This document shows, piece by piece, positions 1-64,000 of a DNA stretch of 64,000 bases (its first letter is position 1; each line of letters starts with the position of its first letter). Source of the stretch: Methylomonas sp. LL1. Lineage in GTDB: Bacteria > Pseudomonadota > Gammaproteobacteria > Methylococcales > Methylomonadaceae. The stretch covers positions 4,216,001 to 4,280,000 of the forward strand of contig NZ_CP064653.1 in the NCBI RefSeq assembly GCF_015711015.1. Direction: 5' to 3'. The position numbers and the translations under genes are program-made. The notes below the pieces were generated by a model. It was not told the origin of the DNA. It saw nothing but the letters and a program-made list of their open reading frames with translations, and made no database searches.

Positions 1-3000
1 CCGGCCAGTACCGCGGTCACCACGCATGGCAATTACACCGATGCCTGGGTGCGAGACAACGTATACAGCATATTGGCGGCTTGGGGTTTGGCCTTGGCTT
101 CTCGGCGCGGCGGCTTGCGTCCGGATCGGACTTACGAACTGGAACAAAGCGTGGTCAAGCTGATGCGCGGGCTGTTGACGGCCATGATGCGGCAGGCCGA
201 CAAGGTGGAAAAATTCAAGCACAGCCAGGATCCGATGGACGCCTTGCATGCCAAATACGATACCCATTCAGGCGCGGTGGTGGTGGGCGATCACGAATGG
301 GGGCATCTACAGCTGGATGCCACTTCGCTGTTTTTACTGATGCTGGCGCAGATGACGGCCTCCGGGCTGCGCATCGTGTTTACGCTGGATGAAGTCAACT
401 TCGTGCAAAATCTGGTGCATTACATTAGCCGCACCTATCGCACCCCGGATTACGGCATCTGGGAACGTGGCAACAAAATGAATCACGGCGTCGCCGAGTT
501 GAATGCCAGTTCAATAGGTATGGCCAAGGCCGCGTTGGAAGCGATGGCCAATTTCAATTTGTTCGGCAAGGACGGCGGACAGGGTTCGATCATTCATGTG
601 GTCAGCGACGACATCGCCCGCACTCGCATCACATTGGAATCGTTGTTGCCGCGCGAGTCGATTTCCAAGGAAGTTGACGCGGCGGTGCTGAGTGTCACCG
701 GTTTTCCGGCGTTCGCGGTCGATAATCCGGCGTTGCGCGACAGGACCCAACGTTTGATCGTGGAAAAATTACAGGGCGGCTATGGTTGCAAACGCTTCTT
801 GCTGGACGGACATCAAACCGTGCTGGAAGACCATCAGCGCCTACATTACGAACCGCACGAGTTGAAACAATTTGCCGATATCGAATGCGAATGGCCGCTG
901 TTTTTCTGTTATCTGTTGTTGAATGATTTGTTCAATGGCAATAAATCCTCCGCGCTGGACTATAGGCGGAGATTGGAAGCGCTACGCGTCGAGGAAAACG
1001 GCCAATGGTTGCTGCCCGAACTTTACATCGTGCCGGCCGAGTCGGTGGCGGCGGAGAAAGCCAATCCGCATAGCCAGCAGCGGGTCGCCAACGAGAATAT
1101 TCCGTTGGTATGGGCGCAAAGTCTTTTCATTCTGGGATGTTTGTTGCAGGACGGCTTTATCGACCTGGACGACGTCGATCCGTTGGGGCGTTATCGCTCC
1201 GGCAAACTCAATCGGCAGTCCTGCGTGGAAATTGCATTATTGGCCGAGGATGAATCGGTGCGGGCCGATCTCAAGCGGCAGGCCATCCCGAGTCAGACCC
1301 GGGCCGAGATAGCGCCGATTCAAGTGCGCGACGCCAGCGAACTGGCGGCCGCTTACACCCAGGTCGGACGCAACGATCGCATCGGTTTGAGCGGGCGCCC
1401 ATTGCGGCAATTGCGGACATTGGCCACTTCCAAGTTGTATGTGCTGGCCGGCGAGCCTTTATTGTTCCTGCCGCAGTTCATGGACCAGAAGGGATTCTAT
1501 ATTGCGATGGACAATCAGTTGCTGATTCAGCGCTTGCGGCTGGAACTGGCTTATCTGGCGCGAAATTGGGACAAACCCGGTCAACCGCTGGTCGTGATCA
1601 ACATCAAACATAACATGCTGGCCGGAGAAGACCGGCAGGTGTTGCTGGAATTCATTCAGCAGTTGCAAACCGGCCATCTGAATGGTGTGCCGATTCGGTT
1701 GGGTTTGTTAAACAGTTTCCTGGAAAGCGCCTGCCGGGAAAAAATCGGCTATTTGCATGATTTCAACTTTTCCAAGGTGCAATGGCAGCGGCCGGAACGG
1801 CCGTTCGTCGGCTTATTGCCGGTCGGCGACGATACCCCGCAACCCTTGCACGGCCATTTGCTGGCCGAGTGGGAAAATGCCGACGACGATTGGTTGCTCC
1901 AGCAATTGCAATGCAATCCCAATTTACAGGCTCAATTGGAGCTTTTGACCTTGTTGGAGCAGCGCTACGGCCTGGAACACGATACCGGTTTGCGCACCGA
2001 TCAAGGTCTGATTTGCCGGGTGGGCGATTTGCTCGAAGAAGTCTACGGCCGAGCCGGCGATTTACATATTTGGCATATCGTGCGGCGCTGCGCCGGTTTG
2101 CTGGGTAAATACGACATCAACCTGGAGCAAGGCGCGACTGAAATTTTGGTGCGCCAGCATGGTTTGACGGTGGGACGTTCCTACAGCGGCAAAGCCACCT
2201 TACGCCGGCCGACCGATTCCTGGCAGATTCTGGATACTATTCGTAGCTTCAACCCCAATGACAGCAGCCAGCAAATTCTAATTCAGGAATTGATCATTTA
2301 CCTGGGGATGCTGATCAAGTCGAATCCTGAATTGTTTGCCGATATGCATACCATTCGGGTTGGGCATATTCTGCAACTGATCATTGCCCGGCAAAAGCGC
2401 TTGAGTAGTACATCGTTGGATGCGGCATTTAGCGATATTCTGGCCTTGCCGCCGCATCGCTTGGCGCAATTGGTGCGGGAAACTCTGGAAGACTACAGTA
2501 ACAGCGAAACGCAGTTGGGTCTGGTGGAAACCTTGCGCTACGACGGGGAACAGCATGATTTGGGGGGGGGGCGTTTCCCGGATAGCATGGATCCGAAACA
2601 CTTCGGCGGTGCCGATGATTGGTATGCCTGGCGTGAACAGCAAGGTAGCGTCGGCCGCGAGAACGAGGCGTTTTTTATCGGCGTTTGGGATTTGTTGCAT
2701 CACTGCAAGGGTCTGATGATAGGCGAGAAATACAACAGCAAGCGCCGGATCGACAGCGAGATTATGTTGGCGCAAATGACCGCCGGCGAACAAAGCTTTC
2801 GATTGCACATCAATCATGTGCTGAACAAGATCCAGGCGCCGGTTTATCGGCAATTGAGCGTGGAAGCCTTGCGGGCGTTGGCGTCCATCGTCCGCAACAA
2901 TCCTGAATTGTATATCGACGATACCCTGGTGACCGATATTCTGATCGGCCACGCCGTGCGCATCAGTTGGTTGCAGGCGCATCCGCAATACCGGGATCAT

Positions 3001-3114
3001 TACGAAGAATGCGTGTCGCTGGCCTGGCAAGCGTTTTATCAATTGCCGCCGCACGCCGCCGCTAACGGCATTCTCGATGCGCTGGTCTATTTACTCAATC
3101 ACAATCAACATTAA
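1..3114 (+). CDS. Phosphorylase-kinase alpha/beta-like (GH15-related) protein, 5' truncated
   Basis: The frame is open from base 1 (PASTAVTTHGNYTDAWVRDN...), so the gene begins upstream of the window; 1,037 residues are visible. A GTG at 49 lies inside the conserved DAWVRDNVYSILA motif and is not a credible start. The N-terminal half is an (alpha/alpha)6 glucoamylase-like domain. Motifs HLQLDATSLFLLMLAQMT, DYGIWERGNKMNHG and ELNASSIGMAKAALEAM match, from memory, the regulatory alpha/beta subunits of eukaryotic phosphorylase kinase; the long helical C-terminal half fits the same family. Function in bacteria is unproven. A role in sensing or hydrolysing alpha-glucan is suggested by glucokinase starting 11 bp downstream. 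A ten-G run at 2562-2571 encodes part of Leu-Gly-Gly-Gly without breaking the frame. Confidence 0.88.
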   Translation, partial: PASTAVTTHGNYTDAWVRDNVYSILAAWGLALASRRGGLRPDRTYELEQSVVKLMRGLLTAMMRQADKVEKFKHSQDPMDALHAKYDTHSGAVVVGDHEWGHLQLDATSLFLLMLAQMTASGLRIVFTLDEVNFVQNLVHYISRTYRTPDYGIWERGNKMNHGVAELNASSIGMAKAALEAMANFNLFGKDGGQGSIIHVVSDDIARTRITLESLLPRESISKEVDAAVLSVTGFPAFAVDNPALRDRTQRLIVEKLQGGYGCKRFLLDGHQTVLEDHQRLHYEPHELKQFADIECEWPLFFCYLLLNDLFNGNKSSALDYRRRLEALRVEENGQWLLPELYIVPAESVAAEKANPHSQQRVANENIPLVWAQSLFILGCLLQDGFIDLDDVDPLGRYRSGKLNRQSCVEIALLAEDESVRADLKRQAIPSQTRAEIAPIQVRDASELAAAYTQVGRNDRIGLSGRPLRQLRTLATSKLYVLAGEPLLFLPQFMDQKGFYIAMDNQLLIQRLRLELAYLARNWDKPGQPLVVINIKHNMLAGEDRQVLLEFIQQLQTGHLNGVPIRLGLLNSFLESACREKIGYLHDFNFSKVQWQRPERPFVGLLPVGDDTPQPLHGHLLAEWENADDDWLLQQLQCNPNLQAQLELLTLLEQRYGLEHDTGLRTDQGLICRVGDLLEEVYGRAGDLHIWHIVRRCAGLLGKYDINLEQGATEILVRQHGLTVGRSYSGKATLRRPTDSWQILDTIRSFNPNDSSQQILIQELIIYLGMLIKSNPELFADMHTIRVGHILQLIIARQKRLSSTSLDAAFSDILALPPHRLAQLVRETLEDYSNSETQLGLVETLRYDGEQHDLGGGRFPDSMDPKHFGGADDWYAWREQQGSVGRENEAFFIGVWDLLHHCKGLMIGEKYNSKRRIDSEIMLAQMTAGEQSFRLHINHVLNKIQAPVYRQLSVEALRALASIVRNNPELYIDDTLVTDILIGHAVRISWLQAHPQYRDHYEECVSLAWQAFYQLPPHAAANGILDALVYLLNHNQH

Positions 3115-3125
3115 ACGAGGTCGAG

Positions 3126-4118
3126 ATGATTCTTGCCGGCGACATTGGCGGTACCAAAACGGTTTTAGCTTTATTGGACAGGGGCGCCGATGGCCTGTTG
3201 ACCTGTGTGCGGGAGCAAACCTTCGCCAGCGGAGAATATGACAGTTTCGACGAGGTTCTGGCGCTGTTTTTGCCCGAGAATGCGAAGATAGCCGCGGCCT
3301 GCTTCGGCGTGGCCGGGCCGGTGGTCGATCAGCGCTGTTTTGCCACCAATCTCAGCTGGACTCTGGATGGCGAAGAGCTCAAGGTTCAACTGGGCACCGA
3401 GCGGGTCCGGTTACTGAACGATCTGGAAGCCATGGCGGTGGGCATGTTGTATCTGAATCCAGACGATTTTATCGAACTCAATCCCGATGCCGAGCCCCAG
3501 AGCGGCAATATCGCGGTGATTGCGGCCGGTACCGGTCTGGGCGAGGCGATTTTATATTGGGATGGCCGGCGGCATCATCCTATCGCCACTGAAGGCGGCC
3601 ACTGCTCGTTTGCGCCGCAAAACAGCCAGCAGGAGCAATTGCTGCGCTATTTGCGCGGTTTATACCCGCGGCATGTCAGTTGCGAACGGATTTTGTCCGG
3701 CATTGGTTTCAGCAATCTTTACGATTTTTTGCTGGAAAACCAGTTTGCTCCGGCTTGTCCGGCCGTACCCAGCGCCGCTGAATCCAGTCATGGTAGTGGT
3801 GTCGATCGTAACGCGGTGATTTCGCGCTTGGGCATTGAGGGCGAGGACGCCTTGTGCGTAGAAGTGGTGCGCTTATTCGTGGAAATTTACGCCGCTGAAG
3901 CCAGTAATCTGGTGTTGAAAGCCTTTGCCACCGGCGGCGTGTTCATCGGTGGTGGGATTGGCCCTAAGATTCGTTCCGCGATGGAAAACGGCGCTTTCAT
4001 GCAGGCATTTAGCGCCAAGGGGCGCTTTCAGCCCCTACTGGGCAAGATGTCGGTGAAACTGGCCTTGAATCAAAGAACCCCGCTGATCGGGGCCATGCAT
4101 TATTATTCGGCGGATTAA
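3126..4118 (+). CDS. glk: Glucokinase
   Basis: A 330-residue cytoplasmic ROK/hexokinase-fold kinase that phosphorylates glucose to glucose 6-phosphate using ATP. The N-terminal phosphate-binding motif DIGGTKT is at residues 6-12, the NDLEAMAVG segment carries the catalytic aspartate, and AAGTGLGEA is the second nucleotide/sugar loop. GGVFIGGGIGPKI near residue 275 is the adenosine motif. Length is close to E. coli Glk (321 aa). The ATG follows a purine-rich GAGGTCGAG site and lies 11 bp after the phosphorylase-kinase-like gene, so the two are probably co-transcribed. Together they suggest channelling of glucose released from storage glucan into glycolysis; that link is inference. Confidence 0.93.
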   Translation: MILAGDIGGTKTVLALLDRGADGLLTCVREQTFASGEYDSFDEVLALFLPENAKIAAACFGVAGPVVDQRCFATNLSWTLDGEELKVQLGTERVRLLNDLEAMAVGMLYLNPDDFIELNPDAEPQSGNIAVIAAGTGLGEAILYWDGRRHHPIATEGGHCSFAPQNSQQEQLLRYLRGLYPRHVSCERILSGIGFSNLYDFLLENQFAPACPAVPSAAESSHGSGVDRNAVISRLGIEGEDALCVEVVRLFVEIYAAEASNLVLKAFATGGVFIGGGIGPKIRSAMENGAFMQAFSAKGRFQPLLGKMSVKLALNQRTPLIGAMHYYSAD

Positions 4119-4161
4119 GGTCTTTGACAAAGTTTGTACCCATTGTTGATGCCAAAACTAT

Positions 4162-4193
4162 CGTTGGCTCAGCATAAGCCCGCTCAGCCAACG
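4162..4193. repeat. Intergenic inverted repeat, dispersed family copy 1
   Basis: Arms CGTTGGCT (4162-4169) and AGCCAACG (4186-4193) are perfectly complementary around a 16-nt loop. The internal text GCTCAGCATAAGCCCGCTC recurs in variant form at 12700-12721 (19 of 22 positions over the longer match). It sits between the convergent glk and the periplasmic-protein gene, so it could also act as a weak two-way terminator, although no T tract follows. Confidence 0.6.
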
Positions 4194-4240
4194 GCAGCGT
4201 TGAGGGATCGGCTAAATTACCTAACCCTGGGATAGTCTAG

Positions 4241-5332
4241 TTAACTCTGCCCAGCCTTATGGCTGATATAGCTGCGGGCTATTTTGCGCAAGCCGTTGGC
4301 CGAAATTTCCAGGCCGAATGGCGATCCGATCGATTCCAGTTCGTACATCAAATCGGTGGCGGCGATCAGGGTCAGGTAGCGTAATCCTTCCGCTCCCGGC
4401 AGTTGTTTCGATACGGTGCGCAATAACGGCGCCAATTCATCCCAAGATTCGTTTATGAAGGCCCGCACCGGATCGCTGCCTTCGGCATGGTCGGTGGTCA
4501 AGCCTTGCTCAAAGGCGGCGCCGGCTTTATGTAAAACGGACAATAAAGTGTCGCGGCTGTTCGCCAAATCGCCTTCCAGCGGAGCTTGGGTGATGGCTTT
4601 GTCCAGAGATGCCTGCCATTCCTGCCAGACCGCTTGCCATTGTTGCAGTTCGCTGTCGCTGAATGTCGCCGCCGGTTGTATGTTGGCAGCTTTTACATTG
4701 GCGTTAAAGCCCAGGTTCAACATGATGTTTTTGGCGTCGGCCTTGACGCTGTTAAACCGTAGGCTGTTGACCGAGTCGTGCAGTTGTTCGCTGTCTTCGG
4801 CCGGCACGTAAGGCAGCAGGGTTTTGACGATGTCGTCGCGCGATTCGTTCAGGTCGATTTTAAATTCGGCCAACTTGGGGGCGACCACCTTCTGCAGTAA
4901 CTCTTGCAGTTGGTTGATGTTGAGTTGTTGGCCATTGCTATCGAAGGCGCTGGTGTTGGTGACCGGAAAACTCAGCACGTTGCCGGTTTTATCCAGCGTG
5001 GGTTTTTGCAGCGTTTCTAAAATACCCTTCCATTTCACCAGCGTCATGCACTTGCCGCCCATCTTGGCGCCAAATTGCGCATGCACGTTGTTATCGATCT
5101 TCACTTGTCCATCGACACCGGTGATTTGCGGGTTGGATAAATCCAGGAAACTGCAATCCTTACCATCCTTCCACAAACGGGCGGTTTGACCTTCACCGGT
5201 AAACAATTGGGTGACCAGTACGTTGCGAATCAAACGGTAATCCATCGGTACCGGCACGTCGATTTCGCGGGCAAAACCGGTGGTGGACAGCAACAGGCTG
5301 GCGCTAATTAGCAGGGGGCGCAATAGACTCAT
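4241..5332 (-). CDS. Secreted periplasmic protein of unknown function
   Basis: A 363-residue protein with a clear Sec signal peptide: MSLLRP, a hydrophobic Leu/Ser stretch, then a TTGFA cleavage site after about residue 21. The mature part is mostly helical, with two cysteines (CSFLDL and KCMTL segments) that could form a disulfide in the periplasm. I see no transmembrane segment after the signal and recognise no catalytic motif or named family. It starts 3 bp after the nadE stop and is probably the last gene of the sucC-sucD-DUF4160-DUF2442-nadE run. Function unknown. Confidence 0.8.
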   Translation of the reverse strand: MSLLRPLLISASLLLSTTGFAREIDVPVPMDYRLIRNVLVTQLFTGEGQTARLWKDGKDCSFLDLSNPQITGVDGQVKIDNNVHAQFGAKMGGKCMTLVKWKGILETLQKPTLDKTGNVLSFPVTNTSAFDSNGQQLNINQLQELLQKVVAPKLAEFKIDLNESRDDIVKTLLPYVPAEDSEQLHDSVNSLRFNSVKADAKNIMLNLGFNANVKAANIQPAATFSDSELQQWQAVWQEWQASLDKAITQAPLEGDLANSRDTLLSVLHKAGAAFEQGLTTDHAEGSDPVRAFINESWDELAPLLRTVSKQLPGAEGLRYLTLIAATDLMYELESIGSPFGLEISANGLRKIARSYISHKAGQS

Positions 5333-5335
5333 GAT

Positions 5336-6961
5336 TTATTCCTCAACAAGGGTGGCTACGCCGCGATAAGCCGATGAAATCGGATAACGGCGGTCGCGGC
5401 CGAAGGCTCTAGGGGTAATGCGGATGCCGGGTGGCGACTGCCGGCGTTTGTATTCGTTGCGGTCGACCAGGCTGATCGCGCGTTGCACCGCCGCCAGCGG
5501 ATAGCCCAGCGCGACGATTTCTGAGGCGGATTTATCTTGTTCGATGTACAACGCCAGGATCGGGTCCAGCACCGCGTAGGGCGGCAACGAATCTTCGTCC
5601 TTTTGATCGGGCGCAAGTTCCGCCGACGGCGGGCGAGTGATGACGCGCTCGGGAATGACCGGAGAAATCGTATTGCGATATTCGGCCAATCTATAAACCA
5701 GTAATTTCGACACGTCCTTAAGCGGAGCGAAGCCGCCGGCCATGTCGCCGTAAAGGGTGGCATAGCCGACGCTCATCTCGCTTTTATTGCCGGTGGTCAA
5801 CAGCAGTTTGCCCTGCTTGTTGGACAGCGCCATCAGCAGTACGCCCCGGCAGCGGGCCTGGATGTTTTCTTCGGTCGTATCCCTGTTCGAACCCGCGAAC
5901 AGCGGTGCCAGCATCTGGTTGAAGGCATTTACGGCCGGTTCGATCGGCAGAATATGGTAGTTGACGCCCAAGGCTTCGGCTTCCAGCTTGGCGTCTTGGT
6001 TGCTCATGTCCTGGGTATAACGCGACGGCATCAACACGGCTTCGACTTTATCCGCGCCAAGGGCGTCGACCGCCAAGGCCAGTACTAGCGCGGAATCGAT
6101 GCCGCCGGACAGGCCCAAAATCGCGCCTTGAAAACCGTTTTTAAGGACATAGTCTTTAATACCCAACACCAGCGCCTTGTATTCGCTGATCACCGGTTGA
6201 TACAACGGGGCAATTTCGGTCTTGCGTGGGACTTTATCCATAAATTCGACCAGGCTGATTTGTTCTTCAAATTCCGGGGCGCGGAATACGATCTCCCCCT
6301 GTTGATCGGCGACGAAGGAGGCACCATCGAAAATCAGCTCGTCCTGGCCGCCGATTTGATTGACGTAGACCAACGGCACGCCGGCCGCCTTGATTTGGGC
6401 GCAAATAATGTCTTCCCGTTGCTGCATCTTGCCGGCGTGAAACGGCGAGGCATTCAAGGCCAGGATGAGGTCTGCTCCGTCCGCGCGGTTTTTGGCAATG
6501 ATGCCGGTTTGCCAGATGTCTTCGCAAACCGTTAATGCCAGCCGGGTGTTTTTGACGCTGAAGATGCAAGTCTGCTGGCCGGCCGTGAAATAGCGCTGCT
6601 CGTCGAACACGCCATAATTGGGCAGGGCGATCTTGTGGTATTCGGCGATCACTTGGCCGTTATGCAATACCACGGCCGCGTTATAAAGCTGTTTACCTTG
6701 CCGCTGGGGATAGCCGATGACTAAGTCTATGCCGTGCGATTGCCCGGCAATCTGCTCAACCGCTTGTTGGGTTTGTTGAATGAAATCATCCCGCAGCAAC
6801 AAGTCTTCCGGCGGATAGCCGGTGACACACAGTTCCGGAAATACGATCAGGTCGGCCTGTTGCTGCCTGGCCTGTTCAGCCGTCGCGATGATCTTGGCGC
6901 TGTTGGCCTTGATGTCGGCAACGCTGAAATTGAGTTGGGCGAGGGCGATTTTTAACGACAT
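5336..6961 (-). CDS. nadE: Glutamine-dependent NAD+ synthetase
   Basis: A 541-residue two-domain enzyme that amidates nicotinic acid adenine dinucleotide to NAD+ with ATP, taking ammonia from glutamine. Residues 1 to about 250 form the nitrilase-type glutaminase with triad Glu43 (FPEL), Lys110 and Cys146 (VCEDIW). The C-terminal synthetase has the PP-loop SGGIDS at 285-290 and the later TGNKSE and GDMAGGFAPLKDV motifs. This is the shorter proteobacterial glutamine-dependent form rather than the ammonia-only enzyme. It lies 21 bp downstream of the DUF2442 gene and 3 bp upstream of the secreted protein gene. The ribosome-binding site is weak. Confidence 0.95.
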   Translation of the reverse strand: MSLKIALAQLNFSVADIKANSAKIIATAEQARQQQADLIVFPELCVTGYPPEDLLLRDDFIQQTQQAVEQIAGQSHGIDLVIGYPQRQGKQLYNAAVVLHNGQVIAEYHKIALPNYGVFDEQRYFTAGQQTCIFSVKNTRLALTVCEDIWQTGIIAKNRADGADLILALNASPFHAGKMQQREDIICAQIKAAGVPLVYVNQIGGQDELIFDGASFVADQQGEIVFRAPEFEEQISLVEFMDKVPRKTEIAPLYQPVISEYKALVLGIKDYVLKNGFQGAILGLSGGIDSALVLALAVDALGADKVEAVLMPSRYTQDMSNQDAKLEAEALGVNYHILPIEPAVNAFNQMLAPLFAGSNRDTTEENIQARCRGVLLMALSNKQGKLLLTTGNKSEMSVGYATLYGDMAGGFAPLKDVSKLLVYRLAEYRNTISPVIPERVITRPPSAELAPDQKDEDSLPPYAVLDPILALYIEQDKSASEIVALGYPLAAVQRAISLVDRNEYKRRQSPPGIRITPRAFGRDRRYPISSAYRGVATLVEE

Positions 6962-6982
6962 GTTAGAAAAGGTTTTGCAAGG

Positions 6983-7228
6983 TTATGCTGCTATTTGGTG
7001 ATGAACACCTATCAACATGCTTTCGATGCTCAGATGATAATCCAGTGCCGGCCATTCAATGCCGGTTGCGCCACAGATGAAATGATAATTGAAACGGTCG
7101 CGTTCGTCGGCCGTCAGCAGTTCTTGGTACCAATCCAGCGGTGTCGAAATGATGCGGCCATCAGCTAACTCGACATGCAAATATTGGTTGTCTATGCGTA
7201 CCGCTTTACCGCTTGCTAAAATATTCAT
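6983..7228 (-). CDS. DUF2442 family small protein
   Basis: An 81-residue soluble protein with the features of DUF2442: short beta strands around ADGRIISTPLDWYQELLTA, and a helical C-terminus containing WPALDYHLSIESML. Its ATG lies inside the end of the upstream DUF4160 gene (23-nt overlap, 7206-7228), which indicates translational coupling. DUF4160 and DUF2442 genes commonly occur as adjacent pairs in bacteria and have been suspected of being toxin-antitoxin-like, but I know of no established biochemical function. The pair is inserted in an otherwise metabolic operon. Confidence 0.8.
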   Translation of the reverse strand: MNILASGKAVRIDNQYLHVELADGRIISTPLDWYQELLTADERDRFNYHFICGATGIEWPALDYHLSIESMLIGVHHQIAA

Positions 7229-7439
7229 TCCAGGCCTCCAAAAATGTTTGACGATGGGTTTGGGTGAGGTCCAATGCCTGCTTCAAATCTTTAGGTTTAA
7301 ATGTATTGCGAGCCACTTTCAAGGTTGCCAATTCAATTTTTGCATATTCATCACCTTTGCTGATGTGAATATGCATGGGTTCGTGTTCGTTAGCGTAAAA
7401 GAAAAACTTGAAGCCATTTAAATTCAGCAGGGTAGGCAT
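7206..7439 (-). CDS. DUF4160 family small protein
   Basis: A 77-residue protein with the DUF4160 signature: an N-terminal strand GFKFFFYANEH followed by EPMHIHISKGDEYAKIEL and a helical tail ending FLEAWNEYFSKR. The conserved HEPMHIH histidines could bind metal or be catalytic; that is inference. It is the first gene of the overlapping DUF4160-DUF2442 pair and starts 9 bp after the sucD stop. Likely a small partner module, possibly toxin-antitoxin-like; no function is proven. Confidence 0.8.
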   Translation of the reverse strand: MPTLLNLNGFKFFFYANEHEPMHIHISKGDEYAKIELATLKVARNTFKPKDLKQALDLTQTHRQTFLEAWNEYFSKR

Positions 7440-7448
7440 GTCGGAGGC

Positions 7449-8315
7449 TTAAAAACATTGCCGCATTGCCACCCCAATATCGGACGGAGAACTGACCATG
7501 TTGATGCCGGCCGATTTCATCGCCGCAATCTTGCCCGCCGCGGTACCGGTACCGCCAGTGACGATGGCGCCGGCATGGCCCATGCGCTTGCCAGGCGGCG
7601 CGGTTTGGCCGGCAATATAGCCGACCACCGGTTTTGTGACATGGGCCTTGATGAATTCGGCCGCCCGTTCCTCGTCGCTGCCGCCGATTTCGCCGACCAT
7701 GACGATGCCGTGGGTGTCCGGGTCGCCCTGGAAGCGGGCCAAAACATCAATGAAAGTCATGCCATGAATCGGGTCACCGCCGATGCCGACGCAGGTGCTT
7801 TGACCCAGGCCCTCGCGGGTGGTTTGATGCACGGCTTCGTAAGTCAAGGTACCGGAGCGGGAGACGATACCGATCTTGCCGGACAGGTGGATATGGCCGG
7901 GCATGATGCCGATTTTGCATTGGTCGGGCGTGATCACGCCGGGGCAGTTGGGGCCGACCAGCAACGCCTTGGTGCCTTGCATCGCCGCTTTGACTTTGAG
8001 CATTTGTAGTACCGGAATGCCCTCGGTGATGCAGACAATCAGTTCAATGCCGGCAGCGACCGCTTCCAGGATGGCGTCGGCGGCGAAAAATGGCGGCACG
8101 TAAATCATCGACGCTGTGGCGCCGGTGGTGTTGACGGCTTGTTCGACGGTGTCGAATACCGGCAAGTCCAGATGTTTGGAGCCGCCGCGCCCGGGCGTGA
8201 CGCCGCCGACTAGTAGCGTGCCGTAGGCCAGGGCCTGTTCGGAATGGAAAGTGCCTTGTTTGCCGGTGAAGCCTTGGCATAGCACTTTGGTGGTTTTATC
8301 GATCAAAATACTCAT
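7449..8315 (-). CDS. sucD: Succinyl-CoA synthetase alpha subunit
   Basis: A 288-residue subunit (E. coli 289) of the TCA-cycle ligase that interconverts succinyl-CoA and succinate with nucleotide triphosphate synthesis. The N-terminal CoA-binding Rossmann domain carries [20 protein letters not shown] and [11 protein letters not shown] are family signatures. The phosphorylated histidine is His247 in RMGHAGAIV. The start overlaps the sucC stop by 4 bp (8312-8315), giving coupled expression. Malate-CoA ligase (mtkB) is a close paralogue used in the serine cycle of some methylotrophs. The sequence looks like ordinary SucD, but separating the two needs a phylogeny. Confidence 0.93.
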
Positions 8316-9481
8316 GCGATGGCCTCCGCCAATTTAACCGCCTGTTCGGCGGCGCTGTTCAAGTCTTCGGCGGCTACTAGGCCCAAACCGGCGTTTTTCA
8401 ACATCGCCAGACCTTGTTCGACGTTGGTGCCTTCCAGGCGAACGACCACCGGTATCGTCAGATGCATTTCCTCGACGGCTGCGAGGATGCCGGCGGCGAT
8501 TACGTCGCATTTGACGATGCCGCCGAAGATGTTGACCAGCACGGCTTTGACGCTGCCGTCGGACAGAATCAGTTTGAAAGCTTCCTTGACTTTATCTTTA
8601 TTGGTGCCGCCGCCGACGTCTAAAAAGTTGGCCGGCGCGCCGCCTTTAAGTTTGACCATGTCCATGGTCGCCATCGCCAGACCGGCGCCGTTAACCATGC
8701 AGCCGATGTTACCACCCAGCGTGATGTAGTTGAGGTCGAATTGCTTGGCTTCGGCTTCCTTGGCGTCTTCCTGCGAGGCATCGCGCATCGCTGCAATGTC
8801 GGGATGCAGCGCCAGGGCGTTGTCGTCGAAATTGATTTTGGCGTCCAGCGCGACCAGATTGCCTTCCTCGGTGGCTATCAACGGATTGATTTCGATTTGG
8901 CTGCAATCCTTGGCCCAAAACAATTCATACATGCCTGTCATGATAGCCTGTAGTTGGCCTTGTTGTTCTTTATTCAACAGCAGTGCCGCCGCGACCTGAC
9001 GGCAATGGTAGGACTGTAAACCGGCGGCGGGATGTACGGTTACCCGGATGATTTTCTCCGGCGTTTCGGCGGCCACCGCTTCGATGTCCATGCCGCCCGC
9101 GGCGGACGCGATGAAGACCAGTCGTTCGCTGTCTCGGTCTATCAGCAAGCTTAGATAAAACTCGGTTTTGATCGCGGAAGCCTGTTCAATCCAGACGCAA
9201 TTGACCGGCAGGCCGTTGGCATCGGTTTGATGGGTTACCAACCGGCTGCCTAGCATGGTGCCGGCATAGTCGGCTACTTCCCTTGGATTGTGGGCGAGTT
9301 TGACGCCGCCGGCCTTGCCGCGGGCACCGGCATGGATTTGGGCCTTGACCACCCAGGACGAAGATGCCAGCGATTGCGCCACATGTTGTGCTTGCTCGCT
9401 GGTATCGGCCACGCCACCTTGCGGTACCGGGATCGAGAACGCGCGAAACAGTTGTTTGGCCTGGTATTCATGAATGTTCAT
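8312..9481 (-). CDS. sucC: Succinyl-CoA synthetase beta subunit
   Basis: A 389-residue ATP-grasp subunit (E. coli 388) that binds nucleotide and succinate and pairs with SucD. The start [12 protein letters not shown] is the family hallmark. [12 protein letters not shown] forms the glycine-rich nucleotide loop, EINPL the metal-binding segment, and NFLDVGGGT and [14 protein letters not shown] the CoA-ligase domain. It is the first gene of the minus-strand run toward nadE and is divergent from pilS across 86 bp. The related malate thiokinase subunit MtkA cannot be fully excluded by eye, but the similarity to SucC is strong. Confidence 0.93.
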
Positions 9482-9502
9482 TTTGGCTCCGCGGAAATGG
9501 CT

Positions 9503-9533
9503 TTGTAATCGTGTAAACAGAGTTTGCTATGAT
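9503..9533 (+). promoter_or_regulatory. Putative extended -10 promoter for pilS-pilR
   Basis: TGCTATGAT at 9525-9533 is an extended -10 (TGn plus TATGAT). A poor -35 candidate, TTGTAA at 9503-9508, is 19 bp upstream, a long spacer. It lies in the 86-bp divergent gap, 34 bp before the pilS ATG. Confidence 0.4.
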
Positions 9534-9567
9534 CTAGTTTACTTAGCCCACTCGAAAAAGTCGCGTC

Positions 9568-11193
9568 ATGCCGCCCAATCAAGCCGACACTATATATCCA
9601 TGCCCGTTTTCCAAGGGGTACGGCATCCCCACCCGCCAAGCTTGGCTGTTGTTAAAGATATTTTTTATCTATCGATTTATCAGCGCCAGCTTGTTCGTGA
9701 TGCTGGCTTTCTTGCGTTTTGGGGCGTCATCACTAGGTACTTACAATGCGCAATTGTATCAGGTCACCAGCCTGGCTTATCTGGCGATTTCGTTGTTGAG
9801 TGTTCCGTTTATTTTTCGCCGCTGGCTGGGCTACACGCATCTGGCGCAGCTGTTTATTTTTACCGATATTGTATTTATTACTTTATTAATGCATGCCAGT
9901 GGCGGAGTCGGTAGCGGAGTCGGTGGTTTACTGGCTATTTCGATTGCCGCCGGCGGATTGCTGGTCGGCGGGCGTTGCGCGTTGTTGTTTGCCGCGCTGG
10001 CCAGTTTGGCGGTGCTGGCCGAAGAAATATTCGCGCTAGAGACGCATGCCTTCGATCTGGCGTCCTTGAATTATTCCGGCTTGCTTGGTATTACATTTTT
10101 TGCGATTGCATTAATATCGGTGATTCTGGCGCAACGGGTTGAACAATCGGCCAGCCTGGCCAGGCGGCACGCCCAAACCATAATCCGTCTGGAGGAACTG
10201 AACCGCTATATTATTCAGCATTTGCAATCGGGGATCATGATCGTCGATGCTCAGCAGTTTATTGTATTGAGTAACCAGTCGGCCTTACGTTTGCTCGGGA
10301 TAAAACAATCGCCCACCCATCTGGCCGATGTCTCGGCATTATTGCAACAGGCGTTTTTACTGTGGAATCAAAGTCCTGAACAAGATTTTGCGATTATTCA
10401 ATTGCAAAACGGTGAAGAAATTCAGGTACGGTTTTCCCTATTGATGGTGGGAAGCGAGCGTTTGCATATGCTGTTGTTTGAAGATATCGGTCTTTACAAT
10501 CAACGCCTACAACAAAGCAAACTGGCATCACTTGGCAGACTCACCGCCAGCATTGCCCATGAAATCCGTAATCCGCTCAGTGCCATCAGCCATGCCGGAC
10601 AGCTGCTATCGGAATCGCCGGAGCTAAAGCCGGGGGATTTGCGCCTGACTAATATCATTCAGACCCATTGCCAGCGGGTCAACAACATTATCGAGGATAT
10701 TTTGAAACTGTCGCGGCGCAACCCTTCGCAAAAACAGCGTATCAGTCTCGATCAATGGCTGCCCGTTTTCATTCAAGAACAAAATCTGCATGCGGCGGAG
10801 CAAAGCCGGATTTTTGAGTTAGTCTTCAAACAGCAAGGCTTGAATGCCTATGCCGATCCCGGACACTTGAAGCAAATTTTGGATAATCTGTGTGTCAACG
10901 CCTTGAAATACGGCAAACCGGAGTTAGGCCGTATTGTGATAGAAGCAGACCGGATACAGGATGAGCCTTGTGTTCGGGTGATCGATAATGGGCCGGGCAT
11001 AGATCAGGAAGGATTGCTGCATTTATTCGAGCCGTTTTTTACCACCTCTCGGCAAGGGACTGGCCTGGGGCTTTATATTTCTCGGGAATTGGCCGAGTTG
11101 AACCAAGCGCAATTGATCTATGCAAAATATCAAGGAAAAACCTGTTTCACCCTGTCGCTGGCGAATGCCGATAACGTGGTAATCGAAATATGA
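9568..11193 (+). CDS. pilS: Membrane sensor histidine kinase PilS
   Basis: A 541-residue inner-membrane kinase. The first 190 residues contain about six hydrophobic helices, as in PilS. A short PAS-like segment follows (LNRYIIQHLQSGIMIVDAQ), then the HisKA domain with phospho-accepting His331 in AHEIRNPLSAISHA, and an HATPase domain with the N box (NLCVNALKYG), G1 box (DNGPGI) and G2 box (GTGLGL). In relatives PilS phosphorylates PilR to control sigma54-dependent type IV pilin transcription in response to pilin in the membrane. Its stop overlaps the pilR start by 4 bp. No pilA or other pilus gene is in this window. The ATG lacks a strong Shine-Dalgarno sequence. Confidence 0.88.
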   Translation: MPPNQADTIYPCPFSKGYGIPTRQAWLLLKIFFIYRFISASLFVMLAFLRFGASSLGTYNAQLYQVTSLAYLAISLLSVPFIFRRWLGYTHLAQLFIFTDIVFITLLMHASGGVGSGVGGLLAISIAAGGLLVGGRCALLFAALASLAVLAEEIFALETHAFDLASLNYSGLLGITFFAIALISVILAQRVEQSASLARRHAQTIIRLEELNRYIIQHLQSGIMIVDAQQFIVLSNQSALRLLGIKQSPTHLADVSALLQQAFLLWNQSPEQDFAIIQLQNGEEIQVRFSLLMVGSERLHMLLFEDIGLYNQRLQQSKLASLGRLTASIAHEIRNPLSAISHAGQLLSESPELKPGDLRLTNIIQTHCQRVNNIIEDILKLSRRNPSQKQRISLDQWLPVFIQEQNLHAAEQSRIFELVFKQQGLNAYADPGHLKQILDNLCVNALKYGKPELGRIVIEADRIQDEPCVRVIDNGPGIDQEGLLHLFEPFFTTSRQGTGLGLYISRELAELNQAQLIYAKYQGKTCFTLSLANADNVVIEI

Positions 11194-12536
11194 ACATGCC
11201 TGTCACCTTAGTGGTTGATGACGAACCCGATATTAGAGAATTATTGGAAATTACCCTGAGTAGGATGAATATCCGTACTTGTAGCGCGGAAAACTTGGCG
11301 GTGGCGCGGCAACTGTTAGCCAGTCAGCATTTTGATTTATGTTTAACCGATATGCGTTTGCCCGATGGCGATGGGCTGGATTTGGTCGAATATATTCAGG
11401 AATCGGGATTATTGTTGCCGGTGGCGGTAATCACCGCGCACGGCAGCATGGATACCGCGATCAAGGCCATGAAAAAGGGCGCGTTCGATTTTCTGACCAA
11501 ACCGGTCGATTTGGCGGCCCTGCGGCAATTGGTTAACAACGCGCTACAAACCTCGCGGTCCAGAGGATTGGAAAAGGAAAGGCGTACGCGCGATACGCTG
11601 CTGGGAGAGTCGGCGCTGATGCGCGAAATTCGCTCGAAAATTCAAAAGGTGGCGCGTAGCCAGGCCCCGATTTACATCAGCGGTGAATCGGGTTCGGGCA
11701 AGGAGTTGGTGGCCAAGTTGATTCATCAGCAAAGCCCACGGGCTGAGCAGCCGTTTGTGGCGATCAATTGCGGAGCCATTCCGCATGATCTGATGGAAAG
11801 CGAGTTTTTTGGACATAAGAAAGGTAGTTTCAGCGGCGCGATAGCCGATAAACAAGGTTTTTTCCAGGCCGCCAATGGCGGCACCTTGTTTCTGGATGAA
11901 GTGGCGGATTTGCCGCTAAATTTGCAGGTTAAATTGCTAAGAGCCATTCAGGAGAAAAAAATCCGCCCGGTCGGTGATCAGCACGAGTTGGCGGTGGATG
12001 TGCGTCTACTTAGTGCCACGCATAAAGATCTGGCGAAAATGGTGCAAGAGGGCAGTTTCAGGCAGGATTTGTATTATCGCATCAATGTCATCGAACTAAA
12101 CTTACCGCCATTAAGAGCCAGAGCTAGCGATATACCACAAATTGTTAACCATCTGCTGATACGTTTGGCCAAGATGAATGGCGTTGCGGTGCCGCAGTTG
12201 AGCGAAGCCGCCTTGATGGCCCTGGGCCAATATCATTTTCCCGGCAATGTACGTGAACTGGAAAACATCCTGGAGCGGGCACTGGCCTTGCACGAAGGCG
12301 ATCGGATCGAGGTCGAGGATTTGAGTTTACCTATTTGCGGTGAACGGCCTAGAAATGATGTTAATGCGGTTAAACCGGACAGAATATCTCTGCAAAGCTT
12401 TATGGAAAACATAGAGAAAAAGACTTTGACCGAGGCTCTGGAACAAACCCGCTGGGATAAAATGGCGGCGGCGAAACAATTGGGCATAACCTTCCGTTCC
12501 CTGTCTTTCCGCTTGAAAAGACTGGGGTTGGAGTAA
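11190..12536 (+). CDS. pilR: Sigma54-dependent response regulator PilR
   Basis: A 448-residue NtrC-family activator. The receiver domain (residues 1-120) has the acidic pair Asp10-Asp11 and the phospho-acceptor Asp54 in LTDMRLPDG. The AAA+ domain has Walker A GESGSGKE (165-172), Walker B FLDEVADLP and the sigma54-contact loop, here GSFSGA (about 212-217) instead of the more common GAFTGA. The C-terminal Fis-type helix-turn-helix ends the protein (AAAKQLGITFRSLSFRLKRL). It is co-translated with pilS. The ESEFFGHKKGSF context is typical of PilR as I recall it, supporting a role in pilin regulation. Confidence 0.88.
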   Translation: MNMPVTLVVDDEPDIRELLEITLSRMNIRTCSAENLAVARQLLASQHFDLCLTDMRLPDGDGLDLVEYIQESGLLLPVAVITAHGSMDTAIKAMKKGAFDFLTKPVDLAALRQLVNNALQTSRSRGLEKERRTRDTLLGESALMREIRSKIQKVARSQAPIYISGESGSGKELVAKLIHQQSPRAEQPFVAINCGAIPHDLMESEFFGHKKGSFSGAIADKQGFFQAANGGTLFLDEVADLPLNLQVKLLRAIQEKKIRPVGDQHELAVDVRLLSATHKDLAKMVQEGSFRQDLYYRINVIELNLPPLRARASDIPQIVNHLLIRLAKMNGVAVPQLSEAALMALGQYHFPGNVRELENILERALALHEGDRIEVEDLSLPICGERPRNDVNAVKPDRISLQSFMENIEKKTLTEALEQTRWDKMAAAKQLGITFRSLSFRLKRLGLE

Positions 12537-12554
12537 TTCAGGTGGATTTGGCCA

Positions 12555-12594
12555 GTCGTTTTAGAGGCTGTTTTTTAACAGCCTCTAAAACGAC
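12555..12594. repeat. Perfect 18-bp inverted repeat after pilR
   Basis: Arms GTCGTTTTAGAGGCTGTT (12555-12572) and AACAGCCTCTAAAACGAC (12577-12594) are exact complements with a TTTT loop. It starts 19 bp after the pilR stop. RNA from either strand would fold into a very stable hairpin, but no T tract follows on either side, so it is not a textbook intrinsic terminator. It may be a transcript-end structure or a small palindromic repeat. Confidence 0.75.
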
Positions 12595-12648
12595 GGAAGA
12601 TCTTAGCCGATTTATGGGAATAAATTTACCCACTCCGAGAAACTTGCC

Positions 12649-12726
12649 GTTGACTGAGCGGAGTCGAAGTCAACTATTCGCTTCAGCTACTTCGGCTTTG
12701 CTCGGCACAAGTCCGCTCAGCGAATA
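12649..12726. repeat. Double inverted repeat, dispersed family copy 2
   Basis: Two adjacent hairpins abut one another: GTTGACT/AGTCAAC (12649-12655 with 12668-12674) and TATTCGCT/AGCGAATA (12675-12682 with 12719-12726). The second encloses GCTCGGCACAAGTCCGCTCAGC, a close variant of the repeat at 4167-4188. TTGACTGAGCGGAGTCGAAG resembles intergenic REP-like elements of many environmental bacteria. The 61-codon open frame across this stretch is judged non-coding. Confidence 0.6.
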
Positions 12727-12772
12727 AAATATTTGGCATCGGCAATGAGTACACGCTTTCTCAAAAATCACC

Positions 12773-13255
12773 TTATTGATATTTATCCATTGCCTTTAGC
12801 TGCTGTAAAGCATCCTGGATTTTGGCCGTGGTGGCGGAGTCCAGTTCGGTGTTTTTGTAAATCTTGTCCAGCAATCCCTCTTCGACCAAGGCTTCCTTGA
12901 TCCAACGTTTGGCAAAAGCATAATTACCGGGGAGCTTGGCTACTTCACCGGTTTTGGGGTTTTTCAAGCTGTCGGAGGGTAAATCGCTAGCCGCGGATTT
13001 TTTGGCCGCAGTGGGTTTGGTTTTGGCTGGGGAAGCTTTTGCCGCCGGGGTTTTTGCTACCGGTTTCGCCGCCAGGGGTTTTTCGGCGGCGGGTGGTGTC
13101 GGTATTTTTTCCGCTTGAGCAGCGGCAACCGGAGCGGGAGAGGGCGGCGTAACCGGAGCTGACTGATGGGTTTCCGGTTTATCTTTTTTTCCGATGACTA
13201 CAAACACAACATAGGCAACAAATATTGTTGTCGTTATAAAAAGCAGCTCTGCCAT
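12773..13255 (-). CDS. Membrane-anchored protein with Ala/Pro/Lys-rich linker, unknown function
   Basis: A 160-residue protein with one N-terminal hydrophobic anchor (residues 3-22), then about 70 residues very rich in Ala, Pro and Lys (PVAAAQ, AAEKPLAAKPVAKTPAAKA), and a compact C-terminal domain of about 60 residues (LPGNYAFAKRWIKEALVEEGLLDKIYKNTEL). The layout suggests an inner-membrane anchor with a flexible spacer presenting a small helical domain. The low-complexity linker resembles those of TonB-like or histone-H1-like proteins and would give false database hits. I do not recognise a family. It is transcribed alone, with no close neighbour. Confidence 0.7.
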   Translation of the reverse strand: MAELLFITTTIFVAYVVFVVIGKKDKPETHQSAPVTPPSPAPVAAAQAEKIPTPPAAEKPLAAKPVAKTPAAKASPAKTKPTAAKKSAASDLPSDSLKNPKTGEVAKLPGNYAFAKRWIKEALVEEGLLDKIYKNTELDSATTAKIQDALQQLKAMDKYQ

Positions 13256-13575
13256 AACCTTTCCCCTTGATTGTTTTAATTTTTAAGTTGATAGAATAAT
13301 GTGATGACTATTGTTGACACCGAATCCGAATATACCAGAGCATGCTTGGGTGGTAAACCAATACTCCAATAGAAATTCCATTATTGTGATTTGCCGTATT
13401 TCTAGGCAATAACTGGATTTATCACGAATAATCCTGAATTTGGTGGTTGGTCGCGAATAAAAACCGAAGGGGAAGAGATTGGCCGAAAGCCGGGCTGACT
13501 AAGTTCGGATGCCTGATCTGGGCTGATGCCGATATGATTATCGGGCGGGATGGATCGATGCAAAGGTTGTCGTTT
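13256..13575. other. Intergenic region without a recognisable gene
   Basis: About 320 bp between the starts of the anchored protein gene and the end of the REC-GGDEF-EAL gene. The part near 13256-13330 is AT-rich and probably holds the promoter of the minus-strand anchored protein, but no convincing -35/-10 pair is visible. A 121-codon open frame at 13422-13787 overlaps the EAL gene and is not credible. Confidence 0.5.
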
Positions 13576-15429
13576 TTATAAAAACTCGGTATCGATAGGC
13601 CGGCGTTTCTGGGAGTTGAGTAAGATCGCCAATGAGACTTGGTGGCTATCCAATAAGGTGCGTTCCGGTCGGCCAAAGGCATAGCCCTGGCCAAGGTTAA
13701 CCCCGATTTCCTTGAGTTTAAGGGCAATATTGGGCGTTTCGACGAATTCGGCGATGGTTTTTTTGCCGAGTTTGCCGGCGATTTCAACCATCGATTTCAC
13801 CAGAATTTGATCGGTTTCGTTATTATCCAAATTCTTGATAAATTGACCGTCGATTTTGACGTAATCAACCGGGAAGGTTTTCAGGTAATTAAAGGAACAG
13901 AAACCGGCCCCGAAATCATCCAGGGCGAATTTACAGCCCAAATCCCGAATTTTATTAATCATGTCGCGGGTTCGCTCGAAATTGTCGACTGCGGCTGTTT
14001 CGGTAATTTCGAAAGTCAAGCGGCCGGCATCGACCCAGGTCAGTTCCAGTTTATCGCGTATTACCTGCAATAAGTCCGGATATTGGAATGCCGTGCCGGA
14101 TAAATTAATCGCCAGCGAAATACGCGACATATAAGAAGGCAGGGCGGCCAGAAAATCGATGGCGTTTTCCACCACCCATAAATCGATGGCGTGAATCAAG
14201 CCCATGCGTTCGGCTACCGGAATGAATTGATCGGGCGTGATGGTCTTGCCTTCGTCTCCCCGCATCCTGATCAAGACTTCGTAATGGGAAATGTCGCCGT
14301 TATTCAACTGCACCACCGGCTGAAACATTAAAAACATGTCGTTTTCTCGCAACGCCTTGCGAATGATGGGAACCCAGTAAATATCGCGGCGGCGTTCCTT
14401 GATCGCGATATCTTCCTGGTTATATATCCGGATTTTGTCGCGGCCATTGATTTTGGCGAAATTACAGGCTTGGCGGCTATGCAAAATCATTTCGCCGGGA
14501 TGTTGAGCCGGCATTGAATTATCCAACGCGGTAATGCCGATGGAAACGCTGGCGCTGTAGCAGATTTCACCGGTAAAGAAGCGGAAGTTTTCGACCGTGG
14601 TGCGGATGGTTTCGGCAACGATATAGGCCTGCTTCTTGGTCTTGTTTTCCAAAAACAGACAGAATTCGTCGGCGCCGATACGGGCGAACAAGTTACTGGT
14701 CGGTACCAGTTTTCGGATCAGTATGGTCAGTTCAACCAGCAAACGATCGCCGACGTCAAACCCTTCCAGCTCGTTGATCAAGCTGAAGCGGTCGACATCG
14801 ATAAACAACAATGCCCCTTCTTTTTTGAGTTTGTTGCTGAGGTTCATAATCAACCGCAGCTGGCGTTCGAAACTGTTGCGGTTAAACAAGCCGGTCAGCT
14901 CGTCATGCGCGACCAGAAATTTGAGCTTGGCTTCGATCACGCTTTTGGACGCCAGCTCATTGATCAGTTGTTCTTCCTGTTGATGGCGTAAAAAACGTTC
15001 CTGTTTAAGCCGCATCAAAAAATTAATCGACAGTAGCAATAATTGCGGGTCGACAGGGGTGGAGATTTGATAAGTCAGGCAACTGCTTGCTTCGGATTGG
15101 CATTGCTCTAAATAGGCGGCGGAATCGGCGGAGTCCGAAGATCGCAGAATCACAAAGGGAATCACCGAGCCATCCGTGGCGCAGGAAAGGCTTTGACTCA
15201 TCTCGAGCAGCTGGCATTTAGGCAGGCTGTCGTTTAGCACGATCAGCCCGATTCTTTCCGGCTGGTCGTGGAAGGGCCGCAGGATTTCATAAATTTTTTC
15301 GCCGCTGTTGACGTGCCGAATGTCTGAAAATCCGTTGCTTGTCAGGGTCGAAATGATTTGTTGGGCTGAAACGCTGTCGTGCTCGGCAACAATAATGATC
15401 TTATCTTTTTGTGGGTTGCAAACAGTCAT
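13576..15429 (-). CDS. Degenerate receiver-GGDEF-EAL c-di-GMP protein
   Basis: A 617-residue cytoplasmic signalling protein in three parts. Residues 10-140 are receiver-like, but the usual phospho-acceptor Asp appears to be Asn66 (IVLNDSLP) and the acidic pair is altered (AEHD), so phosphorylation is unlikely. The GGDEF domain (about 165-340) has GADEF at 252-256 in place of GGDEF, suggesting weak or no cyclase activity. The EAL domain (about 350-600) keeps the phosphodiesterase residues: EVL 384-386, Asn442, Glu474 (EITE), Asp504-Asp505 (DDFGAG), Lys525 (KID), Glu561 and Gln581. The prediction is a c-di-GMP phosphodiesterase with a regulatory GGDEF domain. It is divergent from the HDOD gene across 181 bp. 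Confidence 0.88.
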   Translation of the reverse strand: MTVCNPQKDKIIIVAEHDSVSAQQIISTLTSNGFSDIRHVNSGEKIYEILRPFHDQPERIGLIVLNDSLPKCQLLEMSQSLSCATDGSVIPFVILRSSDSADSAAYLEQCQSEASSCLTYQISTPVDPQLLLLSINFLMRLKQERFLRHQQEEQLINELASKSVIEAKLKFLVAHDELTGLFNRNSFERQLRLIMNLSNKLKKEGALLFIDVDRFSLINELEGFDVGDRLLVELTILIRKLVPTSNLFARIGADEFCLFLENKTKKQAYIVAETIRTTVENFRFFTGEICYSASVSIGITALDNSMPAQHPGEMILHSRQACNFAKINGRDKIRIYNQEDIAIKERRRDIYWVPIIRKALRENDMFLMFQPVVQLNNGDISHYEVLIRMRGDEGKTITPDQFIPVAERMGLIHAIDLWVVENAIDFLAALPSYMSRISLAINLSGTAFQYPDLLQVIRDKLELTWVDAGRLTFEITETAAVDNFERTRDMINKIRDLGCKFALDDFGAGFCSFNYLKTFPVDYVKIDGQFIKNLDNNETDQILVKSMVEIAGKLGKKTIAEFVETPNIALKLKEIGVNLGQGYAFGRPERTLLDSHQVSLAILLNSQKRRPIDTEFL

Positions 15430-15610
15430 ATACCGGCCGGGTATTTTGGGTTATAAGGAAAAAAGATTAAATCTTAAAAAGCTCAATGTAATTAATTACT
15501 TACATCGTACTTGTAATTCTGTTAAAACCAGTTAGGCTTAAACCGCGCGCAATCCCCCGTTTGCTACGTCTAAGTCAGTATAGGCGACAATTTAATATTT
15601 GTAATTTTCG

Positions 15611-16456
15611 ATGATAATTTCTACTCCAACTTTAACCGTTGCCGATTTACTAAAAGGCGACATCAAGCTTGCTTCCCCGCCCACGATCTACTTGGCCTTG
15701 AAAAACATTGTCGAGGATCCCGCTAAGTCGGCTCGGGATGCGGCATTTGTGATCGAGAGCGATGCGGCCGTGGCGATGCGATTACTGAAGATCGTCAATA
15801 GCGCATTTTATGGTTTTCCGTCGAAAGTCAGTTCCATTGCTACCGCTATCACGCTGGTCGGCGTGCGGGAATTGCAGAATCTGGCCTTGGCTACCGTAGT
15901 GATCGAGCGCTTTTCCAACCTGCCGGGACAGTTGTTTTCCATCCACGATTTCTGGTCGAAAAACCTGCGTAGCGCCTTGATCGCCAAGGAACTGGATCGG
16001 CAGTTCGGCGGGACCTATTCCGACACCGCATTCCTTTGTGGTTTGGTGCATAACATCGGCCAGCTGGTAATGTACCGGCGCATACCGGTCTTGGCGCGGG
16101 AGGTGGATTTACTGATCCAGTCGGCGATGCCGGCCGATATTGACGAAGCCAGACTGGAAGAACAGGTGATCGGTTTCGATCATTACCAGTTGGGTGCCGA
16201 GCTCTGCCGGCTTTGGAAATTGCCGGACGTGGTCGTCGAATCCATTGGCCTGCATCGATACCCCGATCATGTCGGCCGCTATGCCGAGATTGCAACCCTG
16301 GCGCGGCTGGCAAATTATTTCAGTTCGGTCGATACGCCCTACGATGCGATAATCGCCGAGGGTTTCGAACTTTCGCCGGATCAAGTCAGCATGATCATCG
16401 ACAAAACCCACGATGAGTTCGAAGCTATCTTCAAATTGTTTTATCCCTCCAAATAA
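15611..16456 (+). CDS. HDOD domain signalling protein
   Basis: A 281-residue soluble protein made almost entirely of one HDOD domain (about residues 15-215), a relative of HD phosphohydrolases that has lost the catalytic metal residues. The usual HD doublet is replaced (CGLVHNIGQLV near residue 142), as in other HDOD proteins. Family members act in signal-transduction scaffolds, often with c-di-GMP turnover, motility or stress. Its divergence from the REC-GGDEF-EAL gene fits such a link, but that is inference. The start is ATG at 15611 with a poor ribosome-binding site. Confidence 0.85.
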   Translation: MIISTPTLTVADLLKGDIKLASPPTIYLALKNIVEDPAKSARDAAFVIESDAAVAMRLLKIVNSAFYGFPSKVSSIATAITLVGVRELQNLALATVVIERFSNLPGQLFSIHDFWSKNLRSALIAKELDRQFGGTYSDTAFLCGLVHNIGQLVMYRRIPVLAREVDLLIQSAMPADIDEARLEEQVIGFDHYQLGAELCRLWKLPDVVVESIGLHRYPDHVGRYAEIATLARLANYFSSVDTPYDAIIAEGFELSPDQVSMIIDKTHDEFEAIFKLFYPSK

Positions 16457-16752
16457 ACTCTCCTCCTTGCCGTTCTTTATGCCAGACAGGACCAATCCGG
16501 CCAAAAGATCGCCAAAGTCATTGATCCACCTAGCCGTAAGGCCTTAGGCTCCTAGCCATCACGACTTCCTCCTCTCGAATTCGATTGCGCGTGGGACTGA
16601 GACGGAATCGAAGCCTGGGTAGATTCAAGTTGCCCGTATCCCGCCGGAAAGCCGCTCCATCGAGGCGGTCGAATCGGCGGCAATCATCGGTATCACATAA
16701 ACCAATGTTATACCTGTCGCAAATTCGCAACCTAATGTCGCTTAATTGGTTG
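16457..16752. other. Non-coding stretch between HDOD gene and porin promoter
   Basis: About 300 bp without a convincing gene. On the minus strand a full AGGAGG (complement at 16568-16573) precedes a 9-codon frame MARSLRPYG-stop at 16559-16530. That frame lies in a symmetric segment containing the palindrome TAAGGCCTTA (16537-16546) flanked by CTAG-containing arms. It may be a leader peptide, a small RNA or chance. I could not match it to a known riboswitch by eye. Confidence 0.4.
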
Positions 16753-16786
16753 TTGTCATAAAACTGTCATATTCCCCCCCTACAAT
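16753..16786 (+). promoter_or_regulatory. PhoB box plus -10 of the porin gene
   Basis: TTGTCATAAAACTGTCAT at 16753-16770 matches the E. coli Pho box (two CTGTCAT repeats four bases apart) except for one base. Ten bases further on is TACAAT (16781-16786), a 5/6 match to the sigma70 -10. In PhoB-activated promoters the box replaces the -35 about 10-11 bp before the -10, exactly this layout. A transcript starting near 16793 would have a leader of about 120 nt before the porin ATG. Confidence 0.85.
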
Positions 16787-16911
16787 TCGCGCCAACTGCA
16801 TGGCTTTAGTCGTGATTCCCCCAAGAATTTAAGCGGTTACACCGGAATTTACGTTCGGTGTCCGAGCCATTTGTTTTTCGATTCAACTATAAAAATTTTG
16901 GAGATTGGATA

Positions 16912-18378
16912 ATGAAGTTAACGAAACTGAGTCTGGCGATGGCGTCGGTTCTGGGAGCGGGTTTTGCCGCCGATGCGATGGCGCTGGACTTGTATGTCGA
17001 CACCAAAACCCAGCAAATTTATGCCGAGCCGGGTCCCGGCCGGACTAAATTGGGTTCGTTTGAAAAAGTCGAGGATACCGCCGCCCAGAAAGCCGAGATT
17101 CAACAAATCAAGGAAGATTTGGCCTTGAAGGACAACGAATTGAAAGCGTTGGACGAGCATGTGAAGGTGGCCGAGGAAGTCAAGATCAAAATGGGTAATA
17201 AAGGGGTAGAGTTTGAATCGAAAGATAAGGATTTCAAATTCAGATTGGGTGGACGTATCCATGCCGATGCTTCATACACCAGTGGCGATGACGATCTTTT
17301 AAACAGAAGCAACAATACCCATGTCGAAGCCAACGACGGCACCGAAATCCGTCGCGCGCGGATGGAAATGATCGGTACGTTTTACAAGGATTGGGATTTC
17401 AAAAGCCAGTTTGATTTTGCCGACAACAGTGTCGCGGTCAAGGACTTGTTCATGCAGTATAGAGGCTTGAAAGACTTCGAATTCACGGCCGGACAACAAA
17501 AACAAGCCTTCAGCCGCGAGTTGCAAGAAAGCTCGAATGACATGATGTTCATGGAGCGTTCGTTGATGGATGCTCTGAACGCTCCGACTGTTGACCGAGC
17601 CATCGGTCTTAACGTCGGCAGCTTCCAAAAAGACTGGACCGGCCAGGTCGGTATCTATGGCGATACCGTAACGCCTAATGCCAACAGTGGCAACGCCGAC
17701 GAAGGTTGGGGTATCAGTACCCGCTGGACCTACGCGCCGATCAACGAAAAAACCAAGGTGATCCATTTGGGCGTGGCGGGTAACTACCGCGATCCAAACG
17801 CTAATGATCAAGTTACCGATCATGCATTGAGATTGCGCTCTGAGACTTCCCACATGTCTAACCTGAATCTGATTGACACGGGAAGCATCGCGGGCGTCAA
17901 TGCCGTTCAAATGGTGGGCTTGGAGGCCAATGCGCTGTATGGTCCGTTTACCGTTGGCGGCGAATACACTCAAATGTGGTTGGATCGGGAAAAGATCAAC
18001 GGCAGCAATTCCGACAATGTCGAGTTCAATGGTTGGTACACGGAAGCCTCCTGGACCATCACCGGCGAATCGCGTAAATACAAAAACGGCAAGTTTTATA
18101 AACTTGAGCCCAATAAAAATTTCAGCTTGAAAAACGGCACTTGGGGTGCTTGGGAGTTGGCGGGCCGTTATGCCGAAGCCGATTTGAACAGCGGCAATAT
18201 CCGCGGGGGACAAATGTCCAATTTGACCGTGGCATTGAACTGGTATTTGAACAGCAATTTCCGCTTCATGGCCGACTACAACAAGACCTTGGATTTAAGC
18301 GGTTCGCCGATCAAAACCACCAATGGTGGGGAGCCCAACGTGGATACCTTTATGTTGCGCGGCCAGTTGGCATTCTAA
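16912..18378 (+). CDS. Phosphate-selective porin, OprO/OprP family
   Basis: A 488-residue outer-membrane protein. ATG 16912 is chosen because it follows GGAG by 8 nt and begins a clean signal peptide (MKLTKLSLAM...DAMA, cleavage near residue 24); an in-frame upstream extension from 16858 lacks both. A short helical, probably coiled-coil segment (AQKAEIQQIKEDLALKDNEL) is followed by a long run of alternating amphipathic beta strands from FRLGGRIHADASY to the C-terminal LRGQLAF, ending in phenylalanine as outer-membrane barrels do. The family forms trimeric anion channels for phosphate or polyphosphate. The Pho box upstream supports phosphate-starvation induction. Confidence 0.9.
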   Translation: MKLTKLSLAMASVLGAGFAADAMALDLYVDTKTQQIYAEPGPGRTKLGSFEKVEDTAAQKAEIQQIKEDLALKDNELKALDEHVKVAEEVKIKMGNKGVEFESKDKDFKFRLGGRIHADASYTSGDDDLLNRSNNTHVEANDGTEIRRARMEMIGTFYKDWDFKSQFDFADNSVAVKDLFMQYRGLKDFEFTAGQQKQAFSRELQESSNDMMFMERSLMDALNAPTVDRAIGLNVGSFQKDWTGQVGIYGDTVTPNANSGNADEGWGISTRWTYAPINEKTKVIHLGVAGNYRDPNANDQVTDHALRLRSETSHMSNLNLIDTGSIAGVNAVQMVGLEANALYGPFTVGGEYTQMWLDREKINGSNSDNVEFNGWYTEASWTITGESRKYKNGKFYKLEPNKNFSLKNGTWGAWELAGRYAEADLNSGNIRGGQMSNLTVALNWYLNSNFRFMADYNKTLDLSGSPIKTTNGGEPNVDTFMLRGQLAF

Positions 18379-18402
18379 AATCCTGATTTTTCAATCAGAC
18401 TC

Positions 18403-18436
18403 AAGCCGCGCCGGGTACTCCGGCGCGGCTTTTTTT
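18403..18436 (+). terminator. Intrinsic terminator of the porin gene
   Basis: A perfect 12-bp stem, AAGCCGCGCCGG (18403-18414) with CCGGCGCGGCTT (18420-18431), a 5-nt loop and a run of Ts to 18436. It should stop most porin transcripts before the next gene. Confidence 0.93.
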
Positions 18437-18493
18437 ATGTTGATTTTTTGCGATAAGATACAGGCCCTTGGGCTTAGTGCTACGGAGATTATA

Positions 18494-20023
18494 TTGAAAA
18501 AAACCACTTTCTTGCTGTCGACTGTTTTATTGTCCGCGTGCGCCGGGAATACGCCGCTTGAAGCGGAATCGCCCCGTTGGCGGATGCAAGCGGATTGCCT
18601 GTATTTTTCCGGGCGTGACCAAGGCACCGAAATTATCAGTGTTCAGCAATCGAGCCTGCGGGCCGTTTTAAGTAATTTCAAAACCGGCGAGGCGGATATT
18701 CTTGATCTCAGTCGACCGGAAAAAATAACCCGTATCAACCGCTTTGATTTAGGCCTGCAAAAAAGCGAAGAATTTACCTCGGCCGCCTTTCATCCTAGTT
18801 TGAATGTGTTTGCCGGCGTGATTGATACAGGGTTGGAGCGGGGGCGCCTGGAAATCCGTTCGTCCGACGATGGCACATTACTGGACCGTGTCGAAGTCGG
18901 TTTCGGTCCGGACGCGGTAGTGATCTCCAAGGATGGCGGCGTAGTCTTAGTGGCCAACGAGGGTGAAGACTTTTCCTATGACAAACAGACTGGCGAATTC
19001 TTTTCCGCCGAAGGCAGTATTTCCATTATTCGCCTGGATAAAAGCGGCCGGATAAAAGCCAATGCCAATATCGAGCTGGCGGAAGTGATGCACCGTGAAG
19101 GTTTTGTCGTGGCCGAAAAAGGCCATTTTCTGGAGCGGGAAATCGACTGGGATGGCGATGGTAAAATCAGCAAAAAAACCGATTTCGACGCTAATGGCGT
19201 GATCGAAAACAAAAAAGTCAAAATCGGCCGTTTCGAAGGGGCTGATGTGTACGCCAATGAAAACAAAGGCGAAGCCAAAATCCTGATTCCTGTCGCCGCC
19301 GACTCCAAAACCCTGTTGGAACCCGAATATATCGCCTTGTCGCCCGACGGCAAGCGTGCCTATGTTACGTTGCAGGAAACCAACGAGGTGGCGGAAGTCG
19401 ATGTGGAAAATGGGCGAGTGTTGGGGTATTTCAACATGGGGATTGCCGAGCATGGCGCCGACCGCAAGGCTAACGGTTGGGTGGAATTTAACCAGTCGGT
19501 GATGGCCTTGCGCGAACCGGATGGCATTGCCCTGACCCCCGACGGGCACTATTTCGTTACCGCCGACGAGGGCGATACCGATACCGAAACGCTGGATGGC
19601 GATGAACCGTTACAAAGCGGCGGCCGGACCGTCAGCGTGTTCGACGCCAAAACCGGAGACTTCGTGGCCGACACCGGCAATCAATTGGATGAAATCACCT
19701 TTGCCCACGGTGTTTATCCGGATCGGCGCAGCAATAAAAAAGGCGCGGAGCCGGAGGGCGTGGTGTCGTTTGAAATGGAAGGTCAAGCTTGGGCCGTGGC
19801 GGGCATGGAACGCGCCGATGCCCTGGTGTTGATTTCATTGGCTAATCCCAAGCAACCCAAGGTCGTGGCGTTGGGTAAGATTCCGGGCGAGGAAAGCCGT
19901 TCGCCGGAAGGCATCGCGCATTTCGAGCGCAACGGCGAGCATTATGTGCTGTCGGCCAACGAAATGAACGGCACCGTGGCCTGTTTTAAAATCATGCAAG
20001 GTGAGCTTAAGTTGGAGCATTGA
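18494..20023 (+). CDS. Beta-propeller lipoprotein, choice-of-anchor-I-like, with calcium-loop motifs
   Basis: TTG at 18494 is preferred: GGAG lies 7 nt upstream and it opens a lipoprotein signal (MKKTTFLLSTVLLSAC, lipidated Cys16). The frame is open upstream but without a signal. The 509-residue product has repeated propeller blades (LSPDGKRAYVTLQETNEVAEV, LTPDGHYFVTADEGD, SPEGIAHFERNGEHYVLSANE) resembling choice-of-anchor I or YVTN-type proteins. Residues 218-238 carry two tandem EF-hand-like loops (DWDGDGKIS and DFDANGVIE), suggesting calcium binding. The site of action is periplasmic or outer membrane. It follows the PhoB-box porin beyond a terminator, so shared phosphate control is possible but not shown. 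The 3' end overlaps the convergent flippase gene by 17 bp. Confidence 0.8.
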   Translation: MKKTTFLLSTVLLSACAGNTPLEAESPRWRMQADCLYFSGRDQGTEIISVQQSSLRAVLSNFKTGEADILDLSRPEKITRINRFDLGLQKSEEFTSAAFHPSLNVFAGVIDTGLERGRLEIRSSDDGTLLDRVEVGFGPDAVVISKDGGVVLVANEGEDFSYDKQTGEFFSAEGSISIIRLDKSGRIKANANIELAEVMHREGFVVAEKGHFLEREIDWDGDGKISKKTDFDANGVIENKKVKIGRFEGADVYANENKGEAKILIPVAADSKTLLEPEYIALSPDGKRAYVTLQETNEVAEVDVENGRVLGYFNMGIAEHGADRKANGWVEFNQSVMALREPDGIALTPDGHYFVTADEGDTDTETLDGDEPLQSGGRTVSVFDAKTGDFVADTGNQLDEITFAHGVYPDRRSNKKGAEPEGVVSFEMEGQAWAVAGMERADALVLISLANPKQPKVVALGKIPGEESRSPEGIAHFERNGEHYVLSANEMNGTVACFKIMQGELKLEH

Positions 20024-21380
20024 GCGCCAGATATTGGCGCATGTGGCGACTGGCCAGCCATTTGAGGCTGCAAAAAAGTAGCGTCGTGGGCGCCGCGTAA
20101 GCGATGGCTACTCCGGTTGCTCCGTAAAGGGCACCCAGGTTAAAGCTTAAAACCAGCATACTCAGTGCAAAAAAAGACATTAAGCTGACCACGGTGCGAT
20201 TGCGTCCCATGAATTGTAGATAGTACAGCGAATCCGAGAACAGGGTCATGAATGCGGTACCCACTGCGGTAATCAGCAAGACCCAGTAGCCTTGCGAAAA
20301 AGCAGGGCCAAACAAGTCGAGTATCTCTCGGCCCCAGATGCTGATCATAGTCAGGAAAACGGCTACAAAGCCGGTAATCAGTTGCAGGCGTTTGATTAAC
20401 AGCATCTTGATGGCTTGCCGGTCTTGACGCTCCAGCAACACCACCAGCATGGGCAAATAATAGCGATTGGTCGAGGTGCCGATCAGCGAAATCAATGCAG
20501 TCGTTTGCATAGCCACGGCATAAATCCCCACTACCGCTTGCGAGGGGTACAGTATTTCCAGGACGATGGTGCCGGCACTGCTCAGCACGGTCATCATCAG
20601 GCTACTGGCTAACAGCGGCAGCGACTTTTTTAGCCAAACCCGGCGCCGGTAAGTGTCGGTTTTGGCATGACGCAATTCGCTGGGGCTGGCCGCGTGGGCG
20701 GTAATCCACATCAATAGCAGCGTCAAGCACCAGGCTATCCCAAAGCAAAGTACCGCCGAAACCGCCGTGACGGCAATCCGCAAGTCATTTAATGAAATGA
20801 CCAGTAGTAAAAATAGCGCGGGTAAAAAGAAACGATACAAGGCCAGCGCCAGGATTTGCTGACCATAAACCGTAATGGCTTCAATTAAAAATAAACACAA
20901 GGCAATGACCGGCAGAAAGCCGGTGTAAACGGCAATGGCGATATGAAAATCGGCCTGTTGCCAAGCCAGAAAACTTTCCAGCCCCAGGCTTATGATGCCC
21001 ATTAATAGCAGGCTGAACAGCAAGATGGCGCGAATAGAGAAGCGCAAAAAACCTCGAAGTCGGGGCCAGTTTTCGCGTTCGATGCACAAGGCAATTCCGC
21101 GCAAGGCATACTTCTCAAGGCCCAGAGTCGCCAGGGTCGATAGCAAGGTCACAAGGGAAATCGCTACGCTGTAATCGTCAAATTCATCGATCGCCAAATG
21201 CCTGGCCAAGAAAATGTTTGCCCAATACATCAAGGCATAGTTGCCCAGACTCAAGCCAAACAGCATCAACGAGTTTAAATTATTGGGGTGGACGGAAAAA
21301 TTGGGATTCAATGTTTTATGCGCGGGGGGAGGGGAAGTCATCGCCTGGCGATTTAAGCCATTGTGAGTTAAACGGCCCAT
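20007..21380 (-). CDS. Polysaccharide flippase, Wzx/MOP-like
   Basis: A 457-residue inner-membrane protein with about twelve to fourteen hydrophobic helices and short loops, typical of the MOP exporter superfamily (oligosaccharide flippase). The N-terminal LMLFGLSLGNYALMYWANIFLARHL and later YAVAMQTTALISLIGTSTNRYYLP fit Wzx-type proteins. These move lipid-linked oligosaccharides across the membrane for surface polysaccharide assembly. No glycosyltransferase is adjacent, so the substrate is unknown. ATG 21380 is the longest start; ATG 21341 (MTSPPPAHK) is an alternative with no loss of membrane segments. It is convergent with, and overlaps, the lipoprotein gene. Confidence 0.78.
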   Translation of the reverse strand: MGRLTHNGLNRQAMTSPPPAHKTLNPNFSVHPNNLNSLMLFGLSLGNYALMYWANIFLARHLAIDEFDDYSVAISLVTLLSTLATLGLEKYALRGIALCIERENWPRLRGFLRFSIRAILLFSLLLMGIISLGLESFLAWQQADFHIAIAVYTGFLPVIALCLFLIEAITVYGQQILALALYRFFLPALFLLLVISLNDLRIAVTAVSAVLCFGIAWCLTLLLMWITAHAASPSELRHAKTDTYRRRVWLKKSLPLLASSLMMTVLSSAGTIVLEILYPSQAVVGIYAVAMQTTALISLIGTSTNRYYLPMLVVLLERQDRQAIKMLLIKRLQLITGFVAVFLTMISIWGREILDLFGPAFSQGYWVLLITAVGTAFMTLFSDSLYYLQFMGRNRTVVSLMSFFALSMLVLSFNLGALYGATGVAIAYAAPTTLLFCSLKWLASRHMRQYLALNAPT

Positions 21381-21462
21381 TGTAACCTCGAACGGATGAT
21401 GGAATTGTTACAGTGACAATGCCGGGGCCGAGGGAGGTGTGAAATTAACTTTGCAAAACCTT

Positions 21463-21480
21463 CTGGCGGCTTTTCGCCAG
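21463..21480 (-). terminator. Possible weak terminator after the sigma54 regulator gene
   Basis: CTGGCG/CGCCAG with a 6-nt loop. Read on the minus strand it is followed by AAGGTTTTG, only a short T run. It lies 38 bp after the regulator stop. Confidence 0.35.
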
Positions 21481-21518
21481 GGAGATTATCGTTGACCGCG
21501 CGCCGGTTTCCCGATTGC

Positions 21519-22919
21519 TCAAAACTTGCACTTTAAATGATACTTTTGTACCCGATAGCGCAGGGTTTCGCGGGTAGTGCTCAGCATGCGGGCGGCGGCG
21601 GTGACATTGGCGTCGCAACGGTTCAGCGCCTCCTGAATGATGAATTTTTCCATGTCCTGCAGGCTCAGGCTGCCGTCCAGCGGAATGAACAAGCCTTGCT
21701 GGGTGCTGCTGGGTGCGGCATTCGCCGACAGGGTTTGCGGATTTTGCAATTGCAGCCATTCAGCCGGCAAATCCCGGTCGTGGGCCAGCAGCACGCAACG
21801 TTCCAGCACGTTGCGCAATTCGCGAATATTGCCGGGCCAGTCGTAAGCCTTGATGATCCGCCAGGCTGTATCGGGGATGTTGCTGACCGTTTTTGCCGAT
21901 TTCCGATTGCTATCGGCGATGAATTGCGGCACCAGTTGTTCCAGGTCCTGCTTGCGCTCTCGTAATGAAGGTACCCGAATGTTGATCACGTTTAAACGAT
22001 GGTAAAGGTCGCCGCGGAACGTGCCTTGCGCGACTTTTTCCACCAAATCCAGATTGCTGGCGGCGATGATGCGGACATCGACGTTGATTTCGCTTTCACT
22101 GCCCAGCCGGCGAATGCGTAAGTCTTCCACCGCTTTTAACAGCTTGCTTTGCAGGTCCAGATCCATTTCACCGATTTCATCCAGAAACAGAGTGCCGGTG
22201 TGAGCCTGCTCAAACAGGCCGCGGTGGCGCTTTTTGGCGCCGGTAAACGCGCCGGCTTCGTAGCCGAATAACTCGGCTTCCAGCAGTTCGCGCGGCAGAG
22301 CGGCGCAGTTGATTTCCACCAACGGAGCCTGGGCGCGGTTGCCGGAATAATGCAAGATGCGGGCAACCATGCCTTTGCCGGTACCGGTTTCCCCGCTGAC
22401 AATCAGGCTGGAGAAGGGGACGTTGATCACTTGCCTCAGCATGCTGCGTAACGAACACATCGCCGGGCTGGAGCCGGTCAGGCTGTCTATGCTGTAGTGG
22501 CTGTTGCGGACGGCGGTTTGCTGTTGCAAGCGGCGCTGGGCTCTGGCGCTACGGGCGGCGCCTTCCACCAATAAATTCAAACGTTCCAGCGAGCAAGGTT
22601 TTTCGATGAAGTCGTAAGCGCCCAATCTGACCGCCCGCACCGAATCGGCCACGCTGCCATAACCGGTCAGGAACACCCATTCGCTACTATCGATCTCCGG
22701 TTTTAGTTTTTCCAGCAAATCCAGGGCATTGCCGTCGGGCAAGTTCATATCCGACAACACCACCAACGGATCGATATCTTGTTCGCGCAATCGGGTTTCG
22801 GCTTGCCGAAGGGAACTGACCACGTTGACTTCCCAGTCGGCCTTTTTGAAGTAACGCGCTAGTTCGGCGCCAAGCAAGGCTTCGTCTTCAATGATCAGCA
22901 GGCTGTTGTTCGTCATCAT
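21519..22919 (-). CDS. NtrC-family sigma54 response regulator
   Basis: A 466-residue activator. The receiver has Asp57 in LSDMNLPDG. The AAA+ domain carries Walker A GETGTGKG, a canonical GAFTGA loop (EAGAFTGAKKRHRG) and Walker B FLDEIGEMD. The C-terminal Fis-like helix-turn-helix is RCDANVTAAARMLSTTRETLRYRVQKY. It should activate sigma54 promoters when phosphorylated by the kinase encoded 33 bp upstream. Targets cannot be read from the window; the neighbouring flippase raises exopolysaccharide control as one possibility. It is distinct from the PilR copy at 11190. ATG codons at 22919 and 22916 are adjacent (MMTNN), so the exact start may shift by one residue. Confidence 0.88.
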   Translation of the reverse strand: MMTNNSLLIIEDEALLGAELARYFKKADWEVNVVSSLRQAETRLREQDIDPLVVLSDMNLPDGNALDLLEKLKPEIDSSEWVFLTGYGSVADSVRAVRLGAYDFIEKPCSLERLNLLVEGAARSARAQRRLQQQTAVRNSHYSIDSLTGSSPAMCSLRSMLRQVINVPFSSLIVSGETGTGKGMVARILHYSGNRAQAPLVEINCAALPRELLEAELFGYEAGAFTGAKKRHRGLFEQAHTGTLFLDEIGEMDLDLQSKLLKAVEDLRIRRLGSESEINVDVRIIAASNLDLVEKVAQGTFRGDLYHRLNVINIRVPSLRERKQDLEQLVPQFIADSNRKSAKTVSNIPDTAWRIIKAYDWPGNIRELRNVLERCVLLAHDRDLPAEWLQLQNPQTLSANAAPSSTQQGLFIPLDGSLSLQDMEKFIIQEALNRCDANVTAAARMLSTTRETLRYRVQKYHLKCKF

Positions 22920-22952
22920 GGTGGAGTCTCGGGCTGTGGATACTGTGCCGGT

Positions 22953-24380
22953 CTAGGCCGGAGTCAGCGGCAGGGTAAGGGTGACGCGGGCACGTCCATC
23001 CGTGTCGTTTTCCAGTTTCAGGTTGCCGCTTTGTTCCCTGACGAAGCGTTGCACCATGACTAGACCCAGGCCGCTGCCCTTCTCTTTCAAGCTGACGAAT
23101 GGGCGTATGCCTTGTTGCAGAAACTCATGACTAAAGCCGGCGCCGGTATTGGTTACCGTGATGATCAGTTGCTGCTGCTGACGGAAAATATCGACGTCGA
23201 CCGTGCCGGGTTGGTCACCTATCGCTTGCGCGGCGTTTTGCAATAGATTCAGCATCACTTGCCGGAACTCGGTCTCGGGTAACACGGCAATAATATCCGT
23301 ATCGCCATGGATATTAAAGTGGATGGTATCGGCCGCCTGATAACTGAGCAGAGTGACCAGCTCTCGAATGATCCGGTCGATAGGGATGGCCTTGCCGGTT
23401 TCGCTGCTGTTGCGGGCGTTAGTGAGCAAGTCGTTCAGATGTTGGGTTAGGCGCCGAACTTCACTGTGCAGAAGGCCGATGCGCTCGCGCAGCTCGGGGT
23501 CGTTGGATTCGGAAAGCATGTTTTCCAGCGCCACTTGAATAATCGCCAACGGATTGCGCAGTTCATGGGCGGTGCTGGCGGCCATTTCGGTCAAGGCCGC
23601 CAGCCGTTCGGCCTTGGCCAAGCGCTGGCTCTGCTCCAGCAATTCATGGCTGGTTTTGCGTACCTGGCTTTCCAGGCGGCTGGTGTAGGTCAGATGGGCG
23701 TGTTCCAGCTCGATTAAATGCGCCACCAGATGGTTATAGCGTTGAAATAGATCACCGAGGACGGGGTCCGAGGTGGTGAGCGTGATAGGCTGCTTGACGC
23801 CATTGACCAAGCCGGTCAGCAAGACTCGGAGAGCATCGAGCGGCTCCAGCACATTGTTGCGAAAGAAATAATGGCCTATCCAGAACAGCAGCAGCGGCAA
23901 AATGATGGCCAGCTGTAGTTCCAGCCGGCTGTCGTTTTCGACGTTGATCAGCAGTTTTTCTTCTTCATTGGTTTGTTGATCCAAGACGGCTTGAATCAAA
24001 CTCATCGTATCAATCAGCGCCTGCGAGTCGCCGTTGATGGCCTTGTCGAATTTTTCCTGCAGGCCGATCAAATCGACCGGTACGGTAAAGTCGGCGCTGT
24101 TTTGGTTTTGCAGTAAATCCAACAGCTGGTTTTGCAACTCGTTGATTTGTTCGCTAGTCACCGAGGGATCGTTTTTGTGCATAGCCAAGCGAGATTGCAG
24201 TTGCAACAGTTCGAAGATGGTTTCCTGTAGCCTGTGGCCCTTGCCGATGTCGGTTTCGATGGTGTGTATGCGCTGATGATTCAGCCAGGTCAGCCGGCCG
24301 ATGGCCAGTAGTTCGCCGAGCACCAGAACACTCATGACGAGGGTGACGAAGATAATCGGTCTGAGTAGCAGCTGGCGCAT
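22953..24380 (-). CDS. Membrane sensor histidine kinase paired with the NtrC-family regulator
   Basis: A 475-residue kinase. Membrane helices are at about residues 8-28 and 155-172, enclosing a helical periplasmic domain of roughly 125 residues that is probably a four-helix-bundle sensor. A HAMP-like linker and a coiled coil (LTYTSRLESQVRKTSHEL) lead to the HisKA domain with His272 in AHELRNPLAIIQ, then an HATPase domain with NLLQNAAQAIG and GSGLGLVMV. It lies immediately upstream of its regulator (33 bp), so the two are surely partners. The signal is unknown. Confidence 0.87.
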   Translation of the reverse strand: MRQLLLRPIIFVTLVMSVLVLGELLAIGRLTWLNHQRIHTIETDIGKGHRLQETIFELLQLQSRLAMHKNDPSVTSEQINELQNQLLDLLQNQNSADFTVPVDLIGLQEKFDKAINGDSQALIDTMSLIQAVLDQQTNEEEKLLINVENDSRLELQLAIILPLLLFWIGHYFFRNNVLEPLDALRVLLTGLVNGVKQPITLTTSDPVLGDLFQRYNHLVAHLIELEHAHLTYTSRLESQVRKTSHELLEQSQRLAKAERLAALTEMAASTAHELRNPLAIIQVALENMLSESNDPELRERIGLLHSEVRRLTQHLNDLLTNARNSSETGKAIPIDRIIRELVTLLSYQAADTIHFNIHGDTDIIAVLPETEFRQVMLNLLQNAAQAIGDQPGTVDVDIFRQQQQLIITVTNTGAGFSHEFLQQGIRPFVSLKEKGSGLGLVMVQRFVREQSGNLKLENDTDGRARVTLTLPLTPA

Positions 24381-24564
24381 GGTGTTGTATGGGTTGGGTT
24401 AATCAGTCCGGGGCGGGAACCATGGGTCGCCACGCCACTGGTTGGGACAAGAGGCAGGCCCGGCAAGCCCGTTTTTCGCGAAGTCGAAAGGATCAGTCGG
24501 CTAAAGTGTATCTGGTGGCGCTCAGATGCTATTCTAACCGAAATATTTTCAACGGATTTTGATA

Positions 24565-25506
24565 ATGGGTGTTGAACAAAAATCGCTGGCCCGATATGGC
24601 TGGCTGTCGATTGCGGCGGCGCTTGCGACCATTGCTCTTAAGAGTTATGCCTACTTGCTGACCGATTCGGTCGGCTTGCTGTCCGATGCGCTGGAATCCT
24701 TGATCAATCTGGTGGCGGCTGTGATCGTGCTGATTGTACTGAGTATTGCCTCGCGGCCGCCGGATGACGATCATGCCTACGGCCACGACAAGGTCGAGTA
24801 TTTTTCCAGTGGCGCCGAAGGCATCATGATTCTGCTGGCGGCCTTTAGCATTGCCTATACCGCCTGGGAAAGGCTGATGCATCCCGAGCCTTTGCAGCAA
24901 CTGGATCTGGGGATCGCCATTTCGGTTTTTGCTTCCATGATCAATTTAATCGTGGCACGCATTCTGATAGGCGTGGGCCGTAGCCGGCAATCGATTACCT
25001 TGGAGGCCGATGGCAAGCATCTGATGACCGATGTCTGGACCACGATAGGGATTTTGATCGGTATCGGCATGATCGCCGTCGCCAATCACTTTGAAGTGAC
25101 GTTAAACCTGGCTAAGCAGTTGGGTATGAACGGCTGGGAAATTCTTGATCCGATCATCGCTATTTTGGTGGCTTTGAATATTGTTTGGGCCGGCTTGCAA
25201 TTGATTCGCCGCACCGTGTCTGGATTAATGGACGCAGCCTTGCCGGAGGATGAGTTGGCGCGGATCGTTGAAGTTCTGGAACGCTTTGCCGCTTCCGAGC
25301 ATGTTACCTATCACGCCTTGCGCACCCGTTATGCCGGCGCCCGGCGATTCATGTCGGTACATGTGCTGGTGCCCGGCGACTGGTCGGTGCAAAGAGGTCA
25401 TGATTTTCTGGAGTCGATCGAGCAGCAGATCATGGACAAGTTCGACAGTATCGATATCGACACCCATCTCGAACCGATAGAAGACCTGGCTTCCTGGAAG
25501 CACTGA
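24565..25506 (+). CDS. Cation diffusion facilitator family transporter
   Basis: A 313-residue inner-membrane metal/proton antiporter of the CDF family: six hydrophobic helices in residues 10-220 and a C-terminal cytoplasmic metallochaperone-like domain. The TM5 site is intact (DGKHLMTD, His152 and Asp156). The TM2 site is ESLIN (Glu44, Asn48) where HSxxD or DxxxD is common, so metal preference may differ from Zn-type YiiP. HDKVEYFSSG is a family signature. ATG 24565 is chosen; an in-frame TTG at 24559 adds two residues. Probable substrates are divalent metals such as Fe, Mn or Zn; which one cannot be decided by eye. Confidence 0.87.
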   Translation: MGVEQKSLARYGWLSIAAALATIALKSYAYLLTDSVGLLSDALESLINLVAAVIVLIVLSIASRPPDDDHAYGHDKVEYFSSGAEGIMILLAAFSIAYTAWERLMHPEPLQQLDLGIAISVFASMINLIVARILIGVGRSRQSITLEADGKHLMTDVWTTIGILIGIGMIAVANHFEVTLNLAKQLGMNGWEILDPIIAILVALNIVWAGLQLIRRTVSGLMDAALPEDELARIVEVLERFAASEHVTYHALRTRYAGARRFMSVHVLVPGDWSVQRGHDFLESIEQQIMDKFDSIDIDTHLEPIEDLASWKH

Positions 25507-25526
25507 TGGGATCGGCTGCATGAGAG

Positions 25527-25952
25527 TTAGGGATTCTCGATCAGTCTGAGCGGGAGTTCCTTGACCGAGCTATCGATGATCCGAAACCCGCGCATTTCCA
25601 GTACACCCTTGGTATCCAACGAAATGATCAAATGCAGCGCTTCCGGATAACTGGCTTGTTCGATGTCGGTGGCCGAGGGTTCTGCCGGCGCGCGCGGGTG
25701 CGAGTGGTAAATCGCGAACAGGCTTTCGCCTTTGTCTCGCATCTGCTTCATCGCCGCGATTTGTTGGCCGGCATCCAGTAAAAAGCGGGTTTGGGGATGG
25801 TCGGCACTGTTGGCCACCGGATAACAACTGACCGGCGTGCCGCTGGCATTGGCACCCACCAAACCGCAAACCTCCGCATCGGGTGACAGTTGCGCCAAAT
25901 GCAGCAATTGATTGGTGATTTTGCGTGGTAAACAAATTTCTGGGCTGTTCAT
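25527..25952 (-). CDS. JAMM/MPN-domain metalloprotease-like protein
   Basis: A 141-residue single-domain protein. ATG 25952 gives a 4-bp ATGA overlap with the prmC stop; an upstream ATG at 25964 is less likely. The JAMM zinc site is complete: Glu27 (AEVCGL), His83 and His85 with Ser93 and Asp96 (HSHPRAPAEPSATD). Prokaryotic JAMM proteins remove or process ubiquitin-like sulfur carriers such as those in cysteine, thiamine or molybdopterin synthesis. In many gammaproteobacteria the gene after prmC is the E1-like moeB, so position and family both hint at sulfur-carrier chemistry. That link is inference, and no sulfur-carrier gene is in the window. Confidence 0.85.
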   Translation of the reverse strand: MNSPEICLPRKITNQLLHLAQLSPDAEVCGLVGANASGTPVSCYPVANSADHPQTRFLLDAGQQIAAMKQMRDKGESLFAIYHSHPRAPAEPSATDIEQASYPEALHLIISLDTKGVLEMRGFRIIDSSVKELPLRLIENP

Positions 25953-26818
25953 ACGGGGTTCCATAATCCTGAAGTGACTCGGGGGGTGCCGGATAGGTCG
26001 GTGTGGGTAGTGACCCGCCGGTAGTTTAACTGTTTAAATACGGCTTGGACCCGAGCTTCCTGATTGTAGCCGTGTTCGACCAAAAAATGGCCGTTGGGTT
26101 TTAGATGCCGGCGCGCTTGTTCGGCCAATAGGCGTATATCTTTCAGGCCTTCCTCGGCGCTGATTAAGGCCGTATCCGGTTCGAAACGCACATCGCCCTG
26201 GCCTAGATGCGGGTCGTTCTCGGCAATGTAGGGCGGGTTGCTGATAACCAAATCAAAGTCGGTATCAACCACTGCATCGAACCAGTGCGATTGCAGGAAG
26301 CTGACGTTGGCGGTGTTCAGTTGTTCGGCGTTTCGCCTAGTCATGTTTAATGCCGCTGGGCTGATGTCGGTGGCGATGACTGTCGCCAAGGGCCTTTCCG
26401 CCGCCAGCGTGATGGCCAAAATCCCCGAGCCGGTACCCAGGTCGATAATTTTACAGGGCCGTTCGGCGGGGAGGTATTCCAGACTCAGTTCGATCAATAG
26501 TTCGCTGTCGGGGCGTGGGATCAGCACGTCCGGGCCGACGCTGAAATTGCGCGACCAAAATTCGCGTTGGCCGGTCAAGTAGGCAATGGGCATGCCTTGC
26601 CGGCGTCGTTCGATTAAGGACCAAAAAAGCTTGGCTTGTTCGGGGGTAGGCTGATGATCCGGCCAAGTTCTAAGAAATGAGCGGTTTTTGCGCAGACAGT
26701 GGCAGAGCAATACTTCCGTGTCCAGAATCGCCGATTCAGATGCCGCCGCCAGTTGTTCGGTTGCCGCGGACAACAAACCACATATCGAATCAGGCATTTG
26801 TCGGGGCGAATCAGACAT
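25949..26818 (-). CDS. prmC: Release factor glutamine methyltransferase
   Basis: A 289-residue SAM-dependent enzyme that methylates the glutamine of the GGQ motif in RF1 and RF2. An N-terminal helical domain precedes a Rossmann methyltransferase fold with the SAM loop [10 protein letters not shown] (126-135) and the N-glutamine methyltransferase motif NPPY at 194-197. Its start overlaps the end of prfA by 8 bp, so it is translated together with its substrate, and its stop overlaps the JAMM gene start by 4 bp. Confidence 0.95.
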
Positions 26819-27896
26819 TGCCCAGTTGGGTCAGCAATTCCGCCTGATGTTCGTGGATCAGCGGCTGAATCACGTGTTCCAGGCCGCCTTCCATGATTTC
26901 TTCCAGCTTGTATAAGGTCAGGTTGATACGATGATCGGTCAGCCGGCCTTGCGGGTAGTTGTAGGTGCGGATACGCTCGGAGCGGTCGCCGCTGCCGACT
27001 TGCAGTTTACGGCTTTCCGATTGCTCGGCGTGTTGTTTTTCCTGGGCTGCTGACATTAAGCGCGCTTGTAGTACCGACATGGCGCGAGCACGGTTTTTGT
27101 GCTGAGAACGTTCGTCCTGGCATTCCACCACCACCCCCGACGGAATGTGGGTAATGCGGATCGCCGATTCGGTGCGGTTGACGTGCTGGCCGCCGGCGCC
27201 GGAAGCGCGGTAAGTGTCGACCCGCAGGTCGGCGGGGTTGATGTCGATTTCGTCGACGGCATCGACTTCGGGCATGATGGCCACCGTGCAAGCCGAGGTG
27301 TGCACGCGGCCCTGCGATTCGGTTTCCGGCACGCGTTGCACGCGGTGGGTGCCGGATTCGAATTTCAGTTGCGAATAGACATTTTGGCCGCTGATACGCA
27401 TGATGACTTCCTTGAAGCCGCCGTGTTCGCCGCGATTTTCGTTGATGATCTCGGTGCTCCAGCCCTGTTTTTCCGCGTAGCGCTGATACATACGGGCCAG
27501 ATCGCCGGAAAAAATCGCGGCTTCGTCGCCGCCCGTGCCTGCGCGTACCTCCAGGAATATATTACGGTTATCGTTGGGGTCCTTGGGCAGCAGCAGGATT
27601 TGTAGTTCTTGTACCAGTTGCTCGCGTTTTGATTCGGCGGCCTGAATTTCTTCCTTGGCCATTTCCCGCAGTTCCGGGTCGCTATCCTTGGCCATTTCCC
27701 GAGCCGATTCCAGATTGGCTTCGTTGTCTTGATAGATTTTGTAACAGGCAACCAGAGGTTCGATTTGCGCGTATTCCTGGCTCAGGCCGCGGAATTGGTT
27801 TTGGTTGCTTTGTACTTCGGGTTGCGATAACAGGGCGGTGATTTCTTCAAAGCGTTCGCCGAGGTTTTCCAGCTTGGTTTGTATCGAGGATTTCAT
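26811..27896 (-). CDS. prfA: Peptide chain release factor 1
   Basis: A 361-residue factor (E. coli 360) that recognises UAA and UAG stop codons. The tripeptide anticodon region reads PET at 190-192 ([17 protein letters not shown] in E. coli). The GGQ motif at 235-237 (SGAGGQHVN) catalyses peptidyl-tRNA hydrolysis and is the target of the PrmC enzyme encoded next. It begins 7 bp after the hemA stop, giving the classical hemA-prfA-prmC operon. Confidence 0.96.
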
Positions 27897-27903
27897 GAGT
27901 GGT

Positions 27904-29154
27904 TTATCGTAATTTGAAAATTTCGCGCGAGGCGGCGATTAAATCGTGGCGTTCATTGGCGCCGGCGTCGCGTAGCTGGGCGCAGGGTGTGTGGATCAGT
28001 TTATTGGTCAGGGTGTGGGCCAGGCGTTGTAACACTTCCTCGGCGGAGACGCCGCTATTGAGCTGTATCAAGGCTTTTTGCAGTGCTTCATCGCGGGTGA
28101 TTTCGGCTTGAGTCCGGAAATCACGGATGGTTTCCTGCGCGCCTTGCGATCGCAGCCAGCCCAGAAAATGTTCGACCTGAGTGTCGATGATTTCCTCGGC
28201 TTGCTCGGCGGCCCGTCGGCGCGAATCCATGTTTTGATTGACAGTATTCTGTAAATCGTCGACCGTGTATAAATATACGTCGGCTAATTGCTCCACTTCG
28301 GCTTCAATATCGCGGGGCACGGCCAAGTCGACCATGAACATGGGTTTGTGTTTACGCTTTTTGATGGCGCTTTCCACGCGGCCCTTACCCAATATCGGCA
28401 GTTGACTGGCGGTGGATGACACGACGATGTCGGCCTCCGATAAATGATCGGGTATTTCGGACAGGGCGATGGCGTAACCGTTAAATTGCATCGCCAGCGC
28501 GTGAGCTTTGTCATAGGTGCGGTTGGCGATGATGATGCGGCCGATGCCGTGCTGATAAAGATGGCGGGCGGTCAGTTCTATGGTTTCGCCGGCGCCTATC
28601 AATAATGCGGTTTGTTCCGACAGTTTGTCGAAAATTTGCTGCGCTAGTTGCACGGCGGCAAACGCCACCGAAACCGGGCTGGAACCGATCGCGGTATCGG
28701 TACGGACTTTTTTCGCGGCCGAAAAGGTATGCTGGAACAGTTTGCTGAGATTCTTGCCCAGAGTGCCGGCCTGCGAGGCAGCGTGGTAGGCGGTTTTCAT
28801 TTGGCCGAGAATTTGCGGCTCGCCGAGGATCATCGAATCCAGGCCGCAAGCAACCCGGAACATATGCCGAATCGATTGGCTATCCTTATAGCTGTATAAA
28901 TACGGCGTGAATTCGGCCGGTTTGATGATTTTGGTGTCCGCAATCCAGTCGATCAAGGGTGTTTGGTCTTCGCCTTCGGTTTTGCAATAAAACTCGGTGC
29001 GGTTGCAAGTCGATAGGATCGCCGCTTCAGAAATGTCTCGGACGTTACGCAGGTTTTTTAGGGTGTTTTCGAGAATGTCCGCTGGGAACGCCAGGCGTTC
29101 GCGGATGGCGACCGGCGCTGTGTTGTAGTTTATCCCTACGGCAAGTAGTGTCAT
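27904..29154 (-). CDS. hemA: Glutamyl-tRNA reductase
   Basis: A 416-residue cytoplasmic enzyme (E. coli 418) that reduces glutamyl-tRNA to glutamate-1-semialdehyde, the first committed step of C5-pathway tetrapyrrole synthesis. The catalytic Cys50 lies in [18 protein letters not shown] follows near residue 110, and the NADPH-binding domain has the glycine-rich [14 protein letters not shown] helical dimerisation domain ends the protein. It heads the minus-strand hemA-prfA-prmC-JAMM operon and is divergent from the TPR lipoprotein gene across about 120-145 bp. Confidence 0.96.
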
Positions 29155-29300
29155 TATGCGTCAATATTAGCCTATGAAAAGAAGGTCATTTTAAGGAATG
29201 CGCTGTTTTTGTCCAAATAGAATGATTAGGTAGGCTGAACTAATAAGTTTTTCTGATAATCTATGGCAACAATTTTATGAGAGTGGGTCGTTTGAATTGC

Positions 29301-31025
29301 ATGAAAAAATGGATAAGCGTTGCAATGCTTTTATCTTTGTCGGGTTGCGCAACCACACCGGAAACGGCACAAGAATCCGAAGCTAAAATCACTCCTCGGG
29401 AAGCCTTGGCGCCTCGGGTTAACCGTAATACAGTGATTGACGAGGAAGTGCTGTATCTGTTGATGGCGGCGGAATTGGCGGGGCAGCGTAATCAGTACGA
29501 TTTGGCGCTCGATGCTTATCTACAGGCGGCAAAGCGGGTCGATGATGCGCGGATTGCCGAGCGTGCCGTCAAAATCGGTATGTTTTTGAAAGACGAAAAG
29601 CGCACACGGGAGGCGTTAGAAATTTGGTTGGCTAAGGATCGGCAAAATCTGCCGGCCAGAAAGTTTGCGGTGTTGCTGGCCATTAAGGATTCTGACCGTG
29701 ATGGAGCTGTTACCAATTTGGATGCGATATTCCAGGATGATCCGGCCGGTTTCGAAGGCGGAATGCTGGAGATATTGAAGGCAATGGAAAAAGAAGGGCG
29801 GGCTCGGTTTATTTATGATGTATTGGATGATTTGAGTCAGCTGCATCCGGATCAAGCGAGTTTGTTGTTTTTACAGGCGGTAGTTGCTTCCGTGTTGCAT
29901 GACAACGATCTGGCTCAACAGAAAATCGGTCGGGTACTGGAACTTCAACCGGACTGGAATAAAGCCATTATTTTTCAGGCGCAATTGGCGGGACGATCCG
30001 GCGATATGGTCAAGGCCCGAGAATATTTGGAAAAGGCGGTCAAGCAAGCGCCCGATGATAGGCAGTTGAGAAAAATGCTGTTGGAAGTGCTGGTCAATAC
30101 CGGGGCCTTCGATGATGCAATTAAGCTCTGCCAGGGGGTGCTGGAGGAAACGCCGGATGATGGTGAAACTTTGTTCACTCTGGCTCTGATTCATCTGCAG
30201 CAAAATCAAGTGGACAAAGCCGAGAATTATCTTGAGAAGTTGTTGAATAATTCGGACTGGGAAGGCCAGGCCAGTTTTTATCTGGGTAAAATCGAGCTGG
30301 ATCAGCAACGTCCGGATAAGGCTCTGAAATGGTTCGATCGAGCCGAAGCCAAGGGGTATGGTTTCGAGGCCGATATGGCGGCGGTGTCGTTGTTGTTGAA
30401 TCAGAAACAACTGGAAGAAGCGGAAGCGCGAATCAAAAAAATGGATGGTAAATATCCTGACCAGCATTTACGCGTTCTAATGATGAAGGCCGAGTTATAC
30501 AATCAGTGGGGCAGGCATTCGGAGGCTTACGATGTTTTGACTCTGGCTTTGAAGGATGCGCCGGAAAACCGGGATGTGCTGTATGCGCGGGCATTGATCG
30601 CGGACCGGTTGAATAAGCTTGATGTATTGGAAGCCGACTTGTTATCGATTCTGCAAAAAAATCCCGATGATGTAGGGGCTTTGAACGCATTGGGCTATAC
30701 CCTCACCGACAAAACCCAGCGCTATGACGAAGCCGAAAAATATCTGCTGAAAGCCTTGCAATTGCAACCGGATGAGGCGGTCGTTATCGATAGTTATGGT
30801 TGGTTGCAGTTTAAACGCGGGAATCATCAGCTGGCTTTGGAATCTTTAAAAAAAGCCTACGAAAAACAGCCGGAAAACGAGATAGCCGCGCATATTGCCG
30901 AAGTGATGTGGGTAATGGGCAGGGTCGAAGAGGCGAAAGAATTTTTTAGGCCGGTATTTAAAAAGTTTCCGGATGATGAATATTTGTTGAAGTTTAAAAA
31001 CCGATATATGCCGGACGAGTTATGA
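29301..31025 (+). CDS. TPR-repeat lipoprotein
   Basis: A lipoprotein of 574 residues from ATG 29301, chosen because it gives a compact signal peptide (MKKWISVAMLLSLSGC, lipidated Cys16). An in-frame ATG at 29277 would add eight residues and has no better ribosome site. The body is about a dozen tetratricopeptide repeats (for example AREYLEKAVKQAPDD, AEKYLLKALQLQPDEAVVIDSYGWLQFKRG), a scaffold for protein contacts at the envelope. In Pseudomonas and relatives a TPR protein likewise precedes lolB. Its stop overlaps the lolB start by 4 bp, so a role in outer-membrane assembly or lipoprotein traffic is plausible but unproven. Confidence 0.85.
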   Translation: MKKWISVAMLLSLSGCATTPETAQESEAKITPREALAPRVNRNTVIDEEVLYLLMAAELAGQRNQYDLALDAYLQAAKRVDDARIAERAVKIGMFLKDEKRTREALEIWLAKDRQNLPARKFAVLLAIKDSDRDGAVTNLDAIFQDDPAGFEGGMLEILKAMEKEGRARFIYDVLDDLSQLHPDQASLLFLQAVVASVLHDNDLAQQKIGRVLELQPDWNKAIIFQAQLAGRSGDMVKAREYLEKAVKQAPDDRQLRKMLLEVLVNTGAFDDAIKLCQGVLEETPDDGETLFTLALIHLQQNQVDKAENYLEKLLNNSDWEGQASFYLGKIELDQQRPDKALKWFDRAEAKGYGFEADMAAVSLLLNQKQLEEAEARIKKMDGKYPDQHLRVLMMKAELYNQWGRHSEAYDVLTLALKDAPENRDVLYARALIADRLNKLDVLEADLLSILQKNPDDVGALNALGYTLTDKTQRYDEAEKYLLKALQLQPDEAVVIDSYGWLQFKRGNHQLALESLKKAYEKQPENEIAAHIAEVMWVMGRVEEAKEFFRPVFKKFPDDEYLLKFKNRYMPDEL

Positions 31026-31591
31026 ATTGGCGGTTCGCTATTTGTCTGATGGCGGCTGTTTTGGCTAGCGGTTGTTCCTTGACGCCGGAGCAGCCAATGC
31101 AGTCTTATCAGTTGGCCGCCATGCGGCATTTGCAACGGCAAAAAAATTGGTCATTCGAGGGTAGGCTAGCCTTGGCCGATGGTAAGGAATCGATCTCGAT
31201 GTCGATTGTTTGGCATCATGTCGAAGACCTGGATGATATCGAACTGGTTGGTCCGCTGGCGCAAGGTAGAGTAAAAATTTCCGTGGCGGCCGGCCAAGTT
31301 GTGGTGGATGACGGCGAAAATCGCAATGTGTATCAGGGGCTGGCGGACGAAGTGTTCGCCGAACAATTAGGAATTGAGATGCCGGTCAGTGCATTGAAGT
31401 TTTGGGTTTTGGGGGTGAATGATCCAGGACGGGTATTTGACGAGCAACCTGGCGGGTTTTATCAGGCAGGATGGTTGGTTCGCTATGGCGAAATGCAAAA
31501 GGTCAATGCCAATATGCTGCCTAAAAAGATGACGGCGGAAAAAGATAAGGCAAGAATGAAATTAATCGTGGATCAATGGGATTTGTTGTGA
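31022..31591 (+). CDS. lolB: Outer-membrane lipoprotein receptor LolB
   Basis: A 189-residue lipoprotein with signal MNWRFAICLMAAVLASGC (lipidated Cys18). LolB takes lipoproteins from the periplasmic carrier LolA and inserts them in the outer membrane. The mature domain is a LolA-like half barrel with the conserved early WSFEGRLALADGKESISMS and a central ELVGPLAQGRVKI. It is coupled to the TPR gene by ATGA overlap and overlaps ispE, the same gene order as in other gammaproteobacteria. Confidence 0.88.
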   Translation: MNWRFAICLMAAVLASGCSLTPEQPMQSYQLAAMRHLQRQKNWSFEGRLALADGKESISMSIVWHHVEDLDDIELVGPLAQGRVKISVAAGQVVVDDGENRNVYQGLADEVFAEQLGIEMPVSALKFWVLGVNDPGRVFDEQPGGFYQAGWLVRYGEMQKVNANMLPKKMTAEKDKARMKLIVDQWDLL

Positions 31592-32457
31592 CGGGAACGC
31601 AGAGTTTTGAGGCGGGTTGGGGTGAAAAGTGGCCGGCCCCGGCAAAATTGAATTTGATGCTTAGAATTACCGGTCGCAGGCCGGACGGCTACCATTTATT
31701 GCAAACAGTGTTTCAAATGCTCGATTGGTGCGATTGGTTAACCTTTCATGCTGTCGATGATGGGCTGATTTCGCTACGCAATCCTATTCCAGGTGTGCCC
31801 GAGCAGGACGATTTGACGGTCCGGGCAGCGAATCTTTTGAAGCGTCATACAGGGTGCGAGTACGGCGTTTGTATCGAAATTGAAAAGAATCTGCCGATGG
31901 GTGGCGGGTTGGGTGGCGGGAGTTCCGATGCCGCTACCACTTTAGTGGTGTTGAACCGGTTGTGGGGCTTGGGTTTGTCGAAATCGGAATTGATGCAATT
32001 GGGCTTGCAACTGGGCGCCGACGTGCCTGTGTTTGTATTTGGTGCTTCGGCTTGGGCTGAAGGTGTTGGCGAGGATTTACAGGTGATTACCTTGCCGGAA
32101 CAATGGGTTGTGGTTATTAAGCCGGATTGCCATGTAAATACCAAAGAAATTTTTTCGGCGGAGGAGTTGACAAGAGATAGCAAACCCATCACAATGAGCG
32201 ACTTTCTTGCAGGGGAAAGTCATAACGATTGCACGCAAGTGGTTGGCAAACGTTATTGGCCGGTAAAAAGCGCTATTGAAGCCTTGTCGATATATTCCGA
32301 GGCGAGATTGACTGGAACCGGGGCGTGTGTGTTTGCGCAGTTCGGGTCGATGGAAGAGGCGCAAAAAGCGTATCAGGCGCTGAAACGGGATTGGTCGGTT
32401 TTTTTGGTAAAAGGCTTGAATCAGTCTCCGCTCTACAAGAAGTTGGAAAACATATAA
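31576..32457 (+). CDS. ispE: 4-diphosphocytidyl-2-C-methyl-D-erythritol kinase
   Basis: A GHMP kinase of the MEP isoprenoid pathway that phosphorylates CDP-methylerythritol at the 2-position. WPAPAKLNLMLRITGRRPDG is the family N-terminus and PMGGGLGGGSSDAAT the ATP-binding loop; LTGTGACVF is the third motif. ATG 31576 gives 293 residues. A GTG at 31588 makes a GTGA overlap with the lolB stop and gives 289 residues, and is about equally likely. A tRNA-Gln gene follows 14 nt after the stop. Confidence 0.93.
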   Translation: MGFVVTGTQSFEAGWGEKWPAPAKLNLMLRITGRRPDGYHLLQTVFQMLDWCDWLTFHAVDDGLISLRNPIPGVPEQDDLTVRAANLLKRHTGCEYGVCIEIEKNLPMGGGLGGGSSDAATTLVVLNRLWGLGLSKSELMQLGLQLGADVPVFVFGASAWAEGVGEDLQVITLPEQWVVVIKPDCHVNTKEIFSAEELTRDSKPITMSDFLAGESHNDCTQVVGKRYWPVKSAIEALSIYSEARLTGTGACVFAQFGSMEEAQKAYQALKRDWSVFLVKGLNQSPLYKKLENI

Positions 32458-32471
32458 TCTAATCAGTTTAA

Positions 32472-32546
32472 TGGGCTGTCGCCAAGCGGTAAGGCACGAG
32501 GTTTTGATCCTCGCATACCAAGGTTCGAATCCTTGCAGCCCAGCCA
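32472..32546 (+). tRNA. tRNA-Gln (anticodon UUG)
   Basis: A 75-nt cloverleaf with encoded CCA. The anticodon stem CGAGG/CCTCG encloses TTTTGAT, anticodon TTG at 32504-32506. The TPsiC arm contains GGTTCGAATCC. It sits between ispE and prs with no own promoter visible, so it is probably cut from the ispE-prs transcript. Confidence 0.96.
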
Positions 32547-32581
32547 TACCTCCACATAACAAATTCCTCGGGAGTCCTTGA

Positions 32582-33535
32582 ATGCGAGATGCTTCGATAA
32601 TGGTATTTTCGGGTAATGCCAATAGGGCGTTGTCAGAAGGTATTGTGAGGAAGCTCAACATGCGCCTGGGAATGGCGACTGTTGGTCGCTTCAGTGACGG
32701 TGAGATATTTGTAGAAATTGAAGAAAATGTTCGGGGGCGGGATGTGTTTGTGGTGCAGCCCACTTGTTCTCCGACAAACGAGAATTTAATGGAGTTGTTG
32801 GTGATGATGGATGCTCTGAGAAGAGCTTCCGCCGCACGAATAACCGCAGTAATGCCTTATTACGGCTATGCTAGACAGGATAGGCGGTCAAGATCGGCGC
32901 GGGTGCCGATAACGGCGCGTCTGGTTGCCGATATGATTGGTCATGCCGGGGCCGATAGGGCGTTGACTGTTGATTTGCATGCCGATCAAATCCAGGGTTT
33001 TTTTGGGATCCCCGTGGACAACGTCTATGCCTCTCCCATATTGCTGGGGGATGTTTGGCGGCAAGAATACAAGAACCTAATCGTGGTATCGCCCGATGTT
33101 GGAGGGGTCGTCAGGGCTAGGGCGCTGGCGAAGCGATTGGGCGACGCGGATTTGGCGATAATCGATAAGCGCCGGCCAAGGGCAAATGTATCCGAAATCA
33201 TGCATATCATCGGTGATGTCGATGGTAGAACCTGCGTCATGGTGGATGACTTGGTGGATACGGCGGGCACTTTATGTCATGCGGCGTCAGCGTTAAAGAA
33301 AAACGGTGCAACCAAGGTGGTTGCGTATTGCACGCATCCTGTTTTGTCGGGATCGGCTGCTGAAAATGTAAGAAATTCAGTCTTGGATGAATTGGTGGTT
33401 ACCGATACGATTCCGTTGACGGATGAGTTAAAAGCAATAGGTAAAATCAGGCAGTTAAGCGTTGCGGAGATGCTGGCTGAAACAATACGGCGTATAGCGG
33501 TTGGCGAGTCTGTTAGCTCGCTTTATGTAGATTAG
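32582..33535 (+). CDS. prs: Ribose-phosphate pyrophosphokinase
   Basis: A 317-residue enzyme (E. coli 315) that makes PRPP from ribose 5-phosphate and ATP for purine, pyrimidine, histidine, tryptophan and NAD synthesis. GRFSDGE and [18 protein letters not shown] are the ATP/ribose-phosphate loops, [13 protein letters not shown] holds the metal-binding His-Asp pair, and [12 protein letters not shown] is the PRPP motif. ATG 32582 follows GGAG at suitable distance; ATG 32600 (MVFSGNAN) is an alternative that would match the E. coli N-terminus more closely. Confidence 0.95.
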
Positions 33536-33583
33536 TTAAAAACTATTAAATAGTGCTTTTAGAACAGGCTTTTGGAGAAAATA

Positions 33584-34195
33584 ATGGCTAACGTGTTTGA
33601 ATTTGTTGCTGAAGCTCGCAGTACGACAGGTAGCAGTGCGGCGAAAGTGGTTCGTCGCCAAGGTAAGGTGCCGGCGGTAATTTATGGGGGCAGCGGTGCT
33701 CCGGAAATGCTGGTGCTTGATCATAACGAAGTGCAGAAACACTTGGTTCATGAGGCGGTTTATTCGCACGTGCTCGATATAAAGGTGGATGGAAAAACAG
33801 AAAAAGCGGTTTTGAAGCATATTCAGCGTCATCCCGCCAAGCCGCAAATTCTGCATTTGGATTTTATGCGAGTCGATGCCAGTCATAAATTGAAAGTGCA
33901 TGTGCCATTGCATTTTATCAATGAGGCTGTTTCGGTTGGTGTTAAAAAGGGTGGTGTGGTAAATCACTCCATGGTGGATGTAGAGGTGTTGTGCATGCCG
34001 TCCGCATTGCCTGAATTTATTGAAGTCGACATGGCAAATGTTGAAGTTGGCTCAACTCTACATCTTTCAGATTTAGTGTTGCCGGCGGGTGTCGAGATTC
34101 CCGAGTTGCATTTAGGTGTGGAGCATGACCATCCTGTTGTGCAAATCACGAAGCCAAGAGCGTCGGATGAATCTTCGGAAGCTGCTGCTGGGTAA
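33584..34195 (+). CDS. rplY: 50S ribosomal protein L25, long Ctc form
   Basis: A 203-residue 5S-rRNA-binding protein of the long Ctc/TL5 type: an N-terminal L25 domain (FEFVAEARSTTGSSAAKVVRRQGKVPA) and an extra C-terminal beta domain, unlike the 94-residue E. coli L25. ATG 33584 is chosen over an in-frame TTG at 33572 because GGAG lies 6 nt upstream. It follows prs by 48 bp and precedes pth by 15 bp. Confidence 0.93.
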   Translation: MANVFEFVAEARSTTGSSAAKVVRRQGKVPAVIYGGSGAPEMLVLDHNEVQKHLVHEAVYSHVLDIKVDGKTEKAVLKHIQRHPAKPQILHLDFMRVDASHKLKVHVPLHFINEAVSVGVKKGGVVNHSMVDVEVLCMPSALPEFIEVDMANVEVGSTLHLSDLVLPAGVEIPELHLGVEHDHPVVQITKPRASDESSEAAAG

Positions 34196-34210
34196 CTCAT
34201 TGCAAAGGTA

Positions 34211-34777
34211 ATGATTAAGTTATTGGTGGGGCTCGGTAATCCGGGTCAGCAGTATGAAAAAACCCGGCATAATGCCGGGTTTCTTTTTTTGGATCATTTA
34301 ATGGATTCGAAAGGAGGGGGCTGGTCGGTGAGTCAGCAGTTTCAAGGACAGGTAGCAAATATTTCAGTGGCTGGTATGAGGCTGGATATGTTGAAGCCAA
34401 TGACTTTTATGAATAAAAGCGGCTTGTCGGTTGGTAAGATGCTTCGCTACTACAAGCTTAAGCCGGAAGAGTTGCTGGTTGTGCATGATGAGCTTGAATT
34501 GCCCGAAGGTGTGGTCAAAATGAAGCGTGATGGTGGTCACGCGGGGCATAATGGGTTAAGAGACATTATTGCTCATATCGATACGCGCGATTTTTTTCGT
34601 TTAAGGATCGGTATAGGTCGGCCGGCGATGGGTGCGAATGTTGCGGATTACGTATTGTCGAAGCCATCGGCTCAGGGCTTCAGCCTGCTGGATGCGGCTT
34701 TTAGCTTGCTTGAGGGTCATATAGAGTCGCTTGCCGCCGCCGATATTTCGATGATCAACGATCGTCTCGCTAGGTAA
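34211..34777 (+). CDS. pth: Peptidyl-tRNA hydrolase
   Basis: A 188-residue cytoplasmic esterase (E. coli 194) that frees tRNA from prematurely released peptidyl-tRNA. GLGNPGQQYEKTRHNAGF carries the conserved Asn and catalytic His, and the later HDELELPEG and GGHAGHNGLRDI segments complete the site. In relatives ychF usually follows; here the next genes are tRNAs with their own promoter. The codons for KTRHNAGF coincide with a strong terminator-like hairpin (34260-34290). Confidence 0.95.
   Translation: MIKLLVGLGNPGQQYEKTRHNAGFLFLDHLMDSKGGGWSVSQQFQGQVANISVAGMRLDMLKPMTFMNKSGLSVGKMLRYYKLKPEELLVVHDELELPEGVVKMKRDGGHAGHNGLRDIIAHIDTRDFFRLRIGIGRPAMGANVADYVLSKPSAQGFSLLDAAFSLLEGHIESLAAADISMINDRLAR
34260..34290 (+). 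terminator. Terminator-like hairpin inside pth
   Basis: AAACCCGGCA (34260-34269), loop TAA, TGCCGGGTTT (34273-34282), then C and seven Ts (34284-34290). By sequence alone it is a good intrinsic terminator, but it lies at about codons 17-27 of pth. Active translation would normally prevent folding, so it may attenuate pth when translation initiation is poor. Confidence 0.55.
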
Positions 34778-34812
34778 GGGTTAAAGTTTTTTCACTTAAC
34801 TTAAAAAAGTGC

Positions 34813-34841
34813 TTGACCATCTGGTAATCTACAAGGATAAT
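34813..34841 (+). promoter_or_regulatory. Sigma70 promoter of the tRNA-tuf operon
   Basis: TTGACC (34813-34818), a 17-bp spacer and GATAAT (34836-34841), about 16 bp before the first tRNA. An A/T-rich stretch with AAAAAA lies just upstream of the -35 and could act as an UP element. Confidence 0.82.
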
Positions 34842-34856
34842 AACCAGATTAATGAC

Positions 34857-34941
34857 GGAGGGGTTCCCGAGCGGCCAAAGGGATCAGACTGTAAATCTGC
34901 CGGTTCTACCTTCGGAGGTTCGAATCCTCCCCCCTCCACCA
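34857..34941 (+). tRNA. tRNA-Tyr (anticodon GUA)
   Basis: An 85-nt type-II tRNA with long variable arm and encoded CCA. Anticodon GTA is at 34891-34893 in loop CTGTAAA. Acceptor arms are GGAGGGG and CCCCTCC. First gene after the 34813 promoter. Confidence 0.97.
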
Positions 34942-34960
34942 TCAAATTTGAATTGGATCT

Positions 34961-35034
34961 GCGGGTGTAGTTCAATGGTAGAACTCCAGCCTTCCAAGCT
35001 GATTGCGTGGGTTCGATTCCCATCACCCGCTCCA
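34961..35034 (+). tRNA. tRNA-Gly (anticodon UCC)
   Basis: 74 nt, acceptor GCGGGTG/CACCCGC, encoded CCA, anticodon TCC at 34993-34995 in loop CTTCCAA. Second of the three tandem tRNAs. Confidence 0.97.
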
Positions 35035-35055
35035 TTTTTTGGCTACGGTAATGTC

Positions 35056-35131
<76 letters not shown>

Positions 35132-35166
35132 GTTTTGATTGATTATTCTTCTAGGGTGTTTTCGTA

Positions 35167-36357
35167 ATGGCTAAAGAAAAATTTGAAAGAAAAAAACCGC
35201 ACGTAAACGTGGGTACAATCGGTCACGTTGACCATGGTAAAACCACATTGACAGCGGCTCTGACCAAAGTAATGGCTGAACTGCAAGGCGGCGAAGTAAA
35301 AGCTTTCGATCAAATTGATAATGCCCCGGAAGAACGCGCACGTGGTATTACTATTTCTACCTCGCACGTGGAGTACGAATCCGCCAACCGCCACTATGCG
35401 CACGTTGACTGCCCTGGTCATGCCGACTATGTCAAAAACATGATTACCGGTGCGGCGCAAATGGACGGCGCGATTCTGGTTTGCTCCGCGGCGGACGGCC
35501 CAATGCCGCAAACTCGCGAACACATTCTGTTGTCTCGCCAAGTTGGTGTGCCATATATCGTGGTATTCCTGAACAAAGCCGACATGGTTGACGATGCTGA
35601 GTTGATCGAACTGGTTGAAATGGAAATTCGCGAGTTGTTAAATCAATATGAATTCCCAGGCGATGACACGCCAATTATCGTTGGCTCCGCCCTGAAGGCG
35701 TTGGAAGGCGATCAAAGTGAAATCGGCGTGGCTTCGGTTGTTAAGCTGGTTGAAGCGCTGGATAGCTATATTCCAGAGCCAGAACGTGCCATCGACGGCA
35801 AATTCCTGATGCCAATCGAAGACGTATTCTCAATCTCCGGTCGCGGCACCGTGGTAACCGGTCGTGTCGAGCGCGGTATCATCAAAGTCGGTGAAGCGGT
35901 TGAGATCGTTGGTATTAAAGACACCGTTCAAACCACCTGTACCGGTGTTGAAATGTTCCGTAAACTGCTGGATCAAGGTCAAGCGGGCGATAACGTCGGT
36001 GTATTGTTGCGTGGTACCAAAAGGGAAGACGTTGAGCGTGGTCAAGTATTGGCGCACGTTAACTCAATTAAGCCGCACTCGCATTTTAAAGCTGAAATCT
36101 ACGTATTGTCCAAGGATGAAGGTGGTCGTCACACGCCATTCTTCAACGGCTACCGTCCACAGTTCTACTTTAGAACGACCGACGTAACCGGTGCGGTTGA
36201 GTTGCCTGAAGGCGTAGAGATGGTAATGCCGGGCGATAACATCGCGGTTACCGTAAAATTGATCGCGCCAATCGCGATGGAAGACGGCTTGCGTTTCGCG
36301 ATCCGTGAAGGTGGTCGTACCGTCGGTGCGGGTGTTGTTGCTTCAATTATCGAATAA
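35167..36357 (+). CDS. tuf: Elongation factor Tu, copy 1
   Basis: A 396-residue GTPase that brings aminoacyl-tRNA to the ribosome. The P loop is GHVDHGKT (19-26), with switch [14 protein letters not shown] and NKAD motifs, then two beta-barrel domains. It is co-transcribed with the upstream tRNAs and followed by tRNA-Trp. The second copy at 51376 encodes an identical protein; by eye only four bases differ across the 1,191-bp gene, and the identity stops exactly at the gene edges. Confidence 0.98.
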
Positions 36358-36379
36358 TCGATTAGGTTGCATAAAGTAG

Positions 36380-36478
36380 TTTTTTCTGAATAGGTCAGTA
36401 GTTCAATTGGTAGAGCAGCGGTCTCCAAAACCGCAAGTTGGGGGTTCGAGTCCCTCCTGGCCTGCCATTCAGAAAAAA
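36380..36478 (+). repeat. 12-bp inverted repeat clamping tRNA-Trp
   Basis: TTTTTTCTGAAT (36380-36391) ends on the base before the tRNA, and its exact complement ATTCAGAAAAAA (36467-36478) starts on the last A of CCA. In the tuf-secE transcript the two would form a stem extending the acceptor stem, a likely processing site for releasing the tRNA. Confidence 0.8.
36392..36467 (+). tRNA. tRNA-Trp (anticodon CCA)
   Basis: 76 nt with encoded CCA. Anticodon CCA is at 36425-36427 in loop CTCCAAA; the TPsiC arm contains GGTTCGAGTCC. It lies between tuf and secE with no promoter of its own. Confidence 0.97.
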
Positions 36479-36505
36479 AATCAAAAATTTTCCCCAGTAG
36501 ATTAA

Positions 36506-36886
36506 ATGAACGCACAAGCAGAACAAGTTACTTCGGTAGCGGATATTGTGAAACTGGTTTTATGCCCGTTTTTTATCATTGCAGGCGTAATTGCGTTCTA
36601 TCATTTTTCCGATTTTCTGTTGCTGTACAGAGTGATTGGTTTGGTGGCGGTAATTTCAGTGGCGGTAGGTATTTGCTTTACAACGGCTAAAGGTCGTGCA
36701 GTATGGCAATTCATGCTGGAATCCAAGCAAGAAGTTAGACGAGTGGTCTGGCCGACGCGTGATGAGGCCGTGAGAACCACCCTGCTTGTGTTTACAATGG
36801 TCTTTATTGTTGGCCTGATTCTTTGGTTGCTGGATATGTTTTTATTCTGGGCTATACAACTTTTGATGAATCAGGGGATTCAATAA
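36506..36886 (+). CDS. secE: Preprotein translocase subunit SecE
   Basis: A 126-residue inner-membrane protein of the three-helix gammaproteobacterial type (E. coli 127). Hydrophobic helices lie near residues 20-35, 40-60 and 95-118. The conserved amphipathic segment [21 protein letters not shown] precedes the last helix. It clamps SecY in the translocon. The stop and nusG start overlap by one base (TAATG). Confidence 0.95.
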
Positions 36887-37419
36887 TGTCTCTGCGTTGG
36901 TATGTGGTACATGCGTACTCCAATTTTGAAAACAAAGTAAAGCAAGCCTTGGAAGAACGCATTAAACGAGAAGGATTAGAAGAATACTTCGGTAAAATCC
37001 TGGTGCCAACCGAAGAAGTTGTTGAAATGAAAATGGGTCAACAGCGGAAAAGTGAAAGAAAGTTTTTCCCTGGCTATGTGCTTGTTCAAATGGAATTGAA
37101 TGACGAAACTTGGCATTTGGTGAGAAACGTACCGAGAGTATTGGGATTTATTGGTGGCGCATCCGACAAGCCGTCGCCGATTTCGGACAAAGAGGCAATG
37201 GCCATTCTGAATAGAGTGGAAGAAGGGGTTAACAAGCCGCGGCCGAAAATATTGTTTGAAGTGGGTGAGGTGGTGCGTATCATAGACGGCCCATTCAAAG
37301 ACTTTAATGGAAATATTGAAGAAGTTAACTACGAAAAGAGTCGTCTACGGGTTTCGGTTTTAATTTTTGGTCGTTCTACACCGGTTGAGCTTGAATTCGT
37401 GCAGGTCGAAAAAGTTTAA
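36886..37419 (+). CDS. nusG: Transcription antitermination factor NusG
   Basis: A 177-residue factor (E. coli 181) that binds RNA polymerase, suppresses pausing and links it to Rho or the ribosome. The start [19 protein letters not shown] is canonical; an in-frame extension from 36823 lies inside secE and is rejected. The NGN domain fills residues 1-115 ([14 protein letters not shown]) and the KOW motif near residue 125 reads [16 protein letters not shown]. Confidence 0.97.
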
Positions 37420-37442
37420 TTCCATTAGGCTAGTAATTATCG

Positions 37443-37473
37443 AATCCCTGTCATATTTGTGTCAGGGATTTTT
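37443..37473 (+). terminator. Terminator or attenuator between nusG and rplK
   Basis: AATCCCTG (37443-37450) and CAGGGATT (37463-37470) form an 8-bp stem with a 12-nt loop, ending in five Ts. It separates secE-nusG from the rplKAJL-rpoBC genes. Confidence 0.7.
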
Positions 37474-37519
37474 GTTTGTTGGGGAGCTTAAAAGCGTTTG
37501 CACCCGTTAGGAGTATAAG

Positions 37520-37951
37520 ATGGCAAAAAAAATTGATTCATATATCAAACTGCAAGTAAAAGCAGGCGAGGCAAATCCGAGTCCTCCGGTCGGTCCTGCA
37601 TTGGGTCAACGTGGTGTCAACATTATGGAGTTTTGCAAGGCATTCAATGCCCGTACTCAAGAAGTTGAAAAAGGGCTGCCGTTGCCAGTCGTAATCACCG
37701 TGTATAGCGATAAAAGCTTTACCTTTATCACCAAAACGCCACCAGCTTCAATTCTGCTGAAAAAAGCCGCCGGTATAAAAAGTGGCAGCAGTAAGCCAAA
37801 CTCCAGCAAAGTTGGCACGGTTACTCGTGCGCAATTGGAAGAAATTGCTAAAACTAAAATGGAAGATTTGAACGCGGCCGATATGGATGCGGCAATCAGA
37901 ATTATTGCGGGAAGCGCTCGCAGCATGGGCTTGAACGTGGAGGGCGTGTAA
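37520..37951 (+). CDS. rplK: 50S ribosomal protein L11
   Basis: A 143-residue protein of the L7/L12 stalk base, the GTPase-associated centre, and partner of RelA in the stringent response. The proline-rich [21 protein letters not shown] is the hallmark N-terminal segment, and the C-terminal domain that binds 23S rRNA ends [16 protein letters not shown] ribosome site lies 8 nt upstream. The stop overlaps the rplA start by one base. Confidence 0.97.
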
Positions 37952-38646
37952 TGGCGAAATTAACTAAAAAAGCGAAAGCGATTAAAGCTAAAGTTGTCGG
38001 CAACAAACAATATTCAGTGGCGGAAGCCGTTAGTTTGCTGAAAGAATTTGCCAATACTAAATTCGATGAAGCCATTGATGTCAGTGTGAACCTGGGCGTG
38101 GATCCAAGAAAATCAGATCAAAACGTGCGTGGAGCTTCCGTGTTGCCGAACGGCACTGGTAAAACAGTACGCGTTGCCGTCTTTACTCAAGGTCCTAATG
38201 CGGATGCCGCGAAAGAAGCCGGTGCGGATGTGGTTGGTATGGATGATTTGGCCGAACAGGTCAAACGCGGCGAGATGAATTTCGATGTGGTTATCGCATC
38301 TCCCGATGCGATGCGTGTTGTCGGTCAATTAGGTCAAATATTAGGCCCACGCGGGTTAATGCCTAACCCTAAAGTCGGTACCGTAACGCCAGATGTGGCT
38401 ACCGCGGTAAAAAATGCTAAATCAGGCCAGGTCAGGTACCGCACCGATAAATCGGGCATCATTCATTGTTCGATCGGTAAAGTGTCGTTTGACGAAAACG
38501 CAATCAAACAAAATCTGGAGTTCCTGGTTTCGGATTTGAAGAAAGCCAAGCCAACCGCGGCAAAAGGCGTATACCTGAAAAAAATCTCTCTTTCATCAAC
38601 CATGGGTCCAGGCTTGTGGATTGATCAAACCAGTATCGATATCTAA
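37951..38646 (+). CDS. rplA: 50S ribosomal protein L1
   Basis: A 231-residue protein of the mobile L1 stalk and, in relatives, the translational repressor of the L11-L1 mRNA. Motifs include [17 protein letters not shown], the central domain [16 protein letters not shown], and the strongly conserved [15 protein letters not shown]. It is coupled to rplK through TAATG. Confidence 0.97.
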
Positions 38647-38649
38647 GAT
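38621..38649 (+). promoter_or_regulatory. Weak candidate promoter for rplJ-rplL-rpoBC
   Basis: TTGATC (38621-38626), 17 bp, TAAGAT (38644-38649), each a 4/6 match to consensus. It spans the end of rplA, the position of the L10 promoter in E. coli. Confidence 0.35.
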
Positions 38650-38654
38650 CAAAG

Positions 38655-38822
38655 ACTTTGGGTTGCCGAATCCTCGGCAACCGTCAAAGACCGTAGGTGC
38701 ATAATGCTTAATATTCCTACGCAGACGGGAAGCTGGAACCAAAATGGGGAAAGATACCGTAAGGGGCATCGGAAGATGCGTTTCATAGATCCTGATATTG
38801 ATCAGGAACCTACCGGAGGTAG
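38655..38822 (+). promoter_or_regulatory. Ribosomal protein L10 leader
   Basis: A structured untranslated leader before rplJ to which L10(L7/L12)4 binds for feedback control. Hairpins visible are GGTTGCCGA/TCGGCAACC (38661-38682), CGTAGG with CCTACG (38692-38697, 38716-38721) leading to the conserved CCTACGCAGACGG, GCATC/GATGC (38766-38779) and CCTGAT/ATCAGG (38791-38806). GGAGGT follows for rplJ. The boundaries are approximate. Confidence 0.82.
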
Positions 38823-38824
38823 AT

Positions 38825-39319
38825 GTGGCACTCAATTTAGATGGCAAAAAAGTTGTCGTAGAGGAAGTTGCTGAATTCGCCGCTAAAGCCCATTCCGCCA
38901 TCGCTGCGGAATATCGTGGTTTGACAGTTACCGAATTGACGGAACTGCGTAAAACCGCGAGAGAAACGGGTGTTTATTTGCGCGTAGTCAAAAACACCCT
39001 GGCAAAACGTGCGGTCGCTGGAACTGAGTTCGAATGCATGCAAGAAAAGCTGGTTGGGCCGTTAATTCTGGCGTTTTCGATGGAAGACCCAGGATGTGCA
39101 GCACGTTTGATTAGCGAATTTGGAAAAACTCATAACAAACTGATTGCAAAAATCGTCGCAATTGGCGGTCAAGCGTTTGATGGTGCTGAGCTTGATCGAT
39201 TGGCAAGACTGCCAACCCGCGATCAAGGTATCAGTATGCTGATGTCGGTCATGAAAGCACCGGTTGAGAAACTGGCTCGCACTCTGGCTGCAATCAGAGA
39301 TGAGAAAGAAGCAGCGTAA
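38825..39319 (+). CDS. rplJ: 50S ribosomal protein L10
   Basis: A 164-residue protein (E. coli 165) that anchors L7/L12 dimers to the ribosome and autoregulates the operon. GTG 38825 is the start: GGAGG lies 5 nt upstream and the product MALNLDGKKVVVEEV aligns with E. coli L10. An ATG two bases earlier is out of frame, and an open extension to 38798 runs through the leader. The RNA-binding part has YRGLTVTELTELRKTARE, and the C-terminal helix binds L7/L12. Confidence 0.96.
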   Translation: MALNLDGKKVVVEEVAEFAAKAHSAIAAEYRGLTVTELTELRKTARETGVYLRVVKNTLAKRAVAGTEFECMQEKLVGPLILAFSMEDPGCAARLISEFGKTHNKLIAKIVAIGGQAFDGAELDRLARLPTRDQGISMLMSVMKAPVEKLARTLAAIRDEKEAA

Positions 39320-39368
39320 ATTCGCAACCAACTAGTTAAATACGCATTAATTTTTAGAGGAATACATA

Positions 39369-39737
39369 ATGGCAATTTCAAAAGAAGACATCCTGGATGC
39401 AGTCGCAAACATGACTGTGATGGAAATCGTTGATCTGATTTCAGCGATGGAAGAGAAATTCGGCGTTTCCGCCGCCGCCGCCGTAGCCGTTGCGGCACCG
39501 GTTGCCGCAGCCGTAGTTGAAGAACAAACTGAATTCGATGTTATTCTGACCGGCTTCGGCGAAAACAAAGTCGCGGTCATTAAAGCGGTCCGTGGTTTGA
39601 CAGGCCTGGGCTTGAAAGAAGCTAAGGACGCTGTTGAAGGCGCGCCAACCACCGTGAAAGAAGCTGTTAGCAAAGCGGAAGCCGAAGCTGCCAAAAAAGA
39701 ACTTGAAGACGCTGGCGCAACCGCCGAAATCAAATAA
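39369..39737 (+). CDS. rplL: 50S ribosomal protein L7/L12
   Basis: A 122-residue acidic stalk protein (E. coli 121) that recruits translation GTPases. An N-terminal dimerisation domain ([19 protein letters not shown]) is joined by an alanine/valine hinge to the globular C-terminal domain ([31 protein letters not shown] is the factor-binding face). The ribosome site is AGAGGA. It precedes rpoB by 126 bp holding two hairpins. Confidence 0.97.
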
Positions 39738-39777
39738 GTATCTTGACTGCATACCAGGCATAAGCCTACCAAACCGG

Positions 39778-39805
39778 GCTGACGGCATTTTGCCGTCGGC
39801 CTTTT
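39778..39805 (+). terminator. rplL-rpoB attenuator hairpin
   Basis: GCTGACGGCA (39778-39787), loop TTT, TGCCGTCGGC (39791-39800, one G-T pair), then CTTTT. A partial terminator at this position lowers rpoBC relative to ribosomal protein genes in E. coli. Confidence 0.75.
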
Positions 39806-39827
39806 ACTGTTTGTTAAACAAACAGTA
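39805..39827 (+). repeat. Second hairpin before rpoB
   Basis: TACTGTTTGTT and AACAAACAGTA are exact complements around one base. It abuts the attenuator and could be an RNase III cleavage site, as exists between rplL and rpoB in E. coli; that role is inference. Confidence 0.6.
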
Positions 39828-39863
39828 GTAAATAATCTCTGACGACGAAGGTATAGAAGCAAT

Positions 39864-42800
39864 ATGGCCTATTCTTTTACCGAAAAAAAGCGTATCCGTA
39901 ATAATTTTGGGAAAGGTACCGAGGTACTTGAAGTCCCTTATCTTTTAGCAACACAAATTGATTCCTATGCAAGTTTCTTGCAATCGGGCATACAGCCCGA
40001 AAAAAGACGCAATAATGGGTTGCATGCCGCATTTTCAAGTGTATTTCCGGTGGTTAGCCACTCAGGATATGCCGTACTTGAATATGTGAAATATCGCTTG
40101 GGGGAACCCGCTTTCGATGTAAGAGAGTGTCAACAACGCGGCGCAACTTTCTCCGCACCACTGCGAGTATTGGTGCGCTTGGTCATTTACGACAAGGATG
40201 CTCCGGCGAATACAAAAGTCGTCAAGGATATTCGCGAACAGGAAGTCTACATGGGTGAATTGCCCCTGATGACAGACAACGGTACTTTTGTGATCAACGG
40301 CACCGAGCGGGTTATCGTTTCGCAATTACACCGTTCACCCGGCGTATTCTTTGATCACGACAAAGGCAAAACCCACTCATCCGGCAAACTGTTGTTCAAT
40401 GCCCGCGTGATTCCTTATCGTGGCTCATGGTTGGATTTCGAATTCGATCATAAGGATGCGGTCTACGTTCGCATCGACAGACGCCGTAAAATCCCGGCAA
40501 CCATTTTGTTGCGCGCGCTGGGTTACGACAACGAAGAGATGATCAAAATTTTCTTCGAAACCAATAAATTCTCGTTGAGTGCCGACAAATTCATGTTCCA
40601 TGTAATCCCCGATAGATTACGTGGCGAAATGGCGGTATTCGACATCAAGCATGATGGCGCGGTCGTCATCGAAGAAGGCCGTAGAATTACGGCAAAACAC
40701 GTCCGGCAATTGGAAAAAGCCGGCGTCACCGAAATCGAGGTACCAAGAGATTACTTATACGGAAAAATCTTGGGCCATAATGTCATCGACAAATCCACCG
40801 GTGAATTAGTGGCCAGCGTCAATGATGAGTTGACCGAGCCATTGTTGCAGAAATTGATCGAAGCCGGCGTGGATCAAATAAACACGCTGTATGTCAATGA
40901 TTTAGACCGTGGGCCTTATATTTCAAACGCAATGCGTCTGGATACGACGACTAACCGTATGGAAGCGCTGGTTGAGATCTATCGGATGATGCGCCCCGGC
41001 GAGCCACCAACCGTCGAATCCGCCGAAAACCTGTTTGAAAATTTGTTCTTTACCGACGAGCGTTATGACCTGTCGGCTGTCGGTCGAATGAAATTCAACC
41101 GCCGCCTGGGCAGGGAAGAAATTGAAGGTACAGGCACATTGAGTAGGGAAGACATCATCGATGTCTTGAAAGAGCTTATCAAGATCAGAAACGGCAATGG
41201 CGTCGTTGACGATATTGACCATTTGGGCAACAGGCGCGTGCGCTCGGTTGGCGAGATGATCGAAAACCAATTCCGGATTGGTCTGGTGCGCGTCGAGCGC
41301 GCAGTCAGAGAGCGTTTGACCTTGGCCGATTCCGAAGGCTTGATGCCGCAGGAAATCATCAATGCCAAGCCGGTGTCGGCGGCGGTCAAGGAATTCTTTG
41401 GGTCCAGCCAGCTGTCACAGTTTATGGATCAAAATAATCCGCTGTCGCAAGTGACTCATAAGCGCCGGGTATCGGCATTGGGACCAGGCGGTTTGGCCAG
41501 AGAGCGTGCCGGTTTCGAGGTGCGCGACGTTCATACCACCCACTATGGACGGGTATGTCCAATCGAAACGCCAGAGGGACCGAATATCGGTTTGATCAAC
41601 TCTTTATCGGTTTATGCCAGAACCAATGAATATGGTTTTCTGGAGACCCCTTATCGGAAGGTTGTTAACGGCCTGGTGACCGATCAAGTGGATTATATTT
41701 CCGCGATCGAAGAGGGCGAATATGTCATCGCTCAGTCCAGCGTGGCTGTCGACGAAAAAGGGAAGTTGGTCGAAGGCTTGGTGTCATGCCGTTATAAGGA
41801 CGAGTTTACCCTGGCATCTTCCGATACCGTGCAGTATATGGACGTGTCGTCAAAACAGATTGTATCGGTTGCGGCTTCAATTATTCCATTTTTGGAACAT
41901 GACGACGCCAACCGAGCGTTGATGGGCTCTAACATGCAACGCCAAGCCGTGCCGACTCTGCGCGCGGAAAAACCCTTGGTGGGAACCGGCATGGAGCGTG
42001 TGGTTGCTAAAGACTCCGGTGTAACCGTGGTTGCAACGCGTGGCGGACGTATCGAAGCAGTTGATGCCGGACGTATCGTGGTCCGGGCAAATGACGATGA
42101 AACTATCGCCGGCGTACCGGGCGTGGATATTTACAATTTAATCAAATATACCCGTTCCAACCAAAATACCTGTATCAACCAAAAGCCATTGGTCAGACTG
42201 GGCGATACCGTTAACAAGGGTGATATTCTTGCCGATGGTCCGTCTACAGACCTTGGTGAATTGGCCTTGGGCCAAAACATGCTGATCGCGTTCATGCCCT
42301 GGAATGGTTATAACTTCGAGGACTCTATTTTGGTGTCCGAGCGGGTGGTGAAGGAAGATCGTTTCACCACGATTCATATCGAAGAAAAAACCTGCGTGGC
42401 CCGTGAAACCAAGCATAGCCCAGAAGAGATTACCGCCGATATTCCAAATGTCAGCGAAGAAGCTCTGTCCAAATTGGATGAGTCCGGCATTGTGTATGTC
42501 GGCGCAGAAGTCAAGGGCGGCGATATTCTGGTCGGAAAAGTAACCCCGAAAGGCGAAACCCAATTGACGCCGGAAGAAAAATTGCTGCGCGCAATTTTTG
42601 GCGAAAAAGCAGCCGACGTAAAAGATACCTCGTTGCGCGTACCGAATAACGTGCGCGGTACCGTCATCGACGTTCAGGTGTTTACGCGCGATGGTGTCAA
42701 AAAAGACAATCGGGCGCTCGAAATTGAAGAAGCGGAGATCAAGCGCTATCGTAAAGATTTGGATGATCAGCTGAAAATCGTAGAGCACGACATCATGGCG

Positions 42801-43940
42801 CGGGTGAAAACCTTGCTGACCGGTAAAAAATCCGAAGTAGGACCTAAAGGCCTGAAAAAAGGCGAAGATATTACGGAAAACTACCTGGATAGCCTGACAC
42901 ATTCCGAGTTGCTGAAAATTAGAACCCAGGATGAAGATGTCAATCTGCAACTCGAATCCGTGGCCGAGCAAATTGAGCAGCAGCGCAAGGAGTTTGAGGA
43001 ACGGTTCGAACAGAAAAAGAAAAAAATCACCATGGGTGACGATCTGGCGCCGGGCGTATTGAAAATGGTCAAGGTGTACTTGGCTGTTAAGAAGCGCATA
43101 CAACCCGGCGACAAAATGGCTGGACGTCACGGTAACAAAGGTGTTATCTCCATGATCGTGCCGGTTGAAGACATGCCTTACACAGCCGACGGCAATCCGG
43201 TGGATATTTTGTTGAACCCTCTTGGTGTACCATCCCGGATGAACGTCGGGCAGGTATTGGAAACGCATTTGGGTTGGGCCGCTAAAGGCCTGGGTATCAA
43301 GATCGGCAAGATGCTGGAAGCACAGGCTAAGGTTAACGAAATTAGAGGTTTCTTAGAGAAAATCTACAACTGCAGCGGGCGAAATGAAGATCTGAATTCA
43401 TTGTCGGATAAAGAGATTTTGGAATTGGCTGTGAATTTGGTCAGCGGTGTGCCGATGGCTACCCCGGTCTTCGACGGTGCGTCGGAAGAGGATATTCGAA
43501 CCATGCTGCGTCTGGCGGATTTGCCTGAACATGGACAAACCGTGCTGTATGATGGCTTGACTGGGGAACCGTTCGAGCGTGAAGTGACCGTAGGTTATAT
43601 GTATATGCTGAAATTGAACCATTTGGTTGACGATAAGATGCATGCCCGTTCCACCGGTCCTTACAGTTTGGTCACGCAACAACCTTTGGGTGGTAAAGCC
43701 CAATTTGGCGGACAACGATTTGGTGAGATGGAGGTATGGGCACTGGAAGCTTATGGTGCGGCATACACCTTGCAAGAAATGCTGACAGTTAAGTCGGACG
43801 ACGTCACCGGAAGAACCCGGATGTATAAAAACATCGTCGATGGTAATCACACAATGGAAGCCGGTATGCCGGAGTCGTTTAACGTATTGGTTAAGGAAAT
43901 ACGTTCATTGGCAGTCAATATCGAAATGGAACAAGACTAA
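39864..43940 (+). CDS. rpoB: RNA polymerase beta subunit
   Basis: A 1,358-residue catalytic subunit (E. coli 1,342). The rifampicin pocket is wild type: [20 protein letters not shown] and [11 protein letters not shown], numbered about six higher than E. coli, with the sensitive Asp, His and Ser residues present. [13 protein letters not shown] lines the active centre, and the C-terminus [18 protein letters not shown] contacts beta'. It is co-transcribed with rpoC, 64 bp apart. Confidence 0.98.
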
Positions 43941-44004
43941 GTCGTGTATTTCGAACTTGCTAGATTCTGGGCAATAACGGTTAACATTTAAAGAGGATAA
44001 GCTC

Positions 44005-48216
<4,212 letters not shown>

Positions 48217-48232
48217 AAATAACCAAAAGTTC

Positions 48233-48261
48233 TTGACCATGTGTGTGTTAAGCAGTATTAT
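48233..48261 (+). promoter_or_regulatory. Sigma70 promoter of the str operon
   Basis: TTGACC (48233-48238), 17 bp, TATTAT (48256-48261), starting 17 bp after the rpoC stop and about 105 bp before rpsL. The extended box CTTGACCAT is identical to that of the tRNA-tuf promoter at 34812. Confidence 0.8.
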
Positions 48262-48305
48262 GTTCTGCTCACATGAGTCAAGAGATTTGGGTCTGGCAAC
48301 CGTGG

Positions 48306-48333
48306 CCTGCGATAAGCTTGTTTGCGGGTTTTT
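48306..48333 (+). terminator. Terminator-like hairpin in the rpsL leader
   Basis: CCTGCGA (48306-48312) can pair with TTGCGGG (48322-48328), with two G-T pairs, then five Ts. It may be the rpoBC terminator or an attenuator in the str leader, since the 48233 promoter lies upstream. Confidence 0.5.
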
Positions 48334-48367
48334 GTTTGTTACAAATTGCATATCGGAGTAGTTAAGA

Positions 48368-48742
48368 ATGGCCACGATCAATCAGTTGGTCCGTAAGCCT
48401 CGCGCTAAAAAAATCGAAAAAACCAATGTGCCTGCATTGGAAGCATGTCCTCAAAGAAGAGGTGTTTGCACCCGTGTTTATACGACAACGCCAAAGAAGC
48501 CGAACTCGGCTTTGCGTAAAGTAGCGCGGGTTAGGTTGACCAATGGCGCGGAGGTAAGTAGTTACATTGGTGGTGAAGGGCATAATCTGCAAGAGCACTC
48601 GGTTGTGCTGATTCGCGGTGGCCGTGTAAAGGACTTGCCGGGTGTGCGTTACCACGTGGTTCGAGGTAGCCTGGATACGTCCGGTGTGAAAGATAGAAAA
48701 TGTGGTCGCTCCAAATATGGCGCGAAAAGACCTAAAAAATAA
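48368..48742 (+). CDS. rpsL: 30S ribosomal protein S12
   Basis: A 124-residue decoding-centre protein, the same length as in E. coli. [13 protein letters not shown] and [13 protein letters not shown] carry the streptomycin-contact lysines in wild-type form, so no resistance allele is seen. First gene of the str operon; rpsG follows after 13 bp. Confidence 0.98.
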
Positions 48743-48752
48743 AGGTTGGTAA

Positions 48753-49226
<474 letters not shown>

Positions 49227-49250
49227 GCGATAGTCTGTTAGGTTGTTGCC

Positions 49251-51347
49251 ATGCCACGGAAGACGCCAATTGAGCTGTACCGTAATATCGGAATTATGGC
49301 TCACATCGATGCGGGAAAGACGACGACAACCGAGCGAATTTTGTTTTATACCGGCGTGTCGCACAAGATTGGTGAAGTGCATGACGGTGCAGCTACCATG
49401 GATTGGATGGAGCAGGAGCAGGAGCGAGGGATAACGATTACCTCGGCAGCTACGACCTGTTTCTGGTCCGGCATGGATAAGCAATATGCCCAGCATCGGA
49501 TCAATATTATCGATACGCCTGGGCATGTTGACTTTACCATAGAAGTTGAACGCTCATTAAGGGTGTTGGACGGGGCATGTGCTGTATTTTGCGCGGTGGG
49601 AGGTGTTGAGCCTCAGTCCGAAGCAGTTTGGCGGCAAGCGAATAAATACCATGTTCCACGCTTGGCATTCGTTAATAAAATGGACAGAACCGGCGCCGAC
49701 TTTGTTCGGGTGGTTGAGCAAATCAAAAGCCGCTTGGGCGCTATGGTTGTTGCGATGCAGTTGCCTATAGGCGTCGAGGAGACGTTTGAGGGCGTTGTAG
49801 ACCTTATCCGGATGAAGGCTGTCTACTGGAAGGAAGATGATCTGGGTGTAACGCATCTGGAAAAAGAGATTCCGGCGGATATGGTTGCAGCGGCATCTAT
49901 CTATCGCGAACGCTTGATGGAAATGGCGGCCGAGGGCTCGGAGCAGCTAACGGAAAAATATCTTGAGGAAGGCGAATTGTCTGAAGCCGAGATAAAGCAA
50001 GGAATAAGGCAGCAGGTAATAAATACTACGTTAGTGCCGGTTTACTGCGGCTCGGCATTTAAGAATAAAGGCGTTCAATGTTTATTGGACGGTGTGGTCG
50101 AATTTCTGCCTTCTCCAGTTGATAAGCCGGCTATAAAGGGATTTGTTGATGGCAAGGAAACGCTAGATGAAAGATTGGCGGATGATGGGCAGCCATTTTC
50201 GGCTTTAGCATTCAAGATTGCATCGGATCCCTTTGTTGGGATTTTGACATTTATACGGGTTTATTCAGGTGTATTGAAATCCGGTGATGCGATTCTCAAT
50301 GCGGGCAAGGGAAAAAGAGAGCGCGTTGGCCGGATTGTGCAGATGCACGCCAACAGTCGTGAAGAGGTCGGTGAGGTTAGGGCTGGTGATATCGCGGCGG
50401 TCATAGGTATGAAGGATGTCACCACGGGCGATACATTTTGCGCCATGGATTCACCCATACTGCTCGAGAAAATGGAGTTCCCTGAGCCTGTTATCGCGGT
50501 AGCGGTGGAGCCGAAGACTAAAGCGGATCAGGATAAGATGGGAAGCGCGCTTGCAAGGTTGGCGCAAGAAGATCCCTCGTTTCGAGTTAATACGGACGCC
50601 GAGTCGGGGCAAACGATTATTTCCGGTATGGGTGAGTTGCACTTGGAAATAATTGTAGACAGAATGAAAAGGGAGTTTAACGTTGTTGCCAATGTAGGTG
50701 CTCCGCAAGTGGCTTATAGGGAAACCATTAAGAAGACCGTGGAGTGCGAAGGTAAATTCATTAGGCAAACAGGGGGGCGTGGGCAGTATGGTCACGTCTG
50801 GTTGCGCTTAGAATCAAGGGAGCTAGGTTCAGGCTATCAGTTTGTTAATGAGGTGGTCGGAGGAGTAATTCCTAAGGAATTTATCCCCGCCATAGATAAA
50901 GGCATACAAGAACAAATGGAAAATGGCATAATAGCCGGCTTCCCCGTGGTAGATGTAAAAGTTAGTTTGTTCGATGGGTCATATCATGATGTGGATTCGA
51001 ATGAAATGGCTTTCAAAATTGCAGGATCGATTGCCTTCAAGGAAGGGGCGGAAACTGCAAATCCTGTGTTGCTGGAACCCATTATGAAAGTTGAAGTAGT
51101 GACTCCAGAGGATTATATGGGCGAAGTTGTTGGTGATATAAATCGGCGTAGGGGTGTGATCCATGGCATGTTAGATGTGCCAGCTGGAAAAGCAGTCGAG
51201 TGTGAGGTTCCGCTCGCTGAAATGTTCGGATACGCAACCGATTTGAGATCGGCAACTCAGGGAAGGGCGACATACAGTATGCAGTTTGAAAAATATAACG
51301 AAGCACCTGCAAATATTGCGGAAGCTATTATTAGAAAAGTATTTTAA
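49251..51347 (+). CDS. fusA: Elongation factor G
   Basis: A 698-residue translocase GTPase (E. coli 704). The P loop is AHIDAGKTT (about 17-25), with switch [11 protein letters not shown] and [10 protein letters not shown] as the guanine motif; domains II-V follow, including the [12 protein letters not shown] segment of domain IV. It is the canonical translocation factor by context. Codon choice looks weaker than in tuf and rpoB (frequent AGG, ATA and GGG by eye). The ribosome site is poor, as if coupled to rpsG. Confidence 0.97.
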
Positions 51348-51375
51348 ATCTTTTATAAATATTAGGTATTGACTC

Positions 51376-52566
51376 ATGGCTAAAGAAAAATTTGAAAGAA
51401 AAAAACCGCACGTAAACGTGGGTACAATCGGTCACGTTGACCATGGTAAAACCACATTGACAGCGGCTCTGACCAAAGTAATGGCTGAACTGCAAGGCGG
51501 CGAAGTAAAAGCTTTCGATCAAATTGATAATGCCCCGGAAGAACGCGCACGTGGTATTACTATTTCTACCTCGCACGTGGAGTACGAATCCGCCAACCGC
51601 CACTATGCGCACGTTGACTGCCCCGGTCATGCCGACTATGTCAAAAACATGATTACCGGTGCGGCGCAAATGGACGGCGCGATTCTGGTTTGCTCCGCGG
51701 CGGACGGCCCAATGCCGCAAACTCGCGAACACATTCTGTTGTCTCGCCAAGTTGGTGTGCCATATATCGTGGTATTCCTGAACAAAGCCGACATGGTTGA
51801 CGATGCTGAGTTGATCGAACTGGTTGAAATGGAAATTCGCGAGTTGTTAAATCAATATGAATTCCCAGGCGATGACACGCCAATTATCGTTGGCTCCGCC
51901 CTGAAGGCGTTGGAAGGCGATCAAAGTGAAATCGGCGTGGCTTCGGTTGTTAAGCTGGTTGAAGCGCTGGATAGCTATATTCCAGAGCCAGAACGTGCCA
52001 TCGACGGCAAATTCCTGATGCCAATCGAAGACGTATTCTCAATCTCCGGTCGCGGCACCGTGGTAACCGGTCGTGTCGAGCGCGGTATCATCAAAGTCGG
52101 TGAAGCGGTTGAGATCGTTGGTATTAAAGACACCGTTCAAACCACCTGTACCGGTGTTGAAATGTTCCGTAAACTGCTGGATCAAGGTCAAGCGGGCGAT
52201 AACGTCGGTGTATTGTTGCGTGGTACCAAAAGGGAAGACGTTGAGCGTGGTCAAGTATTGGCGCACGTTAACTCAATTAAGCCGCACTCGCATTTTAAAG
52301 CTGAAATCTACGTATTGTCCAAGGATGAAGGTGGTCGTCACACGCCATTCTTCAACGGCTACCGTCCACAGTTCTACTTTAGAACGACCGACGTAACCGG
52401 TGCGGTTGAGTTGCCTGAAGGCGTAGAGATGGTAATGCCGGGCGATAACATCGCGGTTACCGTAAAATTGATCGCGCCAATCGCGATGGAAGACGGCTTG
52501 CGTTTCGCGATCCGTGAAGGTGGTCGTACCGTCGGTGCGGGTGTTGTTGCTTCAATCATTGAGTAA
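51376..52566 (+). CDS. tuf: Elongation factor Tu, copy 2
   Basis: A 396-residue protein identical to copy 1 at 35167. Four silent differences are visible: the base at 51624 (C for T at 35415) and three in the last four codons. Flanking sequences are unrelated, so the copies are homogenised by gene conversion. This is the str-operon tuf, directly followed by rpsJ after 6 bp. Confidence 0.98.
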
Positions 52567-52572
52567 TAAAAG

Positions 52573-52884
52573 ATGGCTAATCAAACTATCCGTATCCAAT
52601 TGAAAGCATTCGATCATAAATTGATTGATCAATCGGCGGGTGAAATTGTTGAAACAGCAAAGAGAACGGGCGCGCAAGTAAAAGGCCCTATTCCGCTGCC
52701 AACACGCAAAGAACGCTTCACCATTCTGATTTCTCCGCATGTTAATAAAGACGCGCGGGATCAGTATGAGTTGAGAACTTACAAAAGGTTGCTTGATATT
52801 GTCGAGCCTACCGATAAAACCGTGGATGCACTGATGAAACTTGATCTTGCAGCTGGGGTTGATGTTCAAATTAAGCTTAAATAA
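52573..52884 (+). CDS. rpsJ: 30S ribosomal protein S10
   Basis: A 103-residue protein, same length as in E. coli, of the 30S head and also the NusE subunit of antitermination complexes. [16 protein letters not shown] begins it and the loop [16 protein letters not shown] is conserved. It starts 6 bp after tuf, so the S10 operon here continues from str and there is no room for an S10-type leader. Confidence 0.97.
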
Positions 52885-52913
52885 TAGCTAGAAATATTTA
52901 GAGGAATTGGCAG

Positions 52914-53564
52914 ATGTCAATAGGTCTTGTTGGTCGTAAATGTGGTATGACCCGAATTTTTTGTGAAGATGGTACTTCCGTGCCGGTTACTGTGTTGAGT
53001 GTGGAATCTAATCGTGTGATTCAGGTGAAAAGCTTGGAAAATGATGGTTACCGCGCTATTCAAGTTGCCGCTGGTGATGTTAAATCTTCAAAAGTTAATA
53101 AAGCTATGGCGGGTCACTATGCGGCAGCAAATGTGACTGCTGGTCGTGGTTTGTGGGAATTCAGATTAAAAGACGACGAAGGCGTTGATTTGTCTGCCGG
53201 TTCGGAATTGACTGTTAGCGTCTTCGAAGCGGGTCAAATGATAGATGTGTCGGGTACCAGCATCGGTAAAGGTTTTGCCGGTACCGTAAAAAGATATAAT
53301 TTCAGAACTCAAGACGCTACGCATGGTAACTCAAGATCACACCGGGTACCTGGTTCAAATGGTATGAACCAAACACCAGGACGTGTATTTAAGGGTAAAA
53401 AAATGTGCGGTCACATGGGGGCGGCTAAAACAACCGTGCAAAATCTGACTATCCATTCTGTAGATATGGAAAGAAATCTGATTTTGGTAAAAGGTGCTGT
53501 TCCAGGGGCCAAAGGTGGTGATGTTGTCATTACGCCCGCAGTCAAAATGTTAAATAAAGGTTAA
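52914..53564 (+). CDS. rplC: 50S ribosomal protein L3
   Basis: A 216-residue early-assembly protein whose extension reaches the peptidyl-transferase centre. [17 protein letters not shown] opens it, and the central [20 protein letters not shown] keeps the glutamine (Gln153 here) methylated by PrmB in E. coli. AGAGGA precedes the ATG. Confidence 0.97.
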
Positions 53565-53567
53565 GTC

Positions 53568-54182
53568 ATGAGTTTGCAAATACCTGCAATCAGTAATCAA
53601 GGTGCCGCGCTGAGTGTTTCTGAATCAGTTTTTGGCCAGGATTTCAACGAAACTTTAGTCCATCAGTTGGTTGTGAAATATATGGCAACCGCAAGGGCGG
53701 GTACAAAAGCACAAAAAAATCGTGCGGCGGTTAGTGGTGGCGGCGCTAAGCCATTTAGACAAAAAGGCACCGGTCGCGCGCGCGCTGGTACAACTAGAAG
53801 TCCAATCTGGAGAACTGGTGGTGTCGCATTCGCTGCTCAGCCTAGATCTTTCGATCAAAAGTTGAATAAAAAAATGTACAAAGTCGGCATCCGTTCCATC
53901 TTTTCGGAACTGCTTAGACAAGACAGAATTGCAATTTGTGATGACATAATCCCAGCAAGCCCTAGAACAAAAGATTTTGTTGCAAAGATTAAACAAATCG
54001 ATGCAAAACGCCTTTTGGTGGTGGTTGAAGAGTTGAATGAAAACTTGATCCTGGCTGCACGCAATTTACCGTATATTGCGGTTGTTACCCCAACGAGTGT
54101 TGACCCTGTTTCTTTGGTCTCCGCTGATAAGGTAATTGCAACAACGGCAGCATTAAAGCAGATTGAGGAGCGATTGGCATGA
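53568..54182 (+). CDS. rplD: 50S ribosomal protein L4
   Basis: A 204-residue exit-tunnel protein. The extended loop KPFRQKGTGRARAGTTRSP reaches the tunnel. In E. coli L4 represses the S10 operon through the S10 leader, which is absent here. It overlaps rplW by 4 bp (ATGA). Confidence 0.96.
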   Translation: MSLQIPAISNQGAALSVSESVFGQDFNETLVHQLVVKYMATARAGTKAQKNRAAVSGGGAKPFRQKGTGRARAGTTRSPIWRTGGVAFAAQPRSFDQKLNKKMYKVGIRSIFSELLRQDRIAICDDIIPASPRTKDFVAKIKQIDAKRLLVVVEELNENLILAARNLPYIAVVTPTSVDPVSLVSADKVIATTAALKQIEERLA

Positions 54183-54478
54183 GTATTCAACAGATAAAAT
54201 TAGCGAGCATTTTGACCGCGCCGATCGTGTCGGAAAAAAGCTCTAACGTTGCGGATAAAAGCAATCAGTTCGTGTTTAAAGTGGCAAAGACTGCCACTAA
54301 GTTACAAATTAAAAACGCGGTTGAATTGATGTTTGGTGTAAAGGTTGAGACAGTACGTGTCCTGAATGTTAAAGGCAAAGTTAAACGCTTTGGGCGTTCA
54401 TTGGGCAAGAGATCGGATTGGAAAAAGGCTTACGTCAAGTTACAGTCCGGACAAAACATCGAATTAGCAACAGCTTAA
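54179..54478 (+). CDS. rplW: 50S ribosomal protein L23
   Basis: A 99-residue exit-port protein, docking site for trigger factor and signal recognition particle. It opens with IKLASILTAPIVSEKSSNVA and carries VKRFGRSLGKRSDWKKAYV in its tunnel loop. Coupled to rplD by overlap. Confidence 0.96.
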   Translation: MSIQQIKLASILTAPIVSEKSSNVADKSNQFVFKVAKTATKLQIKNAVELMFGVKVETVRVLNVKGKVKRFGRSLGKRSDWKKAYVKLQSGQNIELATA

Positions 54479-54509
54479 GTATAAAGATCAATAGGAGCGG
54501 TAGAAAAGC

Positions 54510-55337
54510 ATGGCTATTCTAAAATCAAAACCGACCTCTCCAGGTTCTCGGTTTGTAGTGCGTGTACAAAATGATGATTTGCATAAGGGTAAGCCATTTG
54601 CACAGCTACTAGAAAAAAAGAGTAAATCTGGTGGTCGTAACAATATGGGCCGAATTACAACTCGGCATGTTGGTGGAGGACATAAGCAGTTCTACCGCAT
54701 CATTGACTTTAAACGCAATAAAACCAATATACCAGCGGTAGTGGAAAGGCTCGAATACGACCCTAACAGAACCGCTAATATCGCACTGGTGTTGTACAAA
54801 GATGGTGAACGAAAATACATCATCGCACCAAAGGGTATTGAAGTAGGTCAAGAAATATTAAGTGCTGAGACAACACAAGTTAAGCCAGGTAACTGCATGC
54901 CTTTGCGCAACATGCCACTGGGTACGACCATACACTGTGTTGAACTTAAGCCTGGCAAAGGTGCCCAGATTGCAAGGAGTGCCGGAACCTCGGTACAGTT
55001 AGTTGCAAAAGACGGTGCTTATGTAACCATTCGTTTGCGTTCCGGTGAAATGCGTAAAGTAATGTCGGATTGCAAAGGGGTGGTTGGCGAAGTGTCAAAC
55101 TCCGAGCATAACCTGATTTCACTAGGTAAAGCGGGCGCTAAACGATGGAGAGGTGTTCGTCCAACCGTTCGTGGTGTGGCGATGAATCCTGTTGACCATC
55201 CTCATGGTGGTGGCGAGGGTAGAACATCGGGTGGTAGACATCCTGTTTCTCCTTGGGGTACACCTGCAAAAGGTTATAAAACTCGCAAAAATAAACGTAC
55301 TAGCAATATGATTGTTAGACGCCGTAAGCAAAAATAA
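54510..55337 (+). CDS. rplB: 50S ribosomal protein L2
   Basis: A 275-residue 23S-binding protein near the peptidyl-transferase centre. Conserved blocks are [22 protein letters not shown]-type [16 protein letters not shown], and [15 protein letters not shown] with the critical histidine. Ends in a basic tail ([10 protein letters not shown]). Start at ATG 54510 after AGGAG. Confidence 0.97.
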
Positions 55338-55349
55338 GAGGTAGCAAAC

Positions 55350-55622
55350 GTGCCGCGTTCAATTAAAAAAGGTCCATTTATTGATCATCATCTGCTGAAA
55401 AAAGTTGAAGAAGCAGTGAGAACAAATAATCGGAAACCGATTAAAACTTGGTCAAGAAGATCCATGATTAGTCCTGATATGCTGGGTCTGACCATAGCTG
55501 TGCACAATGGCAAGCAGCATGTTCCTGTTTTGATCTCGGAAAACATGGTTGGTCATAAGTTGGGTGAGTTTTCACCGACAAGAACTTATAAAGGCCATAT
55601 TGTAGATAAAAAATCAAGATAG
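55350..55622 (+). CDS. rpsS: 30S ribosomal protein S19
   Basis: A 90-residue 30S head protein with GTG start at 55350. It opens [18 protein letters not shown] and contains [20 protein letters not shown] and [14 protein letters not shown], all canonical. AGAGG lies upstream. Confidence 0.97.
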
Positions 55623-55630
55623 GAGCTAAA

Positions 55631-55963
55631 GTGGAAGTTTCAGCTAAATTAAGTAATGCTCCATTATCTGCGCAAAAAGCCAGATTAGTGGGTGATCAAA
55701 TACGTGGTTTACCAGTTGAAAAGGCGTTGAATATATTGAACTTTAGTTCAAAGAAAGCAGCCGCCATCATCAAGAAAGTTCTAGAATCAGCTATTGCCAA
55801 TGCAGAGCATAACGAAAGCGCGGACGTTGACGAATTAAAAGTATCCACTGTTTTTGTTAACGAAGGAAGAACTTTGAAAAGGATCAGTGCAAGGGCTAAA
55901 GGACGTGCTAATCACATTCTGAAAAGAACTTGTCACATAACAATTAAAGTAGCAGAAAGCTAA
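55631..55963 (+). CDS. rplV: 50S ribosomal protein L22
   Basis: A 110-residue protein, same length as in E. coli, lining the exit tunnel. GTG start at 55631 after AGGAGC. Motifs are [20 protein letters not shown] and the tunnel hairpin [20 protein letters not shown], where macrolide resistance changes occur; no deletion is seen. Confidence 0.97.
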
Positions 55964-55975
55964 TAGAGGTAGAAA

Positions 55976-56647
55976 ATGGGTCAAAAGGTTCATCCCACGG
56001 GCATACGTCTCGGGATTGTTAAAGATTGGACTTCAAGATGGTATGCAAATAGCCAGAATTACCCTGTTCTTCTGTTACAAGATCTGAAAGTTCGCGAATA
56101 CATCAAGAAGAAATTAGCGCATGCTTCTGTCAGCAGGGTTCAAATCAATAGGCCTGCAAATAATGCGAATATTACCGTGCATACCGCTCGTCCTGGTATT
56201 GTCATTGGTAAGAAAGGGGAGGATATAGACGTTTTGAGGCAAGACATCTCCAAAATGATGGGAGTGCCTGTTCAGCTGAACGTTGAAGAAATCCGGAAGC
56301 CTGAGTTAGATGCATATTTGGTAGCCGAAAGTATTGCGCAACAGTTAGAAAAACGCATTATGTACCGTAGGGCAATGAAAAGGGCTGTTACGAACACCAT
56401 GAGACTGGGTGCTGAAGGTATCAAAATTACTGTTGCGGGACGTTTGAACGGAGCCGAAATCGCGCGTACCGAATGGTATAGAGAAGGGCGCGTTCCACTG
56501 CACACACTGCGTGCCGATATCGATTACGGCACGGCTGAAGCGAAAACCACCTACGGTATCATCGGTATTAAAGTCTGGATCTTCAAAGGTGAAGTCTTCA
56601 ATATGGATGCTCATACAGCTTCATTGAACTCTGATTCTAAAAAATAG
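55976..56647 (+). CDS. rpsC: 30S ribosomal protein S3
   Basis: A 223-residue protein of the mRNA entry channel. It opens [19 protein letters not shown], has the KH-domain loop [14 protein letters not shown], and the C-terminal [20 protein letters not shown]. About ten residues shorter at the C-terminus than E. coli S3. Confidence 0.97.
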
Positions 56648-56663
56648 TTGAAGGAATAAGAAT

Positions 56664-57077
56664 ATGCTTCAGCCGAAAAGAACAAAATTTAGAAAACAAC
56701 ATACCGGTAGAAATAACGGTACAGCCCTTCGGGGTTCGTCGGTTAGTTTTGGTGAGTATGGATTAAAGTCTATTAGCCGTGGTAGAATGACGGCCCGTCA
56801 AATCGAGGCGGCTCGTCGGGCAATCAGTCGTCACGTAAAACGGGGCGGAAAAATCTGGATTAGGGTTTTCCCGGACAAACCTATTACTAAAAAACCATTA
56901 GAAGTTCGTATGGGTAAAGGTAAAGGTAGTGTAGAATACTGGGTTGCTCAAATTAAACCCGGAACAATGTTATTTGAGATAGAAGGTGTGTCTGAAGAGC
57001 TTGCGCGTGAAGCGTTTGAGCTGGCGGCGGCAAAACTTCCGGTCAAGACAACATTTTCCGCACGGACAATAATGTAA
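56664..57077 (+). CDS. rplP: 50S ribosomal protein L16
   Basis: A 137-residue protein at the A-site side of the 50[18 protein letters not shown] is canonical, as is [20 protein letters not shown]. The basic segment includes the arginine hydroxylated in E. coli. Its stop overlaps the rpmC start by one base. Confidence 0.97.
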
Positions 57078-57268
57078 TGAAAGCGACAGAATTAAGAAAC
57101 AAGTCAAAAGATGAGTTGATGACCAATCTTTTGGAACTGACACGTGAGCAATTCAATTTGAGGATGCAAAAAGGCGCTGGTCAGCTGGTCAGGTCAAGCC
57201 AAGTAAAGCAGGTCAGACGCGATATAGCTCGTATCAATACTGTTTTAACTGAAATGGCGAGAGTCTAA
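57077..57268 (+). CDS. rpmC: 50S ribosomal protein L29
   Basis: A 63-residue two-helix protein near the tunnel exit, same length as in E. coli. [14 protein letters not shown] and [14 protein letters not shown] are conserved. Coupled to rplP through TAATG. Confidence 0.96.
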
Positions 57269-57270
57269 AA

Positions 57271-57534
57271 ATGAGTGACAAAGTAGAAAAAATCCGGACA
57301 GTGACGGGGCGCGTAGTTAGTAACAAGATGGACAAAACAGCTTCAGTGTTGGTTGAGCGTTTGGTAAAACATCCTGTGTACGGAAAATACGTTAAACGCT
57401 CGACAAAGTTCTTGGTCCATGATGAGAACAATCAATGCCAGGAAGGCGATATTGTCTCAATTGCTTCTTGCAGACCTTTGTCAAAAAACAAGACATTTAA
57501 ATTAGTGGAAGTGTTAGAAGCTTCTAACAAGTAA
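57271..57534 (+). CDS. rpsQ: 30S ribosomal protein S17
   Basis: An 87-residue OB-fold protein binding 16S rRNA early in assembly. [20 protein letters not shown] and the [20 protein letters not shown] loop are diagnostic. It begins 2 bp after rpmC. Confidence 0.97.
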
Positions 57535-57562
57535 TTAATTAGAATTTAGTTGGGAATTTAAA

Positions 57563-57931
57563 ATGATTCAGATGCAAACTAGCCTTGACGTCGCCGACAA
57601 TAGCGGTGCAAAAAAGGTCATGTGTATCAAAGTATTGGGTGGCTCGCACAGACGCTATGCCGGTATAGGCGATATTATTAAAGTCAGTGTCAAGGATGCT
57701 ATGCCTCGCACTAGGGTAAAAAAAGGCGATGTCTATAATGCCCTGGTTGTCAGAACTCGTAAGGGAGTTCGTAGAGCGGATGGCTCTGTGATACGTTTTG
57801 ATGGCAATGCTGCAGTTATTTTAAATAACCAACTTCAGCCAATTGGTACCCGTATATTTGGGCCGGTCACAAGAGAATTAAGAGGGGATAAATTTATGAA
57901 AATTATCTCTCTTGCTCCTGAAGTTCTTTAA
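57563..57931 (+). CDS. rplN: 50S ribosomal protein L14
   Basis: A 122-residue protein on the 50S interface, contact of the silencing factor RsfS in relatives. [20 protein letters not shown] and the later [19 protein letters not shown] are canonical. First gene of the spc segment; no spc promoter is obvious in the short gap before it. Confidence 0.97.
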
Positions 57932-57946
57932 ATATTAGGTGCCAGA

Positions 57947-58264
57947 ATGCAAAAGATTAAACAAGGCGATGAAGTAATCGTCATCGTAGGGAAAGATAAA
58001 GGTAAACTAGGGAAGGTTATCAAGATAATAAACGAAAAGAAGATATTGGTAGAAGGGATTAATACTGTTAAAAAACACCAAAGAGGCAATCCGAATTTGG
58101 GTGTTTCTGGTGGAATAGTAGATAAAGATATGCCTATCGATATTTCTAACGTGGCTTTATTCAATCCTAAGACTAAAAAAGCAGATCGTGTTGGGTTTAG
58201 AATTCTGGAAGATGGAAAAAAAGTCAGATTTTTTAAATCAACTAATGATGTTGTTGGTCTATAA
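57947..58264 (+). CDS. rplX: 50S ribosomal protein L24
   Basis: A 105-residue assembly initiator that binds the 5' end of 23S rRNA. The KOW motif is [20 protein letters not shown] and the following [16 protein letters not shown] is conserved. Confidence 0.96.
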
Positions 58265-58270
58265 GGTAAT

Positions 58271-58816
58271 ATGGCTATGGCTAGATTAGAAGCAAAATAT
58301 AAAAGTGAAATTGTTCAAGCCATGCGGGAACAATTTGGTTATAAATCAATTATGCAAGTTCCCAAGTTGACCAAAATAACCCTGAATATGGGGGTTGGTG
58401 AAGCAATTGCGGATAAGAAAATATTGCAATCAGCAGTTGCGGATATGGAAAAAATATCCGGGCAAAAAGCAGTTGTTACATTGGCTAGAAAATCGATCGC
58501 GGGTTTCAAAATTCGTGACGATATGCCGATTGGCTGTAAAGTCACTTTACGTGGCGCCAAAATGTATGAATTCTTCGACAGATTGATAACCATTGCAATT
58601 CCGCGTATTCGTGATTTTAGAGGCATGAATACCAAAAGTTTTGATGGCCGTGGTAATTACACTTTGGGTATAAAAGAACAAATTATCTTTCCTGAAATTG
58701 ACTACGACAAAATTGACGCTCTTCGTGGCATGGATATTTGTATCACAACAACCGCGAAAACCGATGAAGAAGGTTTAGCATTGTTGAAGCAATTCAATTT
58801 TCCATTCAAAAACTAA
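58271..58816 (+). CDS. rplE: 50S ribosomal protein L5
   Basis: A 181-residue 5S-rRNA-binding protein of the central protuberance. ATG 58277 (MARLEAKYK) aligns with the E. coli start and would give 179 residues as in E. coli; ATG 58271 is two codons earlier and lies closer to AAGG, so either is possible. [14 protein letters not shown] and [20 protein letters not shown] are canonical. Confidence 0.96.
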
Positions 58817-58827
58817 GGGCGCAGACA

Positions 58828-59133
58828 ATGGCAAAGAAATCAATGATTGCACGCGAAGTTAAACGTGCAAAGTTAATAAAAAAACATCAAGCCAAAAGAG
58901 ACTCTTTAAAAGAGTTAATTAGATCGCCTAATGCCTCTTTTGAAGATAAAGAAAATGCTCAACTCCAACTGCAGAAATTGCCGAGAGATTCCAGTAAATC
59001 CAGATTGCGCAATCGTTGTAATCTGACTGGTCGACCACACGGCTACTACAGAAAATTCGGCCTCAGTCGTAACAAATTGAGAGAAGCTACTATGCGTGGT
59101 GATGTGCCAGGTGTAACTAAGGCTAGCTGGTAA
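58828..59133 (+). CDS. rpsN: 30S ribosomal protein S14, zinc-free form
   Basis: A 101-residue S14 of the long C-minus type: only one cysteine and no CxxC pair, so it needs no zinc. [20 protein letters not shown] is the conserved block near the end. Confidence 0.97.
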
Positions 59134-59164
59134 TTCTGTGCCCTTACGTTTTTGGAGAGATTAA

Positions 59165-59560
59165 ATGAGTATGACAGATCCAATTGCAGATATGTTGACC
59201 AGAATAAGAAACGGTCAGTCTGCAGGTAAAAAAAGTGTAAAAATGCCTTCGTCAAAATTAAAACTAGCAATAGCCAAAGTTTTAAAAGAGGAAGGTTATA
59301 TTTCTGACTATAAAACAGAAACTAGCGGTAGCCATATCGAAATGACCATTGATTTGAAATATTTCAATGGTGTGCCGGTTATTGAAAACGTAAAGCGTAT
59401 TAGTCGTCCTGGCCTAAGAATTTATAAATCCAAGGATGAATTGCCTAAGGTGTTGGGTGGTTTGGGTATAGCTATTGTATCCACCTCTAATGGTGTCATG
59501 ACAGATCGAGCCGCGCGTGCTATTGGGCATGGCGGCGAAGTGATTTGCACTGTTTGCTAG
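59165..59560 (+). CDS. rpsH: 30S ribosomal protein S8
   Basis: A 131-residue central-domain protein; in E. coli it represses the spc operon. It opens [18 protein letters not shown] as in E. coli, with GGAGA 8 nt upstream. [20 protein letters not shown] and the ending GGEVICTVC are conserved. Confidence 0.97.
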
Positions 59561-59574
59561 TTTAAGGAGATATC

Positions 59575-60108
59575 ATGTCAAGAGTAGCAAATGCTCCTAT
59601 CACCGTACCAGCAGGTGTGGATGTAAATCTGGATGGCAACACAATGCGGGTCAAAGGCAAATTAGGTGAATTAACTTTCGGTCTTCATGAGGCTGTTGAG
59701 CTGGATATTGAGCCGGGCTTAATTAAGATTAAGTGGAATGAAGGTACTAAAAATGCCAAGGCATTTGCCGGAACTGCAAGAGCGTCGATCAATAACATGG
59801 TTATTGGGGTATCCGAAGGTTTTGTAAAAAAGATGCTTTTGGTCGGTGTTGGTTACAGGGCTCAGGTTAAAGACAATCTTTTAACGCTTGCGCTTGGTTA
59901 TTCAAATCCAGTCGAATATATCGTCCCGGAAGGGGTTACGGTAGAGTTGCCGACACAAACTGAGTTGCTGGTTAAAGGCAGCGATAAGCAAAAAGTCGGT
60001 CAAGTAGCCTCGGAGATTAGATCATTTAGACCGCCTGAGCCGTATAAAGGCAAAGGGGTTAGAATTGCGGATGAATACGTTGCTCGTAAAGAAGCCAAGA
60101 AGAAATAG
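59575..60108 (+). CDS. rplF: 50S ribosomal protein L6
   Basis: A 177-residue protein at the factor-binding region, the same length as in E. coli. It begins [18 protein letters not shown] and ends with the signature [28 protein letters not shown] precedes the ATG. Confidence 0.97.
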
Positions 60109-60116
60109 GTAAAATA

Positions 60117-60470
60117 ATGGATAAGAAGTCAGCCAGATTAAAAAGAGCTTTGAAATTGCGTTGCAAAATAAACAAGCTCGAAGTAAACAGACTAACCATT
60201 CACAGAACGTCACAACATATTTATGCTCAGGTTTTGAGTGTTGATGGAAAGGTAACACTTGCCGCCGCCTCTACGGTTCAAGCCGATATTAAAGGTGCTG
60301 TTAAAAATACTAGCAACATCAGTGCTGCAATGGAAGTTGGTAAAAAAGTTGCCGAGAAAGCGATTGCCGCCGGTGTAACACAGGTGGCCTTTGATCGTTC
60401 AGGTTTTAAATATCATGGTCGTGTAAAAGCATTGGCTGATGCTGCACGTGAAGCCGGCTTAAAGTTCTAG
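60117..60470 (+). CDS. rplR: 50S ribosomal protein L18
   Basis: A 117-residue 5S-rRNA-binding protein, same length as in E. coli. A basic N-terminus ([20 protein letters not shown]) precedes [15 protein letters not shown] and the conserved [20 protein letters not shown]. Confidence 0.97.
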
Positions 60471-60480
60471 GGGAATTATT

Positions 60481-60987
60481 ATGGCAACAGCACCAGCGCA
60501 AGGCAGTACTGATGGATTACAGGAGAAGCTCGTTTCTGTAAGACGGGTGGCAAAAGTTGTAAAAGGTGGTAGAGTATTCGGTTTTGCCGCGCTCACAGTG
60601 GTGGGTGATGGCGAAGGCCGGGTAGGTTATGGCGTATCCAAGGCACGAGAAGTGCCGGTAGCCATACAAAAATCCCTTGAGCAAGCTAGAAAGAATATGA
60701 GAAAGGTTGCTCTAAAAGAAGGTACCTTGCAATACTCGATTATGTCGAACACCGGCGCGGCCAAGGTTTATATGCAACCAGCCTCCGAAGGTACCGGTAT
60801 CATTGCGGGCGGCGCCATGAGGGCTGTTTTTGAAGTCGTTGGCGTTCATAATGTATTAGCAAAGTGCATTGGTACTAGTAATCCGATCAATGTTGTCAGA
60901 GCGACAATTAATGGCCTGACTTCTATGCATGATGCTAAACAAATCGCGGCTAAACGCGGTTTGTCTGTTGATCAAATAACAGGATAA
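60481..60987 (+). CDS. rpsE: 30S ribosomal protein S5
   Basis: A 168-residue protein of the decoding-fidelity region and mRNA entry. [20 protein letters not shown] holds the spectinomycin-loop region in wild-type form, and [19 protein letters not shown] is conserved. Confidence 0.97.
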
Positions 60988-60992
60988 TTATC

Positions 60993-61178
60993 ATGGCAGC
61001 CAAAAAATTAAGTGTAATGATGACCAAGAGTAAAAACGGTCGTTTAAAAAATCATCAAGAGTGTTTGAAAGGTTTGGGGTTGCATAAAATCCGGCAAACT
61101 GTTCAGGTTATCGATACACCTGAAAATCGCGGGATGATAAATAAAATAGCTTATATGCTAAAAGTCGAGGAAGTTTAA
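60993..61178 (+). CDS. rpmD: 50S ribosomal protein L30
   Basis: A 61-residue small protein (E. coli 59) present in most bacteria. [20 protein letters not shown] and [20 protein letters not shown] are diagnostic. Its stop overlaps the rplO start by one base. Confidence 0.96.
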
Positions 61179-61612
61179 TGTACCTGAATACTATTGAGTC
61201 GGCGTGCGGTTCGAGAAAAAAAGCTAAAAGAGTCGGGCGCGGTATCGGTTCAACCGATGGTAAAACCTGTGGTAGGGGCCATAAAGGTCAAAAAGCACGT
61301 AGCGGCGGTTATCATAAGGTAGGTTTTGAGGGTGGTCAGATGCCGCTTCAAAGACGGTTGCCAAAAGTTGGATTTACCTCAAGAATCAAAAAATATACTG
61401 CGGAAGTTCGCTTGAACGAATTAGATTCAATTGCAGCGAATGAAATCGACTTACAGGTATTGATTGAAAATAATATAGTTCCGGCTTTTTCGAAAAAAGT
61501 TAAGTTAATTAAATCCGGTTCAATATCAAAGGCAGTTTCATTAAAAGGCATATTAGTAACTGCGGGCGCTCGTGAACTAATCGAAGCTGCTGGCGGAAAA
61601 GTTGAGGCTTAA
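61178..61612 (+). CDS. rplO: 50S ribosomal protein L15
   Basis: A 144-residue late-assembly protein, same length as in E. coli. The glycine-rich, basic N-terminal extension ([20 protein letters not shown]) penetrates the 23S core, and [18 protein letters not shown] is canonical. The secY GTG follows immediately. Confidence 0.97.
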
Positions 61613-62938
61613 GTGAGTACTAAAGGGTATGATGTTTCGGCTGGAAAATTTCAGTTCGGAGAGCTAAAGGCTAGGCTATTGTTCGTGCTCGGTGCATTCG
61701 TTGTGTACCGCGTTGGGGCGCATATTCCGGTTCCAGGAATTGATCCAGGAGCATTGTCTGCAATGTTTGCGCAACAATCGGGTTCAATATTGGACATGTT
61801 TAATATGTTCTCTGGCGGCGCATTGATGAGGCTGAGTATTTTCGCGCTTGGCATTATGCCCTACATCTCTGCATCAATCATTATGCAGTTAATGACCATT
61901 GTTATTCCTGCAATGGAGCAGATGAAGAAAGAGGGTGAGTCTGGAAGGCGCAAGATTACGCAGTACACCCGATATGCAACAGTTGTTCTAGCCATGTTTC
62001 AGTCCATAGGTATTTCAATTGCCCTGCAGAATCAGACTGCCGGTGGAATGTCAGTTGTTATCAATCCAGGCTTGGCTTTTGTTGTCGTAACCACCTTAAC
62101 ACTGGTTACCGGTACCATGTTCTTGATGTGGTTGGGTGAGCAGGTTACCGAGCGCGGTATTGGAAATGGTATTTCCCTAATTATTTTCGCGGGTATCGTT
62201 TCAGGATTACCTTCCGCAATTGGTGGTACCCTGGAGCTGGCCAGAACAGGCGAAATGAATGGGGCTTTTATTGTCTTGCTTTTCGCAATTTCGATTATCG
62301 TTACCGGCATAGTGGTTTTTGTTGAGCGTGCGCAGCGTCGCATCACTATCAACTATCCAAAACGGCAGCAAGGTAACAAGGTTTATGCTGGGCAAACTTC
62401 GTTTCTGCCTTTGAAGCTGAATATGGCTGGAGTCATTCCACCAATTTTCGCCTCAAGTATTATCTTGTTTCCCGCGACGATCGCGGGTTGGTTTGGTAAT
62501 TTAGACGGTTTCACTTGGCTTCAGGATGTTTCTACTGTTCTTTCTCCCGGGCAGCCTGTTTACGTTATGTTTTATGCCCTAGCCATCATTTTCTTCTGCT
62601 TTTTTTATACTGCTTTGGTATTTAATTCCAAAGAAACCGCCGAAAACCTAAAGAAGTCAGGTGCATATTTGCCGGGCATTAGACCGGGTATCCAAACTAC
62701 TGCGTATATTGATAAGGTCATGACTCGCTTGACGCTAATTGGGGCAATCTATATAACGCTAATTTGTTTGCTGCCAGAGTTCTTGATCGTCTATTGGAAC
62801 GTTCCGTTTTCTTTTGGTGGTACTTCGTTGCTTATTATCGTCGTTGTTGTCATGGACTTTATTTCTCAGATGCAGACTCATTTGATGTCTCAGCAATATG
62901 AAGGCCTGATGAGAAAGGCTAATCTCAAAAGAAATTAA
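61613..62938 (+). CDS. secY: Preprotein translocase channel SecY
   Basis: A 441-residue inner-membrane protein (E. coli 443) with ten helices forming the Sec channel with SecE. GTG start at 61613 abuts the rplO stop. [14 protein letters not shown], the TM2 [20 protein letters not shown] plug region and [20 protein letters not shown] loop are canonical. Confidence 0.97.
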
Positions 62939-62959
62939 TCAAAATATTAGGAGTTTGCC

Positions 62960-63073
62960 GTGAAAGTACGTGCATCAATTAAACCAATTTGTAAAAATTG
63001 CAAAGTTATTAAAAGAAGTGGTGTAGTTCGGGTTATCTGCAAAGATGGCCGGCACAAACAGCGCCAGGGTTAA
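62960..63073 (+). CDS. rpmJ: 50S ribosomal protein L36, zinc-binding
   Basis: A 37-residue protein with a GTG start at 62960; AGGAG lies 8 nt upstream. The product starts [17 protein letters not shown]. The zinc ligands Cys11, Cys14, Cys27 and His32 are all present, so this is the C-plus, zinc-dependent form. Placement between secY and rpsM matches other gammaproteobacteria. Confidence 0.95.
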
Positions 63074-63075
63074 TT

Positions 63076-63103
63076 TTGTTTTTTTAAATAAAGATGTTAT
63101 AAT
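63076..63103 (+). promoter_or_regulatory. Candidate promoter before rpsM
   Basis: A perfect TATAAT (63098-63103) with a 4/6 -35, TTGTTT (63076-63081), 16 bp upstream, in the 69-bp gap between rpmJ and rpsM. It could add transcription of rpsM-rpsK-rpsD. Confidence 0.5.
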
Positions 63104-63142
63104 TCTCGATTAACTTAAGAATCAAAATTTAGGAGTATCTGG

Positions 63143-63499
63143 ATGGCTCGTATAGCCGGTATTAACGTAGCTGATCATAAGCATGCAGAAATTGCATTGA
63201 CTGCTATATACGGAATTGGAAGGCAGACAGCTAAGGTTATCTGCGCTAAGGTTGGCATACAAACTACCGTAAAAATCAAAGATTTGACTGAAGATCAAGT
63301 GGAATCTATCCGTAAGGTTATCTCAACAATGACGGTTGAGGGTGACTTGCGTCGCGAGGTTTCCATGAATATTAAGCGGTTGATGGATCTTGGTTGCTAT
63401 CGAGGTATTAGGCATAGACGCGGACTTCCGCTCAGAGGTCAGCGTACCAGAACTAATGCAAGGACCCGCAAAGGGCCTCGGAAACCAGTTACTAAATAA
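63143..63499 (+). CDS. rpsM: 30S ribosomal protein S13
   Basis: A 118-residue 30S head protein, same length as in E. coli, contacting the 50S (bridge B1) and P-site tRNA through its basic tail. [19 protein letters not shown] opens it and [20 protein letters not shown] ends it. AGGAG precedes the ATG. Confidence 0.97.
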
Positions 63500-63519
63500 A
63501 GTTTTAAATAGGCAAGTTA

Positions 63520-63906
63520 ATGGCAACCCAAAACCGTGTAAAAAAACGCATTAAAAAAGAAGTGGCAGATGGAATAGTTCATGTGCATGCATCTTTCAAT
63601 AATACCATTGTAACGATCACTGATAGAAAAGGTAACGCGCTATCCTGGGCTACTTCCGGTGGATCCGGTTTTAGAGGCTCTAGAAAAAGCACGCCTTTTG
63701 CTGCGCAGGTTGCTGCCGAAAAAGCAGGGTTAGTCGCGCAAGAATATGGAATGAAAAATCTCGACGTAATGATCAAAGGTCCAGGCCCAGGACGAGAGTC
63801 GGCTGTACGCTCATTAAACAATTTAGGCTTTAAAATTTCAAACATTGTTGATGTGACCCCAATTCCGCACAATGGTTGTCGCCCCCCTAAAAAACGTCGC
63901 GTTTAA
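63520..63906 (+). CDS. rpsK: 30S ribosomal protein S11
   Basis: A 128-residue platform protein contacting mRNA near the E site. [19 protein letters not shown] and the C-terminal [18 protein letters not shown] are canonical. A 20-bp gap separates it from rpsM. Confidence 0.97.
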
Positions 63907-63925
63907 GGTTTTGGAGTAATAAGAA

Positions 63926-64000
63926 ATGGCAAGATATATAGGACCTGTTTGTAAGTTAAGTCGAAGAGAAGGCACGGACTTATTTCTTAAGGGTAGAGGT
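63926..64000 (+). CDS. rpsD: 30S ribosomal protein S4, 3' truncated by the window
   Basis: The first 25 codons only (MARYIGPVCKLSRREGTDLF then LKGRG). The start follows GGAG by 10 nt. S4 begins 30S assembly and represses the alpha operon in E. coli. rpoA and rplQ are expected next, outside the window. Confidence 0.93.
   Translation, partial: MARYIGPVCKLSRREGTDLFLKGRG

Follow-up and report, generated by a model that had tools for sequence, protein, structure and literature searches.

In the 64,000-nt window analysed here (Methylomonas sp. LL1, contig NZ_CP064653.1, positions 4,216,001 to 4,280,000), a porin gene with a Pho box upstream is followed by the gene of a propeller lipoprotein. This lipoprotein is probably a phosphoesterase, anchored in a membrane and dependent on a metal, that works together with the porin. 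Because the lipoprotein looks like a distant relative of the “atypical” alkaline phosphatases (PhoA-aty), it may be an overlooked phosphate-freeing enzyme. A phosphate-scavenging locus had been proposed in a sequence-only reading of this region and is well supported by the PhoB-type promoter, the conserved pairing of the two genes and family-level links to phosphatase genes. The features of the locus are listed in Table 1.

Table 1. Features of the porin–lipoprotein locus (positions in the window).
Feature	Position	Strand	Remarks
Pho box TTGTCATAAAACTGTCAT	16753..16770	+	13 of 14 specified bases (one mismatch)
−10 hexamer TACAAT	16781..16786	+	10 nt past the Pho box
OprO/OprP-type porin gene	16912..18378	+	PF07396 (Porin_O_P)
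Intrinsic terminator (stem and T run)	18403..18436	+	Between the porin and lipoprotein genes; similar in related loci
−10-like hexamer TAAGAT	18454..18459	+	17 nt past the T run; may serve the lipoprotein gene as a promoter
Ribosome-binding site GGAG	18484..18487	+	From sequence
Propeller lipoprotein gene, choice-of-anchor I family	18494..20023	+	TTG start read as best
Signal peptide and lipobox LLSAC	18494..18541	+	Cys is residue 16
Invariant acidic codons	18629..19963	+	Invariant in 18 sequences (alignment A7), placed on model strands
Two DxDx[D/N]G calcium-type loops	19145..19204	+	From sequence and alignments
Flippase-like gene	20007..21380	−	PF01943, 27.4 bits, just under the cut-off of 28.2; frequent neighbour

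The porin had been read as PhoB-controlled, and its promoter fits this: the gene has the arrangement expected of a Pho regulon member, a Pho box with a −10 hexamer about 10 nt downstream. Across the window, sites with up to three mismatches to the Pho box are at chance level (five, against 5.36 expected). In the whole genome of the strain, four sites have at most one mismatch, against none with the reversed-pattern control, and the three others lie upstream of a pstS-like gene, phoU and an acyltransferase gene. A further box-like site in the window (37448–37465; two mismatches) was put down to chance, because the lengths of the open reading frames behind it appear to match the rplK–rpoC operon. 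All 24 related loci with the porin start in view have a Pho box with at least 11 of 14 matches, followed in 21 of them by a −10-like hexamer at 10–12 nt (a raw count, without a chance control for the hexamer). At locus L053 the porin gene is in two pieces, with a box of 13/14 ahead of the first and of 9/14 ahead of the second. A literature search found no expression data for the porin–lipoprotein locus.

The porin itself scores 226.3 bits with the Pfam model PF07396 (gathering cut-off 20.9). It resembles the OprO/OprP phosphate porins in family match and Pho box, and differs in having about 110 residues, signal peptide included, before the Pfam match; its anion selectivity is predicted. The porin gene lies upstream of the lipoprotein gene in 26 of the 28 related loci with visible upstream DNA, the two others (L056 and L069) having the lipoprotein gene with neither porin nor Pho box upstream; in 5 of 23 loci, the porin is 653–1047 bp away. 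Genomic contigs yielded 25 lipoprotein loci, all but one of which bear Methylococcales names (the exception, L069, is named “bacterium”). In a class-wide search at E 1e-40, none of 368 genomes besides that of the strain itself gave a match; genomes were drawn evenly for that sample, so that it lists only three others of the order.

In accordance with the sequence-only reading, a strong terminator separates the two genes. Its stem (18403–18431) has 13 pairs, 10 of them G–C, with a T run behind, and it is conserved across related loci. Furthermore, 11 of 23 other loci have a TA[T/A][G/A]AT hexamer 17–19 nt past the T run, and no Pho box stands directly upstream of the lipoprotein gene (best score 8–10 of 14 in the window and related loci). 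Doubt about co-expression therefore remains, as had been voiced. That the lipoprotein gene may have a promoter of its own is suggested by conserved position, since the three sigma-70-type sites returned by a promoter scan, fewer than in shuffled sequence, are all on the minus strand. The same features (conserved terminator, hexamer behind it, no Pho box of its own) would suit a calcium-binding envelope protein unrelated to phosphate, transcribed independently and standing beside the porin by inherited gene order. We consider this very improbable: the porin–lipoprotein pair persists although the flippase neighbour switches side and strand, and of 81 genomes, the 9 with porins of more than 55% identity are also the 9 with the lipoprotein.

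The propeller repeats noted earlier are supported by membership of the lipoprotein in the Pfam family PF22494 (choice-of-anchor I; 90.8 bits, cut-off 32) and by a structure model with pLDDT 83.3 and pTM 0.84. The lipobox cysteine is invariant in the nine rows of alignment A1; the L051 protein has no Cys there. In a fold search with the model, the best 50 matches listed are WD40-type or seven-bladed propellers; the best sequence match among solved structures is a YVTN surface-layer protein; the best 50 matches listed from a viral fold library include no named phosphatase. The two EF-hand-like loops of the sequence-only reading, DWDGDGKI (residues 218–225) and DFDANGVI (230–237), are present and mostly retained in orthologs, although the Pfam EF-hand model gives only 11.3 bits (cut-off 25.9), and 18.3 bits for ortholog L055, likewise below the cut-off.

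The same reading had suggested a calcium-dependent propeller of the phytase or PhoX type, and here sequence speaks against it. For the lipoprotein, no hit to PF05787 (PhoX) or PF02333 (beta-propeller phytase) is listed with an E-value of 1 or less; aligned by HHalign with four PhoX proteins, it reaches 2.5% probability (E 0.018; 86 columns), and the phytase-like esterase model PF13449 scored 19.2 bits, below its cut-off of 27.6. In three relatives (L010, L012 and L029), a PF13449 domain is fused behind a choice-of-anchor-I-like part; the window protein has no such PF13449 domain. PhoX is outside the best 50 matches listed in either of two fold searches, which is uninformative; generic propellers fill the list. 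PMC11098088 describes PhoX and Psip1 as six-bladed propeller phosphatases with Ca and Fe and a role in phosphate starvation. The window protein is like them in its propeller, its proposed acidic metal centre and its predicted phosphate-starvation role; it differs in having no PhoX sequence match, and perhaps in blade number.

The PhoA-aty/choice-of-anchor I family is the better yardstick. The lipoprotein is a separate, long-branched clade within PF22494: it shares 35 invariant columns with choice-of-anchor I proteins, and scores 191 bits with the NCBIfam model NF038117, below the curated cut-off of 300. It has a lipobox, whereas the choice-of-anchor I paralog of the same genome ends in a PEP-CTERM-like stretch, and it further differs in the insertion that bears the calcium-type loops, which cyanophage relatives do not have. 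NF038117 was matched in Synechococcus elongatus (the control genome; a match at genome level), Deinobacterium and Methanosarcina. Literature searches found nothing on choice-of-anchor I, alone or with phosphate, and nothing relevant by title linking “choice-of-anchor” to alkaline phosphatase.

PhoA-aty is an alkaline phosphatase type activated by Ca, Mg or Mn, occurring in cyanobacteria, their phages and algae; a characterised example is the enzyme of Synechococcus PCC 7942. Two cyanophage “phoA” products are members of PF22494 and, like the window protein, score below the NF038117 cut-off (147 and 150 bits). Direct matches to cyanophage alkaline-phosphatase genes cover residues 276–499 of the window protein (best 30%, E 3e-11), and HHalign with phage PhoA covers residues 30–492 (99.8%, E 1.8e-29), with 24–28% identity to viral PhoA. 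In two phages, phoA follows pstS. Within PhoA-aty, the direct sequence comparison covers cyanophage PhoA; viral contigs searched with the choice-of-anchor I paralog gave no match. The phage phoA is termed putative in PMC10976474. Picocyanobacteria are reported to express PhoA-aty strongly in phosphate-poor seawater, yet the type is stated to lack a defined HMM (PMC11098088) and an applicable active-site or structural model (PMC6723241).

Elsewhere in the taxonomic family of the window, 10 of 18 other PF22494-type loci have a PhoA, PhoX or PhoD gene no more than 8 kb away, against 0 of 8 further loci in the wider order (10 of 26 overall); a Pho box scoring at least 12 precedes only 6 of 21 such genes. 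These associations bear on another possibility, that the protein behind the Pho-regulated porin is a different metal-dependent hydrolase, of lactonase or carboxylesterase type. Other metal propellers have central acidic residues, and the lipoprotein scores below threshold with the SGL profile and with that of phytase-like esterases, both of which would fit such a hydrolase. The proximity to phosphatase genes, the pstS neighbours in the two phages and the retention of the Pho-box porin across genera nevertheless make it quite unlikely.

Among 18 sequences from three groups, 16 of the 35 invariant columns are acidic (P 4e-5). On the model, six of these acids (E46, D140, E278, D343, E421 and E472) are each the second residue of a strand, and five more (E156, E295, E359, E439 and E490) come after a strand; the acids would lie centrally in the propeller. 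Proline–acid motifs recur at P139-D140, P277-E278, P342-D343, P420-E421 and P471-E472. This pattern fits the conserved D, E and proline–aspartic motifs described for PhoA-aty in PMC6723241 (compared by description). A point against is that R340-E341, common to the window protein and phage PhoA, is missing in canonical choice-of-anchor I relatives. The window protein shares with PhoA-aty the P-[D/E] motifs, acidic residues, an REPD motif and the phosphate context. Homology and conserved residues both favour the proposed unrecognised phosphate-releasing enzyme, outside the PhoX and phytase families first suggested for it.

Several points weigh against such an enzyme: the two lipoprotein loci with no porin, the absence of nearby phosphatase genes at the loci of the wider order, and the PhoD gene and two weak PhoX-like genes of the genome, which could supply the activity instead. 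An acid-lined propeller may also bind calcium without catalysis. One alternative is a non-catalytic partner of the porin: the lipoprotein would bind calcium phosphate, esters of phosphate or the porin itself, and would hand on solutes or gate their passage, much as a surface binding lipoprotein does. The close pairing with the porin, the separate long-branched clade and the additional insertion with its loops are compatible with such a role, which we nonetheless hold to be rather unlikely: the set of acidic and basic residues is common to proteins annotated as alkaline phosphatase, and the lipoprotein is kept without the porin at two loci.

The locus as a porin–phosphoesterase pair would thus be a phosphate-scavenging device of Methylococcales. 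Under low phosphate, phosphorylated PhoB would bind the box at 16753–16770 and switch on the anion porin, as the promoter anatomy suggests, and the lipoprotein gene would be induced, whether by transcription running through the terminator or from a promoter of its own. With its anchor probably in the outer membrane, the lipoprotein would form a seven-bladed propeller of a distinct choice-of-anchor I/PhoA-aty clade, in which the six strand-entry and five after-strand acids hold Ca2+ or a similar metal; the invariant R378, R412, K416 and R440 are candidates for gripping phosphate. Organic phosphate esters would be hydrolysed at the surface and the freed phosphate would enter through the porin, or else esters imported by the porin would be hydrolysed in the periplasm; the released phosphate would then pass on to PstS.

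More tentatively, we can envisage, without yet calling it probable, that the family represents a further propeller-phosphatase solution, with seven blades and a ring of blade-entry acids holding calcium-type metals, distinct from six-bladed PhoX/Psip1 and from phytase. In that case, PF22494 would supply the model that the PhoA-aty class has lacked, and its Methylococcales clade would be a porin-coupled, lipid-anchored alkaline phosphatase that had gone unrecognised. PF22494 is a public family without a functional name, for which the PhoA-aty link and the invariant acids on the seven-bladed model give residues to probe. If true, methanotrophs would gain an overlooked route to organic phosphorus, with a likely pairing of porin and enzyme at one locus.

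The Pho box preceding the porin gene, TTGTCATAAAACTGTCAT, matches 13 of the 14 specified bases and is followed at 10 nt by a TACAAT hexamer. Pho-box-like sites with up to three mismatches occur at chance level in the window; over the whole 4.92-Mb genome, however, four sites have at most one mismatch, against none for a reversed-pattern control. The other three precede the genes for a two-domain acyltransferase, PhoU and a PstS-like binding protein. The acyltransferase (PF19576 plus GNAT PF13444; L118), preceded by a perfect box, could be an ornithine-lipid synthase, acting in lipid remodelling when phosphate is short. The second Pho-box-like site in the window (two mismatches), 5′ of ORFs with the lengths of ribosomal-protein and RNA-polymerase genes, is probably a chance match.

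Features of the porin–lipoprotein locus (window coordinates) and of two further loci in the same genome (G000:C2)
Feature	Position	Remarks
Pho box of the porin gene	16753-16770	
Porin gene	16912-18378	Porin_O_P member (Pfam)
Terminator		behind the porin gene; 13-pair stem plus T run
Lipoprotein gene	18494-20023	best start TTG at 18494, GGAG immediately 5′
Flippase-like gene	20007-21380	
Second Pho-box-like site	37448-37465	
Perfect Pho box (L118)	G000:C2:748768-748785	
Canonical paralog	L046:5059-6672	

The lipoprotein gene was found in 25 genome-contig loci, 24 of them from named Methylococcales (e.g., Methylomonas, Methylobacter, Crenothrix). Together with the window and four records from other genomes, these make up 30 records, of which 24 show a porin with a visible start upstream (that of the window by its Pfam match). 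The porin sits at the contig edge in two (L048 and L058), the contig stops before the upstream region in two others (L049 and L063), and in the last two the upstream DNA is visible and holds no porin: the immediate upstream neighbour is gatB in L069 and an LCCL-domain gene, followed by gatB, in L056. The gap between porin and lipoprotein ORF measures 46–189 bp in 18 of 23 cases and 653–1047 bp in the other five. Two porins (L060 and L062) share just 30–36% identity with that of the window, and one (L053) consists of two separate ORFs. Among 81 genomes, the nine with a lipoprotein ortholog are the same nine that have a porin of more than 55% identity (search threshold E 1e-60), the porin being a fragment at a contig edge in G029 and located on a different contig in G008. 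A flippase-like gene often adjoins the pair, on either side and on either strand across the loci, and is present twice in L042.

In the 24 loci with a visible porin start, the scan ran from 400 nt before the longest porin ORF to 120 nt into it, and the best Pho box scores 11–14 of 14. For 21 of the 23 scored loci, at most 5 of 1000 single-base shuffles equal the real score; L038 and L062 are weaker (35 and 44 of 1000 as good, respectively). By raw count, a −10-like hexamer stands 10–12 nt past a box in 21 of 24 loci (all but L055, L065 and L068). The sequence-only reading had proposed a phosphate-scavenging locus, and the phosphate locus is solid.

That reading had also left co-expression in doubt because of the terminator between the genes, and that doubt remains: the terminator end, GGCTTTTT, is present in 20 of 23 intergenic stretches, in which there is no Pho box before the lipoprotein gene (top score 8–10 of 14). 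Nor is there one upstream of the gene in the two porin-less loci, L056 and L069 (best score 9 of 14). In 11 of 23 loci, a TA[T/A][G/A]AT hexamer occurs 17–19 nt past the T run (in the window, TAAGAT at 17 nt). Given this hexamer and the missing Pho box, the lipoprotein gene may be transcribed from its own promoter.

The window lipoprotein carries the Pfam label choice-of-anchor I. When phage records were searched with it, the nine records matched were all from cyanophages, with genes annotated as alkaline phosphatase that match residues 276–499 of the window protein; two of the phage proteins, scanned against Pfam, belong to PF22494 (61 and 70 bits), and their gene comes after pstS. Profile comparison gave 99.8% with phage PhoA, 100% with ten family members from the same order and 2.5% with four PhoX proteins. 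The filing with PhoX or phytases envisaged in the sequence-only reading is not supported. In a tree of 18 rows, phage PhoA groups with two phytase-like fusion proteins (100/100); the porin-linked clade (100/100) and the canonical members (85/96, not starred) are the two other groups. Three proteins of the same order (L010, L012 and L029) join a choice-of-anchor-I-like N-terminal part to a PF13449 phytase-like part; L029 alone passes the PF22494 cut-off. As a genome-level signal, NF038117 matched in three of 14 control genomes (Synechococcus elongatus, Deinobacterium chartae and Methanosarcina acetivorans).

All ten plasmid records matched are named “esterase-like activity of phytase”, a label also borne by a Nodularia “atypical alkaline phosphatase” that has positive values in a phosphate-limitation table (both in passages of PMC9846622). 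Such atypical phosphatases (PhoA-aty) are described, in a section of PMC11098088, as first found in freshwater Synechococcus and as having no defined HMM; the 2015 definition of the class, as excerpted from PMC4548154, names four D/E-rich motifs. A part of PMC10976474 terms phage phoA putative and found only together with pstS. According to an extract on a dinoflagellate PhoA-aty produced in E. coli, activity was restored by Ca, Mg or Mn, and not by Zn, Fe3+ or Co.

The propeller recognised in the sequence-only reading reappears in the predicted model, which matches WD40-type and seven-bladed propellers with Z of 34 to 37 among the best 50 matches (e.g., a 286-residue seven-bladed designer protein, aligned over 285 residues at 2.0 Å); these matches show the fold only, because any propeller scores well. 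In an alignment of 18 sequences, that of the window included (mean column identity 28%), 35 columns are invariant, 16 of them acidic and four basic, an acidic excess with P 4e-5. E46, D140, E278, D343, E421 and E472 each occupy the second position of a strand; in the remaining blade the corresponding place is taken by T95 (Asn in the canonical members). E156, E359, E439 and E490 lie one residue past a strand and E295 two. Judged from topology, the strands with these acids would be inner strands, their acids lining the centre of the modelled propeller. Unlike the window lipoprotein, phage PhoA is without the insertion that holds the calcium-type loops, which therefore fall outside the common acidic set.

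Ten of the 18 other family loci found in the window's taxonomic family, a set that includes the own-genome paralog, have a PhoA, PhoX or PhoD gene no further than 8 kb away, for which we estimate a chance expectation of about 1%; in the wider order, none of eight further loci does. A Pho box of at least 12/14, on either strand, is found upstream of six of 21 wider-family genes, among them the paralog (12/14; 3 of 500 shuffles), and upstream of none of the remaining 15. In six relatives (G006, G023, G025, G028, G036 and G038), canonical choice-of-anchor I genes have a classical PhoA gene no more than 3 kb away. The neighbours of the paralog read, by eye, like type II secretion genes, and its C-terminus has a PEP-CTERM-like stretch below cut-off.

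A single PhoD gene and two weak PhoX-like ones are present in the window's own genome, and no classical PhoA was found in it; the lipoprotein is therefore not the sole candidate phosphatase. That the lipoprotein may be a phosphate-releasing enzyme, acting through the residues named here, is a good hypothesis. Its odds stay the same with the eight wider-order loci counted in, because the direct sequence link and the pairing with the porin carry it.
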